A DNA stretch of 64,000 bases from Frankia sp. AgB1.9 (lineage in GTDB: Bacteria > Actinomycetota > Actinomycetes > Frankiales > Frankiaceae), in assembly GCF_016786355.1 (NCBI RefSeq), contig NZ_JADWYX010000049.1, positions 1 to 64,000 of the forward strand, in the 5' to 3' direction. A program made the position numbers and the translations under genes. Of this stretch, positions 1 to 64,000 are shown piece by piece. Each line of letters starts with the position of its first letter. Position 1 is the stretch's first letter. The notes under the pieces are model-generated. The model had not been told where the DNA came from. It saw nothing but the letters and a program-made list of their open reading frames with translations, and made no database searches.

Positions 1-28
1 GAAGCCGAGCCCACCCGGGCTCGGCTTC
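1..28 (-). terminator. Terminator hairpin after sdhB
   Basis: A perfect 12-bp inverted repeat (GAAGCCGAGCCC and its complement) with a 4-nt loop sits 28 nt downstream of the sdhB stop. It is the likely end of the sdhCAB transcript. There is no clear U-tract, as is usual for actinobacterial terminators. Confidence 0.75.
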
Positions 29-56
29 CGCTCGGCCGGCCGCTGGAGATCCGTCG

Positions 57-821
57 TCAGGCGCCGTCGCCCGAGCCGCGGCGCAGCCGGCGGCCGATCG
101 CGGCGATCGGGTCGTAGGACGCGTCCACGACCCGCTCCTTGAGCGGGATGATGCCGTTGTCGGTGATCTTGATGTGTTCCGGGCAGACCTCGGTGCAGCA
201 CTTGGTGATGTTGCAGTAGCCGATGCCGGCCTCAGCCCGCAGCAGGTCGCGGCGGTCGTTGGTGTCCAGCGGGTGCATCTCCAGCTCGGCGTACCGGATC
301 ATCAGCCGCGGGCCGGCGAAGACCTGCTTGTTGTCCTCGTGGTCGCGGATGACGTGGCAGACGTTCTGGCACATGAAGCACTCGATGCACTTGCGGAACT
401 CCTGGACGCGGTCCACGTCCGTCTGCGCCATCCGGTGGTGCCCGTCGTCGCCGGTCGGCTTGCCAGGGGCGAAGGTGGGCACCTCCTCGGCCTTCTCGTA
501 GTTGAACGTCACGTCGGTGACCAGGTCGCGCACCACCGGGAAGGCGCGCAGCGGGGTGATCGTCACCGTCTCGCCGGGCTCGAAGGTGTTCAGCCGGGTC
601 ATGCACATCAGCCGGGGCCTGCCGTTCACCTCGGCCGAGCAGGACCCGCACTTGCCGGCCTTGCAGTTCCACCGGACGGCCAGGTCGTTCGCCTGGGACG
701 CCTGCAGCCGGTGCACCGCGTCGAGGACGACCATGCCCTCCTCGACGTCGACGGTGAAGTCCTGCAGCCCACCGCCGTCGGCGTCACCGCGCCACACCCG
801 CATCGCGAGCTCGTAGCCCAT
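57..821 (-). CDS. sdhB: Succinate dehydrogenase/fumarate reductase iron-sulfur subunit
   Basis: Encodes 254 aa, the electron-transfer subunit of complex II. It carries electrons from the flavoprotein to the membrane quinone site through three Fe-S clusters. The N-terminal ferredoxin-like domain shows the 2Fe-2S ligands in CKAGKCGSC with a later LMC. The C-terminal half has CIECFMCQNVC and a CCTEVCPEH segment for the 4Fe-4S and 3Fe-4S clusters. The start codon follows the sdhA stop after a single base (TGA-G-ATG), so the two are translationally coupled. Length and gene order (membrane subunit, flavoprotein, Fe-S subunit) match Mycobacterium Sdh1 (Rv0249c-Rv0247c) rather than the classical sdhCDAB arrangement. 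The cytoplasmic location and complex II role are well established for this family. Confidence 0.95.
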   Translation of the reverse strand: MGYELAMRVWRGDADGGGLQDFTVDVEEGMVVLDAVHRLQASQANDLAVRWNCKAGKCGSCSAEVNGRPRLMCMTRLNTFEPGETVTITPLRAFPVVRDLVTDVTFNYEKAEEVPTFAPGKPTGDDGHHRMAQTDVDRVQEFRKCIECFMCQNVCHVIRDHEDNKQVFAGPRLMIRYAELEMHPLDTNDRRDLLRAEAGIGYCNITKCCTEVCPEHIKITDNGIIPLKERVVDASYDPIAAIGRRLRRGSGDGA

Positions 822-822
822 C

Positions 823-2739
823 TCAGCCGTTCCCTTCGTTGCTCGCCCCGGCAGCCGTCGGCGTCTCGGGTGGGGTGGTACCGGCCGCGGCCGGTGCCGG
901 AACGGCGGCCGGTGCCGCGGGTGGGTCGAACAGCTCCGCGAGGTCCGCCGGCATCTGCGGCAGCGGCTGGGCGGTGAGCTCCAACTGGCCCGCGCGCAGC
1001 CGCAGCACGTGGTTGACCTTCGCGAACTCCGGGTCGGTGCCCGGGTAGTCGTCGCGGGTGTGCCCGCCCCGGCTCTCCTTGCGGGCCAGGGCCGCGGTCG
1101 CGACGCACTCGGCGACCAGCAGCATCGAGTTCAGGTCCAGGGCCAGGTGCCAGCCCGGGTTGTACTGCCGGTGGCCCTCGACGGCGACCTTCTCGGCCCG
1201 GGTGCGCAGCTCGCCGATCTTCTTGAGCGCCTCGGTGAGCTCGTGCTCGGTCCGGATGATCCCGACCAGCGACTGCATCACCGCCTGCAGGTCGGACTGC
1301 AGGGTGTACGGGTTCTCGGCGCCGTCGGTGCCGAGCCGCTCGAACGGCGCGAGCGCCGCGGCCGAGGTCTCGGCGAGCTGCGCCTCGTCGGCGGCCGGGC
1401 GTGCGTCCGGCGCGAGCGCCGCCGCGTACCCGGCCGCGGCGGCGCCGGCGCGCCGGCCGAACACCACCAGGTCCGACAGTGAGTTCCCGCCGAGGCGGTT
1501 CGAGCCGTGCAGCCCCGCGGCGCACTCGCCGGCGGCGAACAGGCCGGGCAGCGTCGTCGCCTGACTCTCCGGGTCGACCTTGATTCCGCCCATCACGTAG
1601 TGGCAGGTCGGGCCGACCTCCATCGCCTCCTTCGTGATGTCGACGTCCGCCAGCTCCTTGAACTGGTGGTACATCGACGGAAGCCGCCGGCGGATCGTCT
1701 CCGGGTCGCGGCGCGACGCGATGTCGAGGAAGACGCCGCCGTGCGGGGTCCCCCGCCCGGCCTTCACCTCGGAGTTGATCGCTCGGGCGACCTCGTCACG
1801 GGGGAGCAGCTCCGGAGGCCTGCGGGCCGTCTTCTTGTCCGTGTACCAGCGGTCGGCCTCCTCCTCGGTGTCGGCTGTGTCCGCGGCGAACACCTCGGGG
1901 ATGTAGTCGAACATGAAGCGCCGGCCCTCGGTGTTACGCAGCACTCCACCGTCGCCGCGCACGCCCTCGGTGACGAGAATGCCCTTCACCGACGGCGGCC
2001 AGACCATGCCGGTCGGGTGGAACTGCACGAACTCCATGTCCATCAGCGCGGCCCCGGCCCGCAGCGCGAGCGACTGGCCGTCGCCGGTGTACTCCCAGGA
2101 GTTCGAGGTCACCTGCCAGGATTTCCCGATGCCGCCGGTGGCGAGCACGACCGACGGCGCGTCGAACCGGACGAACGTGCCGGTCTCGCGCCAGTAGGCG
2201 AACACGCCGGCGATCCGCTCGCCGCCGCTCTCCGGGTCCGGCGCGGTCAGCAGCCGCTGCACGGTGCATTCCATGAAGACGTCGAGCTTCTTCGCGACGA
2301 CCCGGTTCTGCAGGGTGCGGATCAGTTCCAGGCCGGTGCGGTCGCCGACGTGTGCGAGGCGCGCGTACCGGTGGCCGCCGAAGTCGCGCTGCAGAATCTT
2401 GCCGTCCGGGGTGCGGTCGAAGACGGCGCCCCATTCCTCCAGCTCCCAGACCCGGTCCGGGGCCTCCTGCGCGTGGATCTGCGCCATGCGCCACTGGTTG
2501 AGCATCTTGCCGCCGCGCATGGTGTCGCGGAAATGCACCCGCCAGTTGTCCTCGGGCCACACGTTGGCCATCGCGGCGGCCATGCCGCCCTCGGCCATCA
2601 CCGTGTGCGCCTTGCCAAGCAGGCTCTTACAGACGATCGCGACGCGGGCGCCCTGCTCGTGCGCCTCGATCGCGGCCCGCAGCCCGGCTCCGCCGGCGCC
2701 GACCACCACGACGTCGTAGGTGTGTGTCTCGGCTGTCAC
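823..2739 (-). CDS. sdhA: Succinate dehydrogenase/fumarate reductase flavoprotein subunit
   Basis: Encodes 638 aa, the catalytic FAD subunit that oxidises succinate to fumarate. An N-terminal FAD-binding GAGGAGLRAAIEA motif lies around residues 15-27, followed by the GKAHTVMAEGG stretch. The HPTGMVWP segment and the HGSNRLGGNSLSDLVVFGRRAG signature near residue 415 are typical of SdhA/FrdA. The C-terminal domain ends in an Ala/Pro-rich tail. It is co-directional with sdhC upstream (103-nt gap) and sdhB downstream. Length is close to the roughly 640 aa of Mycobacterium Rv0248c. I see no missing catalytic motif. Confidence 0.95.
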   Translation of the reverse strand: MTAETHTYDVVVVGAGGAGLRAAIEAHEQGARVAIVCKSLLGKAHTVMAEGGMAAAMANVWPEDNWRVHFRDTMRGGKMLNQWRMAQIHAQEAPDRVWELEEWGAVFDRTPDGKILQRDFGGHRYARLAHVGDRTGLELIRTLQNRVVAKKLDVFMECTVQRLLTAPDPESGGERIAGVFAYWRETGTFVRFDAPSVVLATGGIGKSWQVTSNSWEYTGDGQSLALRAGAALMDMEFVQFHPTGMVWPPSVKGILVTEGVRGDGGVLRNTEGRRFMFDYIPEVFAADTADTEEEADRWYTDKKTARRPPELLPRDEVARAINSEVKAGRGTPHGGVFLDIASRRDPETIRRRLPSMYHQFKELADVDITKEAMEVGPTCHYVMGGIKVDPESQATTLPGLFAAGECAAGLHGSNRLGGNSLSDLVVFGRRAGAAAAGYAAALAPDARPAADEAQLAETSAAALAPFERLGTDGAENPYTLQSDLQAVMQSLVGIIRTEHELTEALKKIGELRTRAEKVAVEGHRQYNPGWHLALDLNSMLLVAECVATAALARKESRGGHTRDDYPGTDPEFAKVNHVLRLRAGQLELTAQPLPQMPADLAELFDPPAAPAAVPAPAAAGTTPPETPTAAGASNEGNG

Positions 2740-2842
2740 AGCAGTTTCCTTCTTTCCTTTCCGACCGTGTGAGCAAAGGACCGCTCAGGGGACCTGGCCA
2801 TGGCCACGCGAAAGGACGACCTCCCGCGCGGCGCCGGTCGCC

Positions 2843-3742
2843 TCAGGAGATCCAGTGCGGGTCGGTGATGGTCCCGGAGGCGACCAGCCAGACGTAGAAG
2901 TCGGCCACCATGATCCAGAGCAGGCTCGCCCAGGCGAACCACATGTGATTGCGGTTGAGCACCGACAGCCGGGCCCAGACCCGCCGGCGCAACGGCGCTT
3001 TGGACAGCAGCTTCAGCCCGCCGCCGCACAGGTGCCGGCAGGAATGGCACGACAGCGTGTAGCACCAGATCAGCGCCGAGTTCACCACCAGGACCCCGGT
3101 GCCGACGCCGACGCCGAACTTCCCGCCCGGAAAGATGAACGCGAGCACCGCGTCATACGTGAGCAGCCCGGCGAAGATGAGCGCGAAGTAGAAGAAGTAG
3201 CGGTGCGCGTTCTGCAGCAGCAACGGGAACTTCTTCTCACCCGAGTAGCCGCGGCGGGCGTCCGGGACGGCACACGCCGGCGGGGCCCACCAGAACGACC
3301 GGTAGTACGCCTTCCGGTAGTAGTAGCAGGTCAGCCGGAACCCGAGCGGGAACACCAGGATGAGCAGCGCCGGCGAAACCGGGTTGATGTTGCCGAAGAT
3401 GTGCGGCGTCGCGTCGTCGGCGCAGTTCGCCGTGAGGCACGGCGAGTAGAACGGCGACAGGTACGGCTTGGCGAAGTAGTTGCCGTTGCGCAGCGCGGCC
3501 CAGATGCCGTACACGGTGAACCCGGTCAGCACGACGACGGTGAACACCGGGGCGATCCACCAGTTGTCCTGGCGCAGCGTCCGCGCCTCGACGGCGGCGC
3601 GTGGCCTGGGCACCGGTCTGGGACGCGTGGGCGTGGCCGCGCCGCCGGGTGCCGCCGCCCCGTTGGGCGAGGCCGCGCTGGTCGGTGGTGCGGTGGACGG
3701 GGCCGGGTCCGCGACCGGCGCGGGTCTGGTCCGAACGGGCAT
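2843..3742 (-). CDS. sdhC: Succinate dehydrogenase cytochrome b-type membrane subunit
   Basis: Encodes 299 aa. About 50 Ala/Pro/Thr-rich residues are followed by five hydrophobic segments, as in Rv0249c-like membrane anchors that combine the roles of SdhC and SdhD in one chain. His residues in or near helices (HRYFFYF, CHSCRHLC) are candidate haem ligands. The start chosen is the ATG at 3742, because GAGGAG lies 9 nt upstream. A frame open further upstream to 3844 would run translation through the tandem repeats and lacks a ribosome binding site. It is the first gene of sdhCAB. The 5' leader is occupied by six 25-bp tandem repeats, which could affect expression (inference). Confidence 0.88.
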   Translation of the reverse strand: MPVRTRPAPVADPAPSTAPPTSAASPNGAAAPGGAATPTRPRPVPRPRAAVEARTLRQDNWWIAPVFTVVVLTGFTVYGIWAALRNGNYFAKPYLSPFYSPCLTANCADDATPHIFGNINPVSPALLILVFPLGFRLTCYYYRKAYYRSFWWAPPACAVPDARRGYSGEKKFPLLLQNAHRYFFYFALIFAGLLTYDAVLAFIFPGGKFGVGVGTGVLVVNSALIWCYTLSCHSCRHLCGGGLKLLSKAPLRRRVWARLSVLNRNHMWFAWASLLWIMVADFYVWLVASGTITDPHWIS

Positions 3743-3763
3743 GTTTGTTGTCTCCTCGGCTGT

Positions 3764-3914
3764 GCCATCCAGGGCCAACCGCAGGCCTGCCGTCCAAGGC
3801 CAACGGCGGGCCTGCCAGCTCTGGTCAACTGCGGGGCCTGCCATCCCTGGCCGACGGCGGGCCTGTCATCCCTGACCAACCGCGGGCCTGATGTCCACGG
3901 CCAACTGCGGGCCT
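3764..3914. repeat. Six 25-bp tandem repeats in the sdhC leader
   Basis: Six head-to-tail units start at 3764, 3789, 3814 (26 nt), 3840, 3865 and 3890. Each resembles GCCATCCNTGGCCAACNGCG followed by GGCCT. Units differ from one another at several positions, so the array is old rather than freshly amplified. It ends 21 nt upstream of the sdhC start codon and must lie in the promoter or 5' leader of the operon. Confidence 0.9.
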
Positions 3915-4196
3915 GGCGCCGCGGTGGGCTGCCCGCCGCCGGCCCGCTGCCGCGGAGCCGCTCGGGAGCCCCGCGGGAAACGCGGATGCCACGCGGGCTC
4001 ACCCGGGGGCGGCATCGCGTGGCCCGTGGCGCGCGGCTGCGCGGACCCTCTGGCCCCGAAGTGGGGTGCGCCCCTCTATATGACTGCTCAGGCGCAGAGG
4101 GTCCGTGTGCTGCACATCACGGCCCACGGCGCAGTCTGGCCGATCTCCGATCGGTTGACCAGAGTCTTCGAGGAACGTGTTCTCGTTTCGCAGTCC

Positions 4197-4272
4197 CCGG
4201 CGCCAAGCCGGCGCCGCGGCAGCGCTGGGTCAGCGCTGGGTCGAAGCCGCAGCGGCGCCGGCTTGGCGCCGG
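4197..4272. repeat. Perfect 21-bp inverted repeat with 34-nt loop
   Basis: The left arm 4197-4217 and right arm 4252-4272 are perfect complements built from CCGGCGCCAAGCCGGCGCC. The loop contains the 11-nt direct repeat CAGCGCTGGGT twice. Such a stem could act as terminator for the upstream aldo/keto reductase or block readthrough into sdhC. Confidence 0.8.
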
Positions 4273-4296
4273 CTTGGCGCGGAGGCGGCGGCGGCT

Positions 4297-4371
4297 TGAT
4301 CGCTGTTTCGGCCCTGGTATGGCTGTAAACCGGTCCCGATCACGACCACCAGAGGGCCAAAACGACGATCA
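4297..4371. repeat. Dispersed 75-nt palindrome, copy A
   Basis: Imperfect inverted repeat running from TGATCGCTGTTTCGGCCCT to AGGGCCAAAACGACGATCA. It is the same length as five other copies in the window and lies 102 nt 3' of the aldo/keto reductase stop. Confidence 0.85.
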
Positions 4372-4473
4372 CCTGAGGTCCGCCGGCCAGCGGGCAGCGG
4401 ACGACGTCGGCCAGGCGGCCGGCAACGCCGCGGACGTCGGACCAGGTGAAACGCGGGCCCGCCGCTCCAGCCC

Positions 4474-5523
4474 TCAGGTCGCCTGCCGGCGCTCGGCCTT
4501 CCGCCGGCGCCGGGCCGGGTTGGTCAGCGCGGGCGAGATCCAGCCGGCGTCGGCCGAGTTGATGTTCGTGCCCGGCGGGACGAGCTCGTCGATCCGGTCG
4601 AGGGTCGCGTCGTCGAGGGTCACGTCGGCCGCGGTCAGCTGGCTTTCGAGGTGCTCCATCGTGCGCGGGCCGATGATCGCGGAGGTCACCGCCGGGTGGC
4701 GGATGACGAACGCGATCGCCAGCTCGATCAGGCTGATCCCGGCCTCAGCCGCCACCTCGGCCAGCTCGATGGCCAGTTCGGCCTTGCGGCGGTTGGTCGC
4801 AATCGTCATATCAAACCGCTGCGGAATCCGCTCGGCCCGGCTGCTCGTGACGTCCAGCCCGCTGTCACGGGTGTAGCGGCCGGAAAGGTAGCCGCCAGCC
4901 AGTGGGCTCCAGGGCAGCACCCCCATGCCGTACTTCTGCGCGACCGGCAGCAGATCGGCCTCGATGCCGCGGACCAGAATCGAGTAGGGCGGCTGCTCGG
5001 TGACGAAGCGCTCCCGGCCGCGCTTCTCGGCCACCCACTGCGCCTCGACCACCTCGTGCGCCGGGAACGTGGAGCTGCCGAAATAACGGATCTTGCCGGC
5101 CCGCACCAGGTCGGTGAGCGCTCCGAGCGTCTCGTCGATCTCGGTCGTCGGGTCGGGCCGGTGCACCTGATAGAGGTCGATGTAGTCGGTGTCGAGGCGG
5201 CGCAGGCTGTTCTCGCACTCCTGGATGAGCCAGCGCCGGGACAGGCCGCCCCGGTTCGGGCCCTCGCCCATCGGCATGTACGCCTTCGTCGCGAGCACGA
5301 CGTCGTCGCGGCGGCCGGCGAGCGCCTTACCGACGATCGTCTCCGACTCGCCGGCCGAGTAGACGTCGGCGGTGTCGATGAAGTTGACCCCCGCGTCCAG
5401 GGCCCGGTGAATGATCTTTATTGACTCGTCGTGGTCGGGGTTGCCCCAGGCGCCGAACATCATCGCGCCCAGGCACAGTGGGGTAACCCGCACGCCAGTG
5501 CGGCCGAGTACTCGATAGTTCAT
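4474..5523 (-). CDS. Aldo/keto reductase
   Basis: Encodes 349 aa, a predicted NADPH-dependent oxidoreductase of the AKR superfamily (TIM barrel), acting on aldehydes or ketones in the cytoplasm. The catalytic tetrad is visible: Asp and Tyr in DTADVYSAGESE, Lys in VVLATKAY and His in LYQVHRPD. The C-terminal cofactor-binding segment (SAIIGPRTMEHLE) is intact. The start at 5523 gives the conserved opening MNYRVLGRTG; an upstream extension would read antisense through the neighbouring gene. It is transcribed divergently from the amidohydrolase gene with only 25 nt between the two start codons. Substrate cannot be told from sequence. It most resembles the L-glyceraldehyde 3-phosphate reductase/general stress AKR branch. 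Confidence 0.9.
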   Translation of the reverse strand: MNYRVLGRTGVRVTPLCLGAMMFGAWGNPDHDESIKIIHRALDAGVNFIDTADVYSAGESETIVGKALAGRRDDVVLATKAYMPMGEGPNRGGLSRRWLIQECENSLRRLDTDYIDLYQVHRPDPTTEIDETLGALTDLVRAGKIRYFGSSTFPAHEVVEAQWVAEKRGRERFVTEQPPYSILVRGIEADLLPVAQKYGMGVLPWSPLAGGYLSGRYTRDSGLDVTSSRAERIPQRFDMTIATNRRKAELAIELAEVAAEAGISLIELAIAFVIRHPAVTSAIIGPRTMEHLESQLTAADVTLDDATLDRIDELVPPGTNINSADAGWISPALTNPARRRRKAERRQAT

Positions 5524-5548
5524 CGTCACGTGGGTTAAGCATTGTCGC

Positions 5549-6691
5549 GTGGCGAACACATGGCAATCAGGGGGCCGCCGGCCGGAAGTCCTCCATGTCG
5601 TCGGCCGGGTCCTGGTCGGGCCGACGGAGGTCCGCGACGAGCTGTGGGTCGTCGGTGACCGGATCACGTTCGCCGCCCCAACCGGCCCGGCCGACGTCCG
5701 CACCATCCGGGGCTGGGTGCTGCCCGGCCTCGTCGACGCCCACTGCCACGTCGGCCTCGGCAAGCAGGGCGCCGTCGACCAGGAGACCACCCTCGCCCAG
5801 GCGGTGGCCGACCGGGACGTCGGCGCCCTGCTGCTGCGCGATGCCGGCTCGCCAGCGGACACCCGCTGGATCGACGACCGCGACGACCTGCCCCGACTCG
5901 TCCGCGCCGGCCGACACATCGCCCGCAGCCGCCGCTACATCCGTAACTACGCCGAAGAGGTCGAGCCGGACGGCCTGGCCGCCGAGGTGGTCCGGCAGGC
6001 CGGGCGGGGCGACGGTTGGGTGAAGCTCGTCGGCGACTGGATCGACCGCTCCCTCGGCGACCTCGCGCCCTGCTGGCCGTCCGAAGCCGTCGCCGAGGCG
6101 ATCGCGGCCGCGCACGCCGCCGGCGCCCGGGTGACCGCGCACTGCTTCGCCGAGGACTCGCTGCCCGACCTCGCCGCCGCGGGCATCGACTGCGTCGAAC
6201 ACGCGACCGGCCTGTCCGACGACACCATCGCCGTCTTCGCGGCCCGCGGCATCGCGATCGTCCCGACGCTGGTCAACATCGCCACGTTCCCCGAGATCGC
6301 CGCCCCAGCAGAGGACCGGTTTCCCTTGTACTACAAGCACATGCTCGCGTTGCACGCCCGTCGGTACGCGACCATCGGCGCCGCCTATGACGCGGGCATC
6401 CCCATCTACGTCGGCACCGACGCGGGCGGTTCGCTGCCGCACGGCCTCGTCGGGGCCGAGGTCGCCGAGCTGGTCAAGGCCGGCCTGCCCCCGCTCGCCG
6501 CCCTCGCGGCCGCGACGTGGTCGGCCCGAGCCTGGCTCGGCTTCCCCGGTCTGGATGAGGGTGCCCCCGCCGACCTCGTCGTCTACCCCGAGGACCCGCG
6601 AGCCGCCCCCGCGGTCCTCGCCGCCCCCGACCTCATCGTCCTGCGCGGCCAGCCGCTCACGGGAAAGGGCCTGGACCATCCCGGCGTCTGA
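5549..6691 (+). CDS. Metal-dependent amidohydrolase
   Basis: Encodes 380 aa, starting at GTG 5549. Amidohydrolase superfamily (imidazolonepropionase/prolidase-like). The first metal site HxH is in LVDAHCHVG. A candidate bridging Lys lies in WVKLVGDW, further His ligands in VTAHCFAE and CVEHATG, and the conserved Asp in YVGTDAGG. The N- and C-terminal beta-sandwich strands (VVGDRITFAAP, GAPADLVVYPEDP) are complete. The substrate is unknown. The gene is divergent from the aldo/keto reductase with 25 nt between starts, so their promoters must overlap the other gene's 5' end, or transcripts are leaderless. Confidence 0.88.
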   Translation: MANTWQSGGRRPEVLHVVGRVLVGPTEVRDELWVVGDRITFAAPTGPADVRTIRGWVLPGLVDAHCHVGLGKQGAVDQETTLAQAVADRDVGALLLRDAGSPADTRWIDDRDDLPRLVRAGRHIARSRRYIRNYAEEVEPDGLAAEVVRQAGRGDGWVKLVGDWIDRSLGDLAPCWPSEAVAEAIAAAHAAGARVTAHCFAEDSLPDLAAAGIDCVEHATGLSDDTIAVFAARGIAIVPTLVNIATFPEIAAPAEDRFPLYYKHMLALHARRYATIGAAYDAGIPIYVGTDAGGSLPHGLVGAEVAELVKAGLPPLAALAAATWSARAWLGFPGLDEGAPADLVVYPEDPRAAPAVLAAPDLIVLRGQPLTGKGLDHPGV

Positions 6692-7071
6692 CGCCTTCGG
6701 CGTCTGTCGATCAGGTGCGTCGGCGATTCGGCCTGGCAGCGGGCCGTAGTTCAACGATCCGGAGTGTGCTCTGCCCGGTGCTCGGCCCGGCGGTCTCGTC
6801 ACGAAGGCGGACGGCGGGCTCCCGGCCTCCCTGCGCTCCCTCCGCTGACCGTCGCCACGGGCAGACTCGCGCTGCCCGTCTCGCAGCCCTCGCAGCCCTC
6901 CCAGATCGACGGCCCCTCCGGGTGATCGCGGTTTGTGCCCTCCCATGGTCGTAATCGAGGCCGCCCTACAACCACGGGAGGGCCTAAACCCCGATCAAGA
7001 GAGCTCGGAGCCGTCCACAGGGCGAGCGGAGACCGCTGCCACGGGGGCTGATCGGGTGCAGAGTGCGGGGC
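6692..7071. other. Intergenic region containing palindrome copy B
   Basis: No gene seen. It begins with a short GACGCC-TTC-GGCGTC hairpin (6690-6704) overlapping the amidohydrolase stop and contains a dispersed palindrome copy at 6923-6997. The rest is unremarkable GC-rich sequence. Confidence 0.55.
6923..6997. repeat. Dispersed 75-nt palindrome, copy B
   Basis: Runs from TGATCGCGGTTTGTGCCCT to GGGCCTAAACCCCGATCA. It is nearly identical to copy C at 8062-8136, sharing the loop ATCGAGGCCGCCCT and the CTCCGGG just upstream. The two lie in direct orientation on either side of a broken gene. Confidence 0.88.
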
Positions 7072-8021
7072 ATGAGGGTGGAGGGGAGAGCGCTTCCGGA
7101 TGGGGGGTACGCGGGGATGGCCGAAACGCTTCGGATCGCCGGGCGCCAGCACGGCATGGTCACCTATTCGCAGGCACTGGGATCGGGGCTGAGCCGGGGG
7201 CAGGTCCGCCAGCTCGTCCGGACCGGTGCCTAGGTTCGTCCGTTCCCGGACGCCTACCTCGTCGCGGGCGCTGACGCCTTCCTCGGGCGAGTCCACGCGG
7301 CGGTGAGTCGACGGCCGGGGGCGGTGGTGTGTGGCCTGACGGCCGCCCGGCTGCACGGTCTACGCGCGCTCCCTGCGCCGCAGCCGGCTGAGCCGGTAAG
7401 TCTTTCCGTCGACGGGTCGACCAGCCGGTCGGCCACCCCGGGAATCGTCCTGTGCTCCGGGGACCTGCCGGACGCGCAGGTCAGGCGGCGCGACGGCCTC
7501 GCGGTCACCTGCGTGACGCGGACGCTCGCCGATCTCGTCCTCCACTGGGACGGCCGGCGGCTGTCGCTCTGTTGGACGCGGCGGCGCATGACCGCCGGTT
7601 CCGTGATCTTGCCGAGGTGGGTGCACTGCTGCTCGGCCGGCACGGCGCCCCGGTCCGGGTCCGATGGCTGGCCGACGTCGATGCCCGAGCCGAGTCTCCG
7701 CTGGAGAGCCGGTTACGACTCGCTCTGGCCGACCGTGGGCTGAGGCCGGCCGAGGTGCAGTTCGCCGTCGTAGACGAGGTCGGGCGGCCCGTCGCTCGCG
7801 CCGACCTTGCCTACCCTGAGCAGCGTCTGCTGGTCGAGGCGGACGGCGCCGTTTTCCACCGTGACCACGCTGGCGACCCGCAGCCGCTGTACCGCGATCG
7901 CGAGCGACAGAACGCCTTGGCCCGCCTGGGCTGGACGGTCCTGCGCTTTACATGGTCCGACGTCCTCACCCGGCCTGACGACGTGGCCGACGTCGTCTGC
8001 CGTGCGCTCTCCCGGCCATGA
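7072..8021 (+). pseudogene. Decayed AbiEi-like/DUF559 (Vsr-fold) protein gene
   Basis: When intact this would encode a protein of about 300 aa with an N-terminal winged-helix (AbiEi antitoxin-like) region and a C-terminal DUF559 domain of the Vsr endonuclease fold. Two lesions are visible. An amber TAG at 7231-7233 stands where Trp would suit (RTGA-stop-VRPF). A one-base loss near 7551 moves the frame from ...LVLHWD to RPAAVALLDAAAHDRR. The C-terminal part keeps LLVEADGAVFHRD and ends LGWTVLRFTW, typical of DUF559. The start is ATG 7072 or the in-frame ATG 7117. It is flanked by palindrome copies B and C. Both lesions need confirming in raw reads, but two independent hits argue for real decay. 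Confidence 0.8.
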
Positions 8022-8061
8022 TCGCCTTCTTGGACCGCTCCCGGCGGGCTGCGCCTCCGGG

Positions 8062-8136
8062 TGATCGCCGTTTTGGCCCTCCGGTGGTTGCAATCGAGGC
8101 CGCCCTGCAACCACGGGAGGGCGCAAACCCCGATCA
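8062..8136. repeat. Dispersed 75-nt palindrome, copy C
   Basis: The most symmetric copy: the left arm with TTTTGGCCCTCCGGTGGTTG pairs with CAACCACGGGAGGGCGCAAA. It lies 41 nt 3' of the broken DUF559 gene and 3' of the convergent adenine deaminase gene. It is followed at about 8150-8190 by a short run of repeated GGGCGCC units. Confidence 0.88.
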
Positions 8137-8200
8137 AGCTCGTTCGGGCGCCGGGCGCCGGGCGCGGGGCGCCGGGCGCCGGGCGAGGCGAGGTCGGTGG

Positions 8201-9991
8201 TCAGGCGAGGATGGGGGAGGGGATGAGCTGGCCGGTGGTGCCGTCGATGAGGCCGAGGTCGGTGACGTGGGGGCCGGGAAGGCAGGCCAGGGCCGCGACC
8301 ATGACGTGGAACAGTGGCTGGGTGAGCAGGTGCAGGTCGAGGCCGATCTCGTGGGCCGCCTCGGTCAGCGTTCGTTGGGCGGTGGCGACGTCGGGGGCGG
8401 CCAGCGGGGAGAGGATGCCGGCGATCGGCAGCGCGATCGACGCGGTGACCTTGCCGCCGGACGCGACGGCGACACCCCCACCGGTCGAGATCACCATGTT
8501 GGCGGCGGCGGCCATGTCGACCGGGTCGCGGCCGAAGACGACCAGGTTGTGGGTGTCGTGCGAGACCGACGTGGCGATCGCTCCGGTCCACTCGCCCCAG
8601 CCCGAGATCAGCGCCGCCTGTGGTCGGGCGGAGATCCGGCCGTGGCGGTGGGCCGTCAGCTGGAGCATGTGCCCCGGCGGTGGGACGACGACGCCGTCGC
8701 GGACCTCCGCTTCGACCTCGCCCCACTGGGTGAAGATCGGGCCGGCGAGCACCCGCAGCCGGGCGGTGCCGTTCTCGGTGCCGCCCGGCAGGTCGCCGAC
8801 GCGCAGGACCATGTCGGCCGGCGTGACGGGGCCGATCTTCATGGTGTCCAGCGGCGGCTCGCTGGGCCCCTCTACGACGTCGACGAGCATCAGCCCGCCG
8901 GAGGCGACATGGCGCCCGGCGGTGAAGACGTCGTCGACCGTCACCGTCGCCAGGTCGGAGAGCACGATCAGGTCGGCCTGGCGGCCGGCGGCGACCAGGC
9001 CGAGGTCGGTGCGCTGCAGGCGGTAGGCCGCGTGGTAGGTCGCGATCCGCAGCGCCCGCACCGGGTCGAGGCCGAAGCCGATCAGGCGGCGCAACAGGTG
9101 GTCGACGCCGCCGTCGGTGAGCAGGGTCAGCGCGAACAGGTCGTCGGTCGCCGCGCACAGGTGGGTCGGCAGCTCCGGCAGGGCGTTCAGCTCGGCGACC
9201 AGGCCGGGCAGCAGGTGCTCGAACGCGCCGCGCAGCTCGACGGTCATCCCGCTGCGCAGCTTCTCCATCGCGTCCGGCTCGGCCACGATCTCGTGGTCCG
9301 AGGTGATCCCGGCCGACAGGTACGCCTGCAGCTCGGGGCCGCTCAGGCCGGCGGCGTGGCCGCTGACGATCTTTCCGCTGGCCAGCCCGGCGGCGACGAC
9401 GTCGACCATCCGGCCGTCGCTGGTCAGCACGCCGAGCATGTCCATCACCTCGGCGAGCCCGCCGACCTCGGGCCAGGCGAGCATCTCGGCGACGTCCGGG
9501 CCGAGCAGGTCCGCGCCGGACAGCTCCAGGCCCGGCATGGGCGGCACGCAGGACGGCGCCTGCACGATGAACCGGACCGGCAGGCCCCGGCTCGCCTCGA
9601 CGGCGTAACGAACTCCGGCGAGGCCGGCGACGTTCGCCAGCTCGTGCGGGTCGCCGAAGATCGTCGTCGTGCCTCGCGGGCAGACGGCCGAGGCGTAGGC
9701 GCCGGGCGTCAGCATCGAGCTCTCGAAGTGGACGTGCATGTCAACCAGGCCAGGGGCGACGAACCGGCCGGTCGCGTCGAACACGTCCAGCGCGTCCGTC
9801 CGGCTGCCGGTGGGGTGTACCGACGCGATCAGCGGCCCGACCAGCCCGACGTCGGCCGGGCGCACCTCGCAGGTGCCGACGTCCACGACGCTGCCCCCGG
9901 TGATCAGCAGATCGAACGGGCCGGCGCCCCGGGCGGCGTCGACGGCGCGCTGGCGGATGGCCGGATCGACAGCATCGTTCATGCCGAGCAA
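8201..9991 (-). CDS. ade: Adenine deaminase
   Basis: Encodes 596 aa of the AdeC/Ade amidohydrolase type, which converts adenine to hypoxanthine for purine salvage. The metal motif MHVHFESSM is at about residue 90, with DPHELANV, the carboxy-lysine region and SGHAAGLSG later. The Ade-specific C-terminal domain with SHDTHNLVVFGRD is complete. Length is in the usual 560-600 aa range. The start may be ATG 9991 or ATG 9982 (MNDAVDP), which differ by three residues. It is alone on its strand. Adenine is also a by-product of the methionine-salvage pathway encoded at 19836-23327, but that link is inference. Confidence 0.93.
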   Translation of the reverse strand: MLGMNDAVDPAIRQRAVDAARGAGPFDLLITGGSVVDVGTCEVRPADVGLVGPLIASVHPTGSRTDALDVFDATGRFVAPGLVDMHVHFESSMLTPGAYASAVCPRGTTTIFGDPHELANVAGLAGVRYAVEASRGLPVRFIVQAPSCVPPMPGLELSGADLLGPDVAEMLAWPEVGGLAEVMDMLGVLTSDGRMVDVVAAGLASGKIVSGHAAGLSGPELQAYLSAGITSDHEIVAEPDAMEKLRSGMTVELRGAFEHLLPGLVAELNALPELPTHLCAATDDLFALTLLTDGGVDHLLRRLIGFGLDPVRALRIATYHAAYRLQRTDLGLVAAGRQADLIVLSDLATVTVDDVFTAGRHVASGGLMLVDVVEGPSEPPLDTMKIGPVTPADMVLRVGDLPGGTENGTARLRVLAGPIFTQWGEVEAEVRDGVVVPPPGHMLQLTAHRHGRISARPQAALISGWGEWTGAIATSVSHDTHNLVVFGRDPVDMAAAANMVISTGGGVAVASGGKVTASIALPIAGILSPLAAPDVATAQRTLTEAAHEIGLDLHLLTQPLFHVMVAALACLPGPHVTDLGLIDGTTGQLIPSPILA

Positions 9992-10359
9992 CGTAAGACC
10001 GCCCTGTTACGGCCACAAGACGACCGGTTGGCCGTTCGTTACGCTCATTGCCGGCCAGAACCCGTTGCGACCGCGAACGGGCGCCGACCGAAAGAGGTTG
10101 CGCGCCTGGCCGCGTTGCGGCTTAGAACACGTGGTCCGTCTGCGTCCGACCGGGGTGCCGAACCTGTGTCGACGAGCGCTCCTTAGCGGAGCGCAGGGTC
10201 GCCGGACCAACACCAAGCGCGAACCGAGCGAGAACGGGGCATGCGACGGCCACCGGAACACCATCGGACAGACATGCCCATGACCCGCGCATTCTCCGTG
10301 CTCAGCGCGGCCATACGCTCAATCTGTCAATATCTGCCAACAGCCGGTCGTGAGGGAGC
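9992..10359. other. Intergenic region
   Basis: A 368-nt divergent spacer between adenine deaminase and the FMN reductase. No gene, strong hairpin or dispersed repeat seen. It should contain both promoters. Its slightly lower GC stretch around 10310-10340 (CTCAATCTGTCAATATCTG) is the likeliest promoter position for the reductase. Confidence 0.45.
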
Positions 10360-11091
10360 GTGCGGGTGGACGGCTTCGGGACCATTCCGGCCTCGGTACG
10401 CGACAGCGCTCCGTTGGCGGTCCGTCGCCCCAAGGGCGCGCCGACCGAGCTTGGCAGTGACCGCGGGATGGGGCCGGGGCTGGAGCGCCGCAATCCGGGC
10501 GTCGGGCCGGGCCAGTCCGGGCGGCGTCGGCCACTGATTGTCGGCCTCGGCGGCTCGCCGCGGGCAGACGCGCCGACGATGCGCGCGCTGGGCGCGGCGA
10601 TCAAGATGGTGGCGCAGGCTGGTGCCGAGACGGTCATCCTGAGCCTCGCCGAACTGGAGCTGCCGCCCTACCAGCCGGACAGCGGCGAGCGCTCCGCGGG
10701 AGCCCGCCGCCTCGTCGGCGAGATCGGCCGCGCCGACGGCCTGCTCATCGCCGCCCCGGACTACCTCGGCGGCACGTCGAGCCTGGTCACGAACGCGCTC
10801 GACTACCTGTGGGACCTGCGGGACGCCCCGAGGCCGTGCCTGGAGGCGCGGCCGGTCGGGCTGCTGGCCTGCGACGAGGGCCCGGGCGCCGGCGGTGCGC
10901 TGCCCGCGCTGCGTGCCCGCGTGCACGCCCTCGGCGGCTGGCCCACCCCGCTCGGGATCAGTCTGAGCAAGCACGAGAGCGCGGCGATCGACCCGTACGG
11001 CGCGATCGCGAACCCGTCCGTCGCCGACCGGTTCGAGACGCTGACCGACCAGGTCATGGGCTTCGCCTACGCGTGGTCGCACCTGATCTGA
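10360..11091 (+). CDS. NADPH-dependent FMN reductase family protein
   Basis: Encodes up to 243 aa in a flavodoxin-like fold. The FMN phosphate-binding loop VGLGGSPRADAPT begins near residue 61, and the PDYLGGTSSLVTNALDYLWD segment is characteristic of the FMN_red family (PF03358). Residues 1-55 are a low-complexity Arg/Gly/Pro-rich stretch without family similarity, so the true start may be later, for example just before RRRPLIVGLGG. It likely reduces FMN or quinones with NADPH. It lies 207 nt upstream of the Liv binding protein in the same direction, with no obvious functional link. Confidence 0.8.
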   Translation: MRVDGFGTIPASVRDSAPLAVRRPKGAPTELGSDRGMGPGLERRNPGVGPGQSGRRRPLIVGLGGSPRADAPTMRALGAAIKMVAQAGAETVILSLAELELPPYQPDSGERSAGARRLVGEIGRADGLLIAAPDYLGGTSSLVTNALDYLWDLRDAPRPCLEARPVGLLACDEGPGAGGALPALRARVHALGGWPTPLGISLSKHESAAIDPYGAIANPSVADRFETLTDQVMGFAYAWSHLI

Positions 11092-11298
11092 CGCGAGGCC
11101 GGTTCGGACCGACCCAGCCTGCCGCCGACGGCGACCAGGCCACTACGGCGCGGCGCGCGGAGCATGAGCGCGCGGACGATGTCGACCACCCACACCCCGG
11201 TGGCGGATCCGGCCCGGCTACGGTGTCGTTGCTCGGCCCAGCGGGCCAAGGACTCCGGCGGCCCAACGGGTTCCGCGGGAACGACGAGGAGGTCCCAG

Positions 11299-12561
11299 GT
11301 GGGACGACGGCACACGCTGCGCCTGGCCGCGGCGGCGCTCGGCGCCGCGCTGGCTCTGGCCGCGTGCAGCGAGTCCGGGAGCGGCGACGGCACCGGGAGC
11401 GGCGCGACCGCTGTCGCCGCGGGCGCATCGGTCAAGCTCATGGTCATCGCGCCGACCGGCACGGCCGGCTCGAACTACCCGGACATCGTCGGCGCGACCA
11501 AGGCCGCGGTGCGTGGCCTGAACACCCGCGGCGGGATCAAGGGCCACCCGGTCGAGCTCGTCTACTGCAACGAGAAGAACGACGCGGAGACGGCCAAGTC
11601 CTGCGCGAACCAGGCGGTCAGCGACCACGTCCTCGCCGTCGTCAACGAGGTCAGCGCCAGCGGCGGCATCATGCCGATCCTGGAGGCCGCGCACATCCCG
11701 TCGATCGGCTCGGCCGGCATCTCGATCGACGGCTCGGAGCTGTCCTCCTCGGTCAGCTTCATGCTCAGCCCACTGACCTACTACCCGGCGGTCTGCCCCG
11801 CGCTGCTGAAGGCGGCCGGCGCGACGAAGCTCGGCGCGGTCGGCTACAGCCTGCCGCAGGTCGACCGGCTGATGAAGATGGCCGAGCTCGGCGCCAAGCA
11901 GGCCGGCTCCCCGCTCGTCATCGAGCCGCGGGTCCCGATCGACACCAGTGACTTCACCCCGACGGCGACCCAGGTCAAGCGGGCCGGCGTCGACGGGACC
12001 GTGCTGGTCGTCGTCGACCAGGGCGCCTACGCGGAGGTCAAGGCGGGCGGCTCGACCGGCCAGAAGTACTGCCACGCGATGGGCGTCCTGTCCCGCGACT
12101 GGCTGACCCAGGAGGGCACCGCGGCCAACTCGCTGGTCTTCGCCAGCGCCTTCCCCGAGCTGAGCCAGGCCACCCAGTACCCGGAGATCGCCCGGGCGGT
12201 CAAGGAGCTCGACGCCGAGGTCACGGCCGGCGACCCGGACGCGGCGCTGCGGACCAGCTCGACGAACACGATCGGCGCCTGGCTGTCGGTGCAGATCGTC
12301 GAGAAGGTCGCCGACGCCATCCCCGGCGACTCGCTGACATCGACCGCGCTGCTCGACCAGCTGAACAAGACCTCGAACCTGGACCTCGGGGGCATCACCC
12401 CGGCCCTGGACTTCACCAAGCCGTCCCCGATCCCTGGCGCGCAGCGGCTGTTCAACACGACGATGCGCGGTGTCCGCTGGGACGCGGCGACCAAGACCTA
12501 CGTCCCGCTCGGCACCCAGAGCTATGACGCGCTGAAGATCCTGCAGCAGGCCGGAGCCTGA
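11299..12561 (+). CDS. Branched-chain amino acid ABC transporter substrate-binding lipoprotein
   Basis: Encodes 420 aa of the periplasmic binding protein type I family (LivK/Leu-Ile-Val-BP). A signal peptide with lipobox LAAC ends at Cys21 (residues about 18-21), so the protein is lipid-anchored outside the membrane. GTG 11299 is chosen because GAGGAGGT lies 6-7 nt upstream and the signal peptide follows at once. A longer frame from 11164 has no ribosome binding site. The ligand-binding domain (NTRGGIKGHPVELVYCNEKND) is complete. The permease/ATPase partner is encoded at 13999-18012 in the same direction but separated by an opposite-strand gene. Substrate is predicted only at family level. 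Confidence 0.9.
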   Translation: MGRRHTLRLAAAALGAALALAACSESGSGDGTGSGATAVAAGASVKLMVIAPTGTAGSNYPDIVGATKAAVRGLNTRGGIKGHPVELVYCNEKNDAETAKSCANQAVSDHVLAVVNEVSASGGIMPILEAAHIPSIGSAGISIDGSELSSSVSFMLSPLTYYPAVCPALLKAAGATKLGAVGYSLPQVDRLMKMAELGAKQAGSPLVIEPRVPIDTSDFTPTATQVKRAGVDGTVLVVVDQGAYAEVKAGGSTGQKYCHAMGVLSRDWLTQEGTAANSLVFASAFPELSQATQYPEIARAVKELDAEVTAGDPDAALRTSSTNTIGAWLSVQIVEKVADAIPGDSLTSTALLDQLNKTSNLDLGGITPALDFTKPSPIPGAQRLFNTTMRGVRWDAATKTYVPLGTQSYDALKILQQAGA

Positions 12562-12578
12562 TCGGCCGGCTCTCCGAA

Positions 12579-12607
12579 CCGCGGCGGCGGTGCATCCGCC
12601 GCCGCGG
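12579..12607. terminator. Bidirectional terminator hairpin
   Basis: A perfect 12-bp stem (CCGCGGCGGCGG and complement) with loop TGCAT, placed between two converging genes. It is followed by a short tandem repeat of GCGGCCTCACACTG (about 12610-12648). Confidence 0.75.
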
Positions 12608-12644
12608 CTCGCGGCCTCACACTGGCGGCCTCACACTGGCGGCC

Positions 12645-13856
12645 TCACCAGGTGCGCGGCGTGCCGAACACCTGAGTCCAGTAGCAGCCGTAGACGTCGG
12701 CGCTCGGGGAGTAGCCGACGCCGATCTGGGTGATCTCGGGCAGCAGGATGTTGCGCCGGTGGCCGGGGCTGTTCATCCAGCCGGTGACCACCTCGGCCGG
12801 GGTGCGCTGGCCGGCGGCGATGTTCTCGGCGACGGTTCCGAACCGGTAGCCGAGCGCGGTGACCCGGTCGGCGACCTGCAGCCCGTCCGGGTTGCGGTGA
12901 TCGAAGAACTGGCGGGCGGCCATGTCCGCGCTGTGCGCGGCGGCGGCCCTGGCCAGCAGCGGGTCCGGGGCCAGCGGCGGCAGCCCGTTCAGCTGGCGCT
13001 GCTGGTTGGTCAGCATGACCACCTCGGCGAGCGGGTCACGGCCGAGCGGCTGCGCCCACTGACCCGGCTCGGGCGACGGGCCGTAGACCCCGAACACCCT
13101 GGCGCGCCCCTGCCCCGACCAGGGCGAATGGTCGGACGGCGACGAGGGAACCGGCGGTGGCGGCGTCAGGAGCGGTGGCGGCACCGGGACGGCGGTGGGA
13201 ATCGAGCCGGGGACGGACGGGTCGGGCCCAGGGCCTGACCACGGTGCTCTCACGGGTGCCGACGCGGCGGCGTCGTTCGGACGCCGACCAGCCGGGACCG
13301 GGGGGACGGCCGGTGCGGCGGGCGCGGAGCTGGGGCTCTCCTCCACGTCGACGCCGAAGTCGCGGGCGAGCCCGGCCAGGCCGTCCGCGTAGCCCTGGCC
13401 GATCGTCCGGACGCGCCAGCCGCCCGCGCGCCGGTAGATCTCGCCGACCAGCAGCGCCGTCTCCGGGCCGAGCCGCGGCGCGACGAGCCGGACCGCGGCG
13501 GCGCCCGCGCCGTCGTACACCGTCGCCGTCGGCACCGGCAGCCGGCCGAACGGGGTGCTCCCGTCAGCGGGGCTCGCGACCAGCATCACCCGCTCGGCAC
13601 CGGCTCGCAGCCGGCCGGGTTCGACCGTCACCTCGTCCGCGCCGATCTGGACAGCGCGGCCGGGACCGGCGGGCCGGGCCGAGGTGAGCCGGACGCCGCG
13701 GGTCGACGGCTGGTTGTAGAAGACGAAGTCGGCGTCTCCGCCGACCCGGCCATCGGCCCCGATGACCAGCGCTGACAGGTCGAACGGCCCGGGCAGCCGC
13801 ACCTGGACCATGCCGTGCGGTAACGGCCCGTTCGCTCCCGCGACCAGCTCGAGCAT
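12645..13856 (-). CDS. TerD-domain/CAP-domain fusion protein
   Basis: Encodes 403 aa. Residues 1-180 look like a TerD (tellurium resistance/calcium-binding stress) domain: FDLSALVIGADGRVGGDADFVFYNQP, then GRLPVPTATVYDG and LGPETALLVGEIYRRAGGWRV. A Pro/Ser-rich linker of about 90 residues follows. Residues about 275-403 form a CAP/SCP-like domain with LTNQQRQLNGLPPL, HSADMAARQFFDH and GWMNSPGHRRNIL. ATG 13856 has GAGGGAGGGGAG upstream and gives the standard TerD start MLELVAG. No signal peptide is visible although most bacterial CAP proteins are exported. It sits between the Liv binding protein and the Liv permease on the opposite strand. Function unknown; possible stress or envelope role. Confidence 0.85.
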   Translation of the reverse strand: MLELVAGANGPLPHGMVQVRLPGPFDLSALVIGADGRVGGDADFVFYNQPSTRGVRLTSARPAGPGRAVQIGADEVTVEPGRLRAGAERVMLVASPADGSTPFGRLPVPTATVYDGAGAAAVRLVAPRLGPETALLVGEIYRRAGGWRVRTIGQGYADGLAGLARDFGVDVEESPSSAPAAPAVPPVPAGRRPNDAAASAPVRAPWSGPGPDPSVPGSIPTAVPVPPPLLTPPPPVPSSPSDHSPWSGQGRARVFGVYGPSPEPGQWAQPLGRDPLAEVVMLTNQQRQLNGLPPLAPDPLLARAAAAHSADMAARQFFDHRNPDGLQVADRVTALGYRFGTVAENIAAGQRTPAEVVTGWMNSPGHRRNILLPEITQIGVGYSPSADVYGCYWTQVFGTPRTW

Positions 13857-13998
13857 CCGTAACTCCCCTCCCTCGTTCAACGAACGACGCCGGCCCCGGT
13901 TCCGGGTGAGCGCTGTGCGACCATGCCCCTTGGTCAGAATGCCGCGTTTCCCCGGAAGCCGGGGGTTTCGGCTCGACGGGTGCAAGGGGTAGGCCACG

Positions 13999-16900
13999 GT
14001 GAACGACGTGATCGGCTACGCCCTGCTAGGTCTGGGCACGGCTGGCCTGTACGCGCTGATGTCGGCCGGCATCGTGATCGTCCAGCGCGGAGCCGGCGTG
14101 TTGAACCTGGCGCACGGCGCGTTGCTGGCCTGGGCCGCCTACTCCTTCCACGGGGCGGCGCAGGTCTGGGGGCTGCCCACCTGGTTCGCCGCGGTGCTCG
14201 CCGTCGGCTCGACCGCGCTGATCGGCCTGCTGTTCCACCTCCTGGTGATGCGCCCGATGCGCGACGGCTCGGCCCTGACCAGGGTCATGGCCACGCTCGG
14301 GCTGCTGATCATCCTCCAGGCGCTGCTCATCCTGATCTACAGCACGGCCGTGCGCTCCTCGCCGACCGTGCTGCCGACCGGCAACGTGACGCTGTTCGGG
14401 ATGCCGGTCGACTGGGGCGTCTTCGTCCGGCTCGGCGTCGTCGGCGCCGTGCTGGCCGGGCTGTGGGCGCTGTTCCGGCACACGACGATCGGCCTGGCGG
14501 CGACAGCGGTCACCGAGAACCCGCGGGCGGCGGCGACGTTCGGCTGGTCGCCCGACCTGGTGGCCGCCGGCGCGTGGACGCTCGGGGCCGCGCTGGCCGG
14601 CCTCGCCGGGGTGCTGCTCGCGCCGCTCCAGCAGCCGCTGAGCGCGCCCAACCTGATGCTGCTGATCGTGCCGGCGCTGGCGATCGGCCTGGTCGCCGGG
14701 TTCCGCTCCTTCCCCGCGGTGTTCGTCGCCTCGGTGGTGCTCGCCATTGTCGAGGTCGAGACCCAGGTCCAGCTGGTCAGCAACCACCCGGCCTGGCGCG
14801 GGGTCGACCGGGCCATCCCACTGCTGGTCATCGTCTTCTACCTGGCCATCCGCGGCCGGCACATCCCCGACCGCGGCCACGTCAACGAGAAGCTGCCCGC
14901 GCTCGGCAGCGGCCGGATCCACTGGCCGGCGCTCATCGTGGCCATGACCGTGGCCATCTGCCTGATCTGGTACGCGCTGCCGGTCGACTGGGTGAACGCG
15001 CTGGACGTCAACGCCCAGTGGGCGATGCTCATCCTGTCGGTGGTGGTGCTGGTCGGCCTGACCGGTCAGCTCTCGCTGGCGCAGCTCGCGTTCTCCGGGG
15101 TGGCCGCGCTGATCGCGGGGCGGCTGGTGGCCGTGCGGGGCTGGCCGCTGGAGGCGGCGCTCGCGCTCGGTGTGCTCGGAACGGCCGCGCTCGGCGTGCT
15201 GTTTGCGCTGCCTGCGCTGCGCACCCGCGGCCTGCAGCTCGCCGTCGTCACCCTCGGTCTGGGCGCAGCGGCCGACTCCATCCTTTTCCAACGCGGCTAC
15301 CACACCCCGCCGCCACCGGGATCGGCCGCTGCCGCGTTCGGCGTGCTCGGCGATCCGGAGGGCACCATCGTCGGGCACCAGACGCTGTTCGGCGTCCAGC
15401 TCGACACGGTCGCCGCGCCGCGGGCCTTCGCGACGCTGTCGTTGCTGTCCTTCGGTGTCCTCGCGGTGGCGGTCGCGAACCTGCGCCGCGGCCGGGTCGG
15501 GCGGCGGCTGATCGCCGTCCGGACCAACGAGCGGGCGGCGGCCGCGCTCGGGATCAGCGTCGTCGGCGCGAAGCTGTACGCGTTCGCGCTCTCGGCCGCG
15601 ATCGCGGGCTACGGCGGCGTCCTGTTCGCCTTCTACACCTACGGCGCCCGCGGCAACATCGACTACGGCGGCGGGCTGTTCTCGCCGTTCACCTCGATCC
15701 TGCTGATCGCCTTCGCGGTGCTCGGGGGCGTCGGCTGGGTCAGCGGCGCGTTCGCCGGCGCGACCTGGGCGACCGGCGCCCTCGGCACCCGGCTGGGCGC
15801 CTGGATCGGCGACCTGCTGACCGGCGTGGCCGCGTTCGCCCGGACCGTGATCGCCCTGCTCGGAACCGTCGTCGGATTCAGCCTCGGCGCCCGCCTGGGC
15901 TCGTCGGCGGGTCGGCCGGCGGCCGGGCCGGCCTCCGGTGGCACGGTCCCGGCGCCGGGTGTCGAGGCGATGTCAGCTGACGGCGGCGCGGCGCAGACGG
16001 GCGACGCGGCGGGGGCCCAGGACGACGTGCCGGTGGCGGCGGCGCGGCGGCCGGCGTGGCGTCGGCCAGGGCCGTGGGTGGGCGCGGCGGTGCTCACAGC
16101 GGTGGCCGTCGCGGCCAGCGGCCGGGTACTCGACTGGCTGACTCAGCTCGACCGCTACGTCCCGCTGCTCGGTGGGATCGTGCTCGTCACGATCCTGGCG
16201 ACGTCCGGTGGCGGCATGGCCCCGGGCAACGCGGCCGCGGCCCGTGGCATCGCGACCCAGCTGACGCCCCCGTCGCGGCGCGGCCGGTACGCGTCCCGCG
16301 AGCGGCGCCGCGCCGACCAGCTGCTCGCCGCGGGCGTCCCGGATCTGGCGGCCGGCGACCTGGACACGCCCGGTGGGGCGATCCCGCCGGGCGAGCCGGG
16401 AGCGGCCAGGCGGCTGGCCGCGCTCGGCCGCGGGGCCGGCGTGATCCGGCCGGCGACGCTGTCCGTCTGGGGGCTGACCGTCCGGTTCGGTGCCGTGACC
16501 GTCGTCGACGACGTGAACCTCCGGGTGACACCCGGCCAGATCGTCGGCCTGATCGGCCCGAACGGCGCGGGCAAGACCACCGTGGTCGACGCGATCACCG
16601 GCTACACCCCGGCCAGGTCGCGCCAGCTGACCCTCGGGGAACACCGACTCGACCGGCTGCCCGCGCACCGCCGCGCCCGCCGCGGCGTCCAGCGCTCCTT
16701 CCAGAACCTCGAGCTGTTCGAGGACCTCACCGTCCTGGAGAACATCGAGGCGGCCAGCGACCCGCGCGACCTGCGGGCCTACCTGACCAACCTGTTCTGG
16801 CCACGGACCCGGGTGCTGCCGCCGGCGGCCCGCGCCGCGATCGAGGCCTTCGGCCTGCGCGACGACCTGACCCGGGCCGTCACCGAGCTGCCGTACGGCC

Positions 16901-18012
16901 GACGCCGGCTGCTCGCGATCGCCCGCGCGGTCGCCGCCCGGCCGTCCGTCCTGCTGCTCGACGAGCCGTGCGCTGGCCTGGACGAGAACGAGAGCCGCGA
17001 GGTCGCCCGGCTGCTGCGCCGGCTCGCCGACGAGTGGGGGCTGGGCATCCTGCTCAACGAGCACGACATGGACGTCGTCATGTCGGTCTGCGACCGGATC
17101 GTCGTGCTGGACGCCGGCCGGATGATCGCCGAGGGTACCCCGGCGCAGGTTCGCGACGACCCGAACGTCCAGCTCGCCTACCTCGGCGAGCAGGTCAGCG
17201 GCGACGGGCGCCGACGCGCCGGTCGCTCCCGGAGCCGGCCGATGATGGCCCGGCTGCCGAGCGTCCGGCGGGGCGAGCGCGACCGGCCGGCTGGCCGGCT
17301 CCGCCGCGCCAGGCCGGCGGTGGCCGCGCCGCCCGTACTCGCCGCCCGTGGGCTGTCCGCCGGCTACGGTGGCGCGCCGGTCGTGCGCGACCTGGACCTG
17401 TCGGTGCGGGCCGGCGAGGTCGTCGTGCTGCTGGGCCCGAACGGTGCCGGCAAGACGACGACCCTGCTGACGCTGGCCGGTGCGCTCGCGCCGCACTCCG
17501 GCGAGGTGCACTGGGCCGGCGCCGCGACCACCGCGCCGCTGCACCGGCGGGCCCGGGCCGGGCTGAGCCTGGTCCCCGAGGACCGTTCGGTGATCATGAG
17601 CCTGACCGTGCGGGAGAACCTTCGCGTCGGGCGCTGCGACCCGGCCCTCGCGCTGGCGGCCTTCCCCGAGCTGGCCGAGCACCTGGACCGCAAGGCCGGG
17701 CTGCTCTCCGGCGGGCAGCAGCAGATGGTGACTCTCGCCAGGGCGCTGGCGCGCCGGCCGACCGCGCTGCTCGCGGACGAGCTGTCGCTCGGCCTCGCGC
17801 CGCAGCTGGTCACCCGGCTTCTCACGGCGGTGCGGGCCGCGGCCGATGATGGCCTTGCCGTCCTGCTCGTCGAGCAGCACGTCCGCAGCGCGCTGACGAT
17901 CGCCGACCGGGTCCATGTCCTGCGGCACGGCCGGGTCGCCTGGTCCGGCACCGCCGCCGAGGCCGAGGCGAACCGTGAGGCCGTCGCCAGCGCCTACCTC
18001 CCGCTCGCCTGA
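13999..18012 (+). CDS. Four-domain branched-chain amino acid ABC transporter (LivH-LivM-LivG-LivF fusion)
   Basis: A single frame of 1337 aa. Residues 1-290 are a LivH-type permease (GAGVLNLAHGALLAWAAYSF). Residues 305-635 are a LivM-type permease (GLTGQLSLAQLAFSGVAA). A linker of about 180 residues includes two more hydrophobic segments (about 690-735). Residues 820-1060 form a LivG-type ATPase: Walker A GPNGAGKTT at 853, signature LPYGRRR at 964, Walker B LLLDEP at 985. Residues 1110-1337 form a LivF-type ATPase: Walker A at 1146, LSGGQQQ at 1236, Walker B LLADEL at 1257. Normally these are four proteins. There is no stop anywhere, although the ATG near 15970 (MSADGG) could allow internal initiation. 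Likely the membrane engine for the binding lipoprotein at 11299-12561. Confidence 0.92.
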   Translation: MNDVIGYALLGLGTAGLYALMSAGIVIVQRGAGVLNLAHGALLAWAAYSFHGAAQVWGLPTWFAAVLAVGSTALIGLLFHLLVMRPMRDGSALTRVMATLGLLIILQALLILIYSTAVRSSPTVLPTGNVTLFGMPVDWGVFVRLGVVGAVLAGLWALFRHTTIGLAATAVTENPRAAATFGWSPDLVAAGAWTLGAALAGLAGVLLAPLQQPLSAPNLMLLIVPALAIGLVAGFRSFPAVFVASVVLAIVEVETQVQLVSNHPAWRGVDRAIPLLVIVFYLAIRGRHIPDRGHVNEKLPALGSGRIHWPALIVAMTVAICLIWYALPVDWVNALDVNAQWAMLILSVVVLVGLTGQLSLAQLAFSGVAALIAGRLVAVRGWPLEAALALGVLGTAALGVLFALPALRTRGLQLAVVTLGLGAAADSILFQRGYHTPPPPGSAAAAFGVLGDPEGTIVGHQTLFGVQLDTVAAPRAFATLSLLSFGVLAVAVANLRRGRVGRRLIAVRTNERAAAALGISVVGAKLYAFALSAAIAGYGGVLFAFYTYGARGNIDYGGGLFSPFTSILLIAFAVLGGVGWVSGAFAGATWATGALGTRLGAWIGDLLTGVAAFARTVIALLGTVVGFSLGARLGSSAGRPAAGPASGGTVPAPGVEAMSADGGAAQTGDAAGAQDDVPVAAARRPAWRRPGPWVGAAVLTAVAVAASGRVLDWLTQLDRYVPLLGGIVLVTILATSGGGMAPGNAAAARGIATQLTPPSRRGRYASRERRRADQLLAAGVPDLAAGDLDTPGGAIPPGEPGAARRLAALGRGAGVIRPATLSVWGLTVRFGAVTVVDDVNLRVTPGQIVGLIGPNGAGKTTVVDAITGYTPARSRQLTLGEHRLDRLPAHRRARRGVQRSFQNLELFEDLTVLENIEAASDPRDLRAYLTNLFWPRTRVLPPAARAAIEAFGLRDDLTRAVTELPYGRRRLLAIARAVAARPSVLLLDEPCAGLDENESREVARLLRRLADEWGLGILLNEHDMDVVMSVCDRIVVLDAGRMIAEGTPAQVRDDPNVQLAYLGEQVSGDGRRRAGRSRSRPMMARLPSVRRGERDRPAGRLRRARPAVAAPPVLAARGLSAGYGGAPVVRDLDLSVRAGEVVVLLGPNGAGKTTTLLTLAGALAPHSGEVHWAGAATTAPLHRRARAGLSLVPEDRSVIMSLTVRENLRVGRCDPALALAAFPELAEHLDRKAGLLSGGQQQMVTLARALARRPTALLADELSLGLAPQLVTRLLTAVRAAADDGLAVLLVEQHVRSALTIADRVHVLRHGRVAWSGTAAEAEANREAVASAYLPLA

Positions 18013-18021
18013 GGCTCTCGC

Positions 18022-18070
18022 GGGTCGGGGCTTCTGGAGGGTCGGGGCTTCTGGGGGTCGGGGCTTCTGA
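18022..18070. repeat. Three 16-17-bp tandem repeats
   Basis: GGGTCGGGGCTTCTGG occurs three times in a row, starting at 18022, 18039 and 18055, just after the ABC transporter stop and before the terminator hairpin. Probably replication slippage; no function suggested. Confidence 0.85.
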
Positions 18071-18074
18071 CGGC

Positions 18075-18106
18075 CTCACGGCCCCGGGTCGCCCCGGGGC
18101 CGTGAG
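18075..18106. terminator. Bidirectional terminator hairpin
   Basis: A perfect 14-bp stem (CTCACGGCCCCGGG and complement) with 4-nt loop TCGC, between the converging ABC transporter and CrtC-like genes. Confidence 0.85.
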
Positions 18107-18117
18107 CGTTCCGCTCG

Positions 18118-19251
18118 TCAGATTCCGAGCAGGTTCTTCACGGACGTCCAGACGTAGCCATGGCCTGGCATGTCGATGAACGGAATGACCTCGGCGTAGG
18201 CCTGCCCGGTCACGGCCTGGCCGTTGATCGTGCCAGCCACGGTCGAGGTGCCCTCCCAGTAGTTGCCCTGGGGAATGAGGCTGCTCCAGACCTCCTGGTT
18301 CGCCAGCTGTGGCGTGACGGAGAGCGTCCCGCCCGGGATGTTCACCGTGGAGGCCACCGGATAGGTGATTCCGGTGTCCGGACTTGTCCACGTGCCCGTC
18401 GTCGCGCGGCTGAGCTGGGAGGCCGGCAGGTTGGTGGTCGTGCCGTCCGCGTTGACGCGGGTGCCGATCGTCTGGACGTAGTTGCCGTTCGCGTCGCGGA
18501 TGAAGTAGAGCATGTACTGGGTGTTGTTCGACAGCTGCAGGCTGTACCACTCCCAGCCGCCCTGGCCCGGCGTCCAGTTACCCCACTGGTGGTCCAGCCA
18601 GGCGGTGCCGGTCACGTTCACCGGGCTGCCGTGGTCGAACAGGGTGCCGGTGACGTGCAGGTTCGTCTCGGAGTAGTAGCCCGACGTGCCGAACGGCCCG
18701 TAGCCGATGGTGCCGGCGTTGCCGTGCAGCGCGGCCGGCTGGGTCTGGCTCGCGGTCATGGTGCCGAAGACGTAGCTCAGGTCGGAGAAACCACCCGAGA
18801 AGTGGTTGACCAGGTTCTTGCCGTCGATGTGAATGGGACCCGCGCTCACGCTGAAGCCGCCGCCGGCCGGGACGTTGTCCGGGCTGATGCTGTAAAGGCT
18901 CTTCGTCGACGAGTAGGTACCCCGGGTCAGGTCCGCGATCGCGAAGTTGCCGTTGTAGATGGTGGCGACCGGCGCGGTCGAGAGGCCGTCGACACGGTTG
19001 ATCAGGGTCTCGAAGCCGTACGAGTGCGTCTTTCCGAGGAGGTCCTTACCGCTGAGATGGCCGGTGATGTACCACCATTCCATCCCGGCGCTCACGTGCG
19101 GGGACTCGTCGCCCGGCAGCGAGACGCCCGTGGCCGCGTGCGCCGGGCCGCCGGTGCCCACGAGCAACAGGCTCGTCAGGGATCCGAGTAACAGCACGGC
19201 CAGTTTCCGGAATCGCGTTCTTCGCGGGTTCGTGCGGTCGGATCTGGACAT
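18118..19251 (-). CDS. Exported lipocalin-like (CrtC/AttH family) protein
   Basis: Encodes 377 aa. The N-terminus is a signal peptide: basic RTNPRRTRFRK, a hydrophobic stretch, then a cleavage-like AHAATG near residue 39. The mature part carries the family motif MEWWYITGHLSG and later TAWLDHQWGNW, characteristic of the CrtC/AttH lipocalin-like fold (PF07143/PF17186). Some relatives are carotenoid 1,2-hydratases. No carotenoid genes are near, and the signal peptide suggests an extracytoplasmic lipid- or polyketide-binding or hydrating protein, so I keep the call generic. The nearby divergent spacer is unusually AT-rich. Confidence 0.82.
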   Translation of the reverse strand: MSRSDRTNPRRTRFRKLAVLLLGSLTSLLLVGTGGPAHAATGVSLPGDESPHVSAGMEWWYITGHLSGKDLLGKTHSYGFETLINRVDGLSTAPVATIYNGNFAIADLTRGTYSSTKSLYSISPDNVPAGGGFSVSAGPIHIDGKNLVNHFSGGFSDLSYVFGTMTASQTQPAALHGNAGTIGYGPFGTSGYYSETNLHVTGTLFDHGSPVNVTGTAWLDHQWGNWTPGQGGWEWYSLQLSNNTQYMLYFIRDANGNYVQTIGTRVNADGTTTNLPASQLSRATTGTWTSPDTGITYPVASTVNIPGGTLSVTPQLANQEVWSSLIPQGNYWEGTSTVAGTINGQAVTGQAYAEVIPFIDMPGHGYVWTSVKNLLGI

Positions 19252-19835
19252 GGTTGTGCCCTCTCTCGGTGCGCGCGGTGGTGGCGCGCGGCGAATACCG
19301 CGCGCCCGTCGGCGGACCTGACGGGCCGCCGAGGCTTGATGGGGAATGTCCGCGCCCGCGCGTCGACGCGAGCGGGCAGCGGCGGGCGCCCGGGGTCGGC
19401 CGCACCACCGGGACGACGGTCAGCGCGGCTGGGCCGCCCTGACCGGTTTCGAACACGGCGGCACACCGGATGCCACCGCACGGCCGATCTAAATATTTAT
19501 AGGTATCGAGCTGACGATGGGACGATAGAAGTGACCCACCGTCATGTCAACGATGGGTTTCGGTGCGGTCGGGGTAGGCCTTTGACCTGCGGCTAAGGAG
19601 ATCTGCTGTCGGGTTCGCGCCGACGCCACCTGCGACAGGCGTGCCGACGAGCCCTCGGTAGGACCATATACATTTATATCTTTCACGAAATGATCGTGCG
19701 CGACACAACCCGTGGCGCCCCTGGCGCCGTATGCGTTCACATCTTTCTGCGCACCGCGCGTGCCTGCCGTGGCGCGGTAGGGCGCGGTGGCTGGCTGGCC
19801 GGTTCACCCGGCCGCCGGTGTGGGAGGGTCGGGGC
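19252..19835. other. Divergent spacer with two AT-rich patches
   Basis: A 584-nt spacer between the CrtC-like gene and mtnB. Most is GC-rich, but two short AT-rich patches stand out: CTAAATATTTATAGGTATC at about 19490-19508 and CATATACATTTATATC at about 19666-19681. They share ATTTATA and are good candidates for promoter or regulator sites. Several open frames here look like chance frames. Confidence 0.5.
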
Positions 19836-20483
19836 GTGGCGGACGGCGACGTGGACCTCGCGGCGGCGGCGCGGGAACTGGTCGCCGAGGCGGCCCGGTT
19901 CGCCGGGTTCGGCTGGATGCGGGCGACCTCGGGGAACCTCTCGGTCGTGCTCGGGCGCCACCCGCTGCGGCTGGCCGTGACCGCCTCCGGGGGCGACAAG
20001 GGCGAGCTGGCCGCCGGGGACATCGTCCTGGTCGACTCCGCCGGCCGGCTGCTCCCGTCACCAGGCGCCGGGCCGGCGACGGCCGGCGAGAGCCCGTCCC
20101 GCCCCGCCGCGCGGCCATCCGCGGAGGCGGCGCTGCACGCGCGGCTGGTGGCGGCGACCGGGGCCGGGGCGGTCGTCCACCTGCACACCCTCGCCAGCGT
20201 CCGGGCCGCGGGCCGTCACCCGGGCGGACTGGAGCTCGCGGGTCTGGAGATGCTCAAGGCGCTGGGCCGGCCGGCCGACGGACCGGCCACCCGGCTGCCC
20301 GTCATCCAGAACAGCCAGGACATGGCCGTGCTCGGTGACGCGGCCCTCGCCACGCTGGAGCCGGCCGTGCCGGCGCTGCTCGTGGCCGGCCACGGCCTGT
20401 ACGCCTGGGGCGAGGACCTGCGCTCCGCCCGCAGGCACGCGGAGGCGGTCGACTGGCTGTGCGCCCTGGTGACCGACGGCTAG
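19836..20483 (+). CDS. mtnB: Methylthioribulose-1-phosphate dehydratase
   Basis: Encodes 215 aa of the class II aldolase/adducin family, the dehydratase step of methionine salvage. SGNLSVVLG near residue 31, the zinc His pair in VVHLHTLASV and the third His in VAGHGLYAWG are all visible. GTG 19836 is preceded by GGGAGG about 8 nt upstream, and this start fits the family length of about 200-210 aa. A longer frame from 19731 gives a non-conserved extension. The next gene, mtnA, converges on it with a 33-nt gap. mtnD and mtnC follow beyond it, which fixes the pathway assignment. Confidence 0.9.
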   Translation: MADGDVDLAAAARELVAEAARFAGFGWMRATSGNLSVVLGRHPLRLAVTASGGDKGELAAGDIVLVDSAGRLLPSPGAGPATAGESPSRPAARPSAEAALHARLVAATGAGAVVHLHTLASVRAAGRHPGGLELAGLEMLKALGRPADGPATRLPVIQNSQDMAVLGDAALATLEPAVPALLVAGHGLYAWGEDLRSARRHAEAVDWLCALVTDG

Positions 20484-20516
20484 CCCAGCTCGCCCCAGTG
20501 CCCGCGGGCGCCGCCG

Positions 20517-21731
20517 TCAGCGGGTGAAGGGCGAGGCCGGCAGTCGCGCGCCCTGTTCGGTGATCAGGGCGTCGACCAGGCCCGCCGGGGTGACGTCGAA
20601 CGCCGGGTTGTGCGCGCGGGCGCCCGGTGGGGCGACGCGGCGGCCGGCGACGAGCAGGACCTCGTCCTCCGGGCGCTGCTCGATGGGCATGGCCGCGCTT
20701 CCCGCCGACTCCTCGTCGACGGTCGAGGCGCTGGCGGCGACGACGAACGGGACGCCGGCGTGCGCGCAGGCGAGCGCCACCCCGAGCGTGCCGATCTTGT
20801 TCGCGACGTCGCCGTTGGCGGCGATCCGGTCGGCCCCGACGATCGCGACGTCGACCAGCCCGCCGACGATGGCGCTGGCGGCGGCACCGTCGACCTGGAC
20901 CCGGTAGTCGATGCCGGCCTGGGCCAGCTCCCAGGCGATGAGGCGGCTGCCCTGCAGCAGCGGGCGGGTCTCGTCCACGTAGACCAGCTCCAGGCGGCCG
21001 CGGGCGTGCAGCTCGCGGATGATGCCGAGGGCGGTGCCCCAGGCGGCGGTGGCCAGCGCCCCGGTGTTGCAGTGGGTCAGCACCCGCAGCGGCCGGTCGC
21101 CGAGCCGGGCGAGGATCCAGTCGGCGCCGTGCCGGCCGATCGCCCGGTTCGCCCGCTCGTCGGCGTCGGCGAGCGCGCCGCCGACGGCGACGACGGCGTC
21201 GAGCCCGTCGTCGATCGTGGCGTAGGCCGCGTCGACGCCCTGGGCGAGCGCCACGGCGGTTGGCCTGGCAGCGCGCAGCCGGCCGACCGCCGCGGTGAAC
21301 GTGGAGCCGTCCCAGCCCTCCCGGGCGGCCTGCACGATCGCGAGCGCGACGCCGTACGCGCCGGCGATCCCCAGCGCCGGTGCCCCGCGCACCGCGAGCC
21401 GGCGGATCGCGGCGATCAGGTCGTCGACCCGGTGGATCTCGAGGTCGGCGAGCTGGTCCGGAAGCAGCGTCTGATCGAGCAACCGGATCGAGCCGCCGGC
21501 CCACACGACCGGCCGGAGCGCCGGGGCCGCCCGGTCAGCGGAGCGGGACCGGCGCGCGGCCGACGGGCTGCCCGGCCGGGGCACCGCGACCGGGCTGTCG
21601 GGCATGGTGTTGCGGGGCGGCTGCGCGGGCGGGGGCGGCGGTGGCCACCGGTGCGGCGGCCGGGCGCTAGGACGGGCCGCCCGAGGCGGCAGCGGACCGT
21701 CCTCCGGTTCCGGGATCGACGGCTGCGACAT
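20517..21731 (-). CDS. mtnA: S-methyl-5-thioribose-1-phosphate isomerase
   Basis: Encodes 404 aa from ATG 21731, or 362 aa from ATG 21605, which is nearer the usual length of about 345. The extra N-terminus is Pro-rich and unconserved, and neither start has a good ribosome binding site. It converts methylthioribose-1-P to methylthioribulose-1-P. Core motifs are present: LDQTLLPDQ, AVRGAPALGIAGAYG, the catalytic Cys in LTHCNTGALAT and the catalytic Asp in VGADRIAANGDVANKIGT. It is on the opposite strand from mtnB (convergent) and mtnDC (divergent), so the salvage genes form one cluster but not one operon. Confidence 0.9.
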   Translation of the reverse strand: MSQPSIPEPEDGPLPPRAARPSARPPHRWPPPPPPAQPPRNTMPDSPVAVPRPGSPSAARRSRSADRAAPALRPVVWAGGSIRLLDQTLLPDQLADLEIHRVDDLIAAIRRLAVRGAPALGIAGAYGVALAIVQAAREGWDGSTFTAAVGRLRAARPTAVALAQGVDAAYATIDDGLDAVVAVGGALADADERANRAIGRHGADWILARLGDRPLRVLTHCNTGALATAAWGTALGIIRELHARGRLELVYVDETRPLLQGSRLIAWELAQAGIDYRVQVDGAAASAIVGGLVDVAIVGADRIAANGDVANKIGTLGVALACAHAGVPFVVAASASTVDEESAGSAAMPIEQRPEDEVLLVAGRRVAPPGARAHNPAFDVTPAGLVDALITEQGARLPASPFTR

Positions 21732-21909
21732 GGCGGCACTATGCGGACCGGGCCGTGGGCTGGTCAAGGCGCGCCGTCCGCGCCCTCCCCGCGGGTAGCG
21801 TCGGTGAGCCGTTTGGGGGTGCCTTGACGGCGGTTTCGCGCTGGCCGGACGATCGGTGCGACGGGCCGGCCCGAACGACCGGCCGGTGCCGCGGCCCGAG
21901 GAGGCACGG

Positions 21910-22521
21910 ATGACCGCCCTGACGACCTGGTCGGCGAGCGACCCGACGACGGCCACGGGCTCGACCGTCGACCGGCCCGAGATCGAGTCGGTGTTGGGCG
22001 CGCTCGGCTTCCGGCTGGAGCGCTGGCCGGTGACGCCCGGGCTCGCGCCCGGTGCGCCGGCCGAGGACGTGCTGGCCGCGTACCGCGACCTGATCGAGGC
22101 GCTGGTCGACGCGGAGGGTTTCGCCCAGGTCGACGTCGCCGCGCTGCACCCGACCGCGCAGGCGACCTTCGCGGCGACGGCGGCCGCCGCCCGGGCGAAG
22201 TTCCTGGCCGAGCACATCCACGCCGAGGACGAGGTCCGGTTCTTCGCCGCCGGCAGGGGCGTCTTCTACCTGCACACCAGGGACGAGGCCTGCGGCGAGG
22301 AGGTGCACGCCGTGCTGTGCGAGGCCGGCGACCTGCTCTTCGTCCCCGCCGGCACCACCCACTGGTTCGACATGGGCACGCTGCCCGCCTTCACGGCGGT
22401 CCGGTTCTTCCGTGACCCCGACGGCTGGGTCGGCGAGTTCACCGGCAGCGACATCGCCACTCGTTTCCCCGACTTCGACGCGCTCGCGGCCCAGGCGGAT
22501 GCCGTCGTGGCGGGGGCGTGA
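21910..22521 (+). CDS. mtnD: Acireductone dioxygenase
   Basis: Encodes 203 aa, a cupin-fold Fe(II)/Ni(II) enzyme that oxidises acireductone to the 2-keto precursor of methionine. Metal ligands are visible in HIHAEDEVRFF (two His and a Glu) and TTHWFDMG (third His). ATG 21910 follows GAGGAGG by 5 nt; an upstream frame to 21856 has no support. Its stop overlaps the start of mtnC by four bases (GTGA), so the two are translationally coupled. Confidence 0.93.
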   Translation: MTALTTWSASDPTTATGSTVDRPEIESVLGALGFRLERWPVTPGLAPGAPAEDVLAAYRDLIEALVDAEGFAQVDVAALHPTAQATFAATAAAARAKFLAEHIHAEDEVRFFAAGRGVFYLHTRDEACGEEVHAVLCEAGDLLFVPAGTTHWFDMGTLPAFTAVRFFRDPDGWVGEFTGSDIATRFPDFDALAAQADAVVAGA

Positions 22522-23327
22522 CGGCCTCGGCTGGCCTTGAGCGTGCCGACGGCGTCACTGCGGTGGTCGTCGACATCGAGGGAACCACCAGCCCGACGGC
22601 GGCGGTGGTCGGGACGCTCTACCCGTATGCCCGGGCCCGGCTGGCCGGCTGGCTGGCCGGCCACGCGGACGACCCGCAGACGTGCCGGGCCGTCGCGCAG
22701 GTGCGTGAGCTGCTCGGTGAGCCGGCCGCGGATCTCGCCCGGGTCATCGCCACGCTCGACGACTGGCTCGCGCGTGACGTGAAGGCCGCCCCGCTGAAGA
22801 CCCTCCAGGGCCAGATCTGGGCGGCGGGGTTCGCCGCCGGCGAGCTGACCGGCGTGCTGTTCGGCGACGTCGCGCCCGCGCTGCGCCGCTGGCACGCGGC
22901 CGGCATCCGACTGGCCGTCTACTCGTCCGGCTCGGCCGTCGCCCAGCAGGCCTGGTTCGGCCGCGCCGCCGCCCTCGACCCTGCTGCCCTCGACCCTGCT
23001 GCCCTCGACCCTGCCAGCCTCGACTCCGCCGGCTGGACAGGTCGAGAGCGGCCCGACGACCTGGGCCCGCTGCTGTCCGCGCACTTCGACCTGGACACCG
23101 CGGGGCCGAAGACAGCGGAGCGCTCATACGCGCGGATCGCCGCCGCACTGAACGCCCAGCCCGACCGGCTGCTGTTCCTGACCGACCGGCCGGCCGAGCT
23201 CGACGCCGCGCGCGCCGCCGGCTGGCGGGTGGTCGGGGTCGCCCGGCCCGGCGAGCCCTACGCCGCGGCGCTCGCCGGCTACCCGTGTGTCGTGTCCTTC
23301 GCGGACCTGTCACTAACCGCGGCCTGA
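22518..23327 (+). CDS. mtnC: 2,3-diketo-5-methylthio-1-phosphopentane phosphatase (enolase-phosphatase)
   Basis: Encodes 269 aa of the HAD superfamily, catalysing enolisation and dephosphorylation to acireductone, the substrate of the preceding gene product. HAD motif I is the VVDIEGTTSP variant typical of MtnC. Motif II lies in LAVYSSGSAVAQQ and later motifs in LFLTDRPAELDAARAAGW. It starts at GTG 22518, overlapping the mtnD stop. Residues about 152-171 are a repeat-encoded insertion (ALDPA units) in a position likely to be a surface loop. Confidence 0.93.
   Translation: MTASAGLERADGVTAVVVDIEGTTSPTAAVVGTLYPYARARLAGWLAGHADDPQTCRAVAQVRELLGEPAADLARVIATLDDWLARDVKAAPLKTLQGQIWAAGFAAGELTGVLFGDVAPALRRWHAAGIRLAVYSSGSAVAQQAWFGRAAALDPAALDPAALDPASLDSAGWTGRERPDDLGPLLSAHFDLDTAGPKTAERSYARIAAALNAQPDRLLFLTDRPAELDAARAAGWRVVGVARPGEPYAAALAGYPCVVSFADLSLTAA
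22971..23030 (+). repeat. In-frame 15-bp repeats inside mtnC
   Basis: Three almost identical units GCCCTCGACCCTGCT plus one diverged unit begin at 22971, 22986, 23001 and 23016. They encode repeated ALDPA and keep the frame. Confidence 0.9.
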
Positions 23328-23725
23328 ACGGACTCCGACCGGCGGAGCGCGTCCTGCTCGAAGGCACGGTGGCCCCACGGGAATGCGCACGAACGGCGTC
23401 TCCTTAAAGGGGCGTAATGGCAACTGATTTCCTGACCGCCGATAGGACGCCTTGCCGGCTGGCCCTATGACCGGCAGCTTCGGGCCACCGAGTCGGGTGA
23501 CGTTGCCTACATCGCGGCCGCGTGTGATTTCGATGACAGCGCCACCGGGCGTATGCGAGCTGTGTACGGGTCGAAACTCACGTCGGTGCTCCCACCACAG
23601 CCGGCCGTCTCTGTGGGATGGTCGATGAGAACGACGCGGAAACGAGCGCACACTCTGGCAGACGGCGGAGCGCACCTGTCCCGGCGGCCCCGCTGGAAGC
23701 CTTGGTACATATGTGGAGAGGAATT
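23328..23725. other. Intergenic region upstream of ndh
   Basis: No gene seen. An open frame to 23618 precedes ndh but lacks a start signal. GC content is lower than in the neighbouring genes around 23395-23430 and 23700-23725, consistent with promoter and leader. No strong hairpin or dispersed repeat. Confidence 0.45.
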
Positions 23726-25210
23726 GTGACCGCGAACACTTTCGCCACCACTGACAGCCCGGCGGAGGGCGGCGTCTACCGGCACCGCGTCCTGGTCATC
23801 GGCTCCGGGTTCGGTGGGCTGTTCGCCGCGCAGGCACTGCGAAGTGCCTGGGCCGACGTCACCCTGGTCGCCAAGACCTCCCACCATCTGTTCCAGCCAC
23901 TGCTTTATCAGGTGGCGACCGGCATCCTGTCAGAGGGCGAGATCGCTCCGCCGACCCGCGAGGTGCTGCGTCGTCAGCGCAATGCCCGGGTCGTGCTCGG
24001 CGAGGTCACCAACATCGACCTCGCGGAGCGGACCGTCACGTCCGAGCTGATCGGCCGCACGACGGTGCACCACTACGACAGCCTGATCGTGGCCGCCGGC
24101 GCCGGGCAGTCCTATTTCGGCAACGATCAGTTTGCTGAGCATGCGCCCGGCATGAAGAGCATCGACGACGCTCTCGAGCTGCGTGGCCGGATTCTCGGCA
24201 TGTTCGAGCTGGCCGAAGCGTCGACCGACCCGGCCGATATCGAGCGGCTGCTCACCTTCGTCGTCGTCGGCGCCGGCCCCACCGGAGTGGAGATGGCCGG
24301 CCAGATCGCCGAGCTCGCTCACCGGACGCTGCGCCGGGATTTCCGGAACATTGATCCCCATAAGGCGCGCATTGTCCTGTTGGACGCCGCGCCCGCGGTG
24401 CTCCCCGCGTTCGGCGACAAGCTCGGTGACTACGCCGTGAAGCGGCTGGAGAAACTGGGCGTCGACGTACAACTCGGCGCGATGGTCACCGACGTCGACG
24501 CGACCGGCATCGAGGTCAAGGACGCGGGCGGCGGCAAGCGGCGGATCGAGTCGGTCTGCAAGGTGTGGGCCGCCGGTGTGCAGGCCAATCCGCTCGGCAG
24601 GCAACTGGCCGACCAGTCGGGCGCCGGGCTTGACCGGGCCGGTCGGATCGAGGTCGAGCCGGACCTGACGCTGCCCGGCTACCCCGAGGTGTACGTCGTC
24701 GGCGACATGATCTCGTTGAACCGGCTGCCCGGGGTCGCCCAGGTCGCCATTCAGGGTGGTCGGCATGCCGCCCGCGACATCCGGGCCCGGATCAACGGCC
24801 GGCAGACCGGGAAGAAGTTCAAGTACCACGACAAGGGCAGCATGGCGACGATCTCGCGGTTCAGCGCGGTCGCCAGCATCGGCAGGCTGAAGCTGACCGG
24901 CTTCGTCGCCTGGCTGATGTGGCTCGCGGTGCACCTCGTCTACATCATCGGGTTCAAGCACCGGGTCACGACGCTGCTGCACTGGGCGGTCAGCTTCGTC
25001 GGGCGGGGCCGTTCGGAACGGACGGTCACCCATCAGCAGATCTTCGCCCGGACGGCGATCAGCCGCCTCGGTGAGGATTTCGCGCCGACGTTGCCGCCGA
25101 GCCCCGATGGTCGTCCGTCCTGGAGCGGGAACGTCAGCGCCCTCGTTCCCGGGCCGGCAGAGCCCGCGGACGCCAAGGAGCCTGAACCGGCGGCCTCCAG
25201 CGCGGTCTGA
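23726..25210 (+). CDS. ndh: Type II NADH:quinone oxidoreductase
   Basis: Encodes 494 aa, a single-subunit non-proton-pumping NADH dehydrogenase at the inner face of the membrane. FAD-binding motif VIGSGFGGLFAAQAL is near residue 22 and the NADH-binding motif VVGAGPTGVEMAG near residue 185. The quinone/FAD segment YVVGDMISLNRLPGVAQVAIQGG is complete. A C-terminal hydrophobic stretch (FVAWLMWLAVHLVYIIGF) probably anchors it. GTG 23726 is chosen because GAGAGGAA lies just upstream. It stands alone, with a dispersed palindrome 122 nt downstream. The membrane complex II encoded at 57-3742 feeds the same quinone pool. Confidence 0.92.
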   Translation: MTANTFATTDSPAEGGVYRHRVLVIGSGFGGLFAAQALRSAWADVTLVAKTSHHLFQPLLYQVATGILSEGEIAPPTREVLRRQRNARVVLGEVTNIDLAERTVTSELIGRTTVHHYDSLIVAAGAGQSYFGNDQFAEHAPGMKSIDDALELRGRILGMFELAEASTDPADIERLLTFVVVGAGPTGVEMAGQIAELAHRTLRRDFRNIDPHKARIVLLDAAPAVLPAFGDKLGDYAVKRLEKLGVDVQLGAMVTDVDATGIEVKDAGGGKRRIESVCKVWAAGVQANPLGRQLADQSGAGLDRAGRIEVEPDLTLPGYPEVYVVGDMISLNRLPGVAQVAIQGGRHAARDIRARINGRQTGKKFKYHDKGSMATISRFSAVASIGRLKLTGFVAWLMWLAVHLVYIIGFKHRVTTLLHWAVSFVGRGRSERTVTHQQIFARTAISRLGEDFAPTLPPSPDGRPSWSGNVSALVPGPAEPADAKEPEPAASSAV

Positions 25211-25765
25211 TCTTCTCCTCGACGGGTGTCCCGTGGCCCTGGTCGGTTGGATGCCGGTGATCACCGGCCATGACCGCGGGTCTGGCTTCCTCAAGTCCTA
25301 GTGCCGACACCGCCGAGGTCCGCCCGTCGCCTTGATCGCTGTTTGCACCCTCTGGTGGCTCTGAAACAGGCCCGGATACGACCGGCAGAGGGCCGAAATG
25401 GCGATCATGGGGACGCCGGGACGGGCGAACTTGCCGGAGGCGGCACTACCCCGTGGTGGTTCGCGGGCATCGTCTGATGACCATGGGCGACCTCTTCTGG
25501 GAGACGGCGGCGGCCGTCCGGCACCTGGTGCTGACGTAGTCCCGCCGGGACTGGCCCAAGATATTGCCTTGACCCATTTCGGCCAGGGCGCGACGCTCGC
25601 CGGTACGGGAATACCCGGCAGAGGCCGTTCGCTGCGCCAGAGGGCATTCCGTGCCCAGGTCGCGGTCGGCGGCCGACCGCGGATCGGTTGGTGTATGAGA
25701 CCGTCTGTAGGCGGAGAGACCCGACCTCGAACCGCCTCAGCCTCGAATCGGAGAGCCTCGTCGCC
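25211..25765. other. Intergenic region containing palindrome copy D
   Basis: No gene supported. It contains the dispersed palindrome copy at 25333-25407 and a run of sequence with no family similarity that I recognise. The hrpA promoter must lie here. Confidence 0.5.
25333..25407. repeat. Dispersed 75-nt palindrome, copy D
   Basis: Runs from TGATCGCTGTTTGCACCCT to AGGGCCGAAATGGCGATCA. It lies 122 nt 3' of ndh. The outer arms match the other copies while the centre differs. Confidence 0.85.
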
Positions 25766-28700
25766 GTGACATCGTCGCCAGCCGTGCAGCCGGCCGGTCC
25801 GCCGGCCGTCGGCTCCGGCCAGTCGGTCGCGTCCGGTGACGCGGTTGAAGGTGACGCGGTTGAAGCGGTGGACTCCCCGAACCGGCCGGCCTCCGGTGGC
25901 CGCAAGCCGGCCGAGGGCGCCGGGCGGCCGAACCGGAAGCGTCGGCCAGGGCGTTCCGGCGGCGAGGCCGGAGCGGGCCGCGGGCCTGCGGCGCGGCGGG
26001 AACGGGACGGTGGGCGGCCCATCGAACTGGGCGCCGCCGAACGCGCGGAGCTCGCTGGCCTGTCGGCTCGGCTGCCGGCGCTGATGCTGCGCGACGGGCA
26101 CCGGCTGGCGCGCCGGTTGGACGCGATCCGCCACGATGCGGATGCCGAGGCGCGGGCGCGGGCGATCCACGCGGTCACCGACGACGTCGAAACCGCCGAG
26201 ATCAGGATCGTGCTACGCCGGGACGCGGTGCCGGCGCTGAAGTACCCGGCCGAGCTGCCCGTCAGCCAGCGCAAGGACGAGATCCTCGCGGCTATCCGGG
26301 ACAACCAGGTCGTCATCGTCGCCGGCGAGACCGGATCGGGAAAGACGACGCAGATCCCGAAGATCTGCCTGGAGCTCGGCCGTGGCATCACCGGCCTGAT
26401 CGGGCACACTCAACCCCGGCGGCTGGCCGCCCGGACGGTTGCCGACCGCATCGCCGAGGAGACCGGCGCCGGGAGCCTGGGCGGGATCATCGGCTACCAG
26501 GTGCGGTTCACCGACCAGGTCGGCGACGACACCCTGGTCAAGCTGATGACGGACGGCATCCTGCTCGCCGAGCTCGGTACCGACCGGCTGCTGCGGCAGT
26601 ACGACACTCTGATCATCGACGAGGCGCACGAGCGCAGCCTCAACATCGACTTCATTCTCGGCTACCTGCGCCGGATCCTGCCGCGCCGGCCGGACCTGAA
26701 GGTCGTCATCACGTCGGCGACGATCGAGACCGAGCGATTCTCCAAGCATTTCGGCGACGCACCGATCATCGAGGTGTCCGGGCGTACGTACCCGGTCGAG
26801 GTCCGTTACCGGCCGGTGGTTGACCCCGACGACCCGCAGGCGGACCCGGACCGGGATGTCGTCACCGCGATCTGTGACGCCGTGGACGAGCTGTCGGCCG
26901 AGGGGCTGGGCGACGTCCTGGTGTTCCTGTCCGGTGAGCGGGAGATCCGGGACACCGCGGACGCCCTCGCGCGCCGGCCCAGCAAAGAGCTCCTGCCGCG
27001 CGAGATCCTCCCGTTGTACGCGCGGCTGTCCGCGGCCGAGCAGCATCGGGTCTTCCAGCCGCATCCGGGCCGCCGCATCGTGCTCGCGACGAACGTCGCC
27101 GAGACCTCGCTGACTGTTCCCGGCATCAAGTACGTGGTCGACGCGGGCACCGCTCGGGTCTCCCGGTACAGCCACCGCCTCAAGGTTCAGCGATTGCCGA
27201 TCGAGCCGGTGTCGCAGGCCTCGGCGAACCAGCGGGCCGGCCGATGCGGACGGACGTCCGACGGCATCTGCGTCCGGCTCTATGCCGAGGACGACTTCGA
27301 CGCCAGGCCCGAGTACACCGACCCGGAGATCCTGCGCACGAACCTCGCGTCGGTGATCCTCTCGATGGCGTCGCTCGGGCTCGGCGAGGTGGCCGACTAC
27401 CCGTTCCTCGACCCGCCCGACTCCCGCCAGGTCACCGACGGCCTGGCGCTGTTGCACGAGCTCGGCGCCTTCGAGGAGGTCCGCGCCCGTCGGACCCCGG
27501 CCGAGACCGCACCCGCCAGCCTGGCTGTACCCGCCGGCTCGGAGGCATCCTCCGGCGCGGCCGCACCTGCCAGCCCGGCTGCACCCGCAGGCTCGGCTGG
27601 GTCGGCGGACGCTGGGGCGAGGGCCGGCGAGGACCGGACACCGCGCCTGACGCCGCTCGGGCGGCGGCTCGCCCGGCTGCCGATCGACCCGCGGCTCGCC
27701 CGGATGATCCTGGCCGCCGACGAGCAGGGCGCGCTGGCCGAGATTCTGATCATTACGGCGGCGCTTGCGGTCGGCGACGTCCGGGAACGCCCCGCGGACG
27801 CCCAGCAGGCCGCGACCGAGAAACACGCGCGGTTCACCGAGCCGACCTCGGACTTCCACGGCTACCTGAACCTGTGGAACTACCTGCGGGAAAAGGCCGC
27901 CGAGCTGAGCTCGAACCAGTTCCGCCGGCTGTGCCGCGCCGAGTACCTGCATTACCTGCGCGTCCGGGAGTGGCAGGACGTCCACAGCCAGCTGCGCCAG
28001 GCGGCCCGGTCTCTCGGCCTGTCCACCAACGCGGTCCCCGCGAGTCCGCAGCAGGTGCACGCCGCGCTGCTCACCGGGCTGCTCTCGCACATCGGCCTGT
28101 TCGACCCGGAGAAGCGTGACTACGCGGGGGCCCGCGGCGCCCGGTTCGCGGTGTTCCCCGGCTCCGCGTTGTTCAAGAAGCCGCCGCGCTGGGTCGTCGC
28201 CGCCGAGCTGGTCGAGACCTCCCGGCTGTGGGGTCGCGTCGCGGCGAAGATCGAGCCTGAGTGGGTCGAGCCGCTGGCCGGGCACCTGATCCGCCGGTCG
28301 TACAGCGAGCCGCACTGGTCGCGCCGGTCCGCGGCCGTGCTCGCCACCGAGAAGGTGACGCTGTACGGCGTACCGATCGTCGCGGCCCGGTCGGTGAACT
28401 ACAGCGGGATCGACCCGCCGCTGTGCCGGGAGCTGTTCATCCGTCATGCCCTCGTAGAGGGCGACTGGGAGACGAAGCACGCGTTCTTCGGCGAGAACAA
28501 CCGGCTGCTTTCCGACGCGGCGGATCTGGAGCACCGCGCCCGCCGCCGCGACATCGTCGTCGACGATCAGACGATCTTCGATTTCTATGACGCGCGGATT
28601 CCGGCGGACGTCGTCTCCGGGCGGCATTTCGACGCCTGGTGGAAGAAGACTCGTCCGCACACGCCCGGCCTGCTCACGTTTGACCCGGCGATGTTGGTCT

Positions 28701-30358
28701 CGGAGACCGCCAAGGGAGTGCGGGCCGACGATTTTCCGGACTCCTGGCCGGCCGGCCGCGACAGCGAGCACCGTGTCTCGCTGACCTACCAGTTCGAGCC
28801 CGGCTCGGCGGCCGACGGCGTGACGGCGCACATTCCGCTCGCCATCCTCAACCAGGTCGAGCCGGACGGCTTCTCCTGGCAGGTACCCGGACTGCGCGAG
28901 GACCTCGTCACCGAGCTGATCCGGTCGCTGCCGAAGGCCCTGCGGCGCAGCTACGTGCCCGCGCCGAACTACGCCCGCGCGGTGCTGGGGCGGGTCGGCC
29001 CCGCGGACGGCCCGCTGCTGGCCGTCCTCGAGCGCGAGCTCAACCGGATCGGCGGTGGCACCACCGTGTCCCGCGCAGACCTGGACCTCGACCGGCTGCC
29101 GCCGCACCTGCGCATCACCTTCCGGGTCTACGACGGAACCGGCGGCGGACGGACCAGCGGCGGACAGACGGGCGATGAGGCCGGACAGACTGGCCGGGAC
29201 GGCCGCGGCGAAGACCGTCGCCAGAAGTCGACCGAGTCGGCGCGGCGCACACTTGCCGAGGGCAAGGACCTCGACGAGCTGAAGCGCACGCTGGCGCCCA
29301 AGCTGACCGCGGCGGTGTCGGCGGCCGGCGGCAACCTGGAACGCACCGGCCTGACCGGCTGGGGCGACCTCGGCACCATCCCGCACACCGTCGAGCGCAG
29401 ATCGGGCCGTCACCAGGTCCGAGGCTTCCCGGCGCTGGTGGCCGAGCCCGGCGGCGCCGCGCTGCGCGTGCTGGCGACCGAGGCGGACGCGGCCCGCGCC
29501 CACCCGCTCGGCACCCGCGCGCTGCTGCTCGCCTCCGTCGCGTCGCCGATCCGGTACATCAACACCCAGCTGTCCAACGCGACCAAGCTGGCGCTGCGTC
29601 ATCACCCGCACGAGAGCGTCGGCGCGCTGCTGGACGACGCCATCGCGGCGGCGGCCGATGCGCTGATCACCGAGTCAGGCGGCCCGGTCTGGGACGAGTC
29701 CAGCTTCGAGCGCCTTCGCGACGAGGTGCGCGCCGAGCTGCCCGAGCGCTCCCTCGCCGTCGTCCGCGCCGCCGAACGGGTGTTGACGCTTGCGCACGAC
29801 GTCGAGACCCGGATCGACGCCTTGACGGGTCGTCCGACTGCCGCCCGGGCGGCGGGGCGTCCGATGCAGGTGACCGACCTGCGCTCGCTGGGCTCCGCGT
29901 TCGCCGCCACTCAGGGCGGCAAGACCCAGAGCGCGAAGAGCCAGAATGGCAAGGCCCAGGGTGCCGCCAACCTGAGCCCCGCGCTCACGGCGAGCATCGA
30001 GGACCTGCGCCGCCAGCTCGCCGAGCTGGTCTACCCCGGCTTTCTCGCCGGCGCCGGTGCCGACCGCCTCGACGATCTGGCCCGCTACCTGACGGGCGCG
30101 CTGCGCCGGCTCGACCGGCTCCCGGCCGATGCCACCGCCGAACAGCCGAAGCTCGCCAAGGTCACCCGTGTTCGGACCGCGTACGACGAGCTGTCGGCCG
30201 ATCTTCTCCCGCCCGGGACCGCGCCCGGTCCTGACCTGATGCGGATCCGCTGGATGATCGAGGAACTGCGGATCAGCCTCTTCGCGCAGACCCTCCGCAC
30301 CCCGTACCCGGTCTCGGAGGAGCGCCTCTACCGGTCCATGGACGAGCTCGCCCCCTGA
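25766..30358 (+). CDS. hrpA: ATP-dependent RNA helicase HrpA (DEAH box)
   Basis: Encodes 1530 aa from GTG 25766 (GGAGAG 10 nt upstream). After about 100 low-complexity residues the helicase core begins: Walker A GETGSGKTTQ near residue 187, Walker B DEAHERS near 285, motif III SATIE, and motif VI QRAGRCGR. The HA2 and OB regions and the long HrpA-specific C-terminal domain (DUF3418) follow. HrpA acts on RNA and has been linked to fimbrial mRNA processing and rescue of stalled ribosomes in other bacteria. A Pro/Ala/Gly-rich insert encoded at about 27495-27640 interrupts the HA2-proximal region; a second charged insert lies at about 29145-29240. Length is greater than the 1300 aa of E. coli HrpA. 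Confidence 0.93.
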   Translation: MTSSPAVQPAGPPAVGSGQSVASGDAVEGDAVEAVDSPNRPASGGRKPAEGAGRPNRKRRPGRSGGEAGAGRGPAARRERDGGRPIELGAAERAELAGLSARLPALMLRDGHRLARRLDAIRHDADAEARARAIHAVTDDVETAEIRIVLRRDAVPALKYPAELPVSQRKDEILAAIRDNQVVIVAGETGSGKTTQIPKICLELGRGITGLIGHTQPRRLAARTVADRIAEETGAGSLGGIIGYQVRFTDQVGDDTLVKLMTDGILLAELGTDRLLRQYDTLIIDEAHERSLNIDFILGYLRRILPRRPDLKVVITSATIETERFSKHFGDAPIIEVSGRTYPVEVRYRPVVDPDDPQADPDRDVVTAICDAVDELSAEGLGDVLVFLSGEREIRDTADALARRPSKELLPREILPLYARLSAAEQHRVFQPHPGRRIVLATNVAETSLTVPGIKYVVDAGTARVSRYSHRLKVQRLPIEPVSQASANQRAGRCGRTSDGICVRLYAEDDFDARPEYTDPEILRTNLASVILSMASLGLGEVADYPFLDPPDSRQVTDGLALLHELGAFEEVRARRTPAETAPASLAVPAGSEASSGAAAPASPAAPAGSAGSADAGARAGEDRTPRLTPLGRRLARLPIDPRLARMILAADEQGALAEILIITAALAVGDVRERPADAQQAATEKHARFTEPTSDFHGYLNLWNYLREKAAELSSNQFRRLCRAEYLHYLRVREWQDVHSQLRQAARSLGLSTNAVPASPQQVHAALLTGLLSHIGLFDPEKRDYAGARGARFAVFPGSALFKKPPRWVVAAELVETSRLWGRVAAKIEPEWVEPLAGHLIRRSYSEPHWSRRSAAVLATEKVTLYGVPIVAARSVNYSGIDPPLCRELFIRHALVEGDWETKHAFFGENNRLLSDAADLEHRARRRDIVVDDQTIFDFYDARIPADVVSGRHFDAWWKKTRPHTPGLLTFDPAMLVSETAKGVRADDFPDSWPAGRDSEHRVSLTYQFEPGSAADGVTAHIPLAILNQVEPDGFSWQVPGLREDLVTELIRSLPKALRRSYVPAPNYARAVLGRVGPADGPLLAVLERELNRIGGGTTVSRADLDLDRLPPHLRITFRVYDGTGGGRTSGGQTGDEAGQTGRDGRGEDRRQKSTESARRTLAEGKDLDELKRTLAPKLTAAVSAAGGNLERTGLTGWGDLGTIPHTVERRSGRHQVRGFPALVAEPGGAALRVLATEADAARAHPLGTRALLLASVASPIRYINTQLSNATKLALRHHPHESVGALLDDAIAAAADALITESGGPVWDESSFERLRDEVRAELPERSLAVVRAAERVLTLAHDVETRIDALTGRPTAARAAGRPMQVTDLRSLGSAFAATQGGKTQSAKSQNGKAQGAANLSPALTASIEDLRRQLAELVYPGFLAGAGADRLDDLARYLTGALRRLDRLPADATAEQPKLAKVTRVRTAYDELSADLLPPGTAPGPDLMRIRWMIEELRISLFAQTLRTPYPVSEERLYRSMDELAP

Positions 30359-30459
30359 TCAACCAGATCATGGCGCCGACCAGATCATGGCGCGGAACTC
30401 GTGCCGCCGGCTCTGGTGGTCGGTAGCGTGCCCGATCGGGGTCTACCCGGGAGGTACTG

Positions 30460-31281
30460 GTGCCGACGGCAACCGTGAACGGGATCGAGATCTACTTCGA
30501 GCGACACGGCGAGGGGCCGCGCCTGCTGTTCGTCAACGGGTCAGGGGCGACCCTGGCGCGGTTGGGGCCGTTGCTGGACATCCTGGCGGCCCAGTTCGAC
30601 CTGCTGGCCCATGACCAGCGGGGCCTCGGGAAGACGGAGATTCCGTCGGGTCAGTACTCGATGGCCGACTACGCGGCCGACATCGCCGGACTGCTCGACC
30701 ATGTCGGCTGGGACAGCTGTCGGGTCATGGGTGTCAGCTTCGGCGGGATGGTCGCGCAGGAGTACGCGGTGACCTGGCCGAAGCGGGTCGAGCGGCTCGC
30801 GCTGCTGTGCACGTCGCCCGGCGGGGTGGGCCGTTCGTCGTATCCGCTGCACGAGCTGGAGCGCCTCGACCCGGCGGACCGCGCCGCCCGGGCTACCCAG
30901 CTGCTCGACAGCCGGTTCACGCCCGAATGGCTAGCCGAGCATCCTGGCGACCGGATGATGGTCGAGGGCTTCGCCGGCGGCGGGATGACGGCCGGACTGA
31001 CCGAGGAACAGCGTCGGGGCGCGGCCGCGCAGCTCGACGCCCGCCGCTTTCACGACGTCTTCGACCGGCTCGACCGGATCACGTGCCCCACCCTGGTCGC
31101 GGCCGGCCGTTACGACGGCATCGCGCCCGTCTCCAACAGCGAGGCGATCGTCGCCGCCATCCCGGGCGCCGAGCTGCGCGTCTACGACGGCGGCCACGCC
31201 TTCTTCGCGCAGGACCCGGCGGCCCTCCCGGAGGTGCTCGCGTTCCTGAGCGGCACCCAAGCCGCCAGCGCAGCAGGATGA
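30460..31281 (+). CDS. Alpha/beta hydrolase
   Basis: Encodes 273 aa with the alpha/beta hydrolase fold. The oxyanion-hole region is FVNGSGAT, the nucleophile elbow GVSFGG places Ser93, the acid is likely the Asp in GRYDGIAP and the His lies in YDGGHAFFAQDP. The start is GTG 30460, with GGGAGGT 5 nt upstream. The family covers esterases, lactonases and haloperoxidase-like enzymes, and the substrate cannot be set. It is followed after 31 nt by a dispersed palindrome and a strong terminator hairpin. The short spacer to hrpA repeats CAGATCATGGCGC twice. Confidence 0.88.
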   Translation: MPTATVNGIEIYFERHGEGPRLLFVNGSGATLARLGPLLDILAAQFDLLAHDQRGLGKTEIPSGQYSMADYAADIAGLLDHVGWDSCRVMGVSFGGMVAQEYAVTWPKRVERLALLCTSPGGVGRSSYPLHELERLDPADRAARATQLLDSRFTPEWLAEHPGDRMMVEGFAGGGMTAGLTEEQRRGAAAQLDARRFHDVFDRLDRITCPTLVAAGRYDGIAPVSNSEAIVAAIPGAELRVYDGGHAFFAQDPAALPEVLAFLSGTQAASAAG

Positions 31282-31312
31282 TCGCCGCTTCAGCGAGCCG
31301 CTCCACCCGTCA

Positions 31313-31387
31313 TGATCGCGGTTTTGGCCCTGGTGTGGTTGTAAAAACGTCCTGATCGCAACCATTCGAGGGCTGAAACAGCGATCA
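31313..31387. repeat. Dispersed 75-nt palindrome, copy E
   Basis: Runs from TGATCGCGGTTTTGGCCCT to GAGGGCTGAAACAGCGATCA. Symmetry extends to CATGATCG and CGATCATG at the ends. It lies 31 nt 3' of the hydrolase gene and 3' of the converging dehydrogenase gene. Confidence 0.87.
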
Positions 31388-31392
31388 TGACG

Positions 31393-31424
31393 GGCTGGCC
31401 CGGCCCGGCCGGGCCGGGCCAGCC
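31393..31424. terminator. Bidirectional terminator hairpin
   Basis: A perfect 14-bp GC stem (GGCTGGCCCGGCCC and complement) with loop GGCC between converging genes, placed 5 nt after palindrome copy E. Confidence 0.78.
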
Positions 31425-31449
31425 GGCCGACCCGGGGAGGTCTCGGCGA

Positions 31450-33072
31450 TCAGCGCACGTGCAGCCGCTTCAGGACGCCCAGGGTGTGCGTGAGCACCGT
31501 GGCATAGCGTTCCTGGCTCAGGAAGCTCGGCGGGTCGAAACCGAGCAGACGCTGGGTGGCGACGGTCTGCGGCTCGGTGAGCTTGAGCAGGCCGTCCGCG
31601 CCGTGCCGGCGGCCGAGCCCGGACGACTTCATCCCGCCCATCGGCGCGCCCTGCGAGCCGTAGGTCGCCGCGTAGCCCTCGTTGACGTTGACGGAGCCCG
31701 CCTCGATCCGGGCCGCGGCCGCGCGGGCCCGGCCGAGGTCGCGGCTCCAGACGCTGGCGTTCAGGCCGTACTCGGTGTCGTTGGCCGCGGCGACGGCCGC
31801 GTCGTCACCATCGACCGGGTAGACCGCGACGACGGGCCCGAACGTCTCGTCGCGGTAGAGGGCCATGTCCGGGGTCACGTCGGTGAGCACGGTGGGCTCG
31901 TGGAACAGCGGGCCGAGGTCCGGCCGGGCCTTCCCGCCGACGAGGACGGTCGCGCCCTTGCCGACGGCGTCGTCCAGGTGCGCGCGGACGGCGTCGAGCT
32001 GGCGCTGGTAGGTCAGCGAGCCGACGTCCGCGGTGTAGTCGAGCGCGGCGCCGAGCCGCAGGCCCTCGATCTCGGTGACGAAGACCCTGACGAACGCGTC
32101 GTGGACCGACCGGTCGACGTAGATCCGTTCGATCGAGATGCACAGCTGACCGGCGTTGCTGAAGCAGGCCCGAATCGCGCCCTTCGCAGCCTTCGTCACG
32201 TCCGCGTCGGCGAGCACGACCATCGGGTTCTTCCCGCCGAGCTCCAACGAGCAGCCGATCAGCCGGGCCCCGGCCCGCGCGGCGATCGCCCGGCCGGCGG
32301 CGGTGGAGCCCGTGAAGGCGACGAAGTCCGCGCAGTCGATGAGCGGGTCGCCGACGACGTCGCGGCTGCCCACCACGATCTGCCAGACGCTCGGCGGCAG
32401 GCCGGCCTCGATCGCGAGCGAGCGCAGCCACAGCGCCGAGAGCGCCGTCTGCGTGTCCGGCTTCTGGACGACCGCGTTGCCGGCCACCAGGGCGGGCAGC
32501 ACGTCGTCGGACAGCGCGAGCGGGTAGTTCCACGGCGTGATCACGCAGACGACGCCCTTGGGACGCCTTGCCTCGATGGCGCGGGTAAGTACCGGGAACG
32601 CGCCGGCTCGACGCTTCGGCGCGAGCAGCCGCGGCGCGCGCCGGCCGAAGTACAGGGCACAGACCGCGGTCTCGAGCACCTCCTCGAACGCGTGCGCACG
32701 GGCCTTGCCGGTCTCCCACTGCAGGATGTCGAGCGCCTCGTCCTGCCGGCTCAGCACCAGGTCGTGCAGCCGGATCAGCACGGCGGCCCGCTCCCGGACC
32801 GGAGTCGCGGCCCAGGCCGGCTGCGCGGTCCGCGCCGCGGCATAGGCCGCCGCCACGTCGCCGGTGCTCGCCTGGGGCAGCGAGACCAGGGGCTCGCCGG
32901 TGAACGGGGCCGGCACGTCGACCGCCTCGCCGGTCGCGGTGACGCCGTCGACCAGCTGCTTGAGCAGTACCGGGTCCAGCCGGCGTGCCGGGCCGGTGAC
33001 CCGTCCCGCGGCGGCGAACGTCCCCGTGTCGCCCTGCGCCGAGGTGGTGCTCGCTGGCGTCGTGGCGGTCAT
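31450..33072 (-). CDS. Succinate-semialdehyde dehydrogenase-like aldehyde dehydrogenase
   Basis: Encodes 540 aa of the NAD(P)-dependent aldehyde dehydrogenase family. The cofactor motif ITPWNYPLAL is near residue 180, the general base Glu277 is in LELGGKNP and the nucleophile Cys311 is in FSNAGQLCIS. ATG 33072 has GGAGGAG 2-8 nt upstream. The family includes actinobacterial GabD2-type enzymes that oxidise succinate semialdehyde to succinate. The length of about 540 and the CISIERIYV segment fit that branch, but the substrate is a family-level prediction. No GABA aminotransferase is nearby. Confidence 0.85.
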   Translation of the reverse strand: MTATTPASTTSAQGDTGTFAAAGRVTGPARRLDPVLLKQLVDGVTATGEAVDVPAPFTGEPLVSLPQASTGDVAAAYAAARTAQPAWAATPVRERAAVLIRLHDLVLSRQDEALDILQWETGKARAHAFEEVLETAVCALYFGRRAPRLLAPKRRAGAFPVLTRAIEARRPKGVVCVITPWNYPLALSDDVLPALVAGNAVVQKPDTQTALSALWLRSLAIEAGLPPSVWQIVVGSRDVVGDPLIDCADFVAFTGSTAAGRAIAARAGARLIGCSLELGGKNPMVVLADADVTKAAKGAIRACFSNAGQLCISIERIYVDRSVHDAFVRVFVTEIEGLRLGAALDYTADVGSLTYQRQLDAVRAHLDDAVGKGATVLVGGKARPDLGPLFHEPTVLTDVTPDMALYRDETFGPVVAVYPVDGDDAAVAAANDTEYGLNASVWSRDLGRARAAAARIEAGSVNVNEGYAATYGSQGAPMGGMKSSGLGRRHGADGLLKLTEPQTVATQRLLGFDPPSFLSQERYATVLTHTLGVLKRLHVR

Positions 33073-33265
33073 TGCTCCTCCAGACAAGCCGGCCCGGGTG
33101 GGGCGACGGGTGCGCCTCCAGGCAGAAGCGACGGGCGCGCCGGCCGCGTCGAGCGGCTCTACCGGACGGTAACCACATCTCGCGACCAACGCCACGCCCG
33201 CCGGCGCGCCCTGCCGTTCATACCGCTTCCGCGACCCCCGGCCCGACCGTCAGCTCGTCCTTCCC

Positions 33266-33988
33266 CTACCCGTCCGGGGTGCCGCGGCGCCCCGGATCCT
33301 CAGTCCCGGCGTCCAGACTCGGATGGCTCGCGAGCCGGCGCACGATCGCGGCCGAGGCGATCGCGTGACCAGCGGCGTTCGCGTGTATCCGGTCACTGGC
33401 GAAGATCTCCGGATCCGACGCCCGAGGATGGTGGTGGGTGTCGACATGCAGCCCGCCGACCTGGGCCGCGACGGCCGCGGTGATCCGGTCGAGCTCGTCG
33501 AACCGGTCGGTCATCGTCGCTGCGAAACGCGGCGACGCGGCCCCGGAACGGGCCAGGTCGAACATGCCGATGGTCACCACCAGGACCCCGTGGTCCGCGA
33601 GCGGCCCGGCGATCTCCAGCAGTCCCTGCCAGGCCCGGTCGGGTGTGTAGTCGGGTTGCAGCGCGTCGTTGCCGCCGGCGACCACCAGCGCGAGGTCGGG
33701 CCGGAAGCTCAGCGCCGCCGGCAGCTGGCCGTCGCGCACGTCCCGCAGGCTGGCCCAGGCGGCGCCCAGGTTGCGGTACCGGAAGCCGGGCCGCTCCAGC
33801 GCGGCGGCCACGCGGTCGGCGAAGCACTGGTCCCGGTAACCGGGCCGCGGCTCGCGCACACCCGCGGCGACGCTGTCGCCCAGCACCGCCAGCCGCCGCC
33901 ACGGCGCGCCGCGCAGCAGCCACGCCTCGGCCGCTGGGGCGAGGCAATCGGGGTCCGCGCGTTCCAGAGTGTCGTCGAGGACGGTCAT
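33266..33988 (-). CDS. SGNH/GDSL-type hydrolase
   Basis: Encodes 240 aa. Block I AVLGDSVAAG gives the nucleophile Ser39, block III is VVAGGNDAL, and block V has SDRIHANAAGH with catalytic Asp and His. These are lipases or esterases; this one has no signal peptide and is predicted cytoplasmic. Its start overlaps the stop of the upstream MFS transporter by four bases (ATGA), so they form an operon. The transporter itself is truncated at the homopolymer tract, so the operon's beginning is missing. Confidence 0.88.
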   Translation of the reverse strand: MTVLDDTLERADPDCLAPAAEAWLLRGAPWRRLAVLGDSVAAGVREPRPGYRDQCFADRVAAALERPGFRYRNLGAAWASLRDVRDGQLPAALSFRPDLALVVAGGNDALQPDYTPDRAWQGLLEIAGPLADHGVLVVTIGMFDLARSGAASPRFAATMTDRFDELDRITAAVAAQVGGLHVDTHHHPRASDPEIFASDRIHANAAGHAIASAAIVRRLASHPSLDAGTEDPGRRGTPDG

Positions 33989-34320
33989 ACAGCGGCCCCA
34001 GGGGTGGCCGGGGCGGCGGCGGTCTCATCGACGGCCGCGCGCGGCGCGGGTGGGACCTGGCCGGGGCTGGCCGGACCGGGCCGGGGGCGGCGCAGCCGCA
34101 GGCCCACGACGGCGACGGCGGCACACAGCGCGGCCATCAACCAGTAGACGTCACGGAACGGGGCGAGCCCGCCCGCCGGCCGGTCCAGCAGCAGCGCCGT
34201 CGCCGCGACGCCGAGCGAGCCGCCGACCTGGCGGGCGGCGACGTTCAGGCCGACCGCCGCGGCGAACCGGCGAGGCTCGACGGCCAGCGCGGCCGCGCTG
34301 GACACCCCGACGCTGGCCGC
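33985..34320 (-). pseudogene. C-terminal stump of a DHA2-type MFS transporter
   Basis: Only about 110 residues remain. The segment VSSAAALAVEPRRFAAAVG followed by NVAARQVGGSLGVAATALL is typical of the region around the last helices of 14-TM drug/H+ antiporters (EmrB/QacA type). A final hydrophobic helix (YWLMAALCAAVAVVGLRL) and a Pro-rich tail follow. The preceding 350 or so residues expected of the family are absent, because the frame runs into the G/C tract at 34330-34418. It is coupled to the GDSL gene downstream. I suspect an assembly gap rather than a biological deletion. Confidence 0.75.
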
Positions 34321-34329
34321 GCCGCTCCC

Positions 34330-34418
34330 GGCGCCGCGGCCGCCCCCGGCCGGCGGCCGGGGGGGCGCGGGGGGGGCCCCCCCCCGCCGCCCCCCCGCCC
34401 CCCCCCCCCCCGGGCCCG
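34330..34418. other. G/C homopolymer tract joining two truncated genes
   Basis: The segment consists almost only of runs of G and C, including C runs of 10 and 14. Nothing else in the window looks like it. It joins the stump of an MFS transporter gene to a divergent monooxygenase gene that lacks its start codon, and removes the intergenic promoter region expected between them. The likely explanation is a collapsed or low-quality GC-rich stretch in the assembly. Confidence 0.75.
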
Positions 34419-35690
34419 GGCACCGACGTCTGCGTGGTCGGCGCCGGCCCGGCGGGGCTGCTGCTCGGGCTCCTGCTCGCCCGCTCGGGGGTACGGGTGA
34501 CGGTGCTGGAGAAGCACCCCGACTTCCTGCGCGACTTCCGCGGCGACACGGTCCACCCGTCGACGCTCGACGTGCTCGACGAGCTCGGCCTCGCCGACCG
34601 GGTCGCCGAGCTGCCGGGCCGGCGGGTCCGCGAGCTGACCGCGTCCTACGCCGACGGCACCTTCCGGGTCGCCGACTTCACCCGGCTGCGGGTGGCCCAC
34701 CCGTACGTGCTCTTCCTGCCGCAGTGGGACCTGTTGGAGATGCTCGCGGCCGCCGCCGCCGAGTACCCCGGCTTCACGCTGCTGCGCTCCCACGAGGTCA
34801 CCGACCTGCTGTTCGACGCCGCGGACGGGCCGGCCCGCGGCGTCGTCGCGCGGTCCGCGGCCGGCCGGCGGGTCGAGGTGCGGGCCCGGTTGGTGGTCGC
34901 CGCCGACGGCCGTCGCTCGGCGGTCCGCGCGGCGCTCGTCCGGGCCGGCCGCGGCCTGCCGCTGCGCGAGTTCGGGGCGCCGATGGACGTGCTGTGGTTC
35001 CGGGTGCCGCGCTGGCCGGAGGACCCGGAGGGCCTCGCGGCCCGGATCGGCGCCGGCCGGCTGCTCATCATGATCGACCGGGGCCACTACTGGCAGACGG
35101 CGTACGTGATCCCGAAGGACGGCCGGGAGGCGGTCCTCGCCGCCGGGCTCGACGCTCTGCGGGCCACGGTCATAGAGCTGGCACCGTGGCTGCGCGGCCG
35201 GGTCGGCGCCGTCGCCGACTGGGACGACGTCAGCTTCCTGGAGGTGCGGGTGGACCGGCTGCGACGCTGGCACTCCCCCGGCGTGCTGCTGATCGGCGAC
35301 GCGGCGCACGCGATGTCACCAGTCGGCGGCGTCGGCATCAACCTCGCGGTCCAGGACGCCGTCGCCGCGGCCCGGATGCTCGCCGAACCGCTGCGTGCCG
35401 GCGCGGGCGCGGCTGAGCTGACACCCGTGCTCGCCCGGCTCCAGCGCCGGCGGATGGTCCCGACCATGGGCACGCAGTTGCTGCAGCGGTGGGCCGCCCG
35501 CGGCGTGATCGGCCCGACGCTGCGCGCGGACGTCCCCGTCCGGGCGCCGTCCGCCGTCCGTCTGATGGACCGCCTGCCGTTCCTGCGCGGCCTGCCGGCC
35601 CGGCTCGTCGGCGTCGGCCTGCTGCCGGAACGGGTGCCGCCGGCCGCCCGGCCCAGGACGGCGCCCCAGCAGGTGCCCACGGCTCCGTAG
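34419..35690 (+). CDS. FAD-dependent monooxygenase, 5' end missing
   Basis: At least 423 aa remain, of the PHBH/UbiH-type flavin hydroxylases. It begins abruptly with TDVCVVGAGPAGLLLG, the FAD dinucleotide-binding motif that normally starts within ten residues of the initiator Met. The NAD(P)H/FAD motif DGRRSAVRAAL and the FAD ribityl-binding GDAAHAMSPVGGVGINLAVQDA are intact, and the C-terminal helical domain is complete. Only a few residues seem lost, at the homopolymer tract. Such enzymes hydroxylate aromatic or quinone substrates. It lies 3 kb from the polyketide cluster but separated by unrelated genes, so membership is not supported. Confidence 0.85.
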   Translation, partial: GTDVCVVGAGPAGLLLGLLLARSGVRVTVLEKHPDFLRDFRGDTVHPSTLDVLDELGLADRVAELPGRRVRELTASYADGTFRVADFTRLRVAHPYVLFLPQWDLLEMLAAAAAEYPGFTLLRSHEVTDLLFDAADGPARGVVARSAAGRRVEVRARLVVAADGRRSAVRAALVRAGRGLPLREFGAPMDVLWFRVPRWPEDPEGLAARIGAGRLLIMIDRGHYWQTAYVIPKDGREAVLAAGLDALRATVIELAPWLRGRVGAVADWDDVSFLEVRVDRLRRWHSPGVLLIGDAAHAMSPVGGVGINLAVQDAVAAARMLAEPLRAGAGAAELTPVLARLQRRRMVPTMGTQLLQRWAARGVIGPTLRADVPVRAPSAVRLMDRLPFLRGLPARLVGVGLLPERVPPAARPRTAPQQVPTAP

Positions 35691-35732
35691 CGGCCGAGGC
35701 GGAGCGAACCCCCGTCGGCGGCGGGGATCGCG

Positions 35733-37451
35733 TCAGGTTGGTTCGCTGTCGCCGTCGACGACCGTCTCCGCGGGGGTGAGGTCGTCGCGCAGCCCCTTGA
35801 AGGACGGGTGGCGCAGCCGGTTGTCCGCGGTCCAGTGGGCGTAGGCGACCTCGGCGACCAGCTCGGGGCTGACCCAGACGGCGGCGCGGACGTGCGCGTC
35901 CGGCACGTCGACGAAGGGCGGCTCGTCGCGCCGCAGCGGCGCCAGCAGCCGGCCGAGCAGGTCGAGGGTGGCGTCCGAGAAGCCGGTGCCCACGTGCCCG
36001 GCGTACCGGAACGTGGGCGGCCCGGGGTTCGTCTCGTCCGGGTCGGGTCGCTCCGCGACGCCGACGAGCAGGGAGCCGACCCGGTCCGCGCGTTTCCCGG
36101 CGCCGGGCTCCCAGCCGCCGATGACGACGGACTGCGTGCGGGTGTTCTTCACCTTCACCCAGTCGGAGCCGCGCCGGCCCGGCAGGTAGGCCGCCGAACG
36201 CCGCTTCGCGATGACGCCCTCGAGACCGGCCTCGGCGCTCGCCCGCAGCACGTCGGGGCCGTCACCCGCCAGGGCCTCGGACAGCGTCAGCCCCGGCAGC
36301 CCGGCCAGCAGGGCCCGCCGCTCGTCGTAGGACCGGGCGGTCGTCGGGTGCCCGTCGAGGAACAGCAGGTCGAAGACGAGGTAGCTGACCGGGATCCGGC
36401 CGGCGAGCCGGCGGGCCGCTGCCGCGTCGGCGACGTGCATCCGATGGGCCAGCCGGCCGAAGTCGGGCGTGCCGTCCGGGCCGAAGGCGACGATCTCGCC
36501 GTCGAGCACGGCCTGGGTCGACGCGAGCGCCAGGCCGACGGCGCGCAGCTCGGGGAACGCCGCCGTGACGTCGCGGCCGGTGCGGCTACGGGCCCGGACC
36601 CGCCCGCCGTCGACGAACGCCAGGACCCGCATGCCGTCCCACTTGACCTCGTAGGCCCAGTCGGGCCCGGCCGGCAGCTCGCGGCTCGCGACGGCCCGCA
36701 TCGGCGCGAGCGTAGTCGGCATCGGCTCCCGGGTCGGGTCGTCGGGCGGGTCGAGCCGGCGCACCATCCAGTCGTCCGGTCCGTAGGCACGGGCGCCGGC
36801 CCGCCGGGCGGTGGTCTGGTGGGCGGTCGTCCGGTGGGCGGTCGTCCGGCCGGCGCCGGCCCGGAACAGCACGTAGCGGCCCTGGACCCGGCTGCCGCGC
36901 AGCGTGACCTTGATCTTGTCGGAGGTCCAGCTCTCCAGCTCGTAGCCGCCCCGGTCCCAGATCGTCACCGTGCCGCCGCCGTACTCGCCCTTCGGGATCT
37001 CGCCGGCGAACTCGGCGTACTCGAGCGGGTGGTCCTCCGTCTGCCTGGCCAGGTGGTTCGCGGTCCGGTCGACCGGCAGGCCCTTGGGGACGGCCCACGA
37101 GACGAGCACGCCGTCCCGCTCCAGCCGGAAGTCCCAGTGCAGCGCGCGGGCGTGGTGCTCCTGGATGACGAACGTGTCGCCGCGCCCGGACTGGTCATCG
37201 CCCGTGTGGTCGACCGGCCCGGCGGCCTGGGGGTCGGCGGCCTCCGGATCGGAGGCAGCACTGGGATCGGAGGCGGCGGCGGGATCAGGGGCGGCGCCGG
37301 GATCGGGCCGCGGGTGCCGGGCCTGGTCGGTCTCGGGGACCGGCTCCGGGGTTCGGGCCGCGTCCCGCTTGCCGCGGTAGGCGTCAAGCCCGCGCGGGGC
37401 GTCCCCGCTCACAGGGTTCTCCGGATCATGGTCTCCCGACTCATGCCACAT
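35733..37451 (-). CDS. ATP-dependent DNA ligase with 3'-phosphoesterase domain (LigD PE-Lig type)
   Basis: Encodes 572 aa. After GLDAYRGKRDAARTPEP, a common LigD N-terminal sequence, comes a Pro/Asp-rich spacer. The 3'-phosphoesterase domain follows: FVIQEHHARALHWDFRLE to GEYGGGTVTIWDRG. A second Thr/His/Arg-rich spacer precedes the ligase adenylation domain, with the catalytic Lys in YEVKWDGMR, and a C-terminal OB domain (YAGHVGTGFSDATL). No primase-polymerase domain is present, so this is the two-domain form. In non-homologous end joining it works with Ku, which is not in the window. Start ATG 37451 is chosen for the conserved N-terminus. It converges with the monooxygenase gene. Confidence 0.88.
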   Translation of the reverse strand: MWHESGDHDPENPVSGDAPRGLDAYRGKRDAARTPEPVPETDQARHPRPDPGAAPDPAAASDPSAASDPEAADPQAAGPVDHTGDDQSGRGDTFVIQEHHARALHWDFRLERDGVLVSWAVPKGLPVDRTANHLARQTEDHPLEYAEFAGEIPKGEYGGGTVTIWDRGGYELESWTSDKIKVTLRGSRVQGRYVLFRAGAGRTTAHRTTAHQTTARRAGARAYGPDDWMVRRLDPPDDPTREPMPTTLAPMRAVASRELPAGPDWAYEVKWDGMRVLAFVDGGRVRARSRTGRDVTAAFPELRAVGLALASTQAVLDGEIVAFGPDGTPDFGRLAHRMHVADAAAARRLAGRIPVSYLVFDLLFLDGHPTTARSYDERRALLAGLPGLTLSEALAGDGPDVLRASAEAGLEGVIAKRRSAAYLPGRRGSDWVKVKNTRTQSVVIGGWEPGAGKRADRVGSLLVGVAERPDPDETNPGPPTFRYAGHVGTGFSDATLDLLGRLLAPLRRDEPPFVDVPDAHVRAAVWVSPELVAEVAYAHWTADNRLRHPSFKGLRDDLTPAETVVDGDSEPT

Positions 37452-37567
37452 CCCTACCCGATGCGCCGGGCGCGGCCACGCAGGCGACCCAGATCGGCTC
37501 GCCCCGTGCTGATCCGGTAGAAAGGCGCAGATCGTCACCGTTGGTGGCCGAGGTGAACGAGGTGGTC

Positions 37568-38827
37568 ATGCCGGACTCCGCCGTCCTGCAGGTGCTTATC
37601 GGGCTCGCCCTGGTGTTCGCGGTCTTCAGTGTCGCGGTCTCCAGGGTGAACGAGACGGTTCTGGGGTTCCTCAACTACCGCGGCCGCCAGCTGGAGGCCG
37701 AGCTGCGCCGGCTCACCTCCGAGACCGTCGGGCGGGGCCCGGGGACGGTCAGGGATCTCACCGCCGAGATGCTCGACGGGCCGCTGCGTGGCCTGCGGAC
37801 CGGTGGGCGCCCGTCCGTCCCGACCGTCGGGGCGTCGGCGCTCGCTACCGGCTGGTGGCAGCGCGTCCGGCGGGCGCAGCGGCTGCGGCTGCCGGCCTAC
37901 CTGCCGTCGACGGAGTTCGCCCGCGCGGTGCTGGACCTGGTGGAACCGGCGCCCCGGGCGCTGCTGGCCCGGGTCAGCCCGCAGGAGATGGCCAACGTCT
38001 TCGACGCGACGGTGACCGATGAGCAACGCGCCGCCTACGCGGACGCCTACCGCGCCGCCTACGCGGGCCTCACCCGGGACACGGCCCGCGCGCTGCAGGC
38101 CACCATGCCCGCCGGATACGAGAGCGGCCTCGCCGTCACCACGGCGATGATCGCGTTGCTGCCGATGGCCGGCCCGGCGGACGAGCCGGCCGACGCGACG
38201 GCGCCGGCCGGCGGCTCGGCGCCGGCTCCGATGCTCCCGCTGAGCGCGGAGATCGCGCTGCTGCCCGAGTCGTCGCTGAAGACCGCGCTGATCGGGATCG
38301 CCGCCCGCGCCGGCGCCGACCGCGACAAGCTGCTCGCCGAGCTGGCGCAGTGGTACGACTCCTCGATGGACCGGCTGTCCGGCTGGTACAAGCGACGGGT
38401 CAGCCGGTTCCTGCTGGTCTACTCGCTGGTCCTGACGGTCGTGTTCAACCTGGACACGATCAGCCTGACCCGCGCGCTCTGGCAGGACAGCGCCGTGCGC
38501 ACCGCAGCCGTCGCCACGGCCGAGTCCCGGGCGCTGTCACCGACCGACCCGGTACCGAACGACCCGTCCTCCGCGAGCGGCGAGGGGGCCGTCGAGGCCG
38601 TCCGTGACATCGGGGCGCTGCAGATCCCGTTCGGCTGGACCCGGTCGCACGCGGCGTCCGACCCGCGGACGCTGCCGAACGACGCCGGCGGCTGGGCGCT
38701 GAAGGTCCTCGGCTGGCTGATCGCCGTCGCCGCGCTCGCCGCCGGCGCCCCGTTCTGGTTCGACCTGCTCGGCCGGTTGGTCAACATGCGCTCCACCGGG
38801 CCGAAGCCGAAACCGGCCGACGGCTGA
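37568..38827 (+). CDS. Membrane protein of unknown function
   Basis: Encodes 419 aa. I do not recognise a named family. One hydrophobic segment lies at the extreme N-terminus (VLQVLIGLALVFAVFSVAVS), a second at about residue 270 (RFLLVYSLVLTVVFNL) and a third near the C-terminus (VLGWLIAVAALAAGAPFWF). Between the first two is a soluble region of about 240 residues rich in Ala, Leu and Arg. A conserved-looking FWFDLLGRLVNMRSTGPKP closes the chain. The start at ATG 37568 has GAGGTGG upstream; the frame also allows GTG 37541. Similar three-helix proteins are common as hypothetical proteins in actinobacteria. Confidence 0.78.
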   Translation: MPDSAVLQVLIGLALVFAVFSVAVSRVNETVLGFLNYRGRQLEAELRRLTSETVGRGPGTVRDLTAEMLDGPLRGLRTGGRPSVPTVGASALATGWWQRVRRAQRLRLPAYLPSTEFARAVLDLVEPAPRALLARVSPQEMANVFDATVTDEQRAAYADAYRAAYAGLTRDTARALQATMPAGYESGLAVTTAMIALLPMAGPADEPADATAPAGGSAPAPMLPLSAEIALLPESSLKTALIGIAARAGADRDKLLAELAQWYDSSMDRLSGWYKRRVSRFLLVYSLVLTVVFNLDTISLTRALWQDSAVRTAAVATAESRALSPTDPVPNDPSSASGEGAVEAVRDIGALQIPFGWTRSHAASDPRTLPNDAGGWALKVLGWLIAVAALAAGAPFWFDLLGRLVNMRSTGPKPKPADG

Positions 38828-38837
38828 AGTCCGGCGG

Positions 38838-38867
38838 CTGACGGTCGCCGGTTCGCCGGACCGTCAG
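38838..38867. terminator. Bidirectional terminator hairpin
   Basis: A perfect 9-bp stem CTGACGGTC with its complement, and an inner CGG/CCG pair, lies between converging genes. Its right arm overlaps the stop codon of the DUF429 gene. Confidence 0.65.
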
Positions 38868-39697
38868 TACCAGATACCGATCGGCTCGCCCCGGTCGTCG
38901 AGCTGGGTCCCGGTGCCGTCCGGCAGGCAGCGCCCCTGGCCGGTGGCGACGCGGTGCGCGGTCCAGGCGACCGCCGCGGCGTCGAGGACGTCGACCGGCG
39001 GGACGACGCCGGCCGGGCCGAGGTCGTCGGGCAGCAGGATCCCTGCGGCCCGCAGCAGCGCGCGGCGGCGGGCGGCGCCGGCCCAGGTCGTCTTGGCGTG
39101 GGTGAGCGGCAGATGCGCCGGTGCGGGCGCGACTACCTGTCCACCGCCACCGCGCGCGCCGGCCGCCAGCACGTCGCCGGGCCCGACCTCGGCGGTCTCG
39201 CCGGCCGCGACGACCATCGCCAGCCACTCGTCGGCCGGGTCGGTGCGCGGGCGGGCCGCCATCGCGGCGAACGCGACCTCCGGGTGGACCTCGTAGAGGC
39301 GTCCCGGCATCCGCTCGCGCAGCACGTCGGCCTCCAGCAGCTTGGGCCGCAGGCCCCAGGTCTGCTGGGTGAGGCCATTGCCGGTCAGCGCCCGGCAGCG
39401 CGCGTTCGCCGCCGCGAAGTCGGGCAGCGCCCAGACCGCGCGCGGCGGGACGAGAAAGACGCTGGCCCGCCGCGGGCCGAGCACCGCGCGGGCCGCGTGG
39501 TCGGCGGCCCGCCAGCCCTCGGAGCGCAGGCCGAGCGGCATGTCGACGCCGATCACCCCGACCGTCGAGGTGTCCACCAGCGTCCGCAGCTCGGCGGCGA
39601 AGCTCGCCCGGGAGAACTCCCCGTCCGCCAGCTCGATCGCCACCCACCCACCGGGGCACGCGTCGACGCCGAGCACTCTGACCACGCCGTCCGCCAT
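38864..39697 (-). CDS. DUF429 family protein (predicted RNase H-fold nuclease)
   Basis: Encodes 277 aa. The N-terminal VLGVDACPGGWVAIEL and VIGVDMPLGL segments carry Asp residues spaced as in the RNase H-like DUF429 family (PF04250), followed by RAVLGPRRASVFLVPPR and YEVHPEVAFAAM. The C-terminus has DVLDAAAVAWTAHRVATG with another acidic pair. Function is unproven; the fold suggests nucleic-acid cleavage. ATG 39697 is chosen because the family begins within a few residues of this Met. An Ala/Gly-rich insert lies around residues 180-195. Confidence 0.8.
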   Translation of the reverse strand: MADGVVRVLGVDACPGGWVAIELADGEFSRASFAAELRTLVDTSTVGVIGVDMPLGLRSEGWRAADHAARAVLGPRRASVFLVPPRAVWALPDFAAANARCRALTGNGLTQQTWGLRPKLLEADVLRERMPGRLYEVHPEVAFAAMAARPRTDPADEWLAMVVAAGETAEVGPGDVLAAGARGGGGQVVAPAPAHLPLTHAKTTWAGAARRRALLRAAGILLPDDLGPAGVVPPVDVLDAAAVAWTAHRVATGQGRCLPDGTGTQLDDRGEPIGIWY

Positions 39698-39798
39698 TCC
39701 CAGCCCCAGACCGTCGACACCGGCACGCCGCACATCCTGCCGGCCGGAGTCGGGCGCCGCGGGCCGCGAGCGGCGGCGCGGGAACCTCGACCGTTCAT

Positions 39799-39840
39799 GC
39801 GTCGTGGTCGCCGATTCTGCTCGGTCGGCGACCACGACGC
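39799..39840 (-). terminator. Terminator hairpin after the polyketide operon
   Basis: A perfect 16-bp stem (GCGTCGTGGTCGCCGA and complement) with a 10-nt loop lies 26 nt downstream of the O-methyltransferase stop. It marks the 3' end of the polyketide cluster and separates it from DUF429. Confidence 0.82.
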
Positions 39841-39865
39841 AGGAGAAATCCCGTCGCCGAAGGGA

Positions 39866-40909
39866 TCAGGGGACGAGGGCCTCCGCGAGGTGCTGGGTCG
39901 GGAAGGTCCCGGGGACCGGCTTGATCCCGAGGAACTTCAGGCCGGCCTTCTCGAAGAGGATCTCGAACTCCTTGGTGTTGTGGCGGGCGCCGCCGACGTT
40001 CAGCAGCAGGAACAGGTCGACCAGTGTGGTCACCCGCAGCTCCTCGACGCTGGCGTCCATCAGCGCGTCGATGATGACGACCTTGGCGCCCGGCTTGGCG
40101 CTCTCCTTGATGTTGAGCAGCGCGCGGTCGGACTGCTGGTTCGGCGCGTCGAGGATGTTCTTGAGGATGTAGAGATCCACATCGACGGGCACCTTGTCGT
40201 ACAGGTCGCCGTGCACGATGGTCGTCCGGTCGGCCAGCGCACCGCCGGGCAGCAGCTTCGGGTCGGCGTTCGCGACGACGGTCTCCAGGTCGAACAGCGT
40301 GCCGGAGACGTGCGGGAAGCGCTCCATCAGCTCGACCAGCAGCCGGCCCTGGCCGCCGGCGATGTCCGCGACCGAGCCGACGCCGGTCAGGTCGAAGCCG
40401 TCCACGATCGGTGCCGCGGACAGCGCGGTGATCGCCGTCATCGCCTTCATGAAGTCGCCCATGCCGGCGGCGCCCTCGGCGCCGAGGTAGCTGTAGAAGT
40501 CCTTGCCGTAGATGTCCGGGATGACGGCCTTCCCGGACTTGATCGCGTCGGTCAGCCGGGGCCAGGCCTCCCAGGTCCAGGCCGCGCCCATCCACAGCAC
40601 CAGGTACTTGATCGGGATCGGCGCGTCCTCGCGCAGGTAGCGGGACATGTCGTTGTGGGTGTAGCGGCCGGGCTCGACCTCGTCGAAGACGCCGTGGACG
40701 GTGAGCGCGCGCATCAGCCGGCCGAGCGTGCCCGGCTCCGCCTGGGCGCTCTTGGCCAGCTCGTCGACGGTGACGCTGCCGTCGTCGAACGCGTCCGGTA
40801 TCCCTAGTTTGATGGCGGTCTGCACGATGGCCGCGAGGCCGGCGCCGACGGCCAGCTGCTCGATGCGGCGGATGACGTCGATCTTCTCTGCGGGCACGAT
40901 GGAGGCCAC
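39866..40909 (-). CDS. SAM-dependent O-methyltransferase (polyketide tailoring)
   Basis: Encodes 347 aa of the class I O-methyltransferase family with an N-terminal dimerisation winged helix (LGIPDAFDDGSVTVDELAKS) and a C-terminal Rossmann domain. The SAM-binding glycine motif appears as VADIAGGQGRLLVELMERFP near residue 186. It is the last gene of the polyketide cluster. The start is GTG 40909 with AGAGAGGG upstream; a much longer open frame through the glycosyltransferase region is antisense noise. Relatives methylate phenolic hydroxyls in anthracyclines and pradimicin-type polyketides. The specific position is unknown. Confidence 0.88.
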   Translation of the reverse strand: MASIVPAEKIDVIRRIEQLAVGAGLAAIVQTAIKLGIPDAFDDGSVTVDELAKSAQAEPGTLGRLMRALTVHGVFDEVEPGRYTHNDMSRYLREDAPIPIKYLVLWMGAAWTWEAWPRLTDAIKSGKAVIPDIYGKDFYSYLGAEGAAGMGDFMKAMTAITALSAAPIVDGFDLTGVGSVADIAGGQGRLLVELMERFPHVSGTLFDLETVVANADPKLLPGGALADRTTIVHGDLYDKVPVDVDLYILKNILDAPNQQSDRALLNIKESAKPGAKVVIIDALMDASVEELRVTTLVDLFLLLNVGGARHNTKEFEILFEKAGLKFLGIKPVPGTFPTQHLAEALVP

Positions 40910-40968
40910 GAGGTAGCCCTCTCTGTGGGTCGGAACGGTTGTCGTGTCAGCGAGCGACTGAGGGGCCG

Positions 40969-42132
40969 TCAGCCCGCCGCGAGCTCGACGAGGGTGGTGA
41001 CGAGCTGGGCGGGCGCCGGCATCGCGGCGACCTCGGCGGCGACGGCCCTGGCCTTCTCGCCGTAGCCCGGGGAGGCGAGCAGCTCGCCGACCTCCTTGAG
41101 CACCACGTCCACGTCGAGCTGCTCGGGCATGAGCAGCTTCCCGGCGCCGACGCCCATGACGGTGAAGGCATTGGGGAACTGGTCGCCGATCTGCGGGCAC
41201 ACCAGCTGCGGGGTGCCGAAGGCCAGCGAGGTGAGGGTGCAGCCCGCGCCGCCGTGATGGATGATCACGTCGGTGGCGGCGAGCGAGAGGTTCAGCGGCT
41301 GCCAGCCGACGGAGAGCACCCCGTCGCCCAGGTCGCCGAGCTTCGTGGCGATCTCCGGGTCGCAGCCGATGACGACCTCGGCGCCGAGCTTCGGCACCCC
41401 GGTCGCGATGTCGCGCAGCACCCCGACGAAGTCCCGGAACCCGATGTGCGGCACCAGGCTGCCGAAGGTGAGCAGCACCCGCGGCCTGGTCCGGGGCGCG
41501 AGCGCCCAGGACGGCAGCACGCCCGGCCCGTTGTAGGGGACGTACCGCGAGGGCAGCGCGGTGGCGTCCTCGGCGCTGGCGACGCTCGGCGGGCAGACGT
41601 TGATGACCGCGTCGGGCTCGGGCAGCCCGTCGAGGCCGAGCTGGGCCAGCTCGGCGGCGACCTCCTCGGCGGTGAACGGCAGGGTCTGCGGCAGCCAGGT
41701 GATCCCGTAGTTGTGCCGCACCCACGGGATGCCGAGCGCGGCCGCGTGCATCGGGGCGCTGAACTCGCTCGGCTCGGAGATGACGAGGTCCGGGCGCCAG
41801 GCGTCCAGCAGGGCCCGGGTGCCGGCGAAGGAGTTACCGGCCAGCGTGCCCCAGGCGCGGCCGGCGGCGGCGAGCCGCTCCTCCAGCGTCGTCGGCACGA
41901 CCGCAGCCTCGCCGGAGCTGCGGCTGATGATGACGTCCTTGAGCTCCATCGGCGGGCCGGTGACGGCGGCCGGCAGGCCGGCTCCGGTGACCGCGTCGAC
42001 GAGGTTCTCCGGCACGCCGACGAGCACCTCGTGCCCGGCCGCGCGGAACGCGTGCGCGAGCGTGACCAGCGGGAAGAAATGGCCGTGCATCGGCACGGCG
42101 GAGAAGAGCACCTTCATCGGAGGTTTTCCCAT
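40969..42132 (-). CDS. Glycosyltransferase (MGT/GT1 family)
   Basis: Encodes 387 aa in a GT-B fold. The N-terminus MKVLFSAVPMHGHFFPLV carries the acceptor-domain His, and the C-terminal nucleotide-sugar signature is IIHHGGAGCTLTSLAFGTPQLV with later DQFPNA. Family members glycosylate macrolides, anthracyclines and other polyketides. The start may be ATG 42132 or ATG 42117. It lies 57 nt downstream of an ABM monooxygenase gene and upstream of the methyltransferase. No deoxysugar biosynthesis genes are in the window, so the sugar donor must come from elsewhere or be a primary-metabolism NDP-sugar. Confidence 0.9.
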   Translation of the reverse strand: MGKPPMKVLFSAVPMHGHFFPLVTLAHAFRAAGHEVLVGVPENLVDAVTGAGLPAAVTGPPMELKDVIISRSSGEAAVVPTTLEERLAAAGRAWGTLAGNSFAGTRALLDAWRPDLVISEPSEFSAPMHAAALGIPWVRHNYGITWLPQTLPFTAEEVAAELAQLGLDGLPEPDAVINVCPPSVASAEDATALPSRYVPYNGPGVLPSWALAPRTRPRVLLTFGSLVPHIGFRDFVGVLRDIATGVPKLGAEVVIGCDPEIATKLGDLGDGVLSVGWQPLNLSLAATDVIIHHGGAGCTLTSLAFGTPQLVCPQIGDQFPNAFTVMGVGAGKLLMPEQLDVDVVLKEVGELLASPGYGEKARAVAAEVAAMPAPAQLVTTLVELAAG

Positions 42133-42189
42133 CGGCGATTGGGCGGAGGGACTGGCGGGCGGGAGGGAGGGGCTGGTGGGCGGGACGGG

Positions 42190-42522
42190 CTAGTGGGCGG
42201 CGTCGGCCAGCACGCCGGACTCGTCGTAGGCCGCGACCTCCTCGTAGATCACCGGCCGGCGGTCCGGGTCCTGCAGCGGCCGCAGCGGTGACGTGGTCGG
42301 CTTGTGGCTGGAGCCCTGCTCCCAGGCAGCGAACTCGGCCATCGAGGTCCACTCGGAGACGACGACGAACCGCCCCGGGTCGTGGGCCGCGCGCATCAGC
42401 TGGTTGCCGAGCAGACCGGGCGTGCCGACGAGCTGGGCGCTGATCTCGTGGTAGGCGGCCTCGACGGCCGCCGGGCCACCGGCCGGCGCGACGGCCCAGA
42501 TCATCACGCGGACCCGGCTCAT
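42190..42522 (-). CDS. ABM-type monooxygenase (first)
   Basis: Encodes 110 aa, a small dimeric alpha+beta barrel of the antibiotic biosynthesis monooxygenase family. VRVMIWAVAPAGGPAAVEAAY and FVVVSEWTSMAEFAAWEQ are typical. Such cofactor-free oxygenases convert anthrones to quinones and oxidise nascent aromatic rings (TcmH, ActVA-6, PdmH). ATG 42522 overlaps the stop of the next ABM gene upstream by four bases, so translation is coupled. Confidence 0.87.
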   Translation of the reverse strand: MSRVRVMIWAVAPAGGPAAVEAAYHEISAQLVGTPGLLGNQLMRAAHDPGRFVVVSEWTSMAEFAAWEQGSSHKPTTSPLRPLQDPDRRPVIYEEVAAYDESGVLADAAH

Positions 42523-42962
42523 GCCGTGACACTCGCGGCAGAACCGGCCGCGACCGCCGCCGGCTCGGCCGTGGCTCCCGGCGCGGTCACGCTGGCCGCG
42601 CCCGGCAGGAACGCCAGCCGGGCGCCGGTGACCATCGAGCCGCTGGCCCGCAGCGGGTGCAGGATCTTGCGGTGCTCCAGGTGACCGGGGGTCTGCTCGA
42701 ACGCGCGGAACAGCCGCTCGTTCACCCAGTCGCTCATGATGTAGTAGGTGCTCGGCTCGTCCGCGGACCGGACCAGCCACTGGCCGAGGTTCGCCGGGTG
42801 GCTGGTGATCTGGTCGCCGATCTCCAGCCAGGTCCGCTCGAAGTCGGCCTCCAGGCCCGGGTGGACGTGCATCGTGAGCATCACCCGGAACGGCAGGTCG
42901 GCGGCGGGCCGCCCGGCGCCGGTGCCCTCGGTCATCTCGACGTCGTACTCGGTGCGGGCCAC
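42519..42962 (-). CDS. ABM-type monooxygenase (second)
   Basis: Encodes 147 aa. The core FRVMLTMHVHPGLEADFERTW and STYYIMSDWVNERLFRAFEQ is an ABM barrel like the gene product after it, but with a 25-residue N-terminal arm and an Ala/Gly/Val-rich tail of about 25 residues. Two ABM oxygenases side by side occur in pentangular polyphenol clusters (pradimicin PdmH/PdmI). The start is GTG 42962 with GGAGGGAT upstream, overlapping closely with the end of the ketoreductase gene. Confidence 0.83.
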   Translation of the reverse strand: MARTEYDVEMTEGTGAGRPAADLPFRVMLTMHVHPGLEADFERTWLEIGDQITSHPANLGQWLVRSADEPSTYYIMSDWVNERLFRAFEQTPGHLEHRKILHPLRASGSMVTGARLAFLPGAASVTAPGATAEPAAVAAGSAASVTA

Positions 42963-42964
42963 GC

Positions 42965-43702
42965 TCAGATCCCTCCGTCGGCCGCGAAGTTGGCGCCGTT
43001 GACGTAGCTGGAGACGTCGCTGGCGAGGAAGAGCACCACGTTCGCGATCTCCTCGGCGTTGCCGAGCCGGCCGAGCGGGATGCGGTTGGTGTACATGGCG
43101 CGGACGTTGGCCGGCATGCCGGCCGCGTGGTCGGTCTCGGTGACGCCCGGGCTCACCAGGTTGACCCGGATGCCCTTGGCGCCGAGCTCCTTGCACAGCG
43201 ACCGGGTCAGGCCGATCAGGCCGGTCTTGGCCGCCGTGTAGTGCGCGCGGTTCGGCACGCCGACGACGCCCGCGCCGGAGCCGACGTTGATGACCGAGCC
43301 GGAGTCGCCCAGCAGCGGCAGCGCGCCCTGGGTGACGAGGTGGGTGGCGGTCAGGTTCGTCATGAGGACCGAGCTCCAGTCCTCGAACGAGAGCTGGTCG
43401 TAGGGGACGTGGTTGATCGTGCCGACGTTGTTCACGACGATGTCGAGGCCGCCGAGGTGGGTCCCGGTGGCCTCGAGCAGCGCCGCGAGGGCCGCCCGGT
43501 CGTTGGCGTCGGCGATCATCACCAGGTGGTTGCCGCCGGTCTCCTTCAGCTCGCGGCGCAGGCTGTCCGCCGCCTCGCTCTCCTGGGAGTGGCTGACGAC
43601 GACATGGGCGCCGGCGCGGGCCAGACCGAGGGCGACCGCGCGGCCGATCCCGCGGGTGCCACCGGTCACGAGCGCACGCTTGCCGGCCAGGTCAGCGAAC
43701 AT
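42965..43702 (-). CDS. Polyketide ketoreductase (SDR family)
   Basis: Encodes 245 aa of the FabG-like short-chain dehydrogenase/reductase family, NADPH-dependent. TGGTRGIG is the cofactor motif, NNVGT the structural Asn motif, and the catalytic Ser and Tyr lie in INVGSGAG and YTAAKTG. ATG 43702 has GAGGAG 5 nt upstream; a longer frame to 43834 overlaps the chain length factor gene. A ketoreductase in a type II cluster argues against a plain spore-pigment pathway, as whiE-type clusters lack one. By analogy with PdmG it may reduce a keto group on a late chain position (inference). Confidence 0.88.
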   Translation of the reverse strand: MFADLAGKRALVTGGTRGIGRAVALGLARAGAHVVVSHSQESEAADSLRRELKETGGNHLVMIADANDRAALAALLEATGTHLGGLDIVVNNVGTINHVPYDQLSFEDWSSVLMTNLTATHLVTQGALPLLGDSGSVINVGSGAGVVGVPNRAHYTAAKTGLIGLTRSLCKELGAKGIRVNLVSPGVTETDHAAGMPANVRAMYTNRIPLGRLGNAEEIANVVLFLASDVSSYVNGANFAADGGI

Positions 43703-43752
43703 CGGGCTCCTCATTTCGGGCGAACGGATCGGAAGGCCGGTTACCGCGCCGC

Positions 43753-45063
43753 TCACGCGGGCCGGCGCAGGACGAGCACGCTGTTGAAGCCGCCGAAGCC
43801 ACGCGCGACGACCATCGCCACCCGGGCGGCGCACGGCCGAGGCTCACGGACCAGGTCCAGGCCGTAGGCCGGGTCCGGCTCGTCGAGGTTGCCGACCGCG
43901 GGCAGCACCCCGTCGCGCAGCGCGAGCAGCGCCGTGGCGGTCGAGAGCGCGGACCCGCCGGCGCACAGCCGGCCGATCAGGCCCTGGGGGGCCGTCACCG
44001 GGACCGCGGCGGCGCCGAACACGTCGCGCAGTGCCGCGGCCTCCAGCGCGTCGAGGTCCCGCGAGCCGGCGCCGTCGGCGAAGACGACGTCCACCTCACC
44101 CGCCTCGACGCCGGCGTCGGCGAGGGCCCGGCGCATCGCGACGGCCAGCCACAGCGGGCTCGGCGCGGCCTGGCTGTGGTGGTAGGCGTCGTGGGTGGCG
44201 GCGTAGCCGGCGATCTCGCCGTAGATCTTGGCCGCGCCGCGCTCGGCCGCCGCCGCCGGATGCTCGACGAGCAGCGTCGCGCCGCCCTCGCCGGGCAGGT
44301 AGCCGTTCGCCCGGACGTCGAACGGCTTGTAGGCGGCCTGGGCCCGGGTGGCCGTGCTGACCCGCCCGCTGGACAGGTGGCAGGTCAGCGCGTACGGGGT
44401 GAGGCCGGACTCGGCGGCGCCGGCGAGCACGCTGGCGGTGCCGCGCCGGATCGTGCGCCGCGCCGCCGCGAGGCTGTCGACCCCGCCCGTGCCGTCCGCG
44501 ACGACGACTCCCGACGGGCCTTTGAGCCCGTGGCGGATCGAGGTCTGGCCGGTGGTCGCCGCGTAGAACCAGGCGATCGACTGGTAGACGCTGACCGCGC
44601 CGCGGCCTCGGGTGTGCAGCCGGGACAGCTCCCGCTGGCCGAAGTCGTTCCCGCCCGACCCGGCGCCGAAGACGACCGACGTGTCGTAGGCGTCCCGGCT
44701 GGACGGGTCGTAGCCGGCGTCGTCGAGGGCCAGCCTGCTCGCCGCCATGCCGAACCAGGTCCAGCGGTCCGTCTGCACGATGAAGCGGTTGTCGAGGTAG
44801 CGGTTCGGGTCGAAGTCGGGGACCTGCCCGGCGATCCGGGCGGCGTACCCGGACGCGTCGAACCGGCTGATCGGCGTGATCGCGAGGTCGCCGCGCAGCG
44901 TCGCCGCCCAGTGCTCCTCGACGCCGATCCCGCTCGGCGCGACCACCCCGAGGCCGGTGACGACCGGCCTGGTCAGCGGCGAGTGCCGCTCCGTCAGGTC
45001 GGGCGCCGGTCTGGTCGCTGTGGTCACTGTGGTCGCCGCGGTCACGGTGGTCGCCGGGGTCAC
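43753..45063 (-). CDS. Type II PKS chain length factor (KS-beta)
   Basis: Encodes 436 aa. It is homologous to the KS-alpha encoded upstream but lacks the catalytic Cys: the active-site region reads VVVADGTGGVDSLAAARR, with Gly191 near where other CLFs often carry Gln and KS-alpha carries Cys. The remaining thiolase fold (GYLPGEGGATLLVEH, GGSALSTATALLAL, GFGGFNSVLVLRRP) is complete. It pairs with KS-alpha and sets polyketide chain length. The start is GTG 45063, 37 nt after the KS-alpha stop. The first 20 residues are a Thr/Ala/Val repeat, so an internal GTG is possible. Confidence 0.92.
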   Translation of the reverse strand: MTPATTVTAATTVTTATRPAPDLTERHSPLTRPVVTGLGVVAPSGIGVEEHWAATLRGDLAITPISRFDASGYAARIAGQVPDFDPNRYLDNRFIVQTDRWTWFGMAASRLALDDAGYDPSSRDAYDTSVVFGAGSGGNDFGQRELSRLHTRGRGAVSVYQSIAWFYAATTGQTSIRHGLKGPSGVVVADGTGGVDSLAAARRTIRRGTASVLAGAAESGLTPYALTCHLSSGRVSTATRAQAAYKPFDVRANGYLPGEGGATLLVEHPAAAAERGAAKIYGEIAGYAATHDAYHHSQAAPSPLWLAVAMRRALADAGVEAGEVDVVFADGAGSRDLDALEAAALRDVFGAAAVPVTAPQGLIGRLCAGGSALSTATALLALRDGVLPAVGNLDEPDPAYGLDLVREPRPCAARVAMVVARGFGGFNSVLVLRRPA

Positions 45064-45100
45064 TGAGGCTCCGTGGGTGTCATGGGGTCTGGCGTGGGTG

Positions 45101-46408
45101 TCATGCCGCTTTCCGCGGGGCCGTCAGCACGATGGCCGACTGGAAACCGCCGAAGCCGCTGCCGACCGACAACGCGACGTCGACCTTGTGGTCCCGGGCG
45201 ACGTTCGGCACGTAGTCGAGGTCGCACTCGGGGTCGGGCTTCGAGTAGTTCGCCGTCGGCGGGACGACGTCGTGCTCGATGGTCAGCGCGCAGGCGGCGA
45301 CCTCGATGGAGCCGATCGCGCCGAGCGAGTGCCCGACCATGGACTTCAGCGAGCTGACCGGCACCTGGTAGGCGTGCGCGCCGAGCGAGCGCTTGAAGGC
45401 GGCCGTCTCGTGTCGGTCGTTCTGCTTGGTGCCGGAGCCGTGCGCGTTGACGTAGTCGACGGCCGACGGGTCGACCCTGGCCTCGTCGAGGGCGAGCCGG
45501 ATCGCCTCGGCCATCTCCAGCCCGTCGGGGCGCAGGCCCGTCATGTGGAAGGCGTTGGAGCGCGACGCGTAGCCGCCGACCTCGGCGTAGATGTGCGCGC
45601 CACGGGCGACGGCCCGCTCGTACTCCTCCAGGACGAGGACCGCGGAGCCCTCGCCCATGACGAAGCCGTCGCGGGTCGCGTCGAACGGCCTCGACGCGTG
45701 TTCCGGGTCGTCGTTGCGGGCGGAGGTCGCCCGGATCGCGTCGAAGCAGGCGATCGAGATCGGGGACAGCGGCGCGTCGGAGGCGCCGGCGATCATGATG
45801 TCGGCCTCGCCGTCGACGATGAGCTGGTGGGCGTACCCGAGCGCGTCGATGCCCGAGGTGCAGCCGGTCGAGACGACGAACGCCGGGCCGTGGGCGCCGA
45901 ACCGGGTCGCCACCTCCGTGGCCAGGCAGCTCGGGACCAGCGCGTGGTACAGGAACTGGCTGGCGTAGCGGGGGTCGACCTCCCAGTGTCTGCCACCGTC
46001 GGAGACCGCGACGTACTCGTTCTCCAGCCGGGTGGTGGCACCGACGGCGCTGCCGAGGCTGACCCCGACCACCGGGCCGCCCGGGTCCTGGACCGCCCCG
46101 CTGGCCGAGCCGGTGCCGGCCGGCCCGCCCAGCTCCAGGCCCGCGTCGGCGACCGCCTCCGCGGCCGCGACGAGGGCGAACTGGACGAACCGGTCGTTGC
46201 GGGCGATCTCCCGGGGGGTCAGGCCGGCGGCCAGCGGGTCGAAGTCGCATTCGGCCGCGACCTGGGAGCGAAACGGGGTCGGGTCGAAGAAGGACAGCCG
46301 GCGGGTCGCGGTCCGCCCCTCGGTGATCAACGACCAGAACTCCTTGCGGCTGGTGCCGCCGGGAGCGACCACGCCGACGCCGGTGACGGCCGTACGCCTG
46401 CGGCTCAT
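45101..46408 (-). CDS. Type II PKS ketosynthase (KS-alpha)
   Basis: Encodes 435 aa, the condensing enzyme that elongates the poly-beta-ketone on the acyl carrier protein. The active-site triad is Cys183 ([14 protein letters not shown]), His323 (NAHGSGT) and His360 (VGHSLGA). [11 protein letters not shown] near the C-terminus is characteristic. Its start overlaps the cupin gene's stop by four bases. A 15-residue Gly/Ala-rich insert lies near residues 94-110. Together with the CLF and ACP it forms the minimal PKS. Confidence 0.95.
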
Positions 46409-46848
46409 GTCGTACCGACCGGTGTATGAGGTGCCGCCGCCTGGGCCGGGGAGAGTTCCTCGGTGTCCACGTGGCCCAGGTCGGGCCGGGGCGCGAGCGG
46501 GCCGGAGCAGAAGACGAAGAAGGCGGTCTCGCTGCCGGTGTTGACGAGCCGGTGGCGGGTTCCGACGGGGATCAGCACACCGCTCTCAGCGGGCAGCGTG
46601 TACTCCTCGCCGTTGAACCGGGCGGTGACCTCGCCGCGCACGCAGAAGAGGAACTCCTCCGAGTACGGGTGCCAGTGCTCGGTGACGATCTCGCCGGGGG
46701 CGAGCGTCAGCGTGCCCATGAAGCCGGCCTTCGAACCGACGGTCAGCGGCGAGAGGATCGTGCGGATGTCGCCGCCACGGCGCCGGTTGGCCGTGACGTC
46801 GTGGATGGAGACGACCTTCGGCGCCGCGGGCGCGGTCCCGGCGGTCAT
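46405..46848 (-). CDS. Cupin-domain polyketide cyclase/oxygenase
   Basis: Encodes 147 aa with one cupin barrel: the first metal-binding motif [17 protein letters not shown] and the second [12 protein letters not shown] are intact. Such cupins (WhiE-ORFII, TcmJ, PdmL-like) accompany type II PKS genes and help correct cyclisation. ATG 46848 overlaps the aromatase stop by four bases. A longer frame to 47139 is inside the aromatase gene and is rejected. Confidence 0.87.
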
Positions 46849-47324
46849 CGGGCGGTCCCGGCGGCGAGCGCGGCCGCGGCGGCCAGCTTCTCGACCTTTT
46901 CCTTGATGGATGCCTGTTCGCGCGGGGTGTTCGTGTTGATGCGCACCACCATGCCCGCGGTGTCGACCGGCGCGGTTGGCTTCATACGGAAGTCCTGGAC
47001 CCAGCGCATACGGGTGCCGGCTCCCTCCGCCAGGTAGGTCCACTCGATGTGCATGAACTCGAAGGGACCGGTCTCGACGCGGTAGGCGCGGACCCGGTGG
47101 TTCACCGGGTCGACGGTGCGCTCGGAGACCCAGCTCCACACCTGGCCGTTCTCGTCGGGATGCATCGTCAGGCGGAACTTGAAGGTGTTGTCGCGGGCCT
47201 CGAGAATCTCCACCGAGGCGTACTCGGTGAACAGCTGTGGCCAGGTCGTGAGGTCGTTGGTGAGCCTGAAGACGGATTCGAGGTCGGCGTCGACGTAGAT
47301 CGAGTTGTCGGTGTGGCCGTTCAC
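46845..47324 (-). CDS. Polyketide aromatase/cyclase (TcmN/SRPBCC type)
   Basis: Encodes 159 aa with a START/SRPBCC fold. It begins NSIYVDADLESVFRLTNDLTTWPQLFTEY and continues through VWSWVSERTVDP and MHIEWTYLAEGAGTRMRWVQDF, as in TcmN-N, WhiE-ORFVI and PdmD. It should catalyse first-ring cyclisation and aromatisation of the nascent chain. GTG 47324 is preceded by GAGGAG 9 nt upstream. A 179-nt gap separates it from the ACP gene upstream; the downstream neighbours are tightly coupled. Confidence 0.9.
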   Translation of the reverse strand: MNGHTDNSIYVDADLESVFRLTNDLTTWPQLFTEYASVEILEARDNTFKFRLTMHPDENGQVWSWVSERTVDPVNHRVRAYRVETGPFEFMHIEWTYLAEGAGTRMRWVQDFRMKPTAPVDTAGMVVRINTNTPREQASIKEKVEKLAAAAALAAGTAR

Positions 47325-47503
47325 GGGGGGTCTCCTCGGGGGGTTTCGGCGTCTCGGGCGGCGGTGTGGCAGGTGGGTGCGGGCCCGCCCATTCACCCGG
47401 TGGGCTCGGCGTTCTCGAGGTGCGTGTTGGCGCGACGTCACGAGGCTCTCGCCCGTCGGCTGGCCGGCTCGCGGGCGGCCAGCTGGAACGGAGAAAACCC
47501 AGG

Positions 47504-47749
47504 TCAGGCGGCCAGTTCTGGATTCACGGCGGCGAGGATGTCGGCAAGGGTGTAACCGGGCGGCGGGTCGGCCGGCAGTTCCACACCGACCGACTCGGCG
47601 ACCTCCGACTGCAGTTGAAGGTAGGCCAGCGAGTCCAGTCCGATGTCCTCGAACGTGACGTCGAGCGTGGCCGGCAGGTCGTCCTCGGGAAGTCCGGCCC
47701 GCGTGACGAGGAATTCAAAGAGGGCGGCGGAGTCCCACTGCTGGGGCAT
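47504..47749 (-). CDS. Type II PKS acyl carrier protein
   Basis: Encodes 81 aa. Ser40 in the motif DIGLDSLAY is the phosphopantetheine attachment site, and the helix II sequence LQLQSEVAESVGVELP matches aromatic PKS carrier proteins. ATG 47749 has GGAGGT 7 nt upstream. It carries the growing poly-beta-ketone between KS/CLF and the cyclases. Confidence 0.93.
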   Translation of the reverse strand: MPQQWDSAALFEFLVTRAGLPEDDLPATLDVTFEDIGLDSLAYLQLQSEVAESVGVELPADPPPGYTLADILAAVNPELAA

Positions 47750-48189
47750 GTTTTTACCTCCGGAGGGTGCGCTTGTCATAGAACTACCACTAACGCGCGG
47801 CTTGATGGGCCGGAACTCGCCCCGGATGTCACCGCCGTCACCTTCCTGCCAACCACTCTGACTGCGATCGGGAAATCCGTCGCGGCGGATCGGCGGAAAC
47901 TCTCGTCGAAACCTCGATGAAAATGGGGTGGCGACGCGGGGTGGCGGCAATTACAGGATGCCGGACGCCGACCCGACAAATGCCCGTCAACGTCCGGTAA
48001 ACCGTTACCTCAATGCCACGCGATAGCCCGGGAGGCGGGCACGCGAGGAGAGGCCTTTCTCGGGCGATGGGTGCCCGAGCCCAGGCCAACGGTCAGCCGC
48101 GGGCCGAAAGGCCGCGTGCCGCGTGAGTGGTGCGCTGGACCGGGCCCGGATGCCGGCCCCGGTCACACGGAGGCCCCGCCCGGCCCGCC
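47750..48189. other. Spacer between cyclase and ACP genes
   Basis: 440 nt with no supported gene. Some stretches (about 47760-47800 and 47880-48000) are less GC-rich than genes nearby, so a promoter for the ACP-led part of the cluster may lie here. No strong hairpin was seen. Confidence 0.45.
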
Positions 48190-48525
48190 TCAGCCGGCCG
48201 GCGGCGCCGTCCAGGTGTAGAAGCTACGGGCCATCGCGTCTCGCGGGCCCTGCCAGGTCGCGGGGTCGTAGGCGGTGATGTAGCTCTCGAGCTTGGTGTT
48301 GACGTCGACGAACAGCGGGTGTTCGCGAACATTCGCCAGCGGCGCATTGATGCTGTTCTCCGCCTCGATGAGGTGGAAGTACAGACCGTGGAAGGCGAAC
48401 AGCTCCCGGCGCGACACCCCGACGAGGTGCGGCAGTTCACCGGCGTCGGACTCGCCGAAAATCTGGGCGACTGTTTCCTCGTCCGACGGGTTCATCCGGG
48501 CCACGATCAGCGTCCGGTGGCTCAC
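48190..48525 (-). CDS. TcmI-family polyketide cyclase
   Basis: Encodes 111 aa of the polyketide synthesis cyclase family (PF04673; TcmI, WhiE-ORFVII). The opening LIVARMNPSDEETVAQIFGESD and the core LPHLVGVSRRELFAFHGLYFHLIE are diagnostic. It closes later rings. GTG 48525 is preceded by GGGAGGT. It is the first gene of the cluster, 440 nt upstream of the ACP gene. Confidence 0.92.
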   Translation of the reverse strand: MSHRTLIVARMNPSDEETVAQIFGESDAGELPHLVGVSRRELFAFHGLYFHLIEAENSINAPLANVREHPLFVDVNTKLESYITAYDPATWQGPRDAMARSFYTWTAPPAG

Positions 48526-48914
48526 CGCGTACCTCCCGTCGGCGCCTCGCGCCGCACGGACGTGCGCGGTTGGGTTCTCGGCACTGTGTCTCTCCTCACA
48601 GCTTTCATCGGTCGATCCGGCCGAGCCGTGAGAACCGTCCGGCCCCACTCCGGCGTCGGTGCCGGCGGCCGCGTTGACGCGACGGCGCGTCGGCGGCAAT
48701 GGATGCGACGGTGGCGGGCGGCGGGTTCCCGGCCGCACCCGTCGGGCGACCGGCACGCCCGGACCACTGTTTCGCACCCACTGGCGGTGCGGTGTCTCGG
48801 GAGGAAGTGTGCGGCAAAACGCCAACGCTCGTGCGCCATTCCAGTCCAACCACCATGGCAACTAGTTGCGGTGGCATCGTCCTGCCACAATCAACAATTC
48901 GAAACACAACGGTG
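48526..48914. other. Promoter region of the polyketide cluster
   Basis: 389 nt between the regulator stop and the first cyclase gene, with no gene seen. Around 48855-48925 the sequence is clearly less GC-rich (AACTAGTTGCGG, ACAATCAACAATTCGAAACA) than anything in the neighbouring genes. This is a likely site for a regulated promoter or, on the regulator side, its 3' end. Confidence 0.5.
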
Positions 48915-50108
48915 CTACAACCAACCCTTCCGCTGGGCCAGCAGAGCCGCCTGGAACCGGCTGCGCGCGTCGAGCCGGTGCATCAGCTCCGCGACCATCC
49001 GGCGGACCGTACGCACGGAGACCCCCAGCGCCCTGGCCACCGCCTCGTCCTTGAGCCCGTCGGCGAGTAAGGCCAGCAGCAGCAGCTCCGCGGCCGAGAG
49101 CGCCTGCTCCGTCGTCTCCTCGGCGGCCGGCTGGTCTGCGCCGGCGGCCCCGACGCAGGGCTCGACGGCTCCGGGATCCTCCGCGGCCGCCTGGGCCGAC
49201 CCGTTGGCCGCGGCGGTCCGCCCGTTGGCGGACCGCTCGGTGAGCCCCGCGGCCGGCAGGCTCGCGGCCAGCCAGTTGTCGGCCCGGTCGTCGTCCGCCA
49301 CCGGCTCGACCTGCCGCGCCTCGGCCCGTCCGAGGGGGTCGGCGTTCCCCCACATCTGGTCGAACATCGCGCCGGCGAGGAGGGCGACGTCCGGGGTGCG
49401 GATCACCAGCGCGCCGCCGCCCGGCAGCGACGCGAACCGGACGACGCCGACCCGGCGGTCGACCACCGTGATGTCGAGCGACGGGTCGTCCGCGAGCCGG
49501 ATCTCGGCGCCGGCCGCGACGATGTCGGCCAGGTGCTCGAGCCGGGGCAGCACCCAGGCGAGCCCGGCCCGCGGCCGGGCCACGACGGTCCGCACCGCGA
49601 CCCCCCGGCGCAGCGCCTCCAGCTCCAGCGGGAGCAGCTCCGCGGCGATCGCGGACAGCGTCGTGCGGGTGCGGACCGAGAGCACCTCGTGCCGGGCGCC
49701 GGCGATCATCGCGGAGAGCTCGACGCGCAGGCCCTCCGTCGTGGTTGGCCGCAACAGGTCAGTCTCACCGCTCGCGAGCATCGAGCGGCTGGCCATGAAC
49801 TCGGTGACCAGGGTGCCCACCTGGGCATGCGCCCGGACCAGGTGCTCGTGCTGGCGGATCAGCTGCTCGTGCCGGTCCTGGATGAGCTGCGCCAGCGGCG
49901 CCTCGGGGTGGACCGCGAGCAGGTGACCGGGCCGGTTGACGTCCGGCACGAGCAGCGACAGCGTGATCAGCCGGTCGCGAGCGGCCGCGACCAGCGCCGT
50001 CGGCTGGCCGAGGCTGTCGCTGACTGCCTGGATGTCGAGGTCCTCGTCGCGCAGCCACAGCCGATAGGCGGCTTGGGTCACGTCGTCCAGGCCCAGCAGA
50101 TCTAGCAC
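48915..50108 (-). CDS. LuxR-type transcriptional regulator with TrmB-like N-terminus
   Basis: Encodes 397 aa. The N-terminal 60 residues (LGLDDVTQAAYRLWL, IQAVSDSLGQPTALV) look like a TrmB/winged-helix segment. A phospholipase D-like or ligand-binding middle domain follows (ELSAMIAGARHEVLSVRT to GVVRFASLPGGGALVIRTPDV). The LuxR/GerE helix-turn-helix lies at the C-terminus: LLALLADGLKDEAVARALG then VSVRTVRRMVAELMHRL. GTG 50108 has GGAGG 5 nt upstream. It is placed between the conservon (upstream) and the polyketide cluster (downstream), all on one strand, which makes it the best candidate pathway regulator. Confidence 0.85.
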   Translation of the reverse strand: MLDLLGLDDVTQAAYRLWLRDEDLDIQAVSDSLGQPTALVAAARDRLITLSLLVPDVNRPGHLLAVHPEAPLAQLIQDRHEQLIRQHEHLVRAHAQVGTLVTEFMASRSMLASGETDLLRPTTTEGLRVELSAMIAGARHEVLSVRTRTTLSAIAAELLPLELEALRRGVAVRTVVARPRAGLAWVLPRLEHLADIVAAGAEIRLADDPSLDITVVDRRVGVVRFASLPGGGALVIRTPDVALLAGAMFDQMWGNADPLGRAEARQVEPVADDDRADNWLAASLPAAGLTERSANGRTAAANGSAQAAAEDPGAVEPCVGAAGADQPAAEETTEQALSAAELLLLALLADGLKDEAVARALGVSVRTVRRMVAELMHRLDARSRFQAALLAQRKGWL

Positions 50109-50246
50109 GTGCTCCTCCGACCGGTCACCGACCGCTGGCAAGGCCGACCGGCTCGCCCGGCGGCCCCCACCGGCCCTGACGCCGCCCCCTCCGGCGTCCA
50201 AGCCCTGCGCTCGTGGAACAGCTGCGCCTGGCGCGCACCGGTCTGC

Positions 50247-51002
50247 TCACCGGGCCGCGCACGGCCGAGGGCGAGCAGGTCGGCGTTCCAGGCGGCTGGC
50301 CGGTGCCCCGCGGTGCCGCGGCCGAGGCTCCCACCTCGACCACGCCACCGCGACGGCGCCGGACCGTGCCTCGCTCAGGTGCCGGCGAGGTCGTGCTCCC
50401 GGTTCTCCTGTCGCGACCACGTCCAGCGCGTGCCGCACGAGGGCGACCAGCGTCTGACGGACGGACTCGCGCCGCCGGGCGTCGCACATGACGACCGGAC
50501 GGTTCGGCTCAAGGTCGAGCGCCTTGCGCACGTCGGCGACCTCGTACCGCTTGGCGCCGTCGAACTGGTTCAGCGCGATCAGGAACGGGATGTCCCGCTC
50601 CTCGAAGTAGTCGATCGCGGGGAAGGAGTCCGCCAGCCTGCGGGTGTCGACCAGCACCACGGCGCCGATCGCGCCGAGCACCAGCTCGTCCCACATGAAC
50701 CAGAAGCGGTCCTGCCCCGGCGTGCCGAACAGGTAGAGGATGACGCTGTCGAGCAGGCTGATCCGGCCGAAGTCCATGGCCACGGTGGTGGTCGTCTTGC
50801 CACCCACGGCCGACGTGTCGTCGATGCCGATGCTGGCGGACGTCATCGCCGCCTCCGTCGTCAGCGGGGTGATCTCGCTGACGGAGCCCACGAAGGTTGT
50901 CTTGCCCACCCCGAACCCACCGGCAATGATGATCTTTACCGGACTCGGGGATGGGGCGCCGTCATTCCTCGGCGCCCGCGCGTCAGAGGGCCTGTAGTCC
51001 AT
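50247..51002 (-). CDS. Conservon GTPase (CvnD-like)
   Basis: Encodes 251 aa, a small Ras-like GTP-binding protein of the bacterial conservon type. P-loop GGFGVGKTTFVGS, switch regions around ASIGIDDTSAVG, the LFGTPGQDRFWFMW variant of DxxG, and NQFD as the NKxD motif are visible. About 55 C-terminal residues (from ATGEPGARPRRH) are Arg/Pro-rich and beyond the usual 190-200 aa. The ATG start overlaps the DUF742 gene by 20 nt. In Streptomyces such GTPases work with the histidine kinase-like CvnA as a membrane-associated signalling complex. Confidence 0.9.
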   Translation of the reverse strand: MDYRPSDARAPRNDGAPSPSPVKIIIAGGFGVGKTTFVGSVSEITPLTTEAAMTSASIGIDDTSAVGGKTTTTVAMDFGRISLLDSVILYLFGTPGQDRFWFMWDELVLGAIGAVVLVDTRRLADSFPAIDYFEERDIPFLIALNQFDGAKRYEVADVRKALDLEPNRPVVMCDARRRESVRQTLVALVRHALDVVATGEPGARPRRHLSEARSGAVAVAWSRWEPRPRHRGAPASRLERRPARPRPCAAR

Positions 51003-51354
51003 CGAGCACCTTCTCGATCAGTGCCTGGTCGGGCCGGTTCGTAGGTCGTGCTGGCCGGTGCACCGTGACGAGTCCCGCGTCGAGCATGTCGCCGACGAGG
51101 ACCCTGACCACACCGACCGGAATGTTCAGCCGGGCGGAAATCTCCACAATGGACTGCAGCCGCAGGCAGAGCGCCGCGATGGCGCGCTGCTCGGGGTCGA
51201 GCGAACTGGCCGTGGCCCGCCCCTGCGACGTCGTCGTAACCAGGGCGACCAGCTCGAGCGAGCCCTTGTTGGGCCTGGTGCGTCCCCCGGTGACCGCATA
51301 GGGACGCACGACGGGCCCGGCCTCGTCGTCGAACCACTCCTCGTCTCGCGACAC
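50983..51354 (-). CDS. DUF742 protein (CvnC-like)
   Basis: Encodes 123 aa. The family hallmarks VRPYAVTGGRTRP, LCLRLQSIVEISARLNIPVGVVRVLVGDM and GLVTVHRP are present, as in CvnC of Streptomyces conservons, with a helix-turn-helix-like centre. GTG 51354 has AGGAGAG 6 nt upstream; an upstream TTG in frame has none. It overlaps the GTPase gene by 20 nt. Confidence 0.9.
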   Translation of the reverse strand: MSRDEEWFDDEAGPVVRPYAVTGGRTRPNKGSLELVALVTTTSQGRATASSLDPEQRAIAALCLRLQSIVEISARLNIPVGVVRVLVGDMLDAGLVTVHRPARPTNRPDQALIEKVLDGLQAL

Positions 51355-51406
51355 TCCGACTCTCCTGCCTGACAATTCCCGGTTCCTGCCTCGGATGCCT
51401 CAGCAC

Positions 51407-51826
51407 TCAGATGGGCAGAGCGGCCTGCATCTCGGCACGCAGCTCCGGCGTGAGGAACTCGCCCACCCTGGTGACCAGGAGCGCCATCTCGTAGGCGATC
51501 AGACCGATATCCGCGCCAGGGCTCGACAGGATCGCCATGCAGGCCCCGTCGCCGACGGCCGTGACGAACAGGAAACCCTGCTCCATCTCGACGATGGTCT
51601 GCCTGACGCTCCCCCCACCGAAGAAACGCCCCGCGCCGCGGGCCAGGCTGTTGAAGCCCGACGCGACGGCGGCCAGCTGGTCCGCCGTTGCCCGGTCCAT
51701 TCCCGCCGACGTGGCGAGAAGCAGACCGTCCGAGGAAAGCGCGATCGCGTAGGTGACCTCAGGCACCTTCTTCACGAGGTTGTTGAGCAGCCAGCTCATG
51801 TTCTCGGACGGCCCAACCGGGCTCAT
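51407..51826 (-). CDS. Roadblock/LC7 domain protein (CvnB-like)
   Basis: Encodes 139 aa. LNNLVKKVPEVTYAIALSSDG is the usual start of conservon roadblock proteins, followed by the GFNSLARGAGRFFGGG segment. These act as small adaptor or GTPase-activating-like proteins for the partner GTPase. The start codon overlaps the kinase gene's stop by one base (TGATG). Confidence 0.92.
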   Translation of the reverse strand: MSPVGPSENMSWLLNNLVKKVPEVTYAIALSSDGLLLATSAGMDRATADQLAAVASGFNSLARGAGRFFGGGSVRQTIVEMEQGFLFVTAVGDGACMAILSSPGADIGLIAYEMALLVTRVGEFLTPELRAEMQAALPI

Positions 51827-54705
51827 CAGGTCACCTTCCTCTGATCGTCACCGTCACTGGAACCCTGTCCGTCCGCCAGACCCCGACCGAAGTTGGACTG
51901 GAAGGACGACATCATCGACCGGATCTCCTCCGGAGAACGCGGCCCGGCCACGACCGACGGCGGCCGGACCGGCTGCGGGCCGTCCCGGCGCAGCTCGGGC
52001 GCGAGGTTGGCCCGCCGCATCCGGCGCGGCAGCCCGACATCGGTCGTCGGCGCGGCCTGGGCCGGCCGCGGCCGGGCCGGGCCGCCGGGCGCGTAGCCGG
52101 CCGCCGGGGTGACCGGCCCGAACGGTTCCGGCCGCGCCGGCGGGGCGCCGGCGCCCGGCTGCTGGTGACGCGGCGAGGTCCGGCTGGGCAGGTCCACGCC
52201 GAACCGCGACTCGGGCGAACCGTTCAGGGGGTTCTGCGGCGGGGTCACGGGCGCGCTGTAGGCGGTGCTCGGAGAGGAGTAAGACGGCGAGGTAGCCGGG
52301 CCAGGGGCCGAGGGGCCGAGCAACTGGTCGTTACCGGCGGCCGGCCCGGCGATCTGCCGGCGCGGCCGATCGGCGATGAACCAGCTCGACCGGACGGTGG
52401 CGAACACCGGCAGGTCGTCGAGCAGCGGCTCGTCGTCACCCGGGCGGGACGGCGTCACCCCGAACATGGCCCGGGGCCCGGTGTCCTCCAGGCCCATCGG
52501 CGGGATCGGCGGGGCCGGGTCGGTCATCCGCGGCGGCGCCGGCAGGTCGTCCGGCGACAGGGTGCCCGCCGCGGCCGGCAGCGCGAGCGTTCCCGACGGC
52601 GGGCCGGAGCGGGTCCCGAAGCCGGTGGTCGGCGGGTCGATCTCGTCGGCCAGACCGCCCAGCGGGGAGCCCGGCGGCAGGGCCAGCATCGGCGCGCCGA
52701 AGTCCAGCGGCTCGGTGTCGGAGGCGACCGGTCGGCCGACCGCGGCGAACTCGCGGGCGTCGTCGTGACCGGCCGGCGTGCCCGGCACCGCGTCGATCGG
52801 AGTGTCGTCGTCGGCCACCCGCAGCAGCGGGCCGGGGATCAGGACGATCGCCATCGTGCCGCCGTACGGCGAGGTCCGCAGCCGGACCTTGATGCTGTGC
52901 CGCTCGGCCAGCCGGCCGACGACGAACAGGCCGAGCCGCTCGGAGGTGGTCAGGTCGAACGGCGGCGGGTTCTCCAGCCGGTCGTTGATGGCCTTGAACT
53001 CGGACGAGTTCATGCCCAGGCCGCGGTCCTCGATCTCGATCGCGAAGCCGTTCGAGACCTCGTGGCCGGTCACGTGCACCGGGGTGTGCGGCGGGGAGAA
53101 GGAGGTGGCGTTCTCGATCAGCTCGGCGAGCATGTGGATCACGTCACCGACAGCGTGGCCGCTGATCGCGCCGCCGCCGACCGGCAGCACCTTGACCCGG
53201 GTGTAGTCCTCGACCTCCGCGACGGCACCGCGGATGACGTCCTTGATCGGGACGGGCCGGCGCCAGCCACGGGCTGGCTTGGAGCCCGACAGCACGATGA
53301 GGTCCTCGGCGTGCCGGCGCATACGGGTCGCCAGGTGGTCGAGGCGGAAGAGCTCCTCCAGCTCGTCCGGGTCGGTCTCCTTGCGCTCCAGCGCGTCGAT
53401 GACCTTCAGCTGGCGGTGGATCAGCGCCTGGCTGCGGCGGGCGAGGTTCAGGAACGTGTCCCCGATGCTCTTGCGCATCGCGGCCTGCTCGACCGCGGTG
53501 CGCACGGCGACCTCGTGCACCGTGCCGAACGCCTCGGCGAGCTGGCCGATCTCGTCGCGGGTGGTCGCGGGGACCGGGAAGTGCTCGGCGTCGAGGTCGA
53601 CGGGCTCGCCCTTGTGCAGCCGCTCGACGACCTCGGGCAGCCGGTGGTTGGCGACCTCCAGCGCGCCTTCGCGCAGCCGGCGCAGCTGGCGGATCATGGG
53701 GCTGGCCACCAGCAGCGAGATCAGGACCGACAGCAGCAGGATGAGCGCGACCGCGAGGCTGGAGACCAACGAGTCCTTGACGGCCTTGGTGGAGATCTGG
53801 CTCGCCGTGTCGATCAGGTCCTCGGAGACCTTGGTCTCGACGTCGTGCATCTTGGAGATCATCAGCTGGGACGCGGTCGTCCAGTCGCCGAGATTGACGT
53901 TCGGCGCCTGACCGGTCGCCTTCGCCGAAAGCATGTCGTCCCGCATCGAGCTGACCCGCTCGATCAGGGAGTTCGGGTTCGAGTCGGCGCCGACTGACTG
54001 GGTCAGGTACTGCTTCTGGCTCGGCGTCGCCGTGGCCTGGTACTGGTCCAGCCAGGCCCGCTCCTGGCCGATCTCCTGGCGGGTCTGGTCGAGCGCGCTG
54101 CTGTCATTGAGGAACAGGACCCGGTTGATGCCACCGGTCTGCTGGGACAGCGCCTCCTTGGCCTGGCTGATCGCGACCAGCGCGCTCGCGCCGTAGACGA
54201 CGGAGGTGTCCTTGCTACCGGAGGCGACCGCGCCGTCCAGGCCGAGCAGGCTGGTGACCAGCGGGTCCCAGTAGGCGATGTCGCCGCTGAGGTCCATCTG
54301 CTGGCGGTCGATGGCGTCGCGGTGCGCCTTGAGCTTGCCGATCATGGTGTCGACTGTCGTCAGCAGGCCACCGAGAGCGTCCCGCGCGCCGCCCGGCAGC
54401 TTCGCCTCGCTGGCGCGGAAGCTCCTCAGCGCCGCGTCGACCTGGGGCCGCGCCGCCTTCAACGCGACGGGCGGCTGGTGGTACTGAGAAGCCGTGACGG
54501 TGTGCGAGCCGAGACGCTCCAACTGCACGTCGTTGATCAACGAGTTGGCCTCGACGGAGAACTCGGCCAGCGCCTTCGTCCGCTGCGCTTCCTGCACTCG
54601 GTTGACGTTCCCCCGCACCTGTATCGCACTGAGCACGGCAAGGGCGACCAAGGGGACGATGAGAATTACCACCAGCTTCGTTCGGATGGGCCAGTTCTGG
54701 AGCAT
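51826..54705 (-). CDS. Conservon sensor histidine kinase-like protein (CvnA-like)
   Basis: Encodes 959 aa. A first transmembrane helix lies at residues 7-29 and a second at about 312-335, enclosing an extracytoplasmic nitrate/nitrite-sensing (NIT-like) domain of about 280 residues. A HAMP-like linker, a dimerisation helix and an HATPase_c domain follow, with N-box ELIENATSFSPP near residue 530 and G-box DRGLGMN. The last 300 residues are Pro/Ala-rich and disordered, ending in a conserved IRSMMSSFQSNFGRG. ATG 54705 is the first Met of the TM helix; a longer frame has no ribosome binding site. First gene of the conservon operon. Confidence 0.92.
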   Translation of the reverse strand: MLQNWPIRTKLVVILIVPLVALAVLSAIQVRGNVNRVQEAQRTKALAEFSVEANSLINDVQLERLGSHTVTASQYHQPPVALKAARPQVDAALRSFRASEAKLPGGARDALGGLLTTVDTMIGKLKAHRDAIDRQQMDLSGDIAYWDPLVTSLLGLDGAVASGSKDTSVVYGASALVAISQAKEALSQQTGGINRVLFLNDSSALDQTRQEIGQERAWLDQYQATATPSQKQYLTQSVGADSNPNSLIERVSSMRDDMLSAKATGQAPNVNLGDWTTASQLMISKMHDVETKVSEDLIDTASQISTKAVKDSLVSSLAVALILLLSVLISLLVASPMIRQLRRLREGALEVANHRLPEVVERLHKGEPVDLDAEHFPVPATTRDEIGQLAEAFGTVHEVAVRTAVEQAAMRKSIGDTFLNLARRSQALIHRQLKVIDALERKETDPDELEELFRLDHLATRMRRHAEDLIVLSGSKPARGWRRPVPIKDVIRGAVAEVEDYTRVKVLPVGGGAISGHAVGDVIHMLAELIENATSFSPPHTPVHVTGHEVSNGFAIEIEDRGLGMNSSEFKAINDRLENPPPFDLTTSERLGLFVVGRLAERHSIKVRLRTSPYGGTMAIVLIPGPLLRVADDDTPIDAVPGTPAGHDDAREFAAVGRPVASDTEPLDFGAPMLALPPGSPLGGLADEIDPPTTGFGTRSGPPSGTLALPAAAGTLSPDDLPAPPRMTDPAPPIPPMGLEDTGPRAMFGVTPSRPGDDEPLLDDLPVFATVRSSWFIADRPRRQIAGPAAGNDQLLGPSAPGPATSPSYSSPSTAYSAPVTPPQNPLNGSPESRFGVDLPSRTSPRHQQPGAGAPPARPEPFGPVTPAAGYAPGGPARPRPAQAAPTTDVGLPRRMRRANLAPELRRDGPQPVRPPSVVAGPRSPEEIRSMMSSFQSNFGRGLADGQGSSDGDDQRKVT

Positions 54706-55611
54706 CCGGTCCTCTCGTCCGACGCCCGCGGTCAGGGCGCCTTGGCTACGGGGGTGGCCTGTAGGGCGAGTAGGCGGGTAAAACGGCGGGCCGCACCGTC
54801 CGTATATCCGCGCTCTGGCCCCACCGAGCAGCGTGAGCCGCCGAGGGGACCACGGTTTCCCCTCGGTCCCCCGTCCGCCCCTTTGCCCGGAAGGTAGAGC
54901 AACTGTACTGACCCCCCGCATCCATGGGATGACGGGGGATCGGCAAGTGGCCACGGGGCGCACGGCAGTTGTCTCAATCGCATCGGCGAGACAACACCGT
55001 AGACCGGCCGTTTTGCCACCGATGACCTGTCGTCACACCGCGTAGCGCCGCCACACCGACCGACCATCCGCCAGCGAGACGGCGCCGAGACACGGCTTCG
55101 GCCACCACCAGAACGAAACAGACCCGCAGGTCGAACAACGCGCCGGAATGGCGAGTGCGCAGCTCTTCACCCCGGCATCCCGTTGGGCGATCGCCAAACC
55201 CGTCGGGCACAACAGATTCGTATACGGAGTAATCTGCGTCACGTCGCAACGCCGATTGAGAGGCCCGAGGCGCGTCGCGGTAGTGCTTTTTGGCATACGG
55301 CGGTAACCATCGGGAAACAGCGCCGCGGCACCCCGGCGAGATGGCCGCACGCGGTCGCCGACCCATCCCGAACTCTCCTCGGGGCGTTTACCGCCGGCCC
55401 GGATCCCGGTGCCTTTCCGCCGGCCACGCACCCATCCGCCCCGGTCCTGACGCCGCCGGGCGGTCGCCACCGGCCGTGGCCCAGCGGCCACCGGGCGCAG
55501 GCAGCCCGCGCCGCCCGGAAGCCGCTCCGCCGAAGACATTGGCCCCGGATTGCATAACGTATATTCTTTTGCCGCCCACGATCGAGCCATCGCGACGAAG
55601 CGGAGCGCAGC
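54706..55611. other. 900-nt region without a confident gene
   Basis: A divergent spacer between cvnA and the acyl-CoA ligase. Frames here have weak third-position bias. An interrupted hairpin (CCCCCG-CATCC with GGATG-CGGGGG, 54913-54938) sits about 210 nt upstream of cvnA. A possible small Cys-rich reading frame on the minus strand (55033-55242) has a GTG start but no ribosome binding site. The AT-richest spot, GCATAACGTATATTCTTTTG at 55552-55571, is about 45 nt upstream of the ligase start and may be its promoter. Confidence 0.5.
55539..55565 (+). promoter_or_regulatory. Possible promoter of acyl-CoA ligase gene
   Basis: TTGGCC at 55539-55544 and TATATT at 55560-55565 are separated by 15 nt, shorter than ideal. 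They are the best match to a vegetative promoter before the ligase gene and lie in the only AT-rich patch there. Confidence 0.3.
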
Positions 55612-57240
55612 ATGACGACCACCGATCGCACTGGCCTCGACGGTTCGACCACGAACGAGGCGCCACCGCCGACCATCCCAGCCGTCCTGGACCGAGCAGC
55701 CCGCCGCTGGCCGGCCGACGAGGCCCTGGTCGACGGCGCCATCCGGCTTACCTTCGCCCAGCTCGCCGAGGCCGCCGACGAGACGGCCCGCGCCCTCGTC
55801 GCCAGCGGCGTCGAGCCCGGCGACCGGGTCTCGATCTGGGCGCCGAACGGCCACCGCTGGATGGTGGCCGCGCTCGGCATCTACCGCGCCGGCGCGACCC
55901 TCGTGCCGGTGAACAGCCGGTTCAAGGCCGGCGAGGCCGCGGGCCTGCTGCGCGCCACCGGCGCGAAGATCCTGTTCACCGTGACCGACTTCCTCGCGAC
56001 GGACTACGCCGCGGCGATCCGCGCCGAGCCGGACCTGCCGGCCCTCGGCGAGGTCGTCGTGCTCGACGGCCCGGTCAGCCCCGCCACCACCGCGTGGTCG
56101 GACTTCGTCGCCCGCGCCGCCACCGTGCCGGCCGAGGTGACCGCGGCCCGCGCGGCGGCGCTGACCGGCGACGACGTCAGCGACATCATCTTCACCTCCG
56201 GCACCACCGGGAAGCCGAAGGGGGCGATGCTCGCCCACGGCCCCTCGACCCGGCTCTACACGTCCTGGGCCGACGTCATCGGCCTCGGCCACGGGGATCG
56301 TTACCTGCTCGTCTACCCGTTCTTCCACACCGCCGGGCTGAAGGCGGGCCTGCTCGCGAGCCTGCTGGTCGGCGCGACGCTGGTCCCCTACCCGGTCTTC
56401 GACGTGCCGGCCGTGATGCGCCTGGTCGAGGACGAGAAGATCACCATGCTGCCCGGACCGCCGGCGGTCTACCAGACGATCCTCAACAGCGACCTGACCG
56501 GCTACGACCTGTCGAGCTGGCGGCTCGCCGTCACCGGCTCAGCGGCGGTACCGGTCGAGCTCGTCCGGCGGCTGCGGGCGGACCTGGGCCTGCGGACCGT
56601 CGTCACCGGCTACGGGCTGACGGAGACCACCGGGACCGTCGCCATGTGCCGGCACACCGACGACCCCGAGCTGGTCTCCCGCACCTCCGGCCGGGCGCTG
56701 GACGGGATCGAGGTCCGGGTCGTCGACGACGCCGGCACCGAGGTACCCCGCGGCGAGCCCGGCGAGATCATCGTGCGCGGCTTCAACATCATGACCGGCT
56801 ACCTGGACAACCCGGCCGCGACCGCCGAGACCATCGACGCCGACGGCTGGCTGAAGACCGGCGACATCGGCGTCATGGACGACGGCGGGAACATCGCGAT
56901 CACCGACCGCAAGAAGGACATGTTCATCGTCGGCGGCTTCAACGCCTACCCGGCAGAGATCGAGAGCATGCTGGCCGAGCACCCGGCCATCGCCCAGGTC
57001 GCCGTCGTCGGCGTCCCCGACGACCGGCTCGGCGAGGTCGGCATGGCCTACGTCATCCCACGTACCGGCCAGCCGCGGCCGACTCCCGCCGAGATCATCG
57101 CGTGGTCGCGCGACCGGATGGCCAACTACAAGGCGCCCCGCTACGTCGAGGTCGTCGACGCGCTGCCTCTGAACGCCACCGGCAAGGTCGTCCGCTACGA
57201 GCTGCGCGACCGCGCCGCCGCCACCCGCCGACCGGCCTGA
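55612..57240 (+). CDS. Acyl-CoA ligase (FadD family)
   Basis: Encodes 542 aa of the ANL adenylating superfamily. The phosphate-binding loop is IIFTSGTTGKPKGAM, core motif VTGYGLTETTGTVAM, hinge and ATP contacts DGWLKTGDIGVMDDGGNIAI, and the catalytic C-terminal Lys lies in NATGKVVRYEL. It activates a carboxylic acid to its CoA thioester. The NSRFKAGEAAGLL and GGFNAYPAEIE segments suggest the actinobacterial FadD3-like or medium/long-chain branch, but the substrate is not determined. It is not obviously part of the polyketide cluster, being divergent from the conservon. Confidence 0.9.
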   Translation: MTTTDRTGLDGSTTNEAPPPTIPAVLDRAARRWPADEALVDGAIRLTFAQLAEAADETARALVASGVEPGDRVSIWAPNGHRWMVAALGIYRAGATLVPVNSRFKAGEAAGLLRATGAKILFTVTDFLATDYAAAIRAEPDLPALGEVVVLDGPVSPATTAWSDFVARAATVPAEVTAARAAALTGDDVSDIIFTSGTTGKPKGAMLAHGPSTRLYTSWADVIGLGHGDRYLLVYPFFHTAGLKAGLLASLLVGATLVPYPVFDVPAVMRLVEDEKITMLPGPPAVYQTILNSDLTGYDLSSWRLAVTGSAAVPVELVRRLRADLGLRTVVTGYGLTETTGTVAMCRHTDDPELVSRTSGRALDGIEVRVVDDAGTEVPRGEPGEIIVRGFNIMTGYLDNPAATAETIDADGWLKTGDIGVMDDGGNIAITDRKKDMFIVGGFNAYPAEIESMLAEHPAIAQVAVVGVPDDRLGEVGMAYVIPRTGQPRPTPAEIIAWSRDRMANYKAPRYVEVVDALPLNATGKVVRYELRDRAAATRRPA

Positions 57241-57257
57241 CCCGCCGGCCAGCGTGA

Positions 57258-57287
57258 CCCGCCCGGCGGCCTGACCCACCGGGCGGG
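57258..57287 (+). terminator. Terminator hairpin after acyl-CoA ligase
   Basis: A perfect 9-bp stem CCCGCCCGG with complement and a 12-nt loop, 17 nt after the stop codon. Confidence 0.65.
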
Positions 57288-57362
57288 CGTCGCCGCGTCC
57301 CAGGTGGCGGGACCGCCGCGCCCAGGCAGACGATGGGGTCTGCCGTGCACGGGGGGGACGAA

Positions 57363-58931
57363 ATGGCGGACCAGACCGGCAGGGATGCGACACACGCCCG
57401 CGCGACCAGGCCCCGCACGTGGCCGGCCACCGGCCCGGGGCCCTACGGCGTCGACCGGACGGACCTCAGCGACCGCGACCCGTACCAGCGGTCCGACGGC
57501 CACCTCACGGGCGCCGGGCCCGAGGCCGACGCCACGTGGCCGGATCCGTACCCGGGAGAGCACCCCTACCCGGACGAGCACTCCTACCCGGACGAGCACT
57601 CCGGCCGTCGGGACCACCCGCACCGCGCCGAGCACCCGCATCTGGCCGACCACCCGCATCTCGCGGAGCTGGCCGGGCGCGCGGACCGGGCCGCCGGCCG
57701 GGCCTGGTCCTGGTTCGCGAAGCTCGCCGACCAGGCCACCACCCACCAGACAACCACCCACGAGACCAGGACCCACCAGACCAGGACCCGCGGGCAGGCG
57801 CGGCCGCCGGAGCCGGCCGCGCCGCGCCTGCCCGGCGGCGCCGGCACGTCGGTCGGGACCGGCTCCCGCGTCACCGAACCGCCCGACCGCGGCCCCGGGC
57901 GCTACGTCGACCTCGCCCCCTCGAACGGCATCACCGTCGACCGGGTCGCGACGCCGGCAGCCGCCCCGCCGCCACCCGCGGCAATCGCGCTGCCGCCGTC
58001 ATCGGCCCCGCCGGCCCCACCGGAAGGCCTGCTCACCGGTGCGCCGGCACGCGAGGACACGGACGCCGAGCCGGCGGCCCCGCGATCCGTGCGGCCGAAG
58101 GTCGGGTACGCGCTGCACGGCGGCGAGGCCGACGCGAACCGGCTGGCGGCCCAGTCGCGGGCGCTGGAGCCGGGGACGGTGGAGTTCCTGACCAGCCTCG
58201 GCCTGCGTCCCGGCTGGCGCTGCCTGGACGTCGGTTGTGGCCACGGCCAGGTCAGCGTGCTGTTGGCCGGCCGGGTGCGGCCGGGCGGGCAGGTCGTCGG
58301 CATCGACGCGAGCCCGGCGTCGCTCGCCGTGGCCCGGCACAACGCGGCCCGGGTCGGCGCGCGCATCGCCTGGATGAACGCGGACGCCAGCTGGCTGCCG
58401 GTCGCGCGCGGCGCCTTCGACCTGGCCTACAGCCGGCTGCTGCTCGGGCACCTGGCCGAACCCGTGGCGACGCTGCGCGCGATGGCCGCCTCGGTCCGCC
58501 CCGGCGGGGTGGTCGCCGTCGAGGACATCTACTTCGGCTACGCCGCCGGCGCCGGCTCGGCCCTGGCGAACCCTGCCATCGCCGAGTTCTTCGACCTGAT
58601 GTCGATGACCATCCGCGTCCGCGGTGGCGACCCCATGATCGGGCCCCGGCTGCCGGCGCTGCTCACGGCCGCCGGGCTGGTGGACGTGACGGTGAACGTC
58701 AGGCCCTCGCCGCTGACCGGCGACCCGTCCGGACGGCTGGTCGAGGAGGCCCTGGAGGCCACCCACGGCACGGCGCTGAGCGCCGGTCTGGTCACCGCCG
58801 AAGGTCTTGACCAGCTCCGCGAGGCACTGGGCTCCCTTTCCCGGGCTGAGCTCACCGAGGCGACCGGAGCGGCCCGCCTCTACCAGGTAGCCGGCCATCG
58901 CCCGGTGCACCGCCACCGCCACCCCGACTGA
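57363..58931 (+). CDS. SAM-dependent methyltransferase with His-rich repetitive N-terminus
   Basis: Encodes 522 aa from ATG 57363 (G-rich GGGGGGGA 4-10 nt upstream; ATG 57333 is also possible). The first 240 residues are disordered and contain 6-residue repeats of the kind DEHSYP and EHPHLA, then TTHQT/TTHET repeats. The C-terminal 270 residues are a class I methyltransferase: CLDVGCGHGQVSVLLAGRVR gives the SAM glycine motif and VVGIDASPASLAVAR motif II, followed by a VVAVEDIYFG motif. Substrate unknown. The His-rich stretch could bind metal, but that is inference. Confidence 0.82.
   Translation: MADQTGRDATHARATRPRTWPATGPGPYGVDRTDLSDRDPYQRSDGHLTGAGPEADATWPDPYPGEHPYPDEHSYPDEHSGRRDHPHRAEHPHLADHPHLAELAGRADRAAGRAWSWFAKLADQATTHQTTTHETRTHQTRTRGQARPPEPAAPRLPGGAGTSVGTGSRVTEPPDRGPGRYVDLAPSNGITVDRVATPAAAPPPPAAIALPPSSAPPAPPEGLLTGAPAREDTDAEPAAPRSVRPKVGYALHGGEADANRLAAQSRALEPGTVEFLTSLGLRPGWRCLDVGCGHGQVSVLLAGRVRPGGQVVGIDASPASLAVARHNAARVGARIAWMNADASWLPVARGAFDLAYSRLLLGHLAEPVATLRAMAASVRPGGVVAVEDIYFGYAAGAGSALANPAIAEFFDLMSMTIRVRGGDPMIGPRLPALLTAAGLVDVTVNVRPSPLTGDPSGRLVEEALEATHGTALSAGLVTAEGLDQLREALGSLSRAELTEATGAARLYQVAGHRPVHRHRHPD
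57558..57670 (+). repeat. In-frame 18-bp repeats encoding His-rich hexapeptides
   Basis: GAGCACCCCTACCCGGAC at 57558 is repeated almost exactly at 57576 and partly at 57594. A related pair of 18-nt units encoding EHPHLA and DHPHLA follows at about 57628-57663. All keep the reading frame. Confidence 0.85.
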
Positions 58932-58999
58932 GCGGGCCGCGACGCCCCGGGCCTGGGCCTGGCGCCGGGCTCGGGCCCGGCGAGGTCCACCCGCTGGCT

Positions 59000-59074
59000 T
59001 GATCTCTGTTTTGGCCCCCGCATGGTCACAGAACCGCTGCGGTTACAGCCACGGCAGGGCGAAAACAGCGATCT
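59000..59074. repeat. Dispersed 75-nt palindrome, copy F
   Basis: Runs from TGATCTCTGTTTTGGCCCC to GGGCGAAAACAGCGATCT. It lies 68 nt 3' of the methyltransferase gene. Both termini carry a T in place of the usual symmetric base (GATCT at each end). Confidence 0.83.
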
Positions 59075-59160
59075 TGCTGGCTCGGCACGAGGCCAACCTT
59101 CGCGGATGCGGCACTAGTCTGCGGGGACGGGGATCACCCGATCCTGGGAGGCCTGCCCGC

Positions 59161-59598
59161 ATGTCCAGCAGCACCAGCACAGGCACCGAGGCCCCACCCG
59201 CGTTCAGCGGAGTGACCGGGCTGCACCACATCCAGCTGGCGGTTCCGGGGGGCGTCGAGGACGCCTGCCGGGCGTTCTGGGTCGGCCTCGTCGGGCTGAC
59301 CGAGGTACCGAAGCCGGCGCCGCTGGCGGCGCGGGGCGGGGCCTGGTTCCGTGGGCCGGGGTTCGAGCTGCACGTCGGCGTCACGTCCGACTTCACCCCG
59401 GCGACCAAGGCCCACCCGGCCATCCTGGTCAACGACATCGACGCGATGGCCGAACGCCTCACCGCCGCCGGTGTCGACCTGGACTGGGCCGATGACTTCC
59501 CCGGGCACCGGCACTGCTACGTAGCCGACCCGGTCGGCAACCGGATCGAGTTCCTCATGCCCGACGCGGCAGCCCAGGCCGCCCCGCTTCTCGGCTAG
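59161..59598 (+). CDS. VOC family (glyoxalase/dioxygenase-like) protein
   Basis: Encodes 145 aa. The beta-alpha-beta-beta-beta fold is seen twice: GLHHIQLAVPGGVEDACRAFW then HPAILVNDIDAMAERLTAAG, ending in DPVGNRIEFL, where the Glu is the usual metal ligand with the early His. Substrate unknown; members include glyoxalases, epimerases and dioxygenases. The stop codon overlaps that of the converging CoA-transferase gene by 3 bases. Confidence 0.87.
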   Translation: MSSSTSTGTEAPPAFSGVTGLHHIQLAVPGGVEDACRAFWVGLVGLTEVPKPAPLAARGGAWFRGPGFELHVGVTSDFTPATKAHPAILVNDIDAMAERLTAAGVDLDWADDFPGHRHCYVADPVGNRIEFLMPDAAAQAAPLLG

Positions 59599-62060
59599 GA
59601 CGGCCGCGCGGCCGGCGGCGCGGGTGGGCCCCAGGGCTCGTCGGCCGGGATGTCGCGCAGGACGACGTCGGCGACGACCCTGGCCGCGAGCAGGGACTCG
59701 ATCTCGGCTGGTGGGAAGCCAGCCTCGGCCAGGACCAGTCGGGTGTCGTGGCCGACGAGCACGGTGCGCGCCGGTGGCCGGCCGGCGTCGTGCACCCAGG
59801 TCCCGTAGCCGCGGGCGATGTGGAAACGGCCGTAGCGCGGGTCCGGCACCACATGGGTGAAGCGGTTGGCCACCAGGTGTGGGGCCTCGATGTGCTCGTC
59901 CCCCAGGGTGACGGGAACCGCCGGGATCCCACGGGCGGTGAGCGCCCCGGCCGTGTCGCGCACCGGCCGGTTGGCGAGCGTCGCCGCGAGGGCCGCGGCC
60001 CGCTCGTCGTCGCCGCGCAGCCCGCCGAGCTGCTGGACGTCGCCCGGGAGGCCGGCCACATCCAGCAGCTCGGCGACCTGGGAGGTGGTGACGGCGGCGA
60101 CGGCGAGCCAGCCGTCGGCGCACTGGTAGTAGCGGTGGCCGGCCGTCGGGCCGGGGAAGTCGGCGCGGCCGCGCGGCGCCGGTGGGCGGCCCGCGTAGTC
60201 GGTGAACTCGGGTGACTGCAGGAAGGTCGCGGTGTTGGCCAGCGACAGGTAAAGCCGGTCGCCGGTGCCGTCCCGGCCTCGGGCGTGCAGCGCGGCCAGC
60301 GCCGACAGCGCGCCGAGCACACCGGTCCCCGTGTCGTTCAGCGGGATCGGGGTCAGCACCGGGTCGTCGTCGCCGCCCTGCGCGTCGGCCAGGCCCGACA
60401 GCGCCTGGAACACCGGGTCGAAGCCGGGGGCGTCGGCGTACTCGCCCGCGTGGCCGTAGGCGGAGACCGAGCAGCGCACCAGGCCCGGGTTGCCGGCCAG
60501 CACCCGCTCGGGGGTGAGCCCGGCCCGTTCCATCCGGCCGGGCCGCATGTTCTCGACGAACAGGTCCGCGCCGCGCAGCAGCCGCAGCAGCACGTCCGCT
60601 CCGCCGGGGGCGCCGATGTCGAGGGCGACCGACCGCTTGTGCTGGCTCGCGACCAGGACCGACATCGGGAACACCCGGAACGGGTCACCGTCCGGGGGCT
60701 CGACCTTCACGACGTCCGCGCCCCAGTCCGCGAGGATCTCCCCGATCAGCGGCCCGGCCAGGTAGGAGGACAGGTCGACGACCCGGATCCCGGCCAGTGG
60801 CAGCCGTCCCGCCGACGGCGCCTCGCCGAGGGCCGGCTGGTCCGGTCCGGGCGGGGCATCGGGCCACAGCTCGCCGCCGGCCGGCAGGTCCTCGGTGGCC
60901 GGGAAGGCTCCGGGGACGGCCGGGGTCCGGGTGAGATCGACGGGGAACCCGGGCAGGGTGACCGGCCCGACCGTCGGGTGGTCGCGACGGACGAACGCGT
61001 GGTTCGCGGCGACGATGTCGCGGCCGGCCCACTCGGCCCGCCTGGCGATCGGCGCGCACGGGACGTCATGGGCGGCGAACAGCTCCAGCCACTCGGCCAG
61101 CGGCCGGCGGCGGAATTCGGCGACCAGCTCGTCGACGACCAGCTTGCCGCCCTGCTCCCAGACCTGGAGGCGGTTCCAATCGCCCTCGACCCCGGGCTGG
61201 ACGAGGACGTCCATCCGGTCCATCGCGTCCAGCGCGCGGATGAAGATCTCCGGGACGAGCGCGGCCAGGTAGAGCCAGCGGCCGTCGGACGTCTGGTAGT
61301 TCCGCCAGTAGGGGACGCCCTTCCCGGTGGTCTTGGAGCCGCGCACCACCGGGACGTCGAGGCCGACCTGGGTCATCATCCCGAGCTGCGCCGCGGCCGC
61401 GTCGAGGCCGCTCACGGTGACGCCGTGGCCGCGTCCGCCGTCCCGGCGGCGCCCGAGCAGCGCGGCGATGGCGGCCGCGGCGCCGAGCGCGCCGTGCAGA
61501 TGGGTCGTCGTGGCCGTCACCGGCGCGACGGGACAGTCCCAGGTCGCCGGGTTGCGGGCGGCGACACCGCCGAGCGCGGCGAGCAGCAGCGGGTCCTCAG
61601 CGACCTCGGCCCACTCGCCACACTCACCGTAGGGCGGCAGCCAGATGGGGCAGAGGCGCGGGTACGCGGCGGCCAGCTCGGCGGCGGTCAGGCCCAGCGC
61701 CGCCAGCCGGGCGGGGGTCTGGTCGACCAGCAGCACGTCGGCTCCGCCGGCCAGCCGCACCACGTCGGCCGGCCCCAGGCGGACGATCCGCTTCCCCCGG
61801 TCCCACCAGAGCTCCTCAGGCAAGACCGGCTCGGACCCGCCTGCCTCCGCCGCCGCGGCTAGGGTCGAGCCGTCAGTCGAGGGCTCGCCGGCCGCGGCCA
61901 GGTCGGCGCGGACGACCTGCGCGCCGAGGTCGGCGAGCAGCATCCCGGCGATCCGGCCCGCCCGCGTCACGGACGCCTCGAGCACCCGCACGCCGGCGAG
62001 CGCGGCAGCCCGCTCCCCCGCCGGTGACCCGTCGCCCGGGCCAGCCGCCACCGTCGCCAT
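59595..62060 (-). CDS. Tandem-domain CaiB/BaiF CoA-transferase
   Basis: Encodes 821 aa made of two family III CoA-transferase units. The first (about 20-400) begins GVRVLEASVTRAGRIAGMLL then ADLGAQVVRAD. The second (about 430-800) begins RVVDLSSYLAGPLIGEILADWG and has the SVALDIGAPGGADVLLRLL and AYGHAGEYADAPGFDPVFQAL stretches with the likely catalytic Asp. The typical enzyme is one unit of about 400 aa working as an interlocked dimer, so this chain may form the dimer internally. The first unit looks more diverged and may lack activity. ATG 62060 gives the expected N-terminus. It converges on the VOC gene with overlapping stop codons. Confidence 0.88.
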   Translation of the reverse strand: MATVAAGPGDGSPAGERAAALAGVRVLEASVTRAGRIAGMLLADLGAQVVRADLAAAGEPSTDGSTLAAAAEAGGSEPVLPEELWWDRGKRIVRLGPADVVRLAGGADVLLVDQTPARLAALGLTAAELAAAYPRLCPIWLPPYGECGEWAEVAEDPLLLAALGGVAARNPATWDCPVAPVTATTTHLHGALGAAAAIAALLGRRRDGGRGHGVTVSGLDAAAAQLGMMTQVGLDVPVVRGSKTTGKGVPYWRNYQTSDGRWLYLAALVPEIFIRALDAMDRMDVLVQPGVEGDWNRLQVWEQGGKLVVDELVAEFRRRPLAEWLELFAAHDVPCAPIARRAEWAGRDIVAANHAFVRRDHPTVGPVTLPGFPVDLTRTPAVPGAFPATEDLPAGGELWPDAPPGPDQPALGEAPSAGRLPLAGIRVVDLSSYLAGPLIGEILADWGADVVKVEPPDGDPFRVFPMSVLVASQHKRSVALDIGAPGGADVLLRLLRGADLFVENMRPGRMERAGLTPERVLAGNPGLVRCSVSAYGHAGEYADAPGFDPVFQALSGLADAQGGDDDPVLTPIPLNDTGTGVLGALSALAALHARGRDGTGDRLYLSLANTATFLQSPEFTDYAGRPPAPRGRADFPGPTAGHRYYQCADGWLAVAAVTTSQVAELLDVAGLPGDVQQLGGLRGDDERAAALAATLANRPVRDTAGALTARGIPAVPVTLGDEHIEAPHLVANRFTHVVPDPRYGRFHIARGYGTWVHDAGRPPARTVLVGHDTRLVLAEAGFPPAEIESLLAARVVADVVLRDIPADEPWGPPAPPAARPS

Positions 62061-62424
62061 GCGCCACCGTCCTCCGGCTTCGTGCCTGGTACCGGCTCTG
62101 TTCGTATCAACGATCGCGGCGCCCGGCATCCGAATCCGCCGGGCGGACGGCACCGCCCGGCCGGTGGGGAAGGCCGGCCGCAGGCCCGCGGGTCGGGTTA
62201 TCCCCAGTAGGGATTGGTGGGTCTGCGCGATCGTCCCGGCCGGCGAACCGATCTACGGTCGACACAACGTCCCGGGCAGCGGGACGCGGCGGCGCACGAC
62301 GCGCCGCTCGGCGGCGAGAACAGCGGGACGCGAACGAGATGACGACGCGATCAGGTCCACGGCGGGCGAGAGCCCGCGTGGGCGCGACACGCGCCCGGGC
62401 AGCCCGGGCGGGGAGGTGGGCCCG
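62061..62424. other. Divergent spacer
   Basis: 364 nt between the CoA-transferase start and the sensor kinase start. No gene seen; an open frame continues from the kinase upstream but lacks a ribosome binding site. Promoters for both genes should be here. Confidence 0.45.
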
Positions 62425-63708
62425 ATGAACGCGCTCGGCACGGCACTGCGGGCGACGTTCGGACGCCGCGCCTGGCTGGCGACGATGTTCAGCGCCCAGA
62501 CGGCGCTGCTGGGGACGTTCAGCTTCGCCCTCGTGCTCACCTTCGTCGTCGCCGGCGCGTCCACCGTCTGGCTCATCCCGATCGGGCTGCCGCTGCTCTG
62601 GCTGGCGTTGGCGCTGGCACACCAGTTCGCCCGGTTCGAGTCCTGGCGGTACGCGGCCTACCTCGGCGAGCGGCTGCCGCTGCGCCCGGTGCCGCCGGCC
62701 GCGTCACCCGATTCCGGCCGGCTGGGCCGGGCCTGGTCGCGGATGTGGGCCCGGCTGCGTACCGGCGGCAGCTGGCTGGAGACCGTCTACGCGCTGTTCG
62801 TGCTGCCGCTGGTGGGCTGGGTGGGCGGCTGGGTGGTCGCGACGTTCTGGGGCGGCGCGGTCGCGTTCCTGCTGTTCCCCGCCTACGGGCACCGGCTCGG
62901 CGGGCCCGACGAGGTGGTCGGCTTCGACCTCGGCTACGGCGGCGCGGTCGCCGCGCACCTCGTCGCCGGGGTGCTCGCGCTGGTCGCGGCGCCGTGGCTG
63001 GCCCAGGGCCTGACCGCGCTGCAGCTCGCCATCGCCCGCCGGATGCTCTGCCCGCGCGACAGCGAGGCGCTGACCCGGCGGGTGGCGGACCTGGAGGCGA
63101 GCAGGGCCGGGATGGTCACGGCCGCCGCGGCCGAGCGCCGCCGGATCGAGCGTGACCTGCACGACGGGGCCCAGCAGCGGCTCGTGTCCGTCGCGATGAC
63201 GCTGGGGCGGGCGCAGGAACGGTTCTCGGCCGACCCCGACGGCGCCCGCGGCCTGCTCGCCGAGGCACACGCCGAGACCAAGCGTGCCCTCATCGAGCTG
63301 CGGGACCTCGCGAGGGGCCTGCACCCGGCGGTGCTCACCGACCGGGGCCTCGACGGGGCGCTCGCGGGGCTGGCCGCGCGCTGCCCGGTACCGGTCACCC
63401 TGGACGTCGCGGTGGCGCCGCGGCCGTCCGCCGAGGTGGAGGCGGTCGCCTACTTCTTCGTCGCCGAGGCGCTGACGAACATCGCCCGTCACGCCGAGGC
63501 CGAGACCGCCCGGATCGTCGCCCGCCGCGTCGATGACCGGCTGGAGGTCGAGGTCAGCGACGACGGCACCGGCCGGGCCCGGGAGGCGGGCGGCTCGGGC
63601 CTGTCCGGCCTGCGGGACCGGGCGCTGGCCGTCGACGGCTCGTTCTCCGTCACCAGCGCCCCCGGAACCGGCACGACCCTACGGCTGGACCTGCCATGCC
63701 AGAACTGA
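62425..63708 (+). CDS. NarL/DesK-type sensor histidine kinase
   Basis: Encodes 427 aa. The N-terminal half has about four transmembrane helices (TALLGTFSFALVLTFVVAG, LIPIGLPLLWLALAL, VYALFVLPLVGWVGGWV, VAAHLVAGVLALVAAPWL). The cytoplasmic half has the HisKA_3 phosphoacceptor motif ERRRIERDLHDGAQQRL, an N-box in EALTNIARHAEAETA, and a G-box DDGTGRA with a further GGSGLSGLRDRA. ATG 62425 follows GGGGAGGTGGG. No response regulator is visible before the window ends, but the downstream frame may lead to one. The gene overlaps the next one by 13 nt. Confidence 0.92.
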   Translation: MNALGTALRATFGRRAWLATMFSAQTALLGTFSFALVLTFVVAGASTVWLIPIGLPLLWLALALAHQFARFESWRYAAYLGERLPLRPVPPAASPDSGRLGRAWSRMWARLRTGGSWLETVYALFVLPLVGWVGGWVVATFWGGAVAFLLFPAYGHRLGGPDEVVGFDLGYGGAVAAHLVAGVLALVAAPWLAQGLTALQLAIARRMLCPRDSEALTRRVADLEASRAGMVTAAAAERRRIERDLHDGAQQRLVSVAMTLGRAQERFSADPDGARGLLAEAHAETKRALIELRDLARGLHPAVLTDRGLDGALAGLAARCPVPVTLDVAVAPRPSAEVEAVAYFFVAEALTNIARHAEAETARIVARRVDDRLEVEVSDDGTGRAREAGGSGLSGLRDRALAVDGSFSVTSAPGTGTTLRLDLPCQN

Positions 63709-64000
63709 CCCCGCCCACCACCGGTCCCGCCTCCGAGGGAGACAGCGCGATGGCCGACCTCTCGACCGCGCCGGCCACCACCGGGCCGGCCACCACCGCG
63801 ACGGCCCTCACCGGGCCAGACGGCGGCGGGCCCGGCGGCGACCAGCCGCCGACGGCCCGTTCGGACGCCGGTCACCCCGGGGCCCGCGTCGTCCTGCTCG
63901 TCCTGGGAACCGTGCTCGCGCTGGGGTTCGCCGCGTTCGCCGGAAGCCAGGCCATGAACTGGACGACCGGCCGGGACAAGGTCGACCAGCACGCCGTCCT
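63696..64000 (+). CDS. Membrane protein, truncated by window end
   Basis: 101 residues are visible. It starts at ATG 63696 inside the kinase gene, or more likely at ATG 63750, which has GAGGGAGA about 9 nt upstream. A Thr/Ala/Gly-rich cytoplasmic segment is followed by one transmembrane helix (VVLLVLGTVLALGFAAFAGS) and the start of an external domain. This layout fits a DUF4097-like or similar stress-associated membrane protein, but too little is present to decide. Operon partner of the sensor kinase. Confidence 0.6.
   Translation, partial: MPELTPPTTGPASEGDSAMADLSTAPATTGPATTATALTGPDGGGPGGDQPPTARSDAGHPGARVVLLVLGTVLALGFAAFAGSQAMNWTTGRDKVDQHAV

Follow-up and report, generated by a model that had tools for sequence, protein, structure and literature searches.

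The window, which is the whole 64,000-nucleotide stretch of Frankia sp. AgB1.9 DNA analysed here, contains a broken gene for an AbiEi_4-like and DUF559 protein between two long hairpins, B and C. The features are listed in Table 1. The left neighbour of this gene is presumably a gene for an amidohydrolase-like protein and the right neighbour one for an adenine-deaminase-like protein. The window homologue is 66% and 75% identical to an intact copy in its two frames, respectively. No AbiEii-like partner is noted among the ORFs around the gene, as judged from the ORF list only.

Table 1. Positions of the hairpins, genes and associated sequences in the window
Feature	Position	Strand	Remarks
Solo family member A	4297..4371	+	Sequence comparison within the window
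Left neighbour	5549..6691	+	Synteny anchor
Extended flank GCCCCTCCGGG	6912..6922	+	Common to B, C (GCGCCTCCGGG), the C230 copy and the G001 scar
Hairpin B	6923..6997	+	75 nt; left unit boundary
CGTCCACA in 5' leader	7012..7019	+	One base off T[GA]TCCACA, the motif of most f1 leaders
Broken AbiEi_4-like + DUF559 gene	7117..8021	+	Interrupted by an in-frame TAG (7231-7233) and a change of frame near 7551; ends with TGA at 8019-8021
Remnant of an earlier right-hand hairpin (degenerate left half), then CTCCGGG	8019..8061	+	Starts at the stop codon; TGATCGCC... at 8019, 4 mismatches
Hairpin C	8062..8136	+	75 nt; right unit boundary
Right neighbour	8201..9991	-	Synteny anchor; convergent with the left neighbour
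Solo family member	25333..25407	+	Syntenic place in G001 without hairpin
Solo family member	31313..31387	+	Syntenic place in G001 without hairpin
Solo family member	59000..59074	+	Sequence comparison within the window

Hairpins B and C are arranged in direct orientation with their starts 1139 nt apart, and are 85% identical over 97 nt including the upstream CTCCGGG, which confirms the paired palindromes around a broken DUF559 gene that had been described in a sequence-only reading of this locus. The statement of the same reading that no other pair is as similar as B and C is correct within the window, in which the family has six full copies and the other four (4297, 25333, 31313 and 59000) are 61-63% identical to B, but does not hold genome-wide, because the closest relative of B is not C but the copy at G000:C230:40195-40284 (92% identity). 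Hairpin C was not the first hairpin to the right of the gene, because the degenerate half-hairpin still starts at the stop codon. Two further stretches lie to the left of the locus. The 73 nt stretch at 4389-4461 on the minus strand, which is flush with hairpin A and inverted relative to the main gene, matches the 3' end of the DUF559 gene by 71% and reads RFTWSDV..ADVVR in one frame. It is possibly a relic of the DUF559 3' end of another unit, and is not recovered by tblastn at E 0.01. A short tandem array with units of approximately 25 bp is present at 3759-3935.

Proteins of the DUF559/AbiEi type are frequent in actinobacteria, where their usual annotation is defence or unknown function. 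Pfam assigns AbiEi_4 to the N-terminal region and DUF559/MTES_1575 to the C-terminal region of the protein, and many AbiEi matches are found in PADLOC. In a structure model built from 13 named relatives (mean pLDDT of 89.5), residues 1-191 match the AbiEi antitoxin (6y8q) and Rv2827c (1zel) with Z scores of 12.5 and 9.5 respectively, and residues 196-297 match the catalytic domain of I-Bth0305I (3r3p) with a Z score of 10.9 (88 residues, 3.0 A) and Vsr with a Z score of 9.4. By sequence alone, the likeness to I-Bth0305I is weak (E 0.7). Glu197, Arg228, Asp230, Glu241, Asp243 and His248 are invariant in 25 relatives, and the acidic residues and histidine among them seem to occupy the positions expected of such a nuclease. 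According to the model, the protein consists of an AbiEi-like DNA-binding half and a DUF559 half with a nuclease fold of the Vsr/EDxHD type. The Pfam assignment and the model support the AbiEi/Vsr-fold type to which the cargo had been likened.

Site of the unit in sister genomes

The anchor genes are separated by 246 bp with one hairpin in G001, and by 124, 84 and 201 bp with no hairpin in G002, G004 and G005, respectively. G006 has an intact gene at the same site with hairpins on both sides, which have diverged. G003 has an intact orthologue and the right-hand hairpin at this site, with a contig break inside the left-hand hairpin. The left hairpin of G003 (at the tail of contig C55 and the head of contig C157) is interrupted by unrelated sequence at this break, perhaps by an inserted element. 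The full hairpin starts at the TGA codon of the gene in G006, G003 and G004.

The empty site with one palindrome copy that had been predicted from the sequence is present in G001. Among the sites that distinguish B from C, the G001 hairpin with its flanks agrees with B at 21 of 23 to the left of a switch point and with C at 24 of 26 to the right of it, and the switch point is located inside the hairpin. This single hairpin is a deletion scar of the kind that recombination between B and C would produce. G001 has therefore lost the unit, because its hairpin is a B/C chimaera. Such a unit would be readily lost by ordinary recombination, with one hairpin left behind, because the hairpins of the pair are in direct orientation.

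In a tree of the concatenated neighbours, G000, G001 and G002 are separated from G003, G004, G005 and G006, and the gene is found at the window site on both sides of this split. This distribution is most simply explained by an old insertion at this site followed by losses. That the unit is old here is indicated by the intact orthologues in place in two more distant species, G006 and, across the contig break, G003, by their diverged hairpins, and by a dN/dS ratio of approximately 0.27 between these two genes. The ratios between intact copies are approximately 0.23-0.27, so that the protein has been constrained. As an alternative, the sequence-only reading had considered that the repeat was duplicated recently around an insertion. 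Such a duplication would account for the similarity of B and C, which resemble one another more than any other two copies of the window do and both carry CTCCGGG, but it is very improbable, because the G006 and G003 orthologues occupy the same site, the G001 hairpin is a recombinant of B and C, and the degenerate half of an older hairpin persists at 8019.

The other proposal of that reading, that the gene is carried between the repeats, is supported. The orthologue of a third such species, G004, is likewise intact but is located at another place, again between two hairpins (4650-4724 and 5779-5853 of L094), and this place is empty in G005 and G006. At the empty site of G005, the left flank (2920 bp) and the right flank (1520 bp) join with 2 bp between them. 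The extra segment of G004 is 1.58 kb long and has no clear target duplication. An insertion from hairpin to hairpin is not seen, because the ends of this segment lie 260 and 118 bp outside the hairpins. The sequence past the right hairpin of G004 is similar (82% over 49 bp) to the leader located after the left-hand hairpin in G006, as if a second unit once followed the right hairpin.

Dispersion of the hairpin family

The exact half-site TGATCNCNGTTTNNGCCCT occurs 357 times in the own genome, as compared with 0 times for the reversed pattern, so that the hairpin family is far more numerous than expected by chance. The copies number 44 in 800 kb of the sister genome G001 and 45 in 832 kb of G000, corresponding to approximately one per 18 kb and, by extrapolation, to approximately 500 per genome. 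The hairpins of the window family start with TGATCG and are almost uniform in length, with 75 nt in 47 of the 50 copies that were collected. When 47 copies are compared, 88.7% of the cells of the arms are paired, and the covariation score of the arms is 0.163, which is above all 500 shuffles (0.123 +/- 0.007). Pairs with changes on both sides, in contrast, are no more numerous than in the shuffles. Covariation of the arms can arise without selection, through copying between the arms. A search of the window from 4000 to 9000 against Rfam gives nothing above the gathering score, the only match being MIR5084 with 26.6 bits against a threshold of 110.

The copies are mostly extragenic, with 8 of 88 located within ORFs. 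Convergent gene pairs are favoured (29 of 77 intergenic copies versus 238 of 1089 gene pairs) and divergent gene pairs are avoided (7 of 77 versus 239 of 1089). These preferences would be explained if the hairpins are ordinary dispersed repeats and bidirectional terminators that are spread by another enzyme or by recombination, with the DUF559 gene as a passenger. Many copies are also present in genomes without a close cognate gene, as this explanation would allow: at least 150 hits are obtained in G001 and at least 131 in G002, where both-strand hits of one copy are counted twice, and a homologue search finds no intact close cognate gene in either genome. However, orphans left after loss of the gene would also explain these hairpins, and the G001 scar is an example of such a loss. 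The passenger explanation is likewise favoured by ordinary ORFs that are bracketed too, because 3 of 903 have a family hairpin within 400 bp on both sides. At this frequency, and at a density of one copy per 18 kb, two members within approximately 1.1 kb of each other are not in themselves unusual. The three bracketed ORFs are located at G000:C110 9126-10281 and at offsets 173905-174940 and 751405-753229 of G001 (counted from 6550001), and the hairpins around the first of them are also mutually alike (score 23).

When G000 and G001 are compared, intergenic stretches are often wholly different, for example at G000:C110 10430, with ends that are not clean. Such stretches contain a hairpin in one genome and either none or another hairpin in the other. 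No target duplication is apparent at the polymorphic solo sites, whose ends are unclear.

Hairpins beside related nuclease genes

A subset of the DUF559 genes is associated with paired hairpins. In the strict test, an inverted repeat is required on each side of the gene and the two must be alike. Eight of the 46 DUF559 homologues sampled as family f1 (L094, L098, L104, L215, L217, L226, L241 and L249) are positive in this test, as compared with 1 of 351 ordinary genes (Fisher p of 1.5e-7). Inspection adds L090, L091, L097, L099 and L251, L097 by eye only, to give 13 of 46. The other 38 of 46 fail the strict test. The hairpin sequence varies between gene lineages and matches within a pair. For example, the left and right hairpins of L241 and L249, which are from other genera, are almost identical. 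The right hairpin usually begins at the stop codon or just past it. In a count of 5 of 26, for which the bracketed ordinary ORFs mentioned above are the control, one of the five is L091. The left hairpin of L091 is truncated at a contig break and is detected by nhmmer only, and without this locus the count becomes 4 of 26; the control was scored by nhmmer and not by the covariance model. Among 23 named loci, L305 and L306 repeat L094 and L091 respectively, and among the 11 of the 23 that are new (L317-L327) one pair is found, at L324 (Tessaracoccus). Random bracketing is unlikely to be the whole story, given the control frequencies for ordinary genes and ordinary ORFs.

Outside f1, 30 loci were scored in the strict test, and 4 of them are positive (L296, L298, L301 and L366). 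In a looser test, 10 of 20 genes of other families have cognate direct repeats at the gene ends, most of which fold as hairpins. For each of these 10, no more than 4 of 380 mismatched pairs score as high or higher, and a direct-repeat score of 20.4 is reached by 18 of 505 ordinary genes. The 20 genes were taken from PF18741 matches, which are mostly large proteins, as frames of approximately 275-385 amino acids, and were chosen by size and not by their flanks; one of them has a shorter start after trimming. The strict test misses pairs detected by the looser test, because their D-side hairpins score under the threshold. These results indicate that bracketing is common but not general, so that no claim is made for the whole protein family.

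Two further hairpins are dispersed like that of the window in genomes that have the gene, intact or broken. One is a hairpin of family f4 beside a gene that we take to be leuS-like from its C-terminus. Among 12 genomes searched, it gives 24/26, 14/16, 14/17, 15/17 and 12/11 hits per strand in G208, G271, G299, G081 and G292 respectively, and 0 or 1 hits in the other seven. The cognate f4 protein is present with at least 71% identity in exactly these five genomes (p of 0.0013), and with at most 63% identity in the other seven, G112 having no match. Because the species are related, this agreement represents one or a few events and not five. The other is the hairpin beside the gene at G000:C88. 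Three full copies are present in the 0.83 Mb of G000 that were searched, whereas the 0.80 Mb of G001 contain none, and the homologues listed for G001 comprise a single, different one and no orthologue of this gene. A dispersed family of perfect hairpins, GATCGGGTGGATTCGGGG, which is the second such family in G000 and is observed at G000:C110 57616, C230 8773 and C223 3277, likewise lies upstream of this DUF559-like gene. If the DUF559 gene were a passenger of hairpins spread by other means, hairpins specific to a pair in separate lineages and the exact co-occurrence in 5 of 12 genomes would be unexpected, and we regard this explanation as rather unlikely.

The leader motif T[GA]TCCACA, which resembles the actinobacterial DnaA box, is present in 33 of 46 f1 genes versus 4 of 905 control genes, and in 4 of 20 genes of the other-family set. 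At L094 and other DUF559 loci it is located approximately 80-210 bp upstream of the start of homology, sometimes with an inverted partner, TGTGGACA/TGTGGATA, 17 bp away. Because this motif and the upstream hairpins sit in the leader, and because the protein has an AbiEi fold with its PADLOC matches, the hairpins could be regulatory sites of the AbiEi-like half, an operator upstream and a terminator downstream, in an immobile defence or toxin-antitoxin gene. This is improbable, because regulation explains neither a second near-identical copy past the stop codon nor hundreds of dispersed copies between unrelated genes, and an AbiEii-like partner is not noted in the ORF list of the window locus.

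Possible mechanism and relation to known systems

We favour, as the reading that is somewhat better than even, that the window contains the decayed form of a unit composed of a hairpin, a leader, a nuclease gene and a second hairpin, in which hairpin and enzyme are partners as in REP/RAYT systems, with a different enzyme. The AbiEi-like half would bind the long inverted repeat as a dimer, and the nuclease half would cut it as a DNA hairpin, cruciform or duplex. Repair from another copy would then spread the hairpins and, in some cases, the entire unit. In this arrangement the hairpins would depend on the nuclease as non-autonomous partners, in the way that REPs depend on RAYT, but through unrelated chemistry. 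Against this reading, most relatives are negative in the strict test, G001 and G002 have many hairpins although no intact close cognate gene is found in them, the extra segment of G004 ends outside its hairpins, and the polymorphic solo sites have no clean ends. More broadly, and only tentatively, AbiEi-Vsr fusion nucleases may drive a class of mobile bacterial hairpins, each recognizing and cutting its own hairpin and multiplying it, and occasionally its own bracketed gene, by break repair.

RAYTs are described as Y1 (HUH) transposases of REP/REPIN sequences in the available text of PMC3116915, PMC3733652 and PMC2817692, and REPs as palindromes of 20-40 nt with a GTAG/CGTC tag in that of PMC3733652. 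As in the systems so described, the hairpins analysed here are high-copy, extragenic and intergenic, and each type is located beside its own nuclease gene. In contrast, the enzyme has AbiEi and DUF559/Vsr folds and no Y1 HUH transposase domain, the hairpins are 75 nt long (approximately 50 nt in f4), and the gene is flanked by a directly oriented pair of copies. The window system therefore works like REP/RAYT but is not a member of that family, because neither the enzyme nor the repeat is of the REP/RAYT type. Should the proposed mechanism hold, the system would form a separate class.

Within the literature searched, no paper on DUF559 genes with hairpins is found, and a term search of one paper on Frankia insertion sequences (PMC2770080) gives no hit for 'palindrom' or for 'REP' as whole words. 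Together with the frequent bracketing of related genes of other actinobacteria by hairpins of their own, this suggests an enzyme-plus-hairpin system that has not been described before and that may spread its hairpins or itself. If these proteins act on their own hairpins, many unexplained intergenic hairpins gain an origin and an enzyme, and the spread of REP-like repeats can be tested in a second, independent system by a simple assay with a protein and its cognate hairpin.

Three other systems are comparable in part. The GC clusters of yeast mitochondria are described as mobile, proliferating, non-autonomous palindromes that differ between close strains (PMC4478555). They resemble the hairpins in that non-autonomous palindromes spread, but are mitochondrial, and no bracketed nuclease gene is stated in the available part of that source. 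The AbiE type IV toxin-antitoxin system differs in that the nuclease is fused here and no AbiEii partner is seen in the ORF list of this locus, and is similar in the N-terminal and middle domains, as seen from the matches to 6y8q and 1zel. Free-standing EDxHD homing endonucleases differ in that the N-terminal half is AbiEi-like here and the genes are chromosomal, between dispersed hairpins, but they share the nuclease fold. According to the available text of PMC3943268, I-Bth0305I, which is one of them, binds its target, which is nearly 60 bp long, as a dimer. This size is comparable to that of the hairpins, and such a dimer would fit a long inverted repeat.
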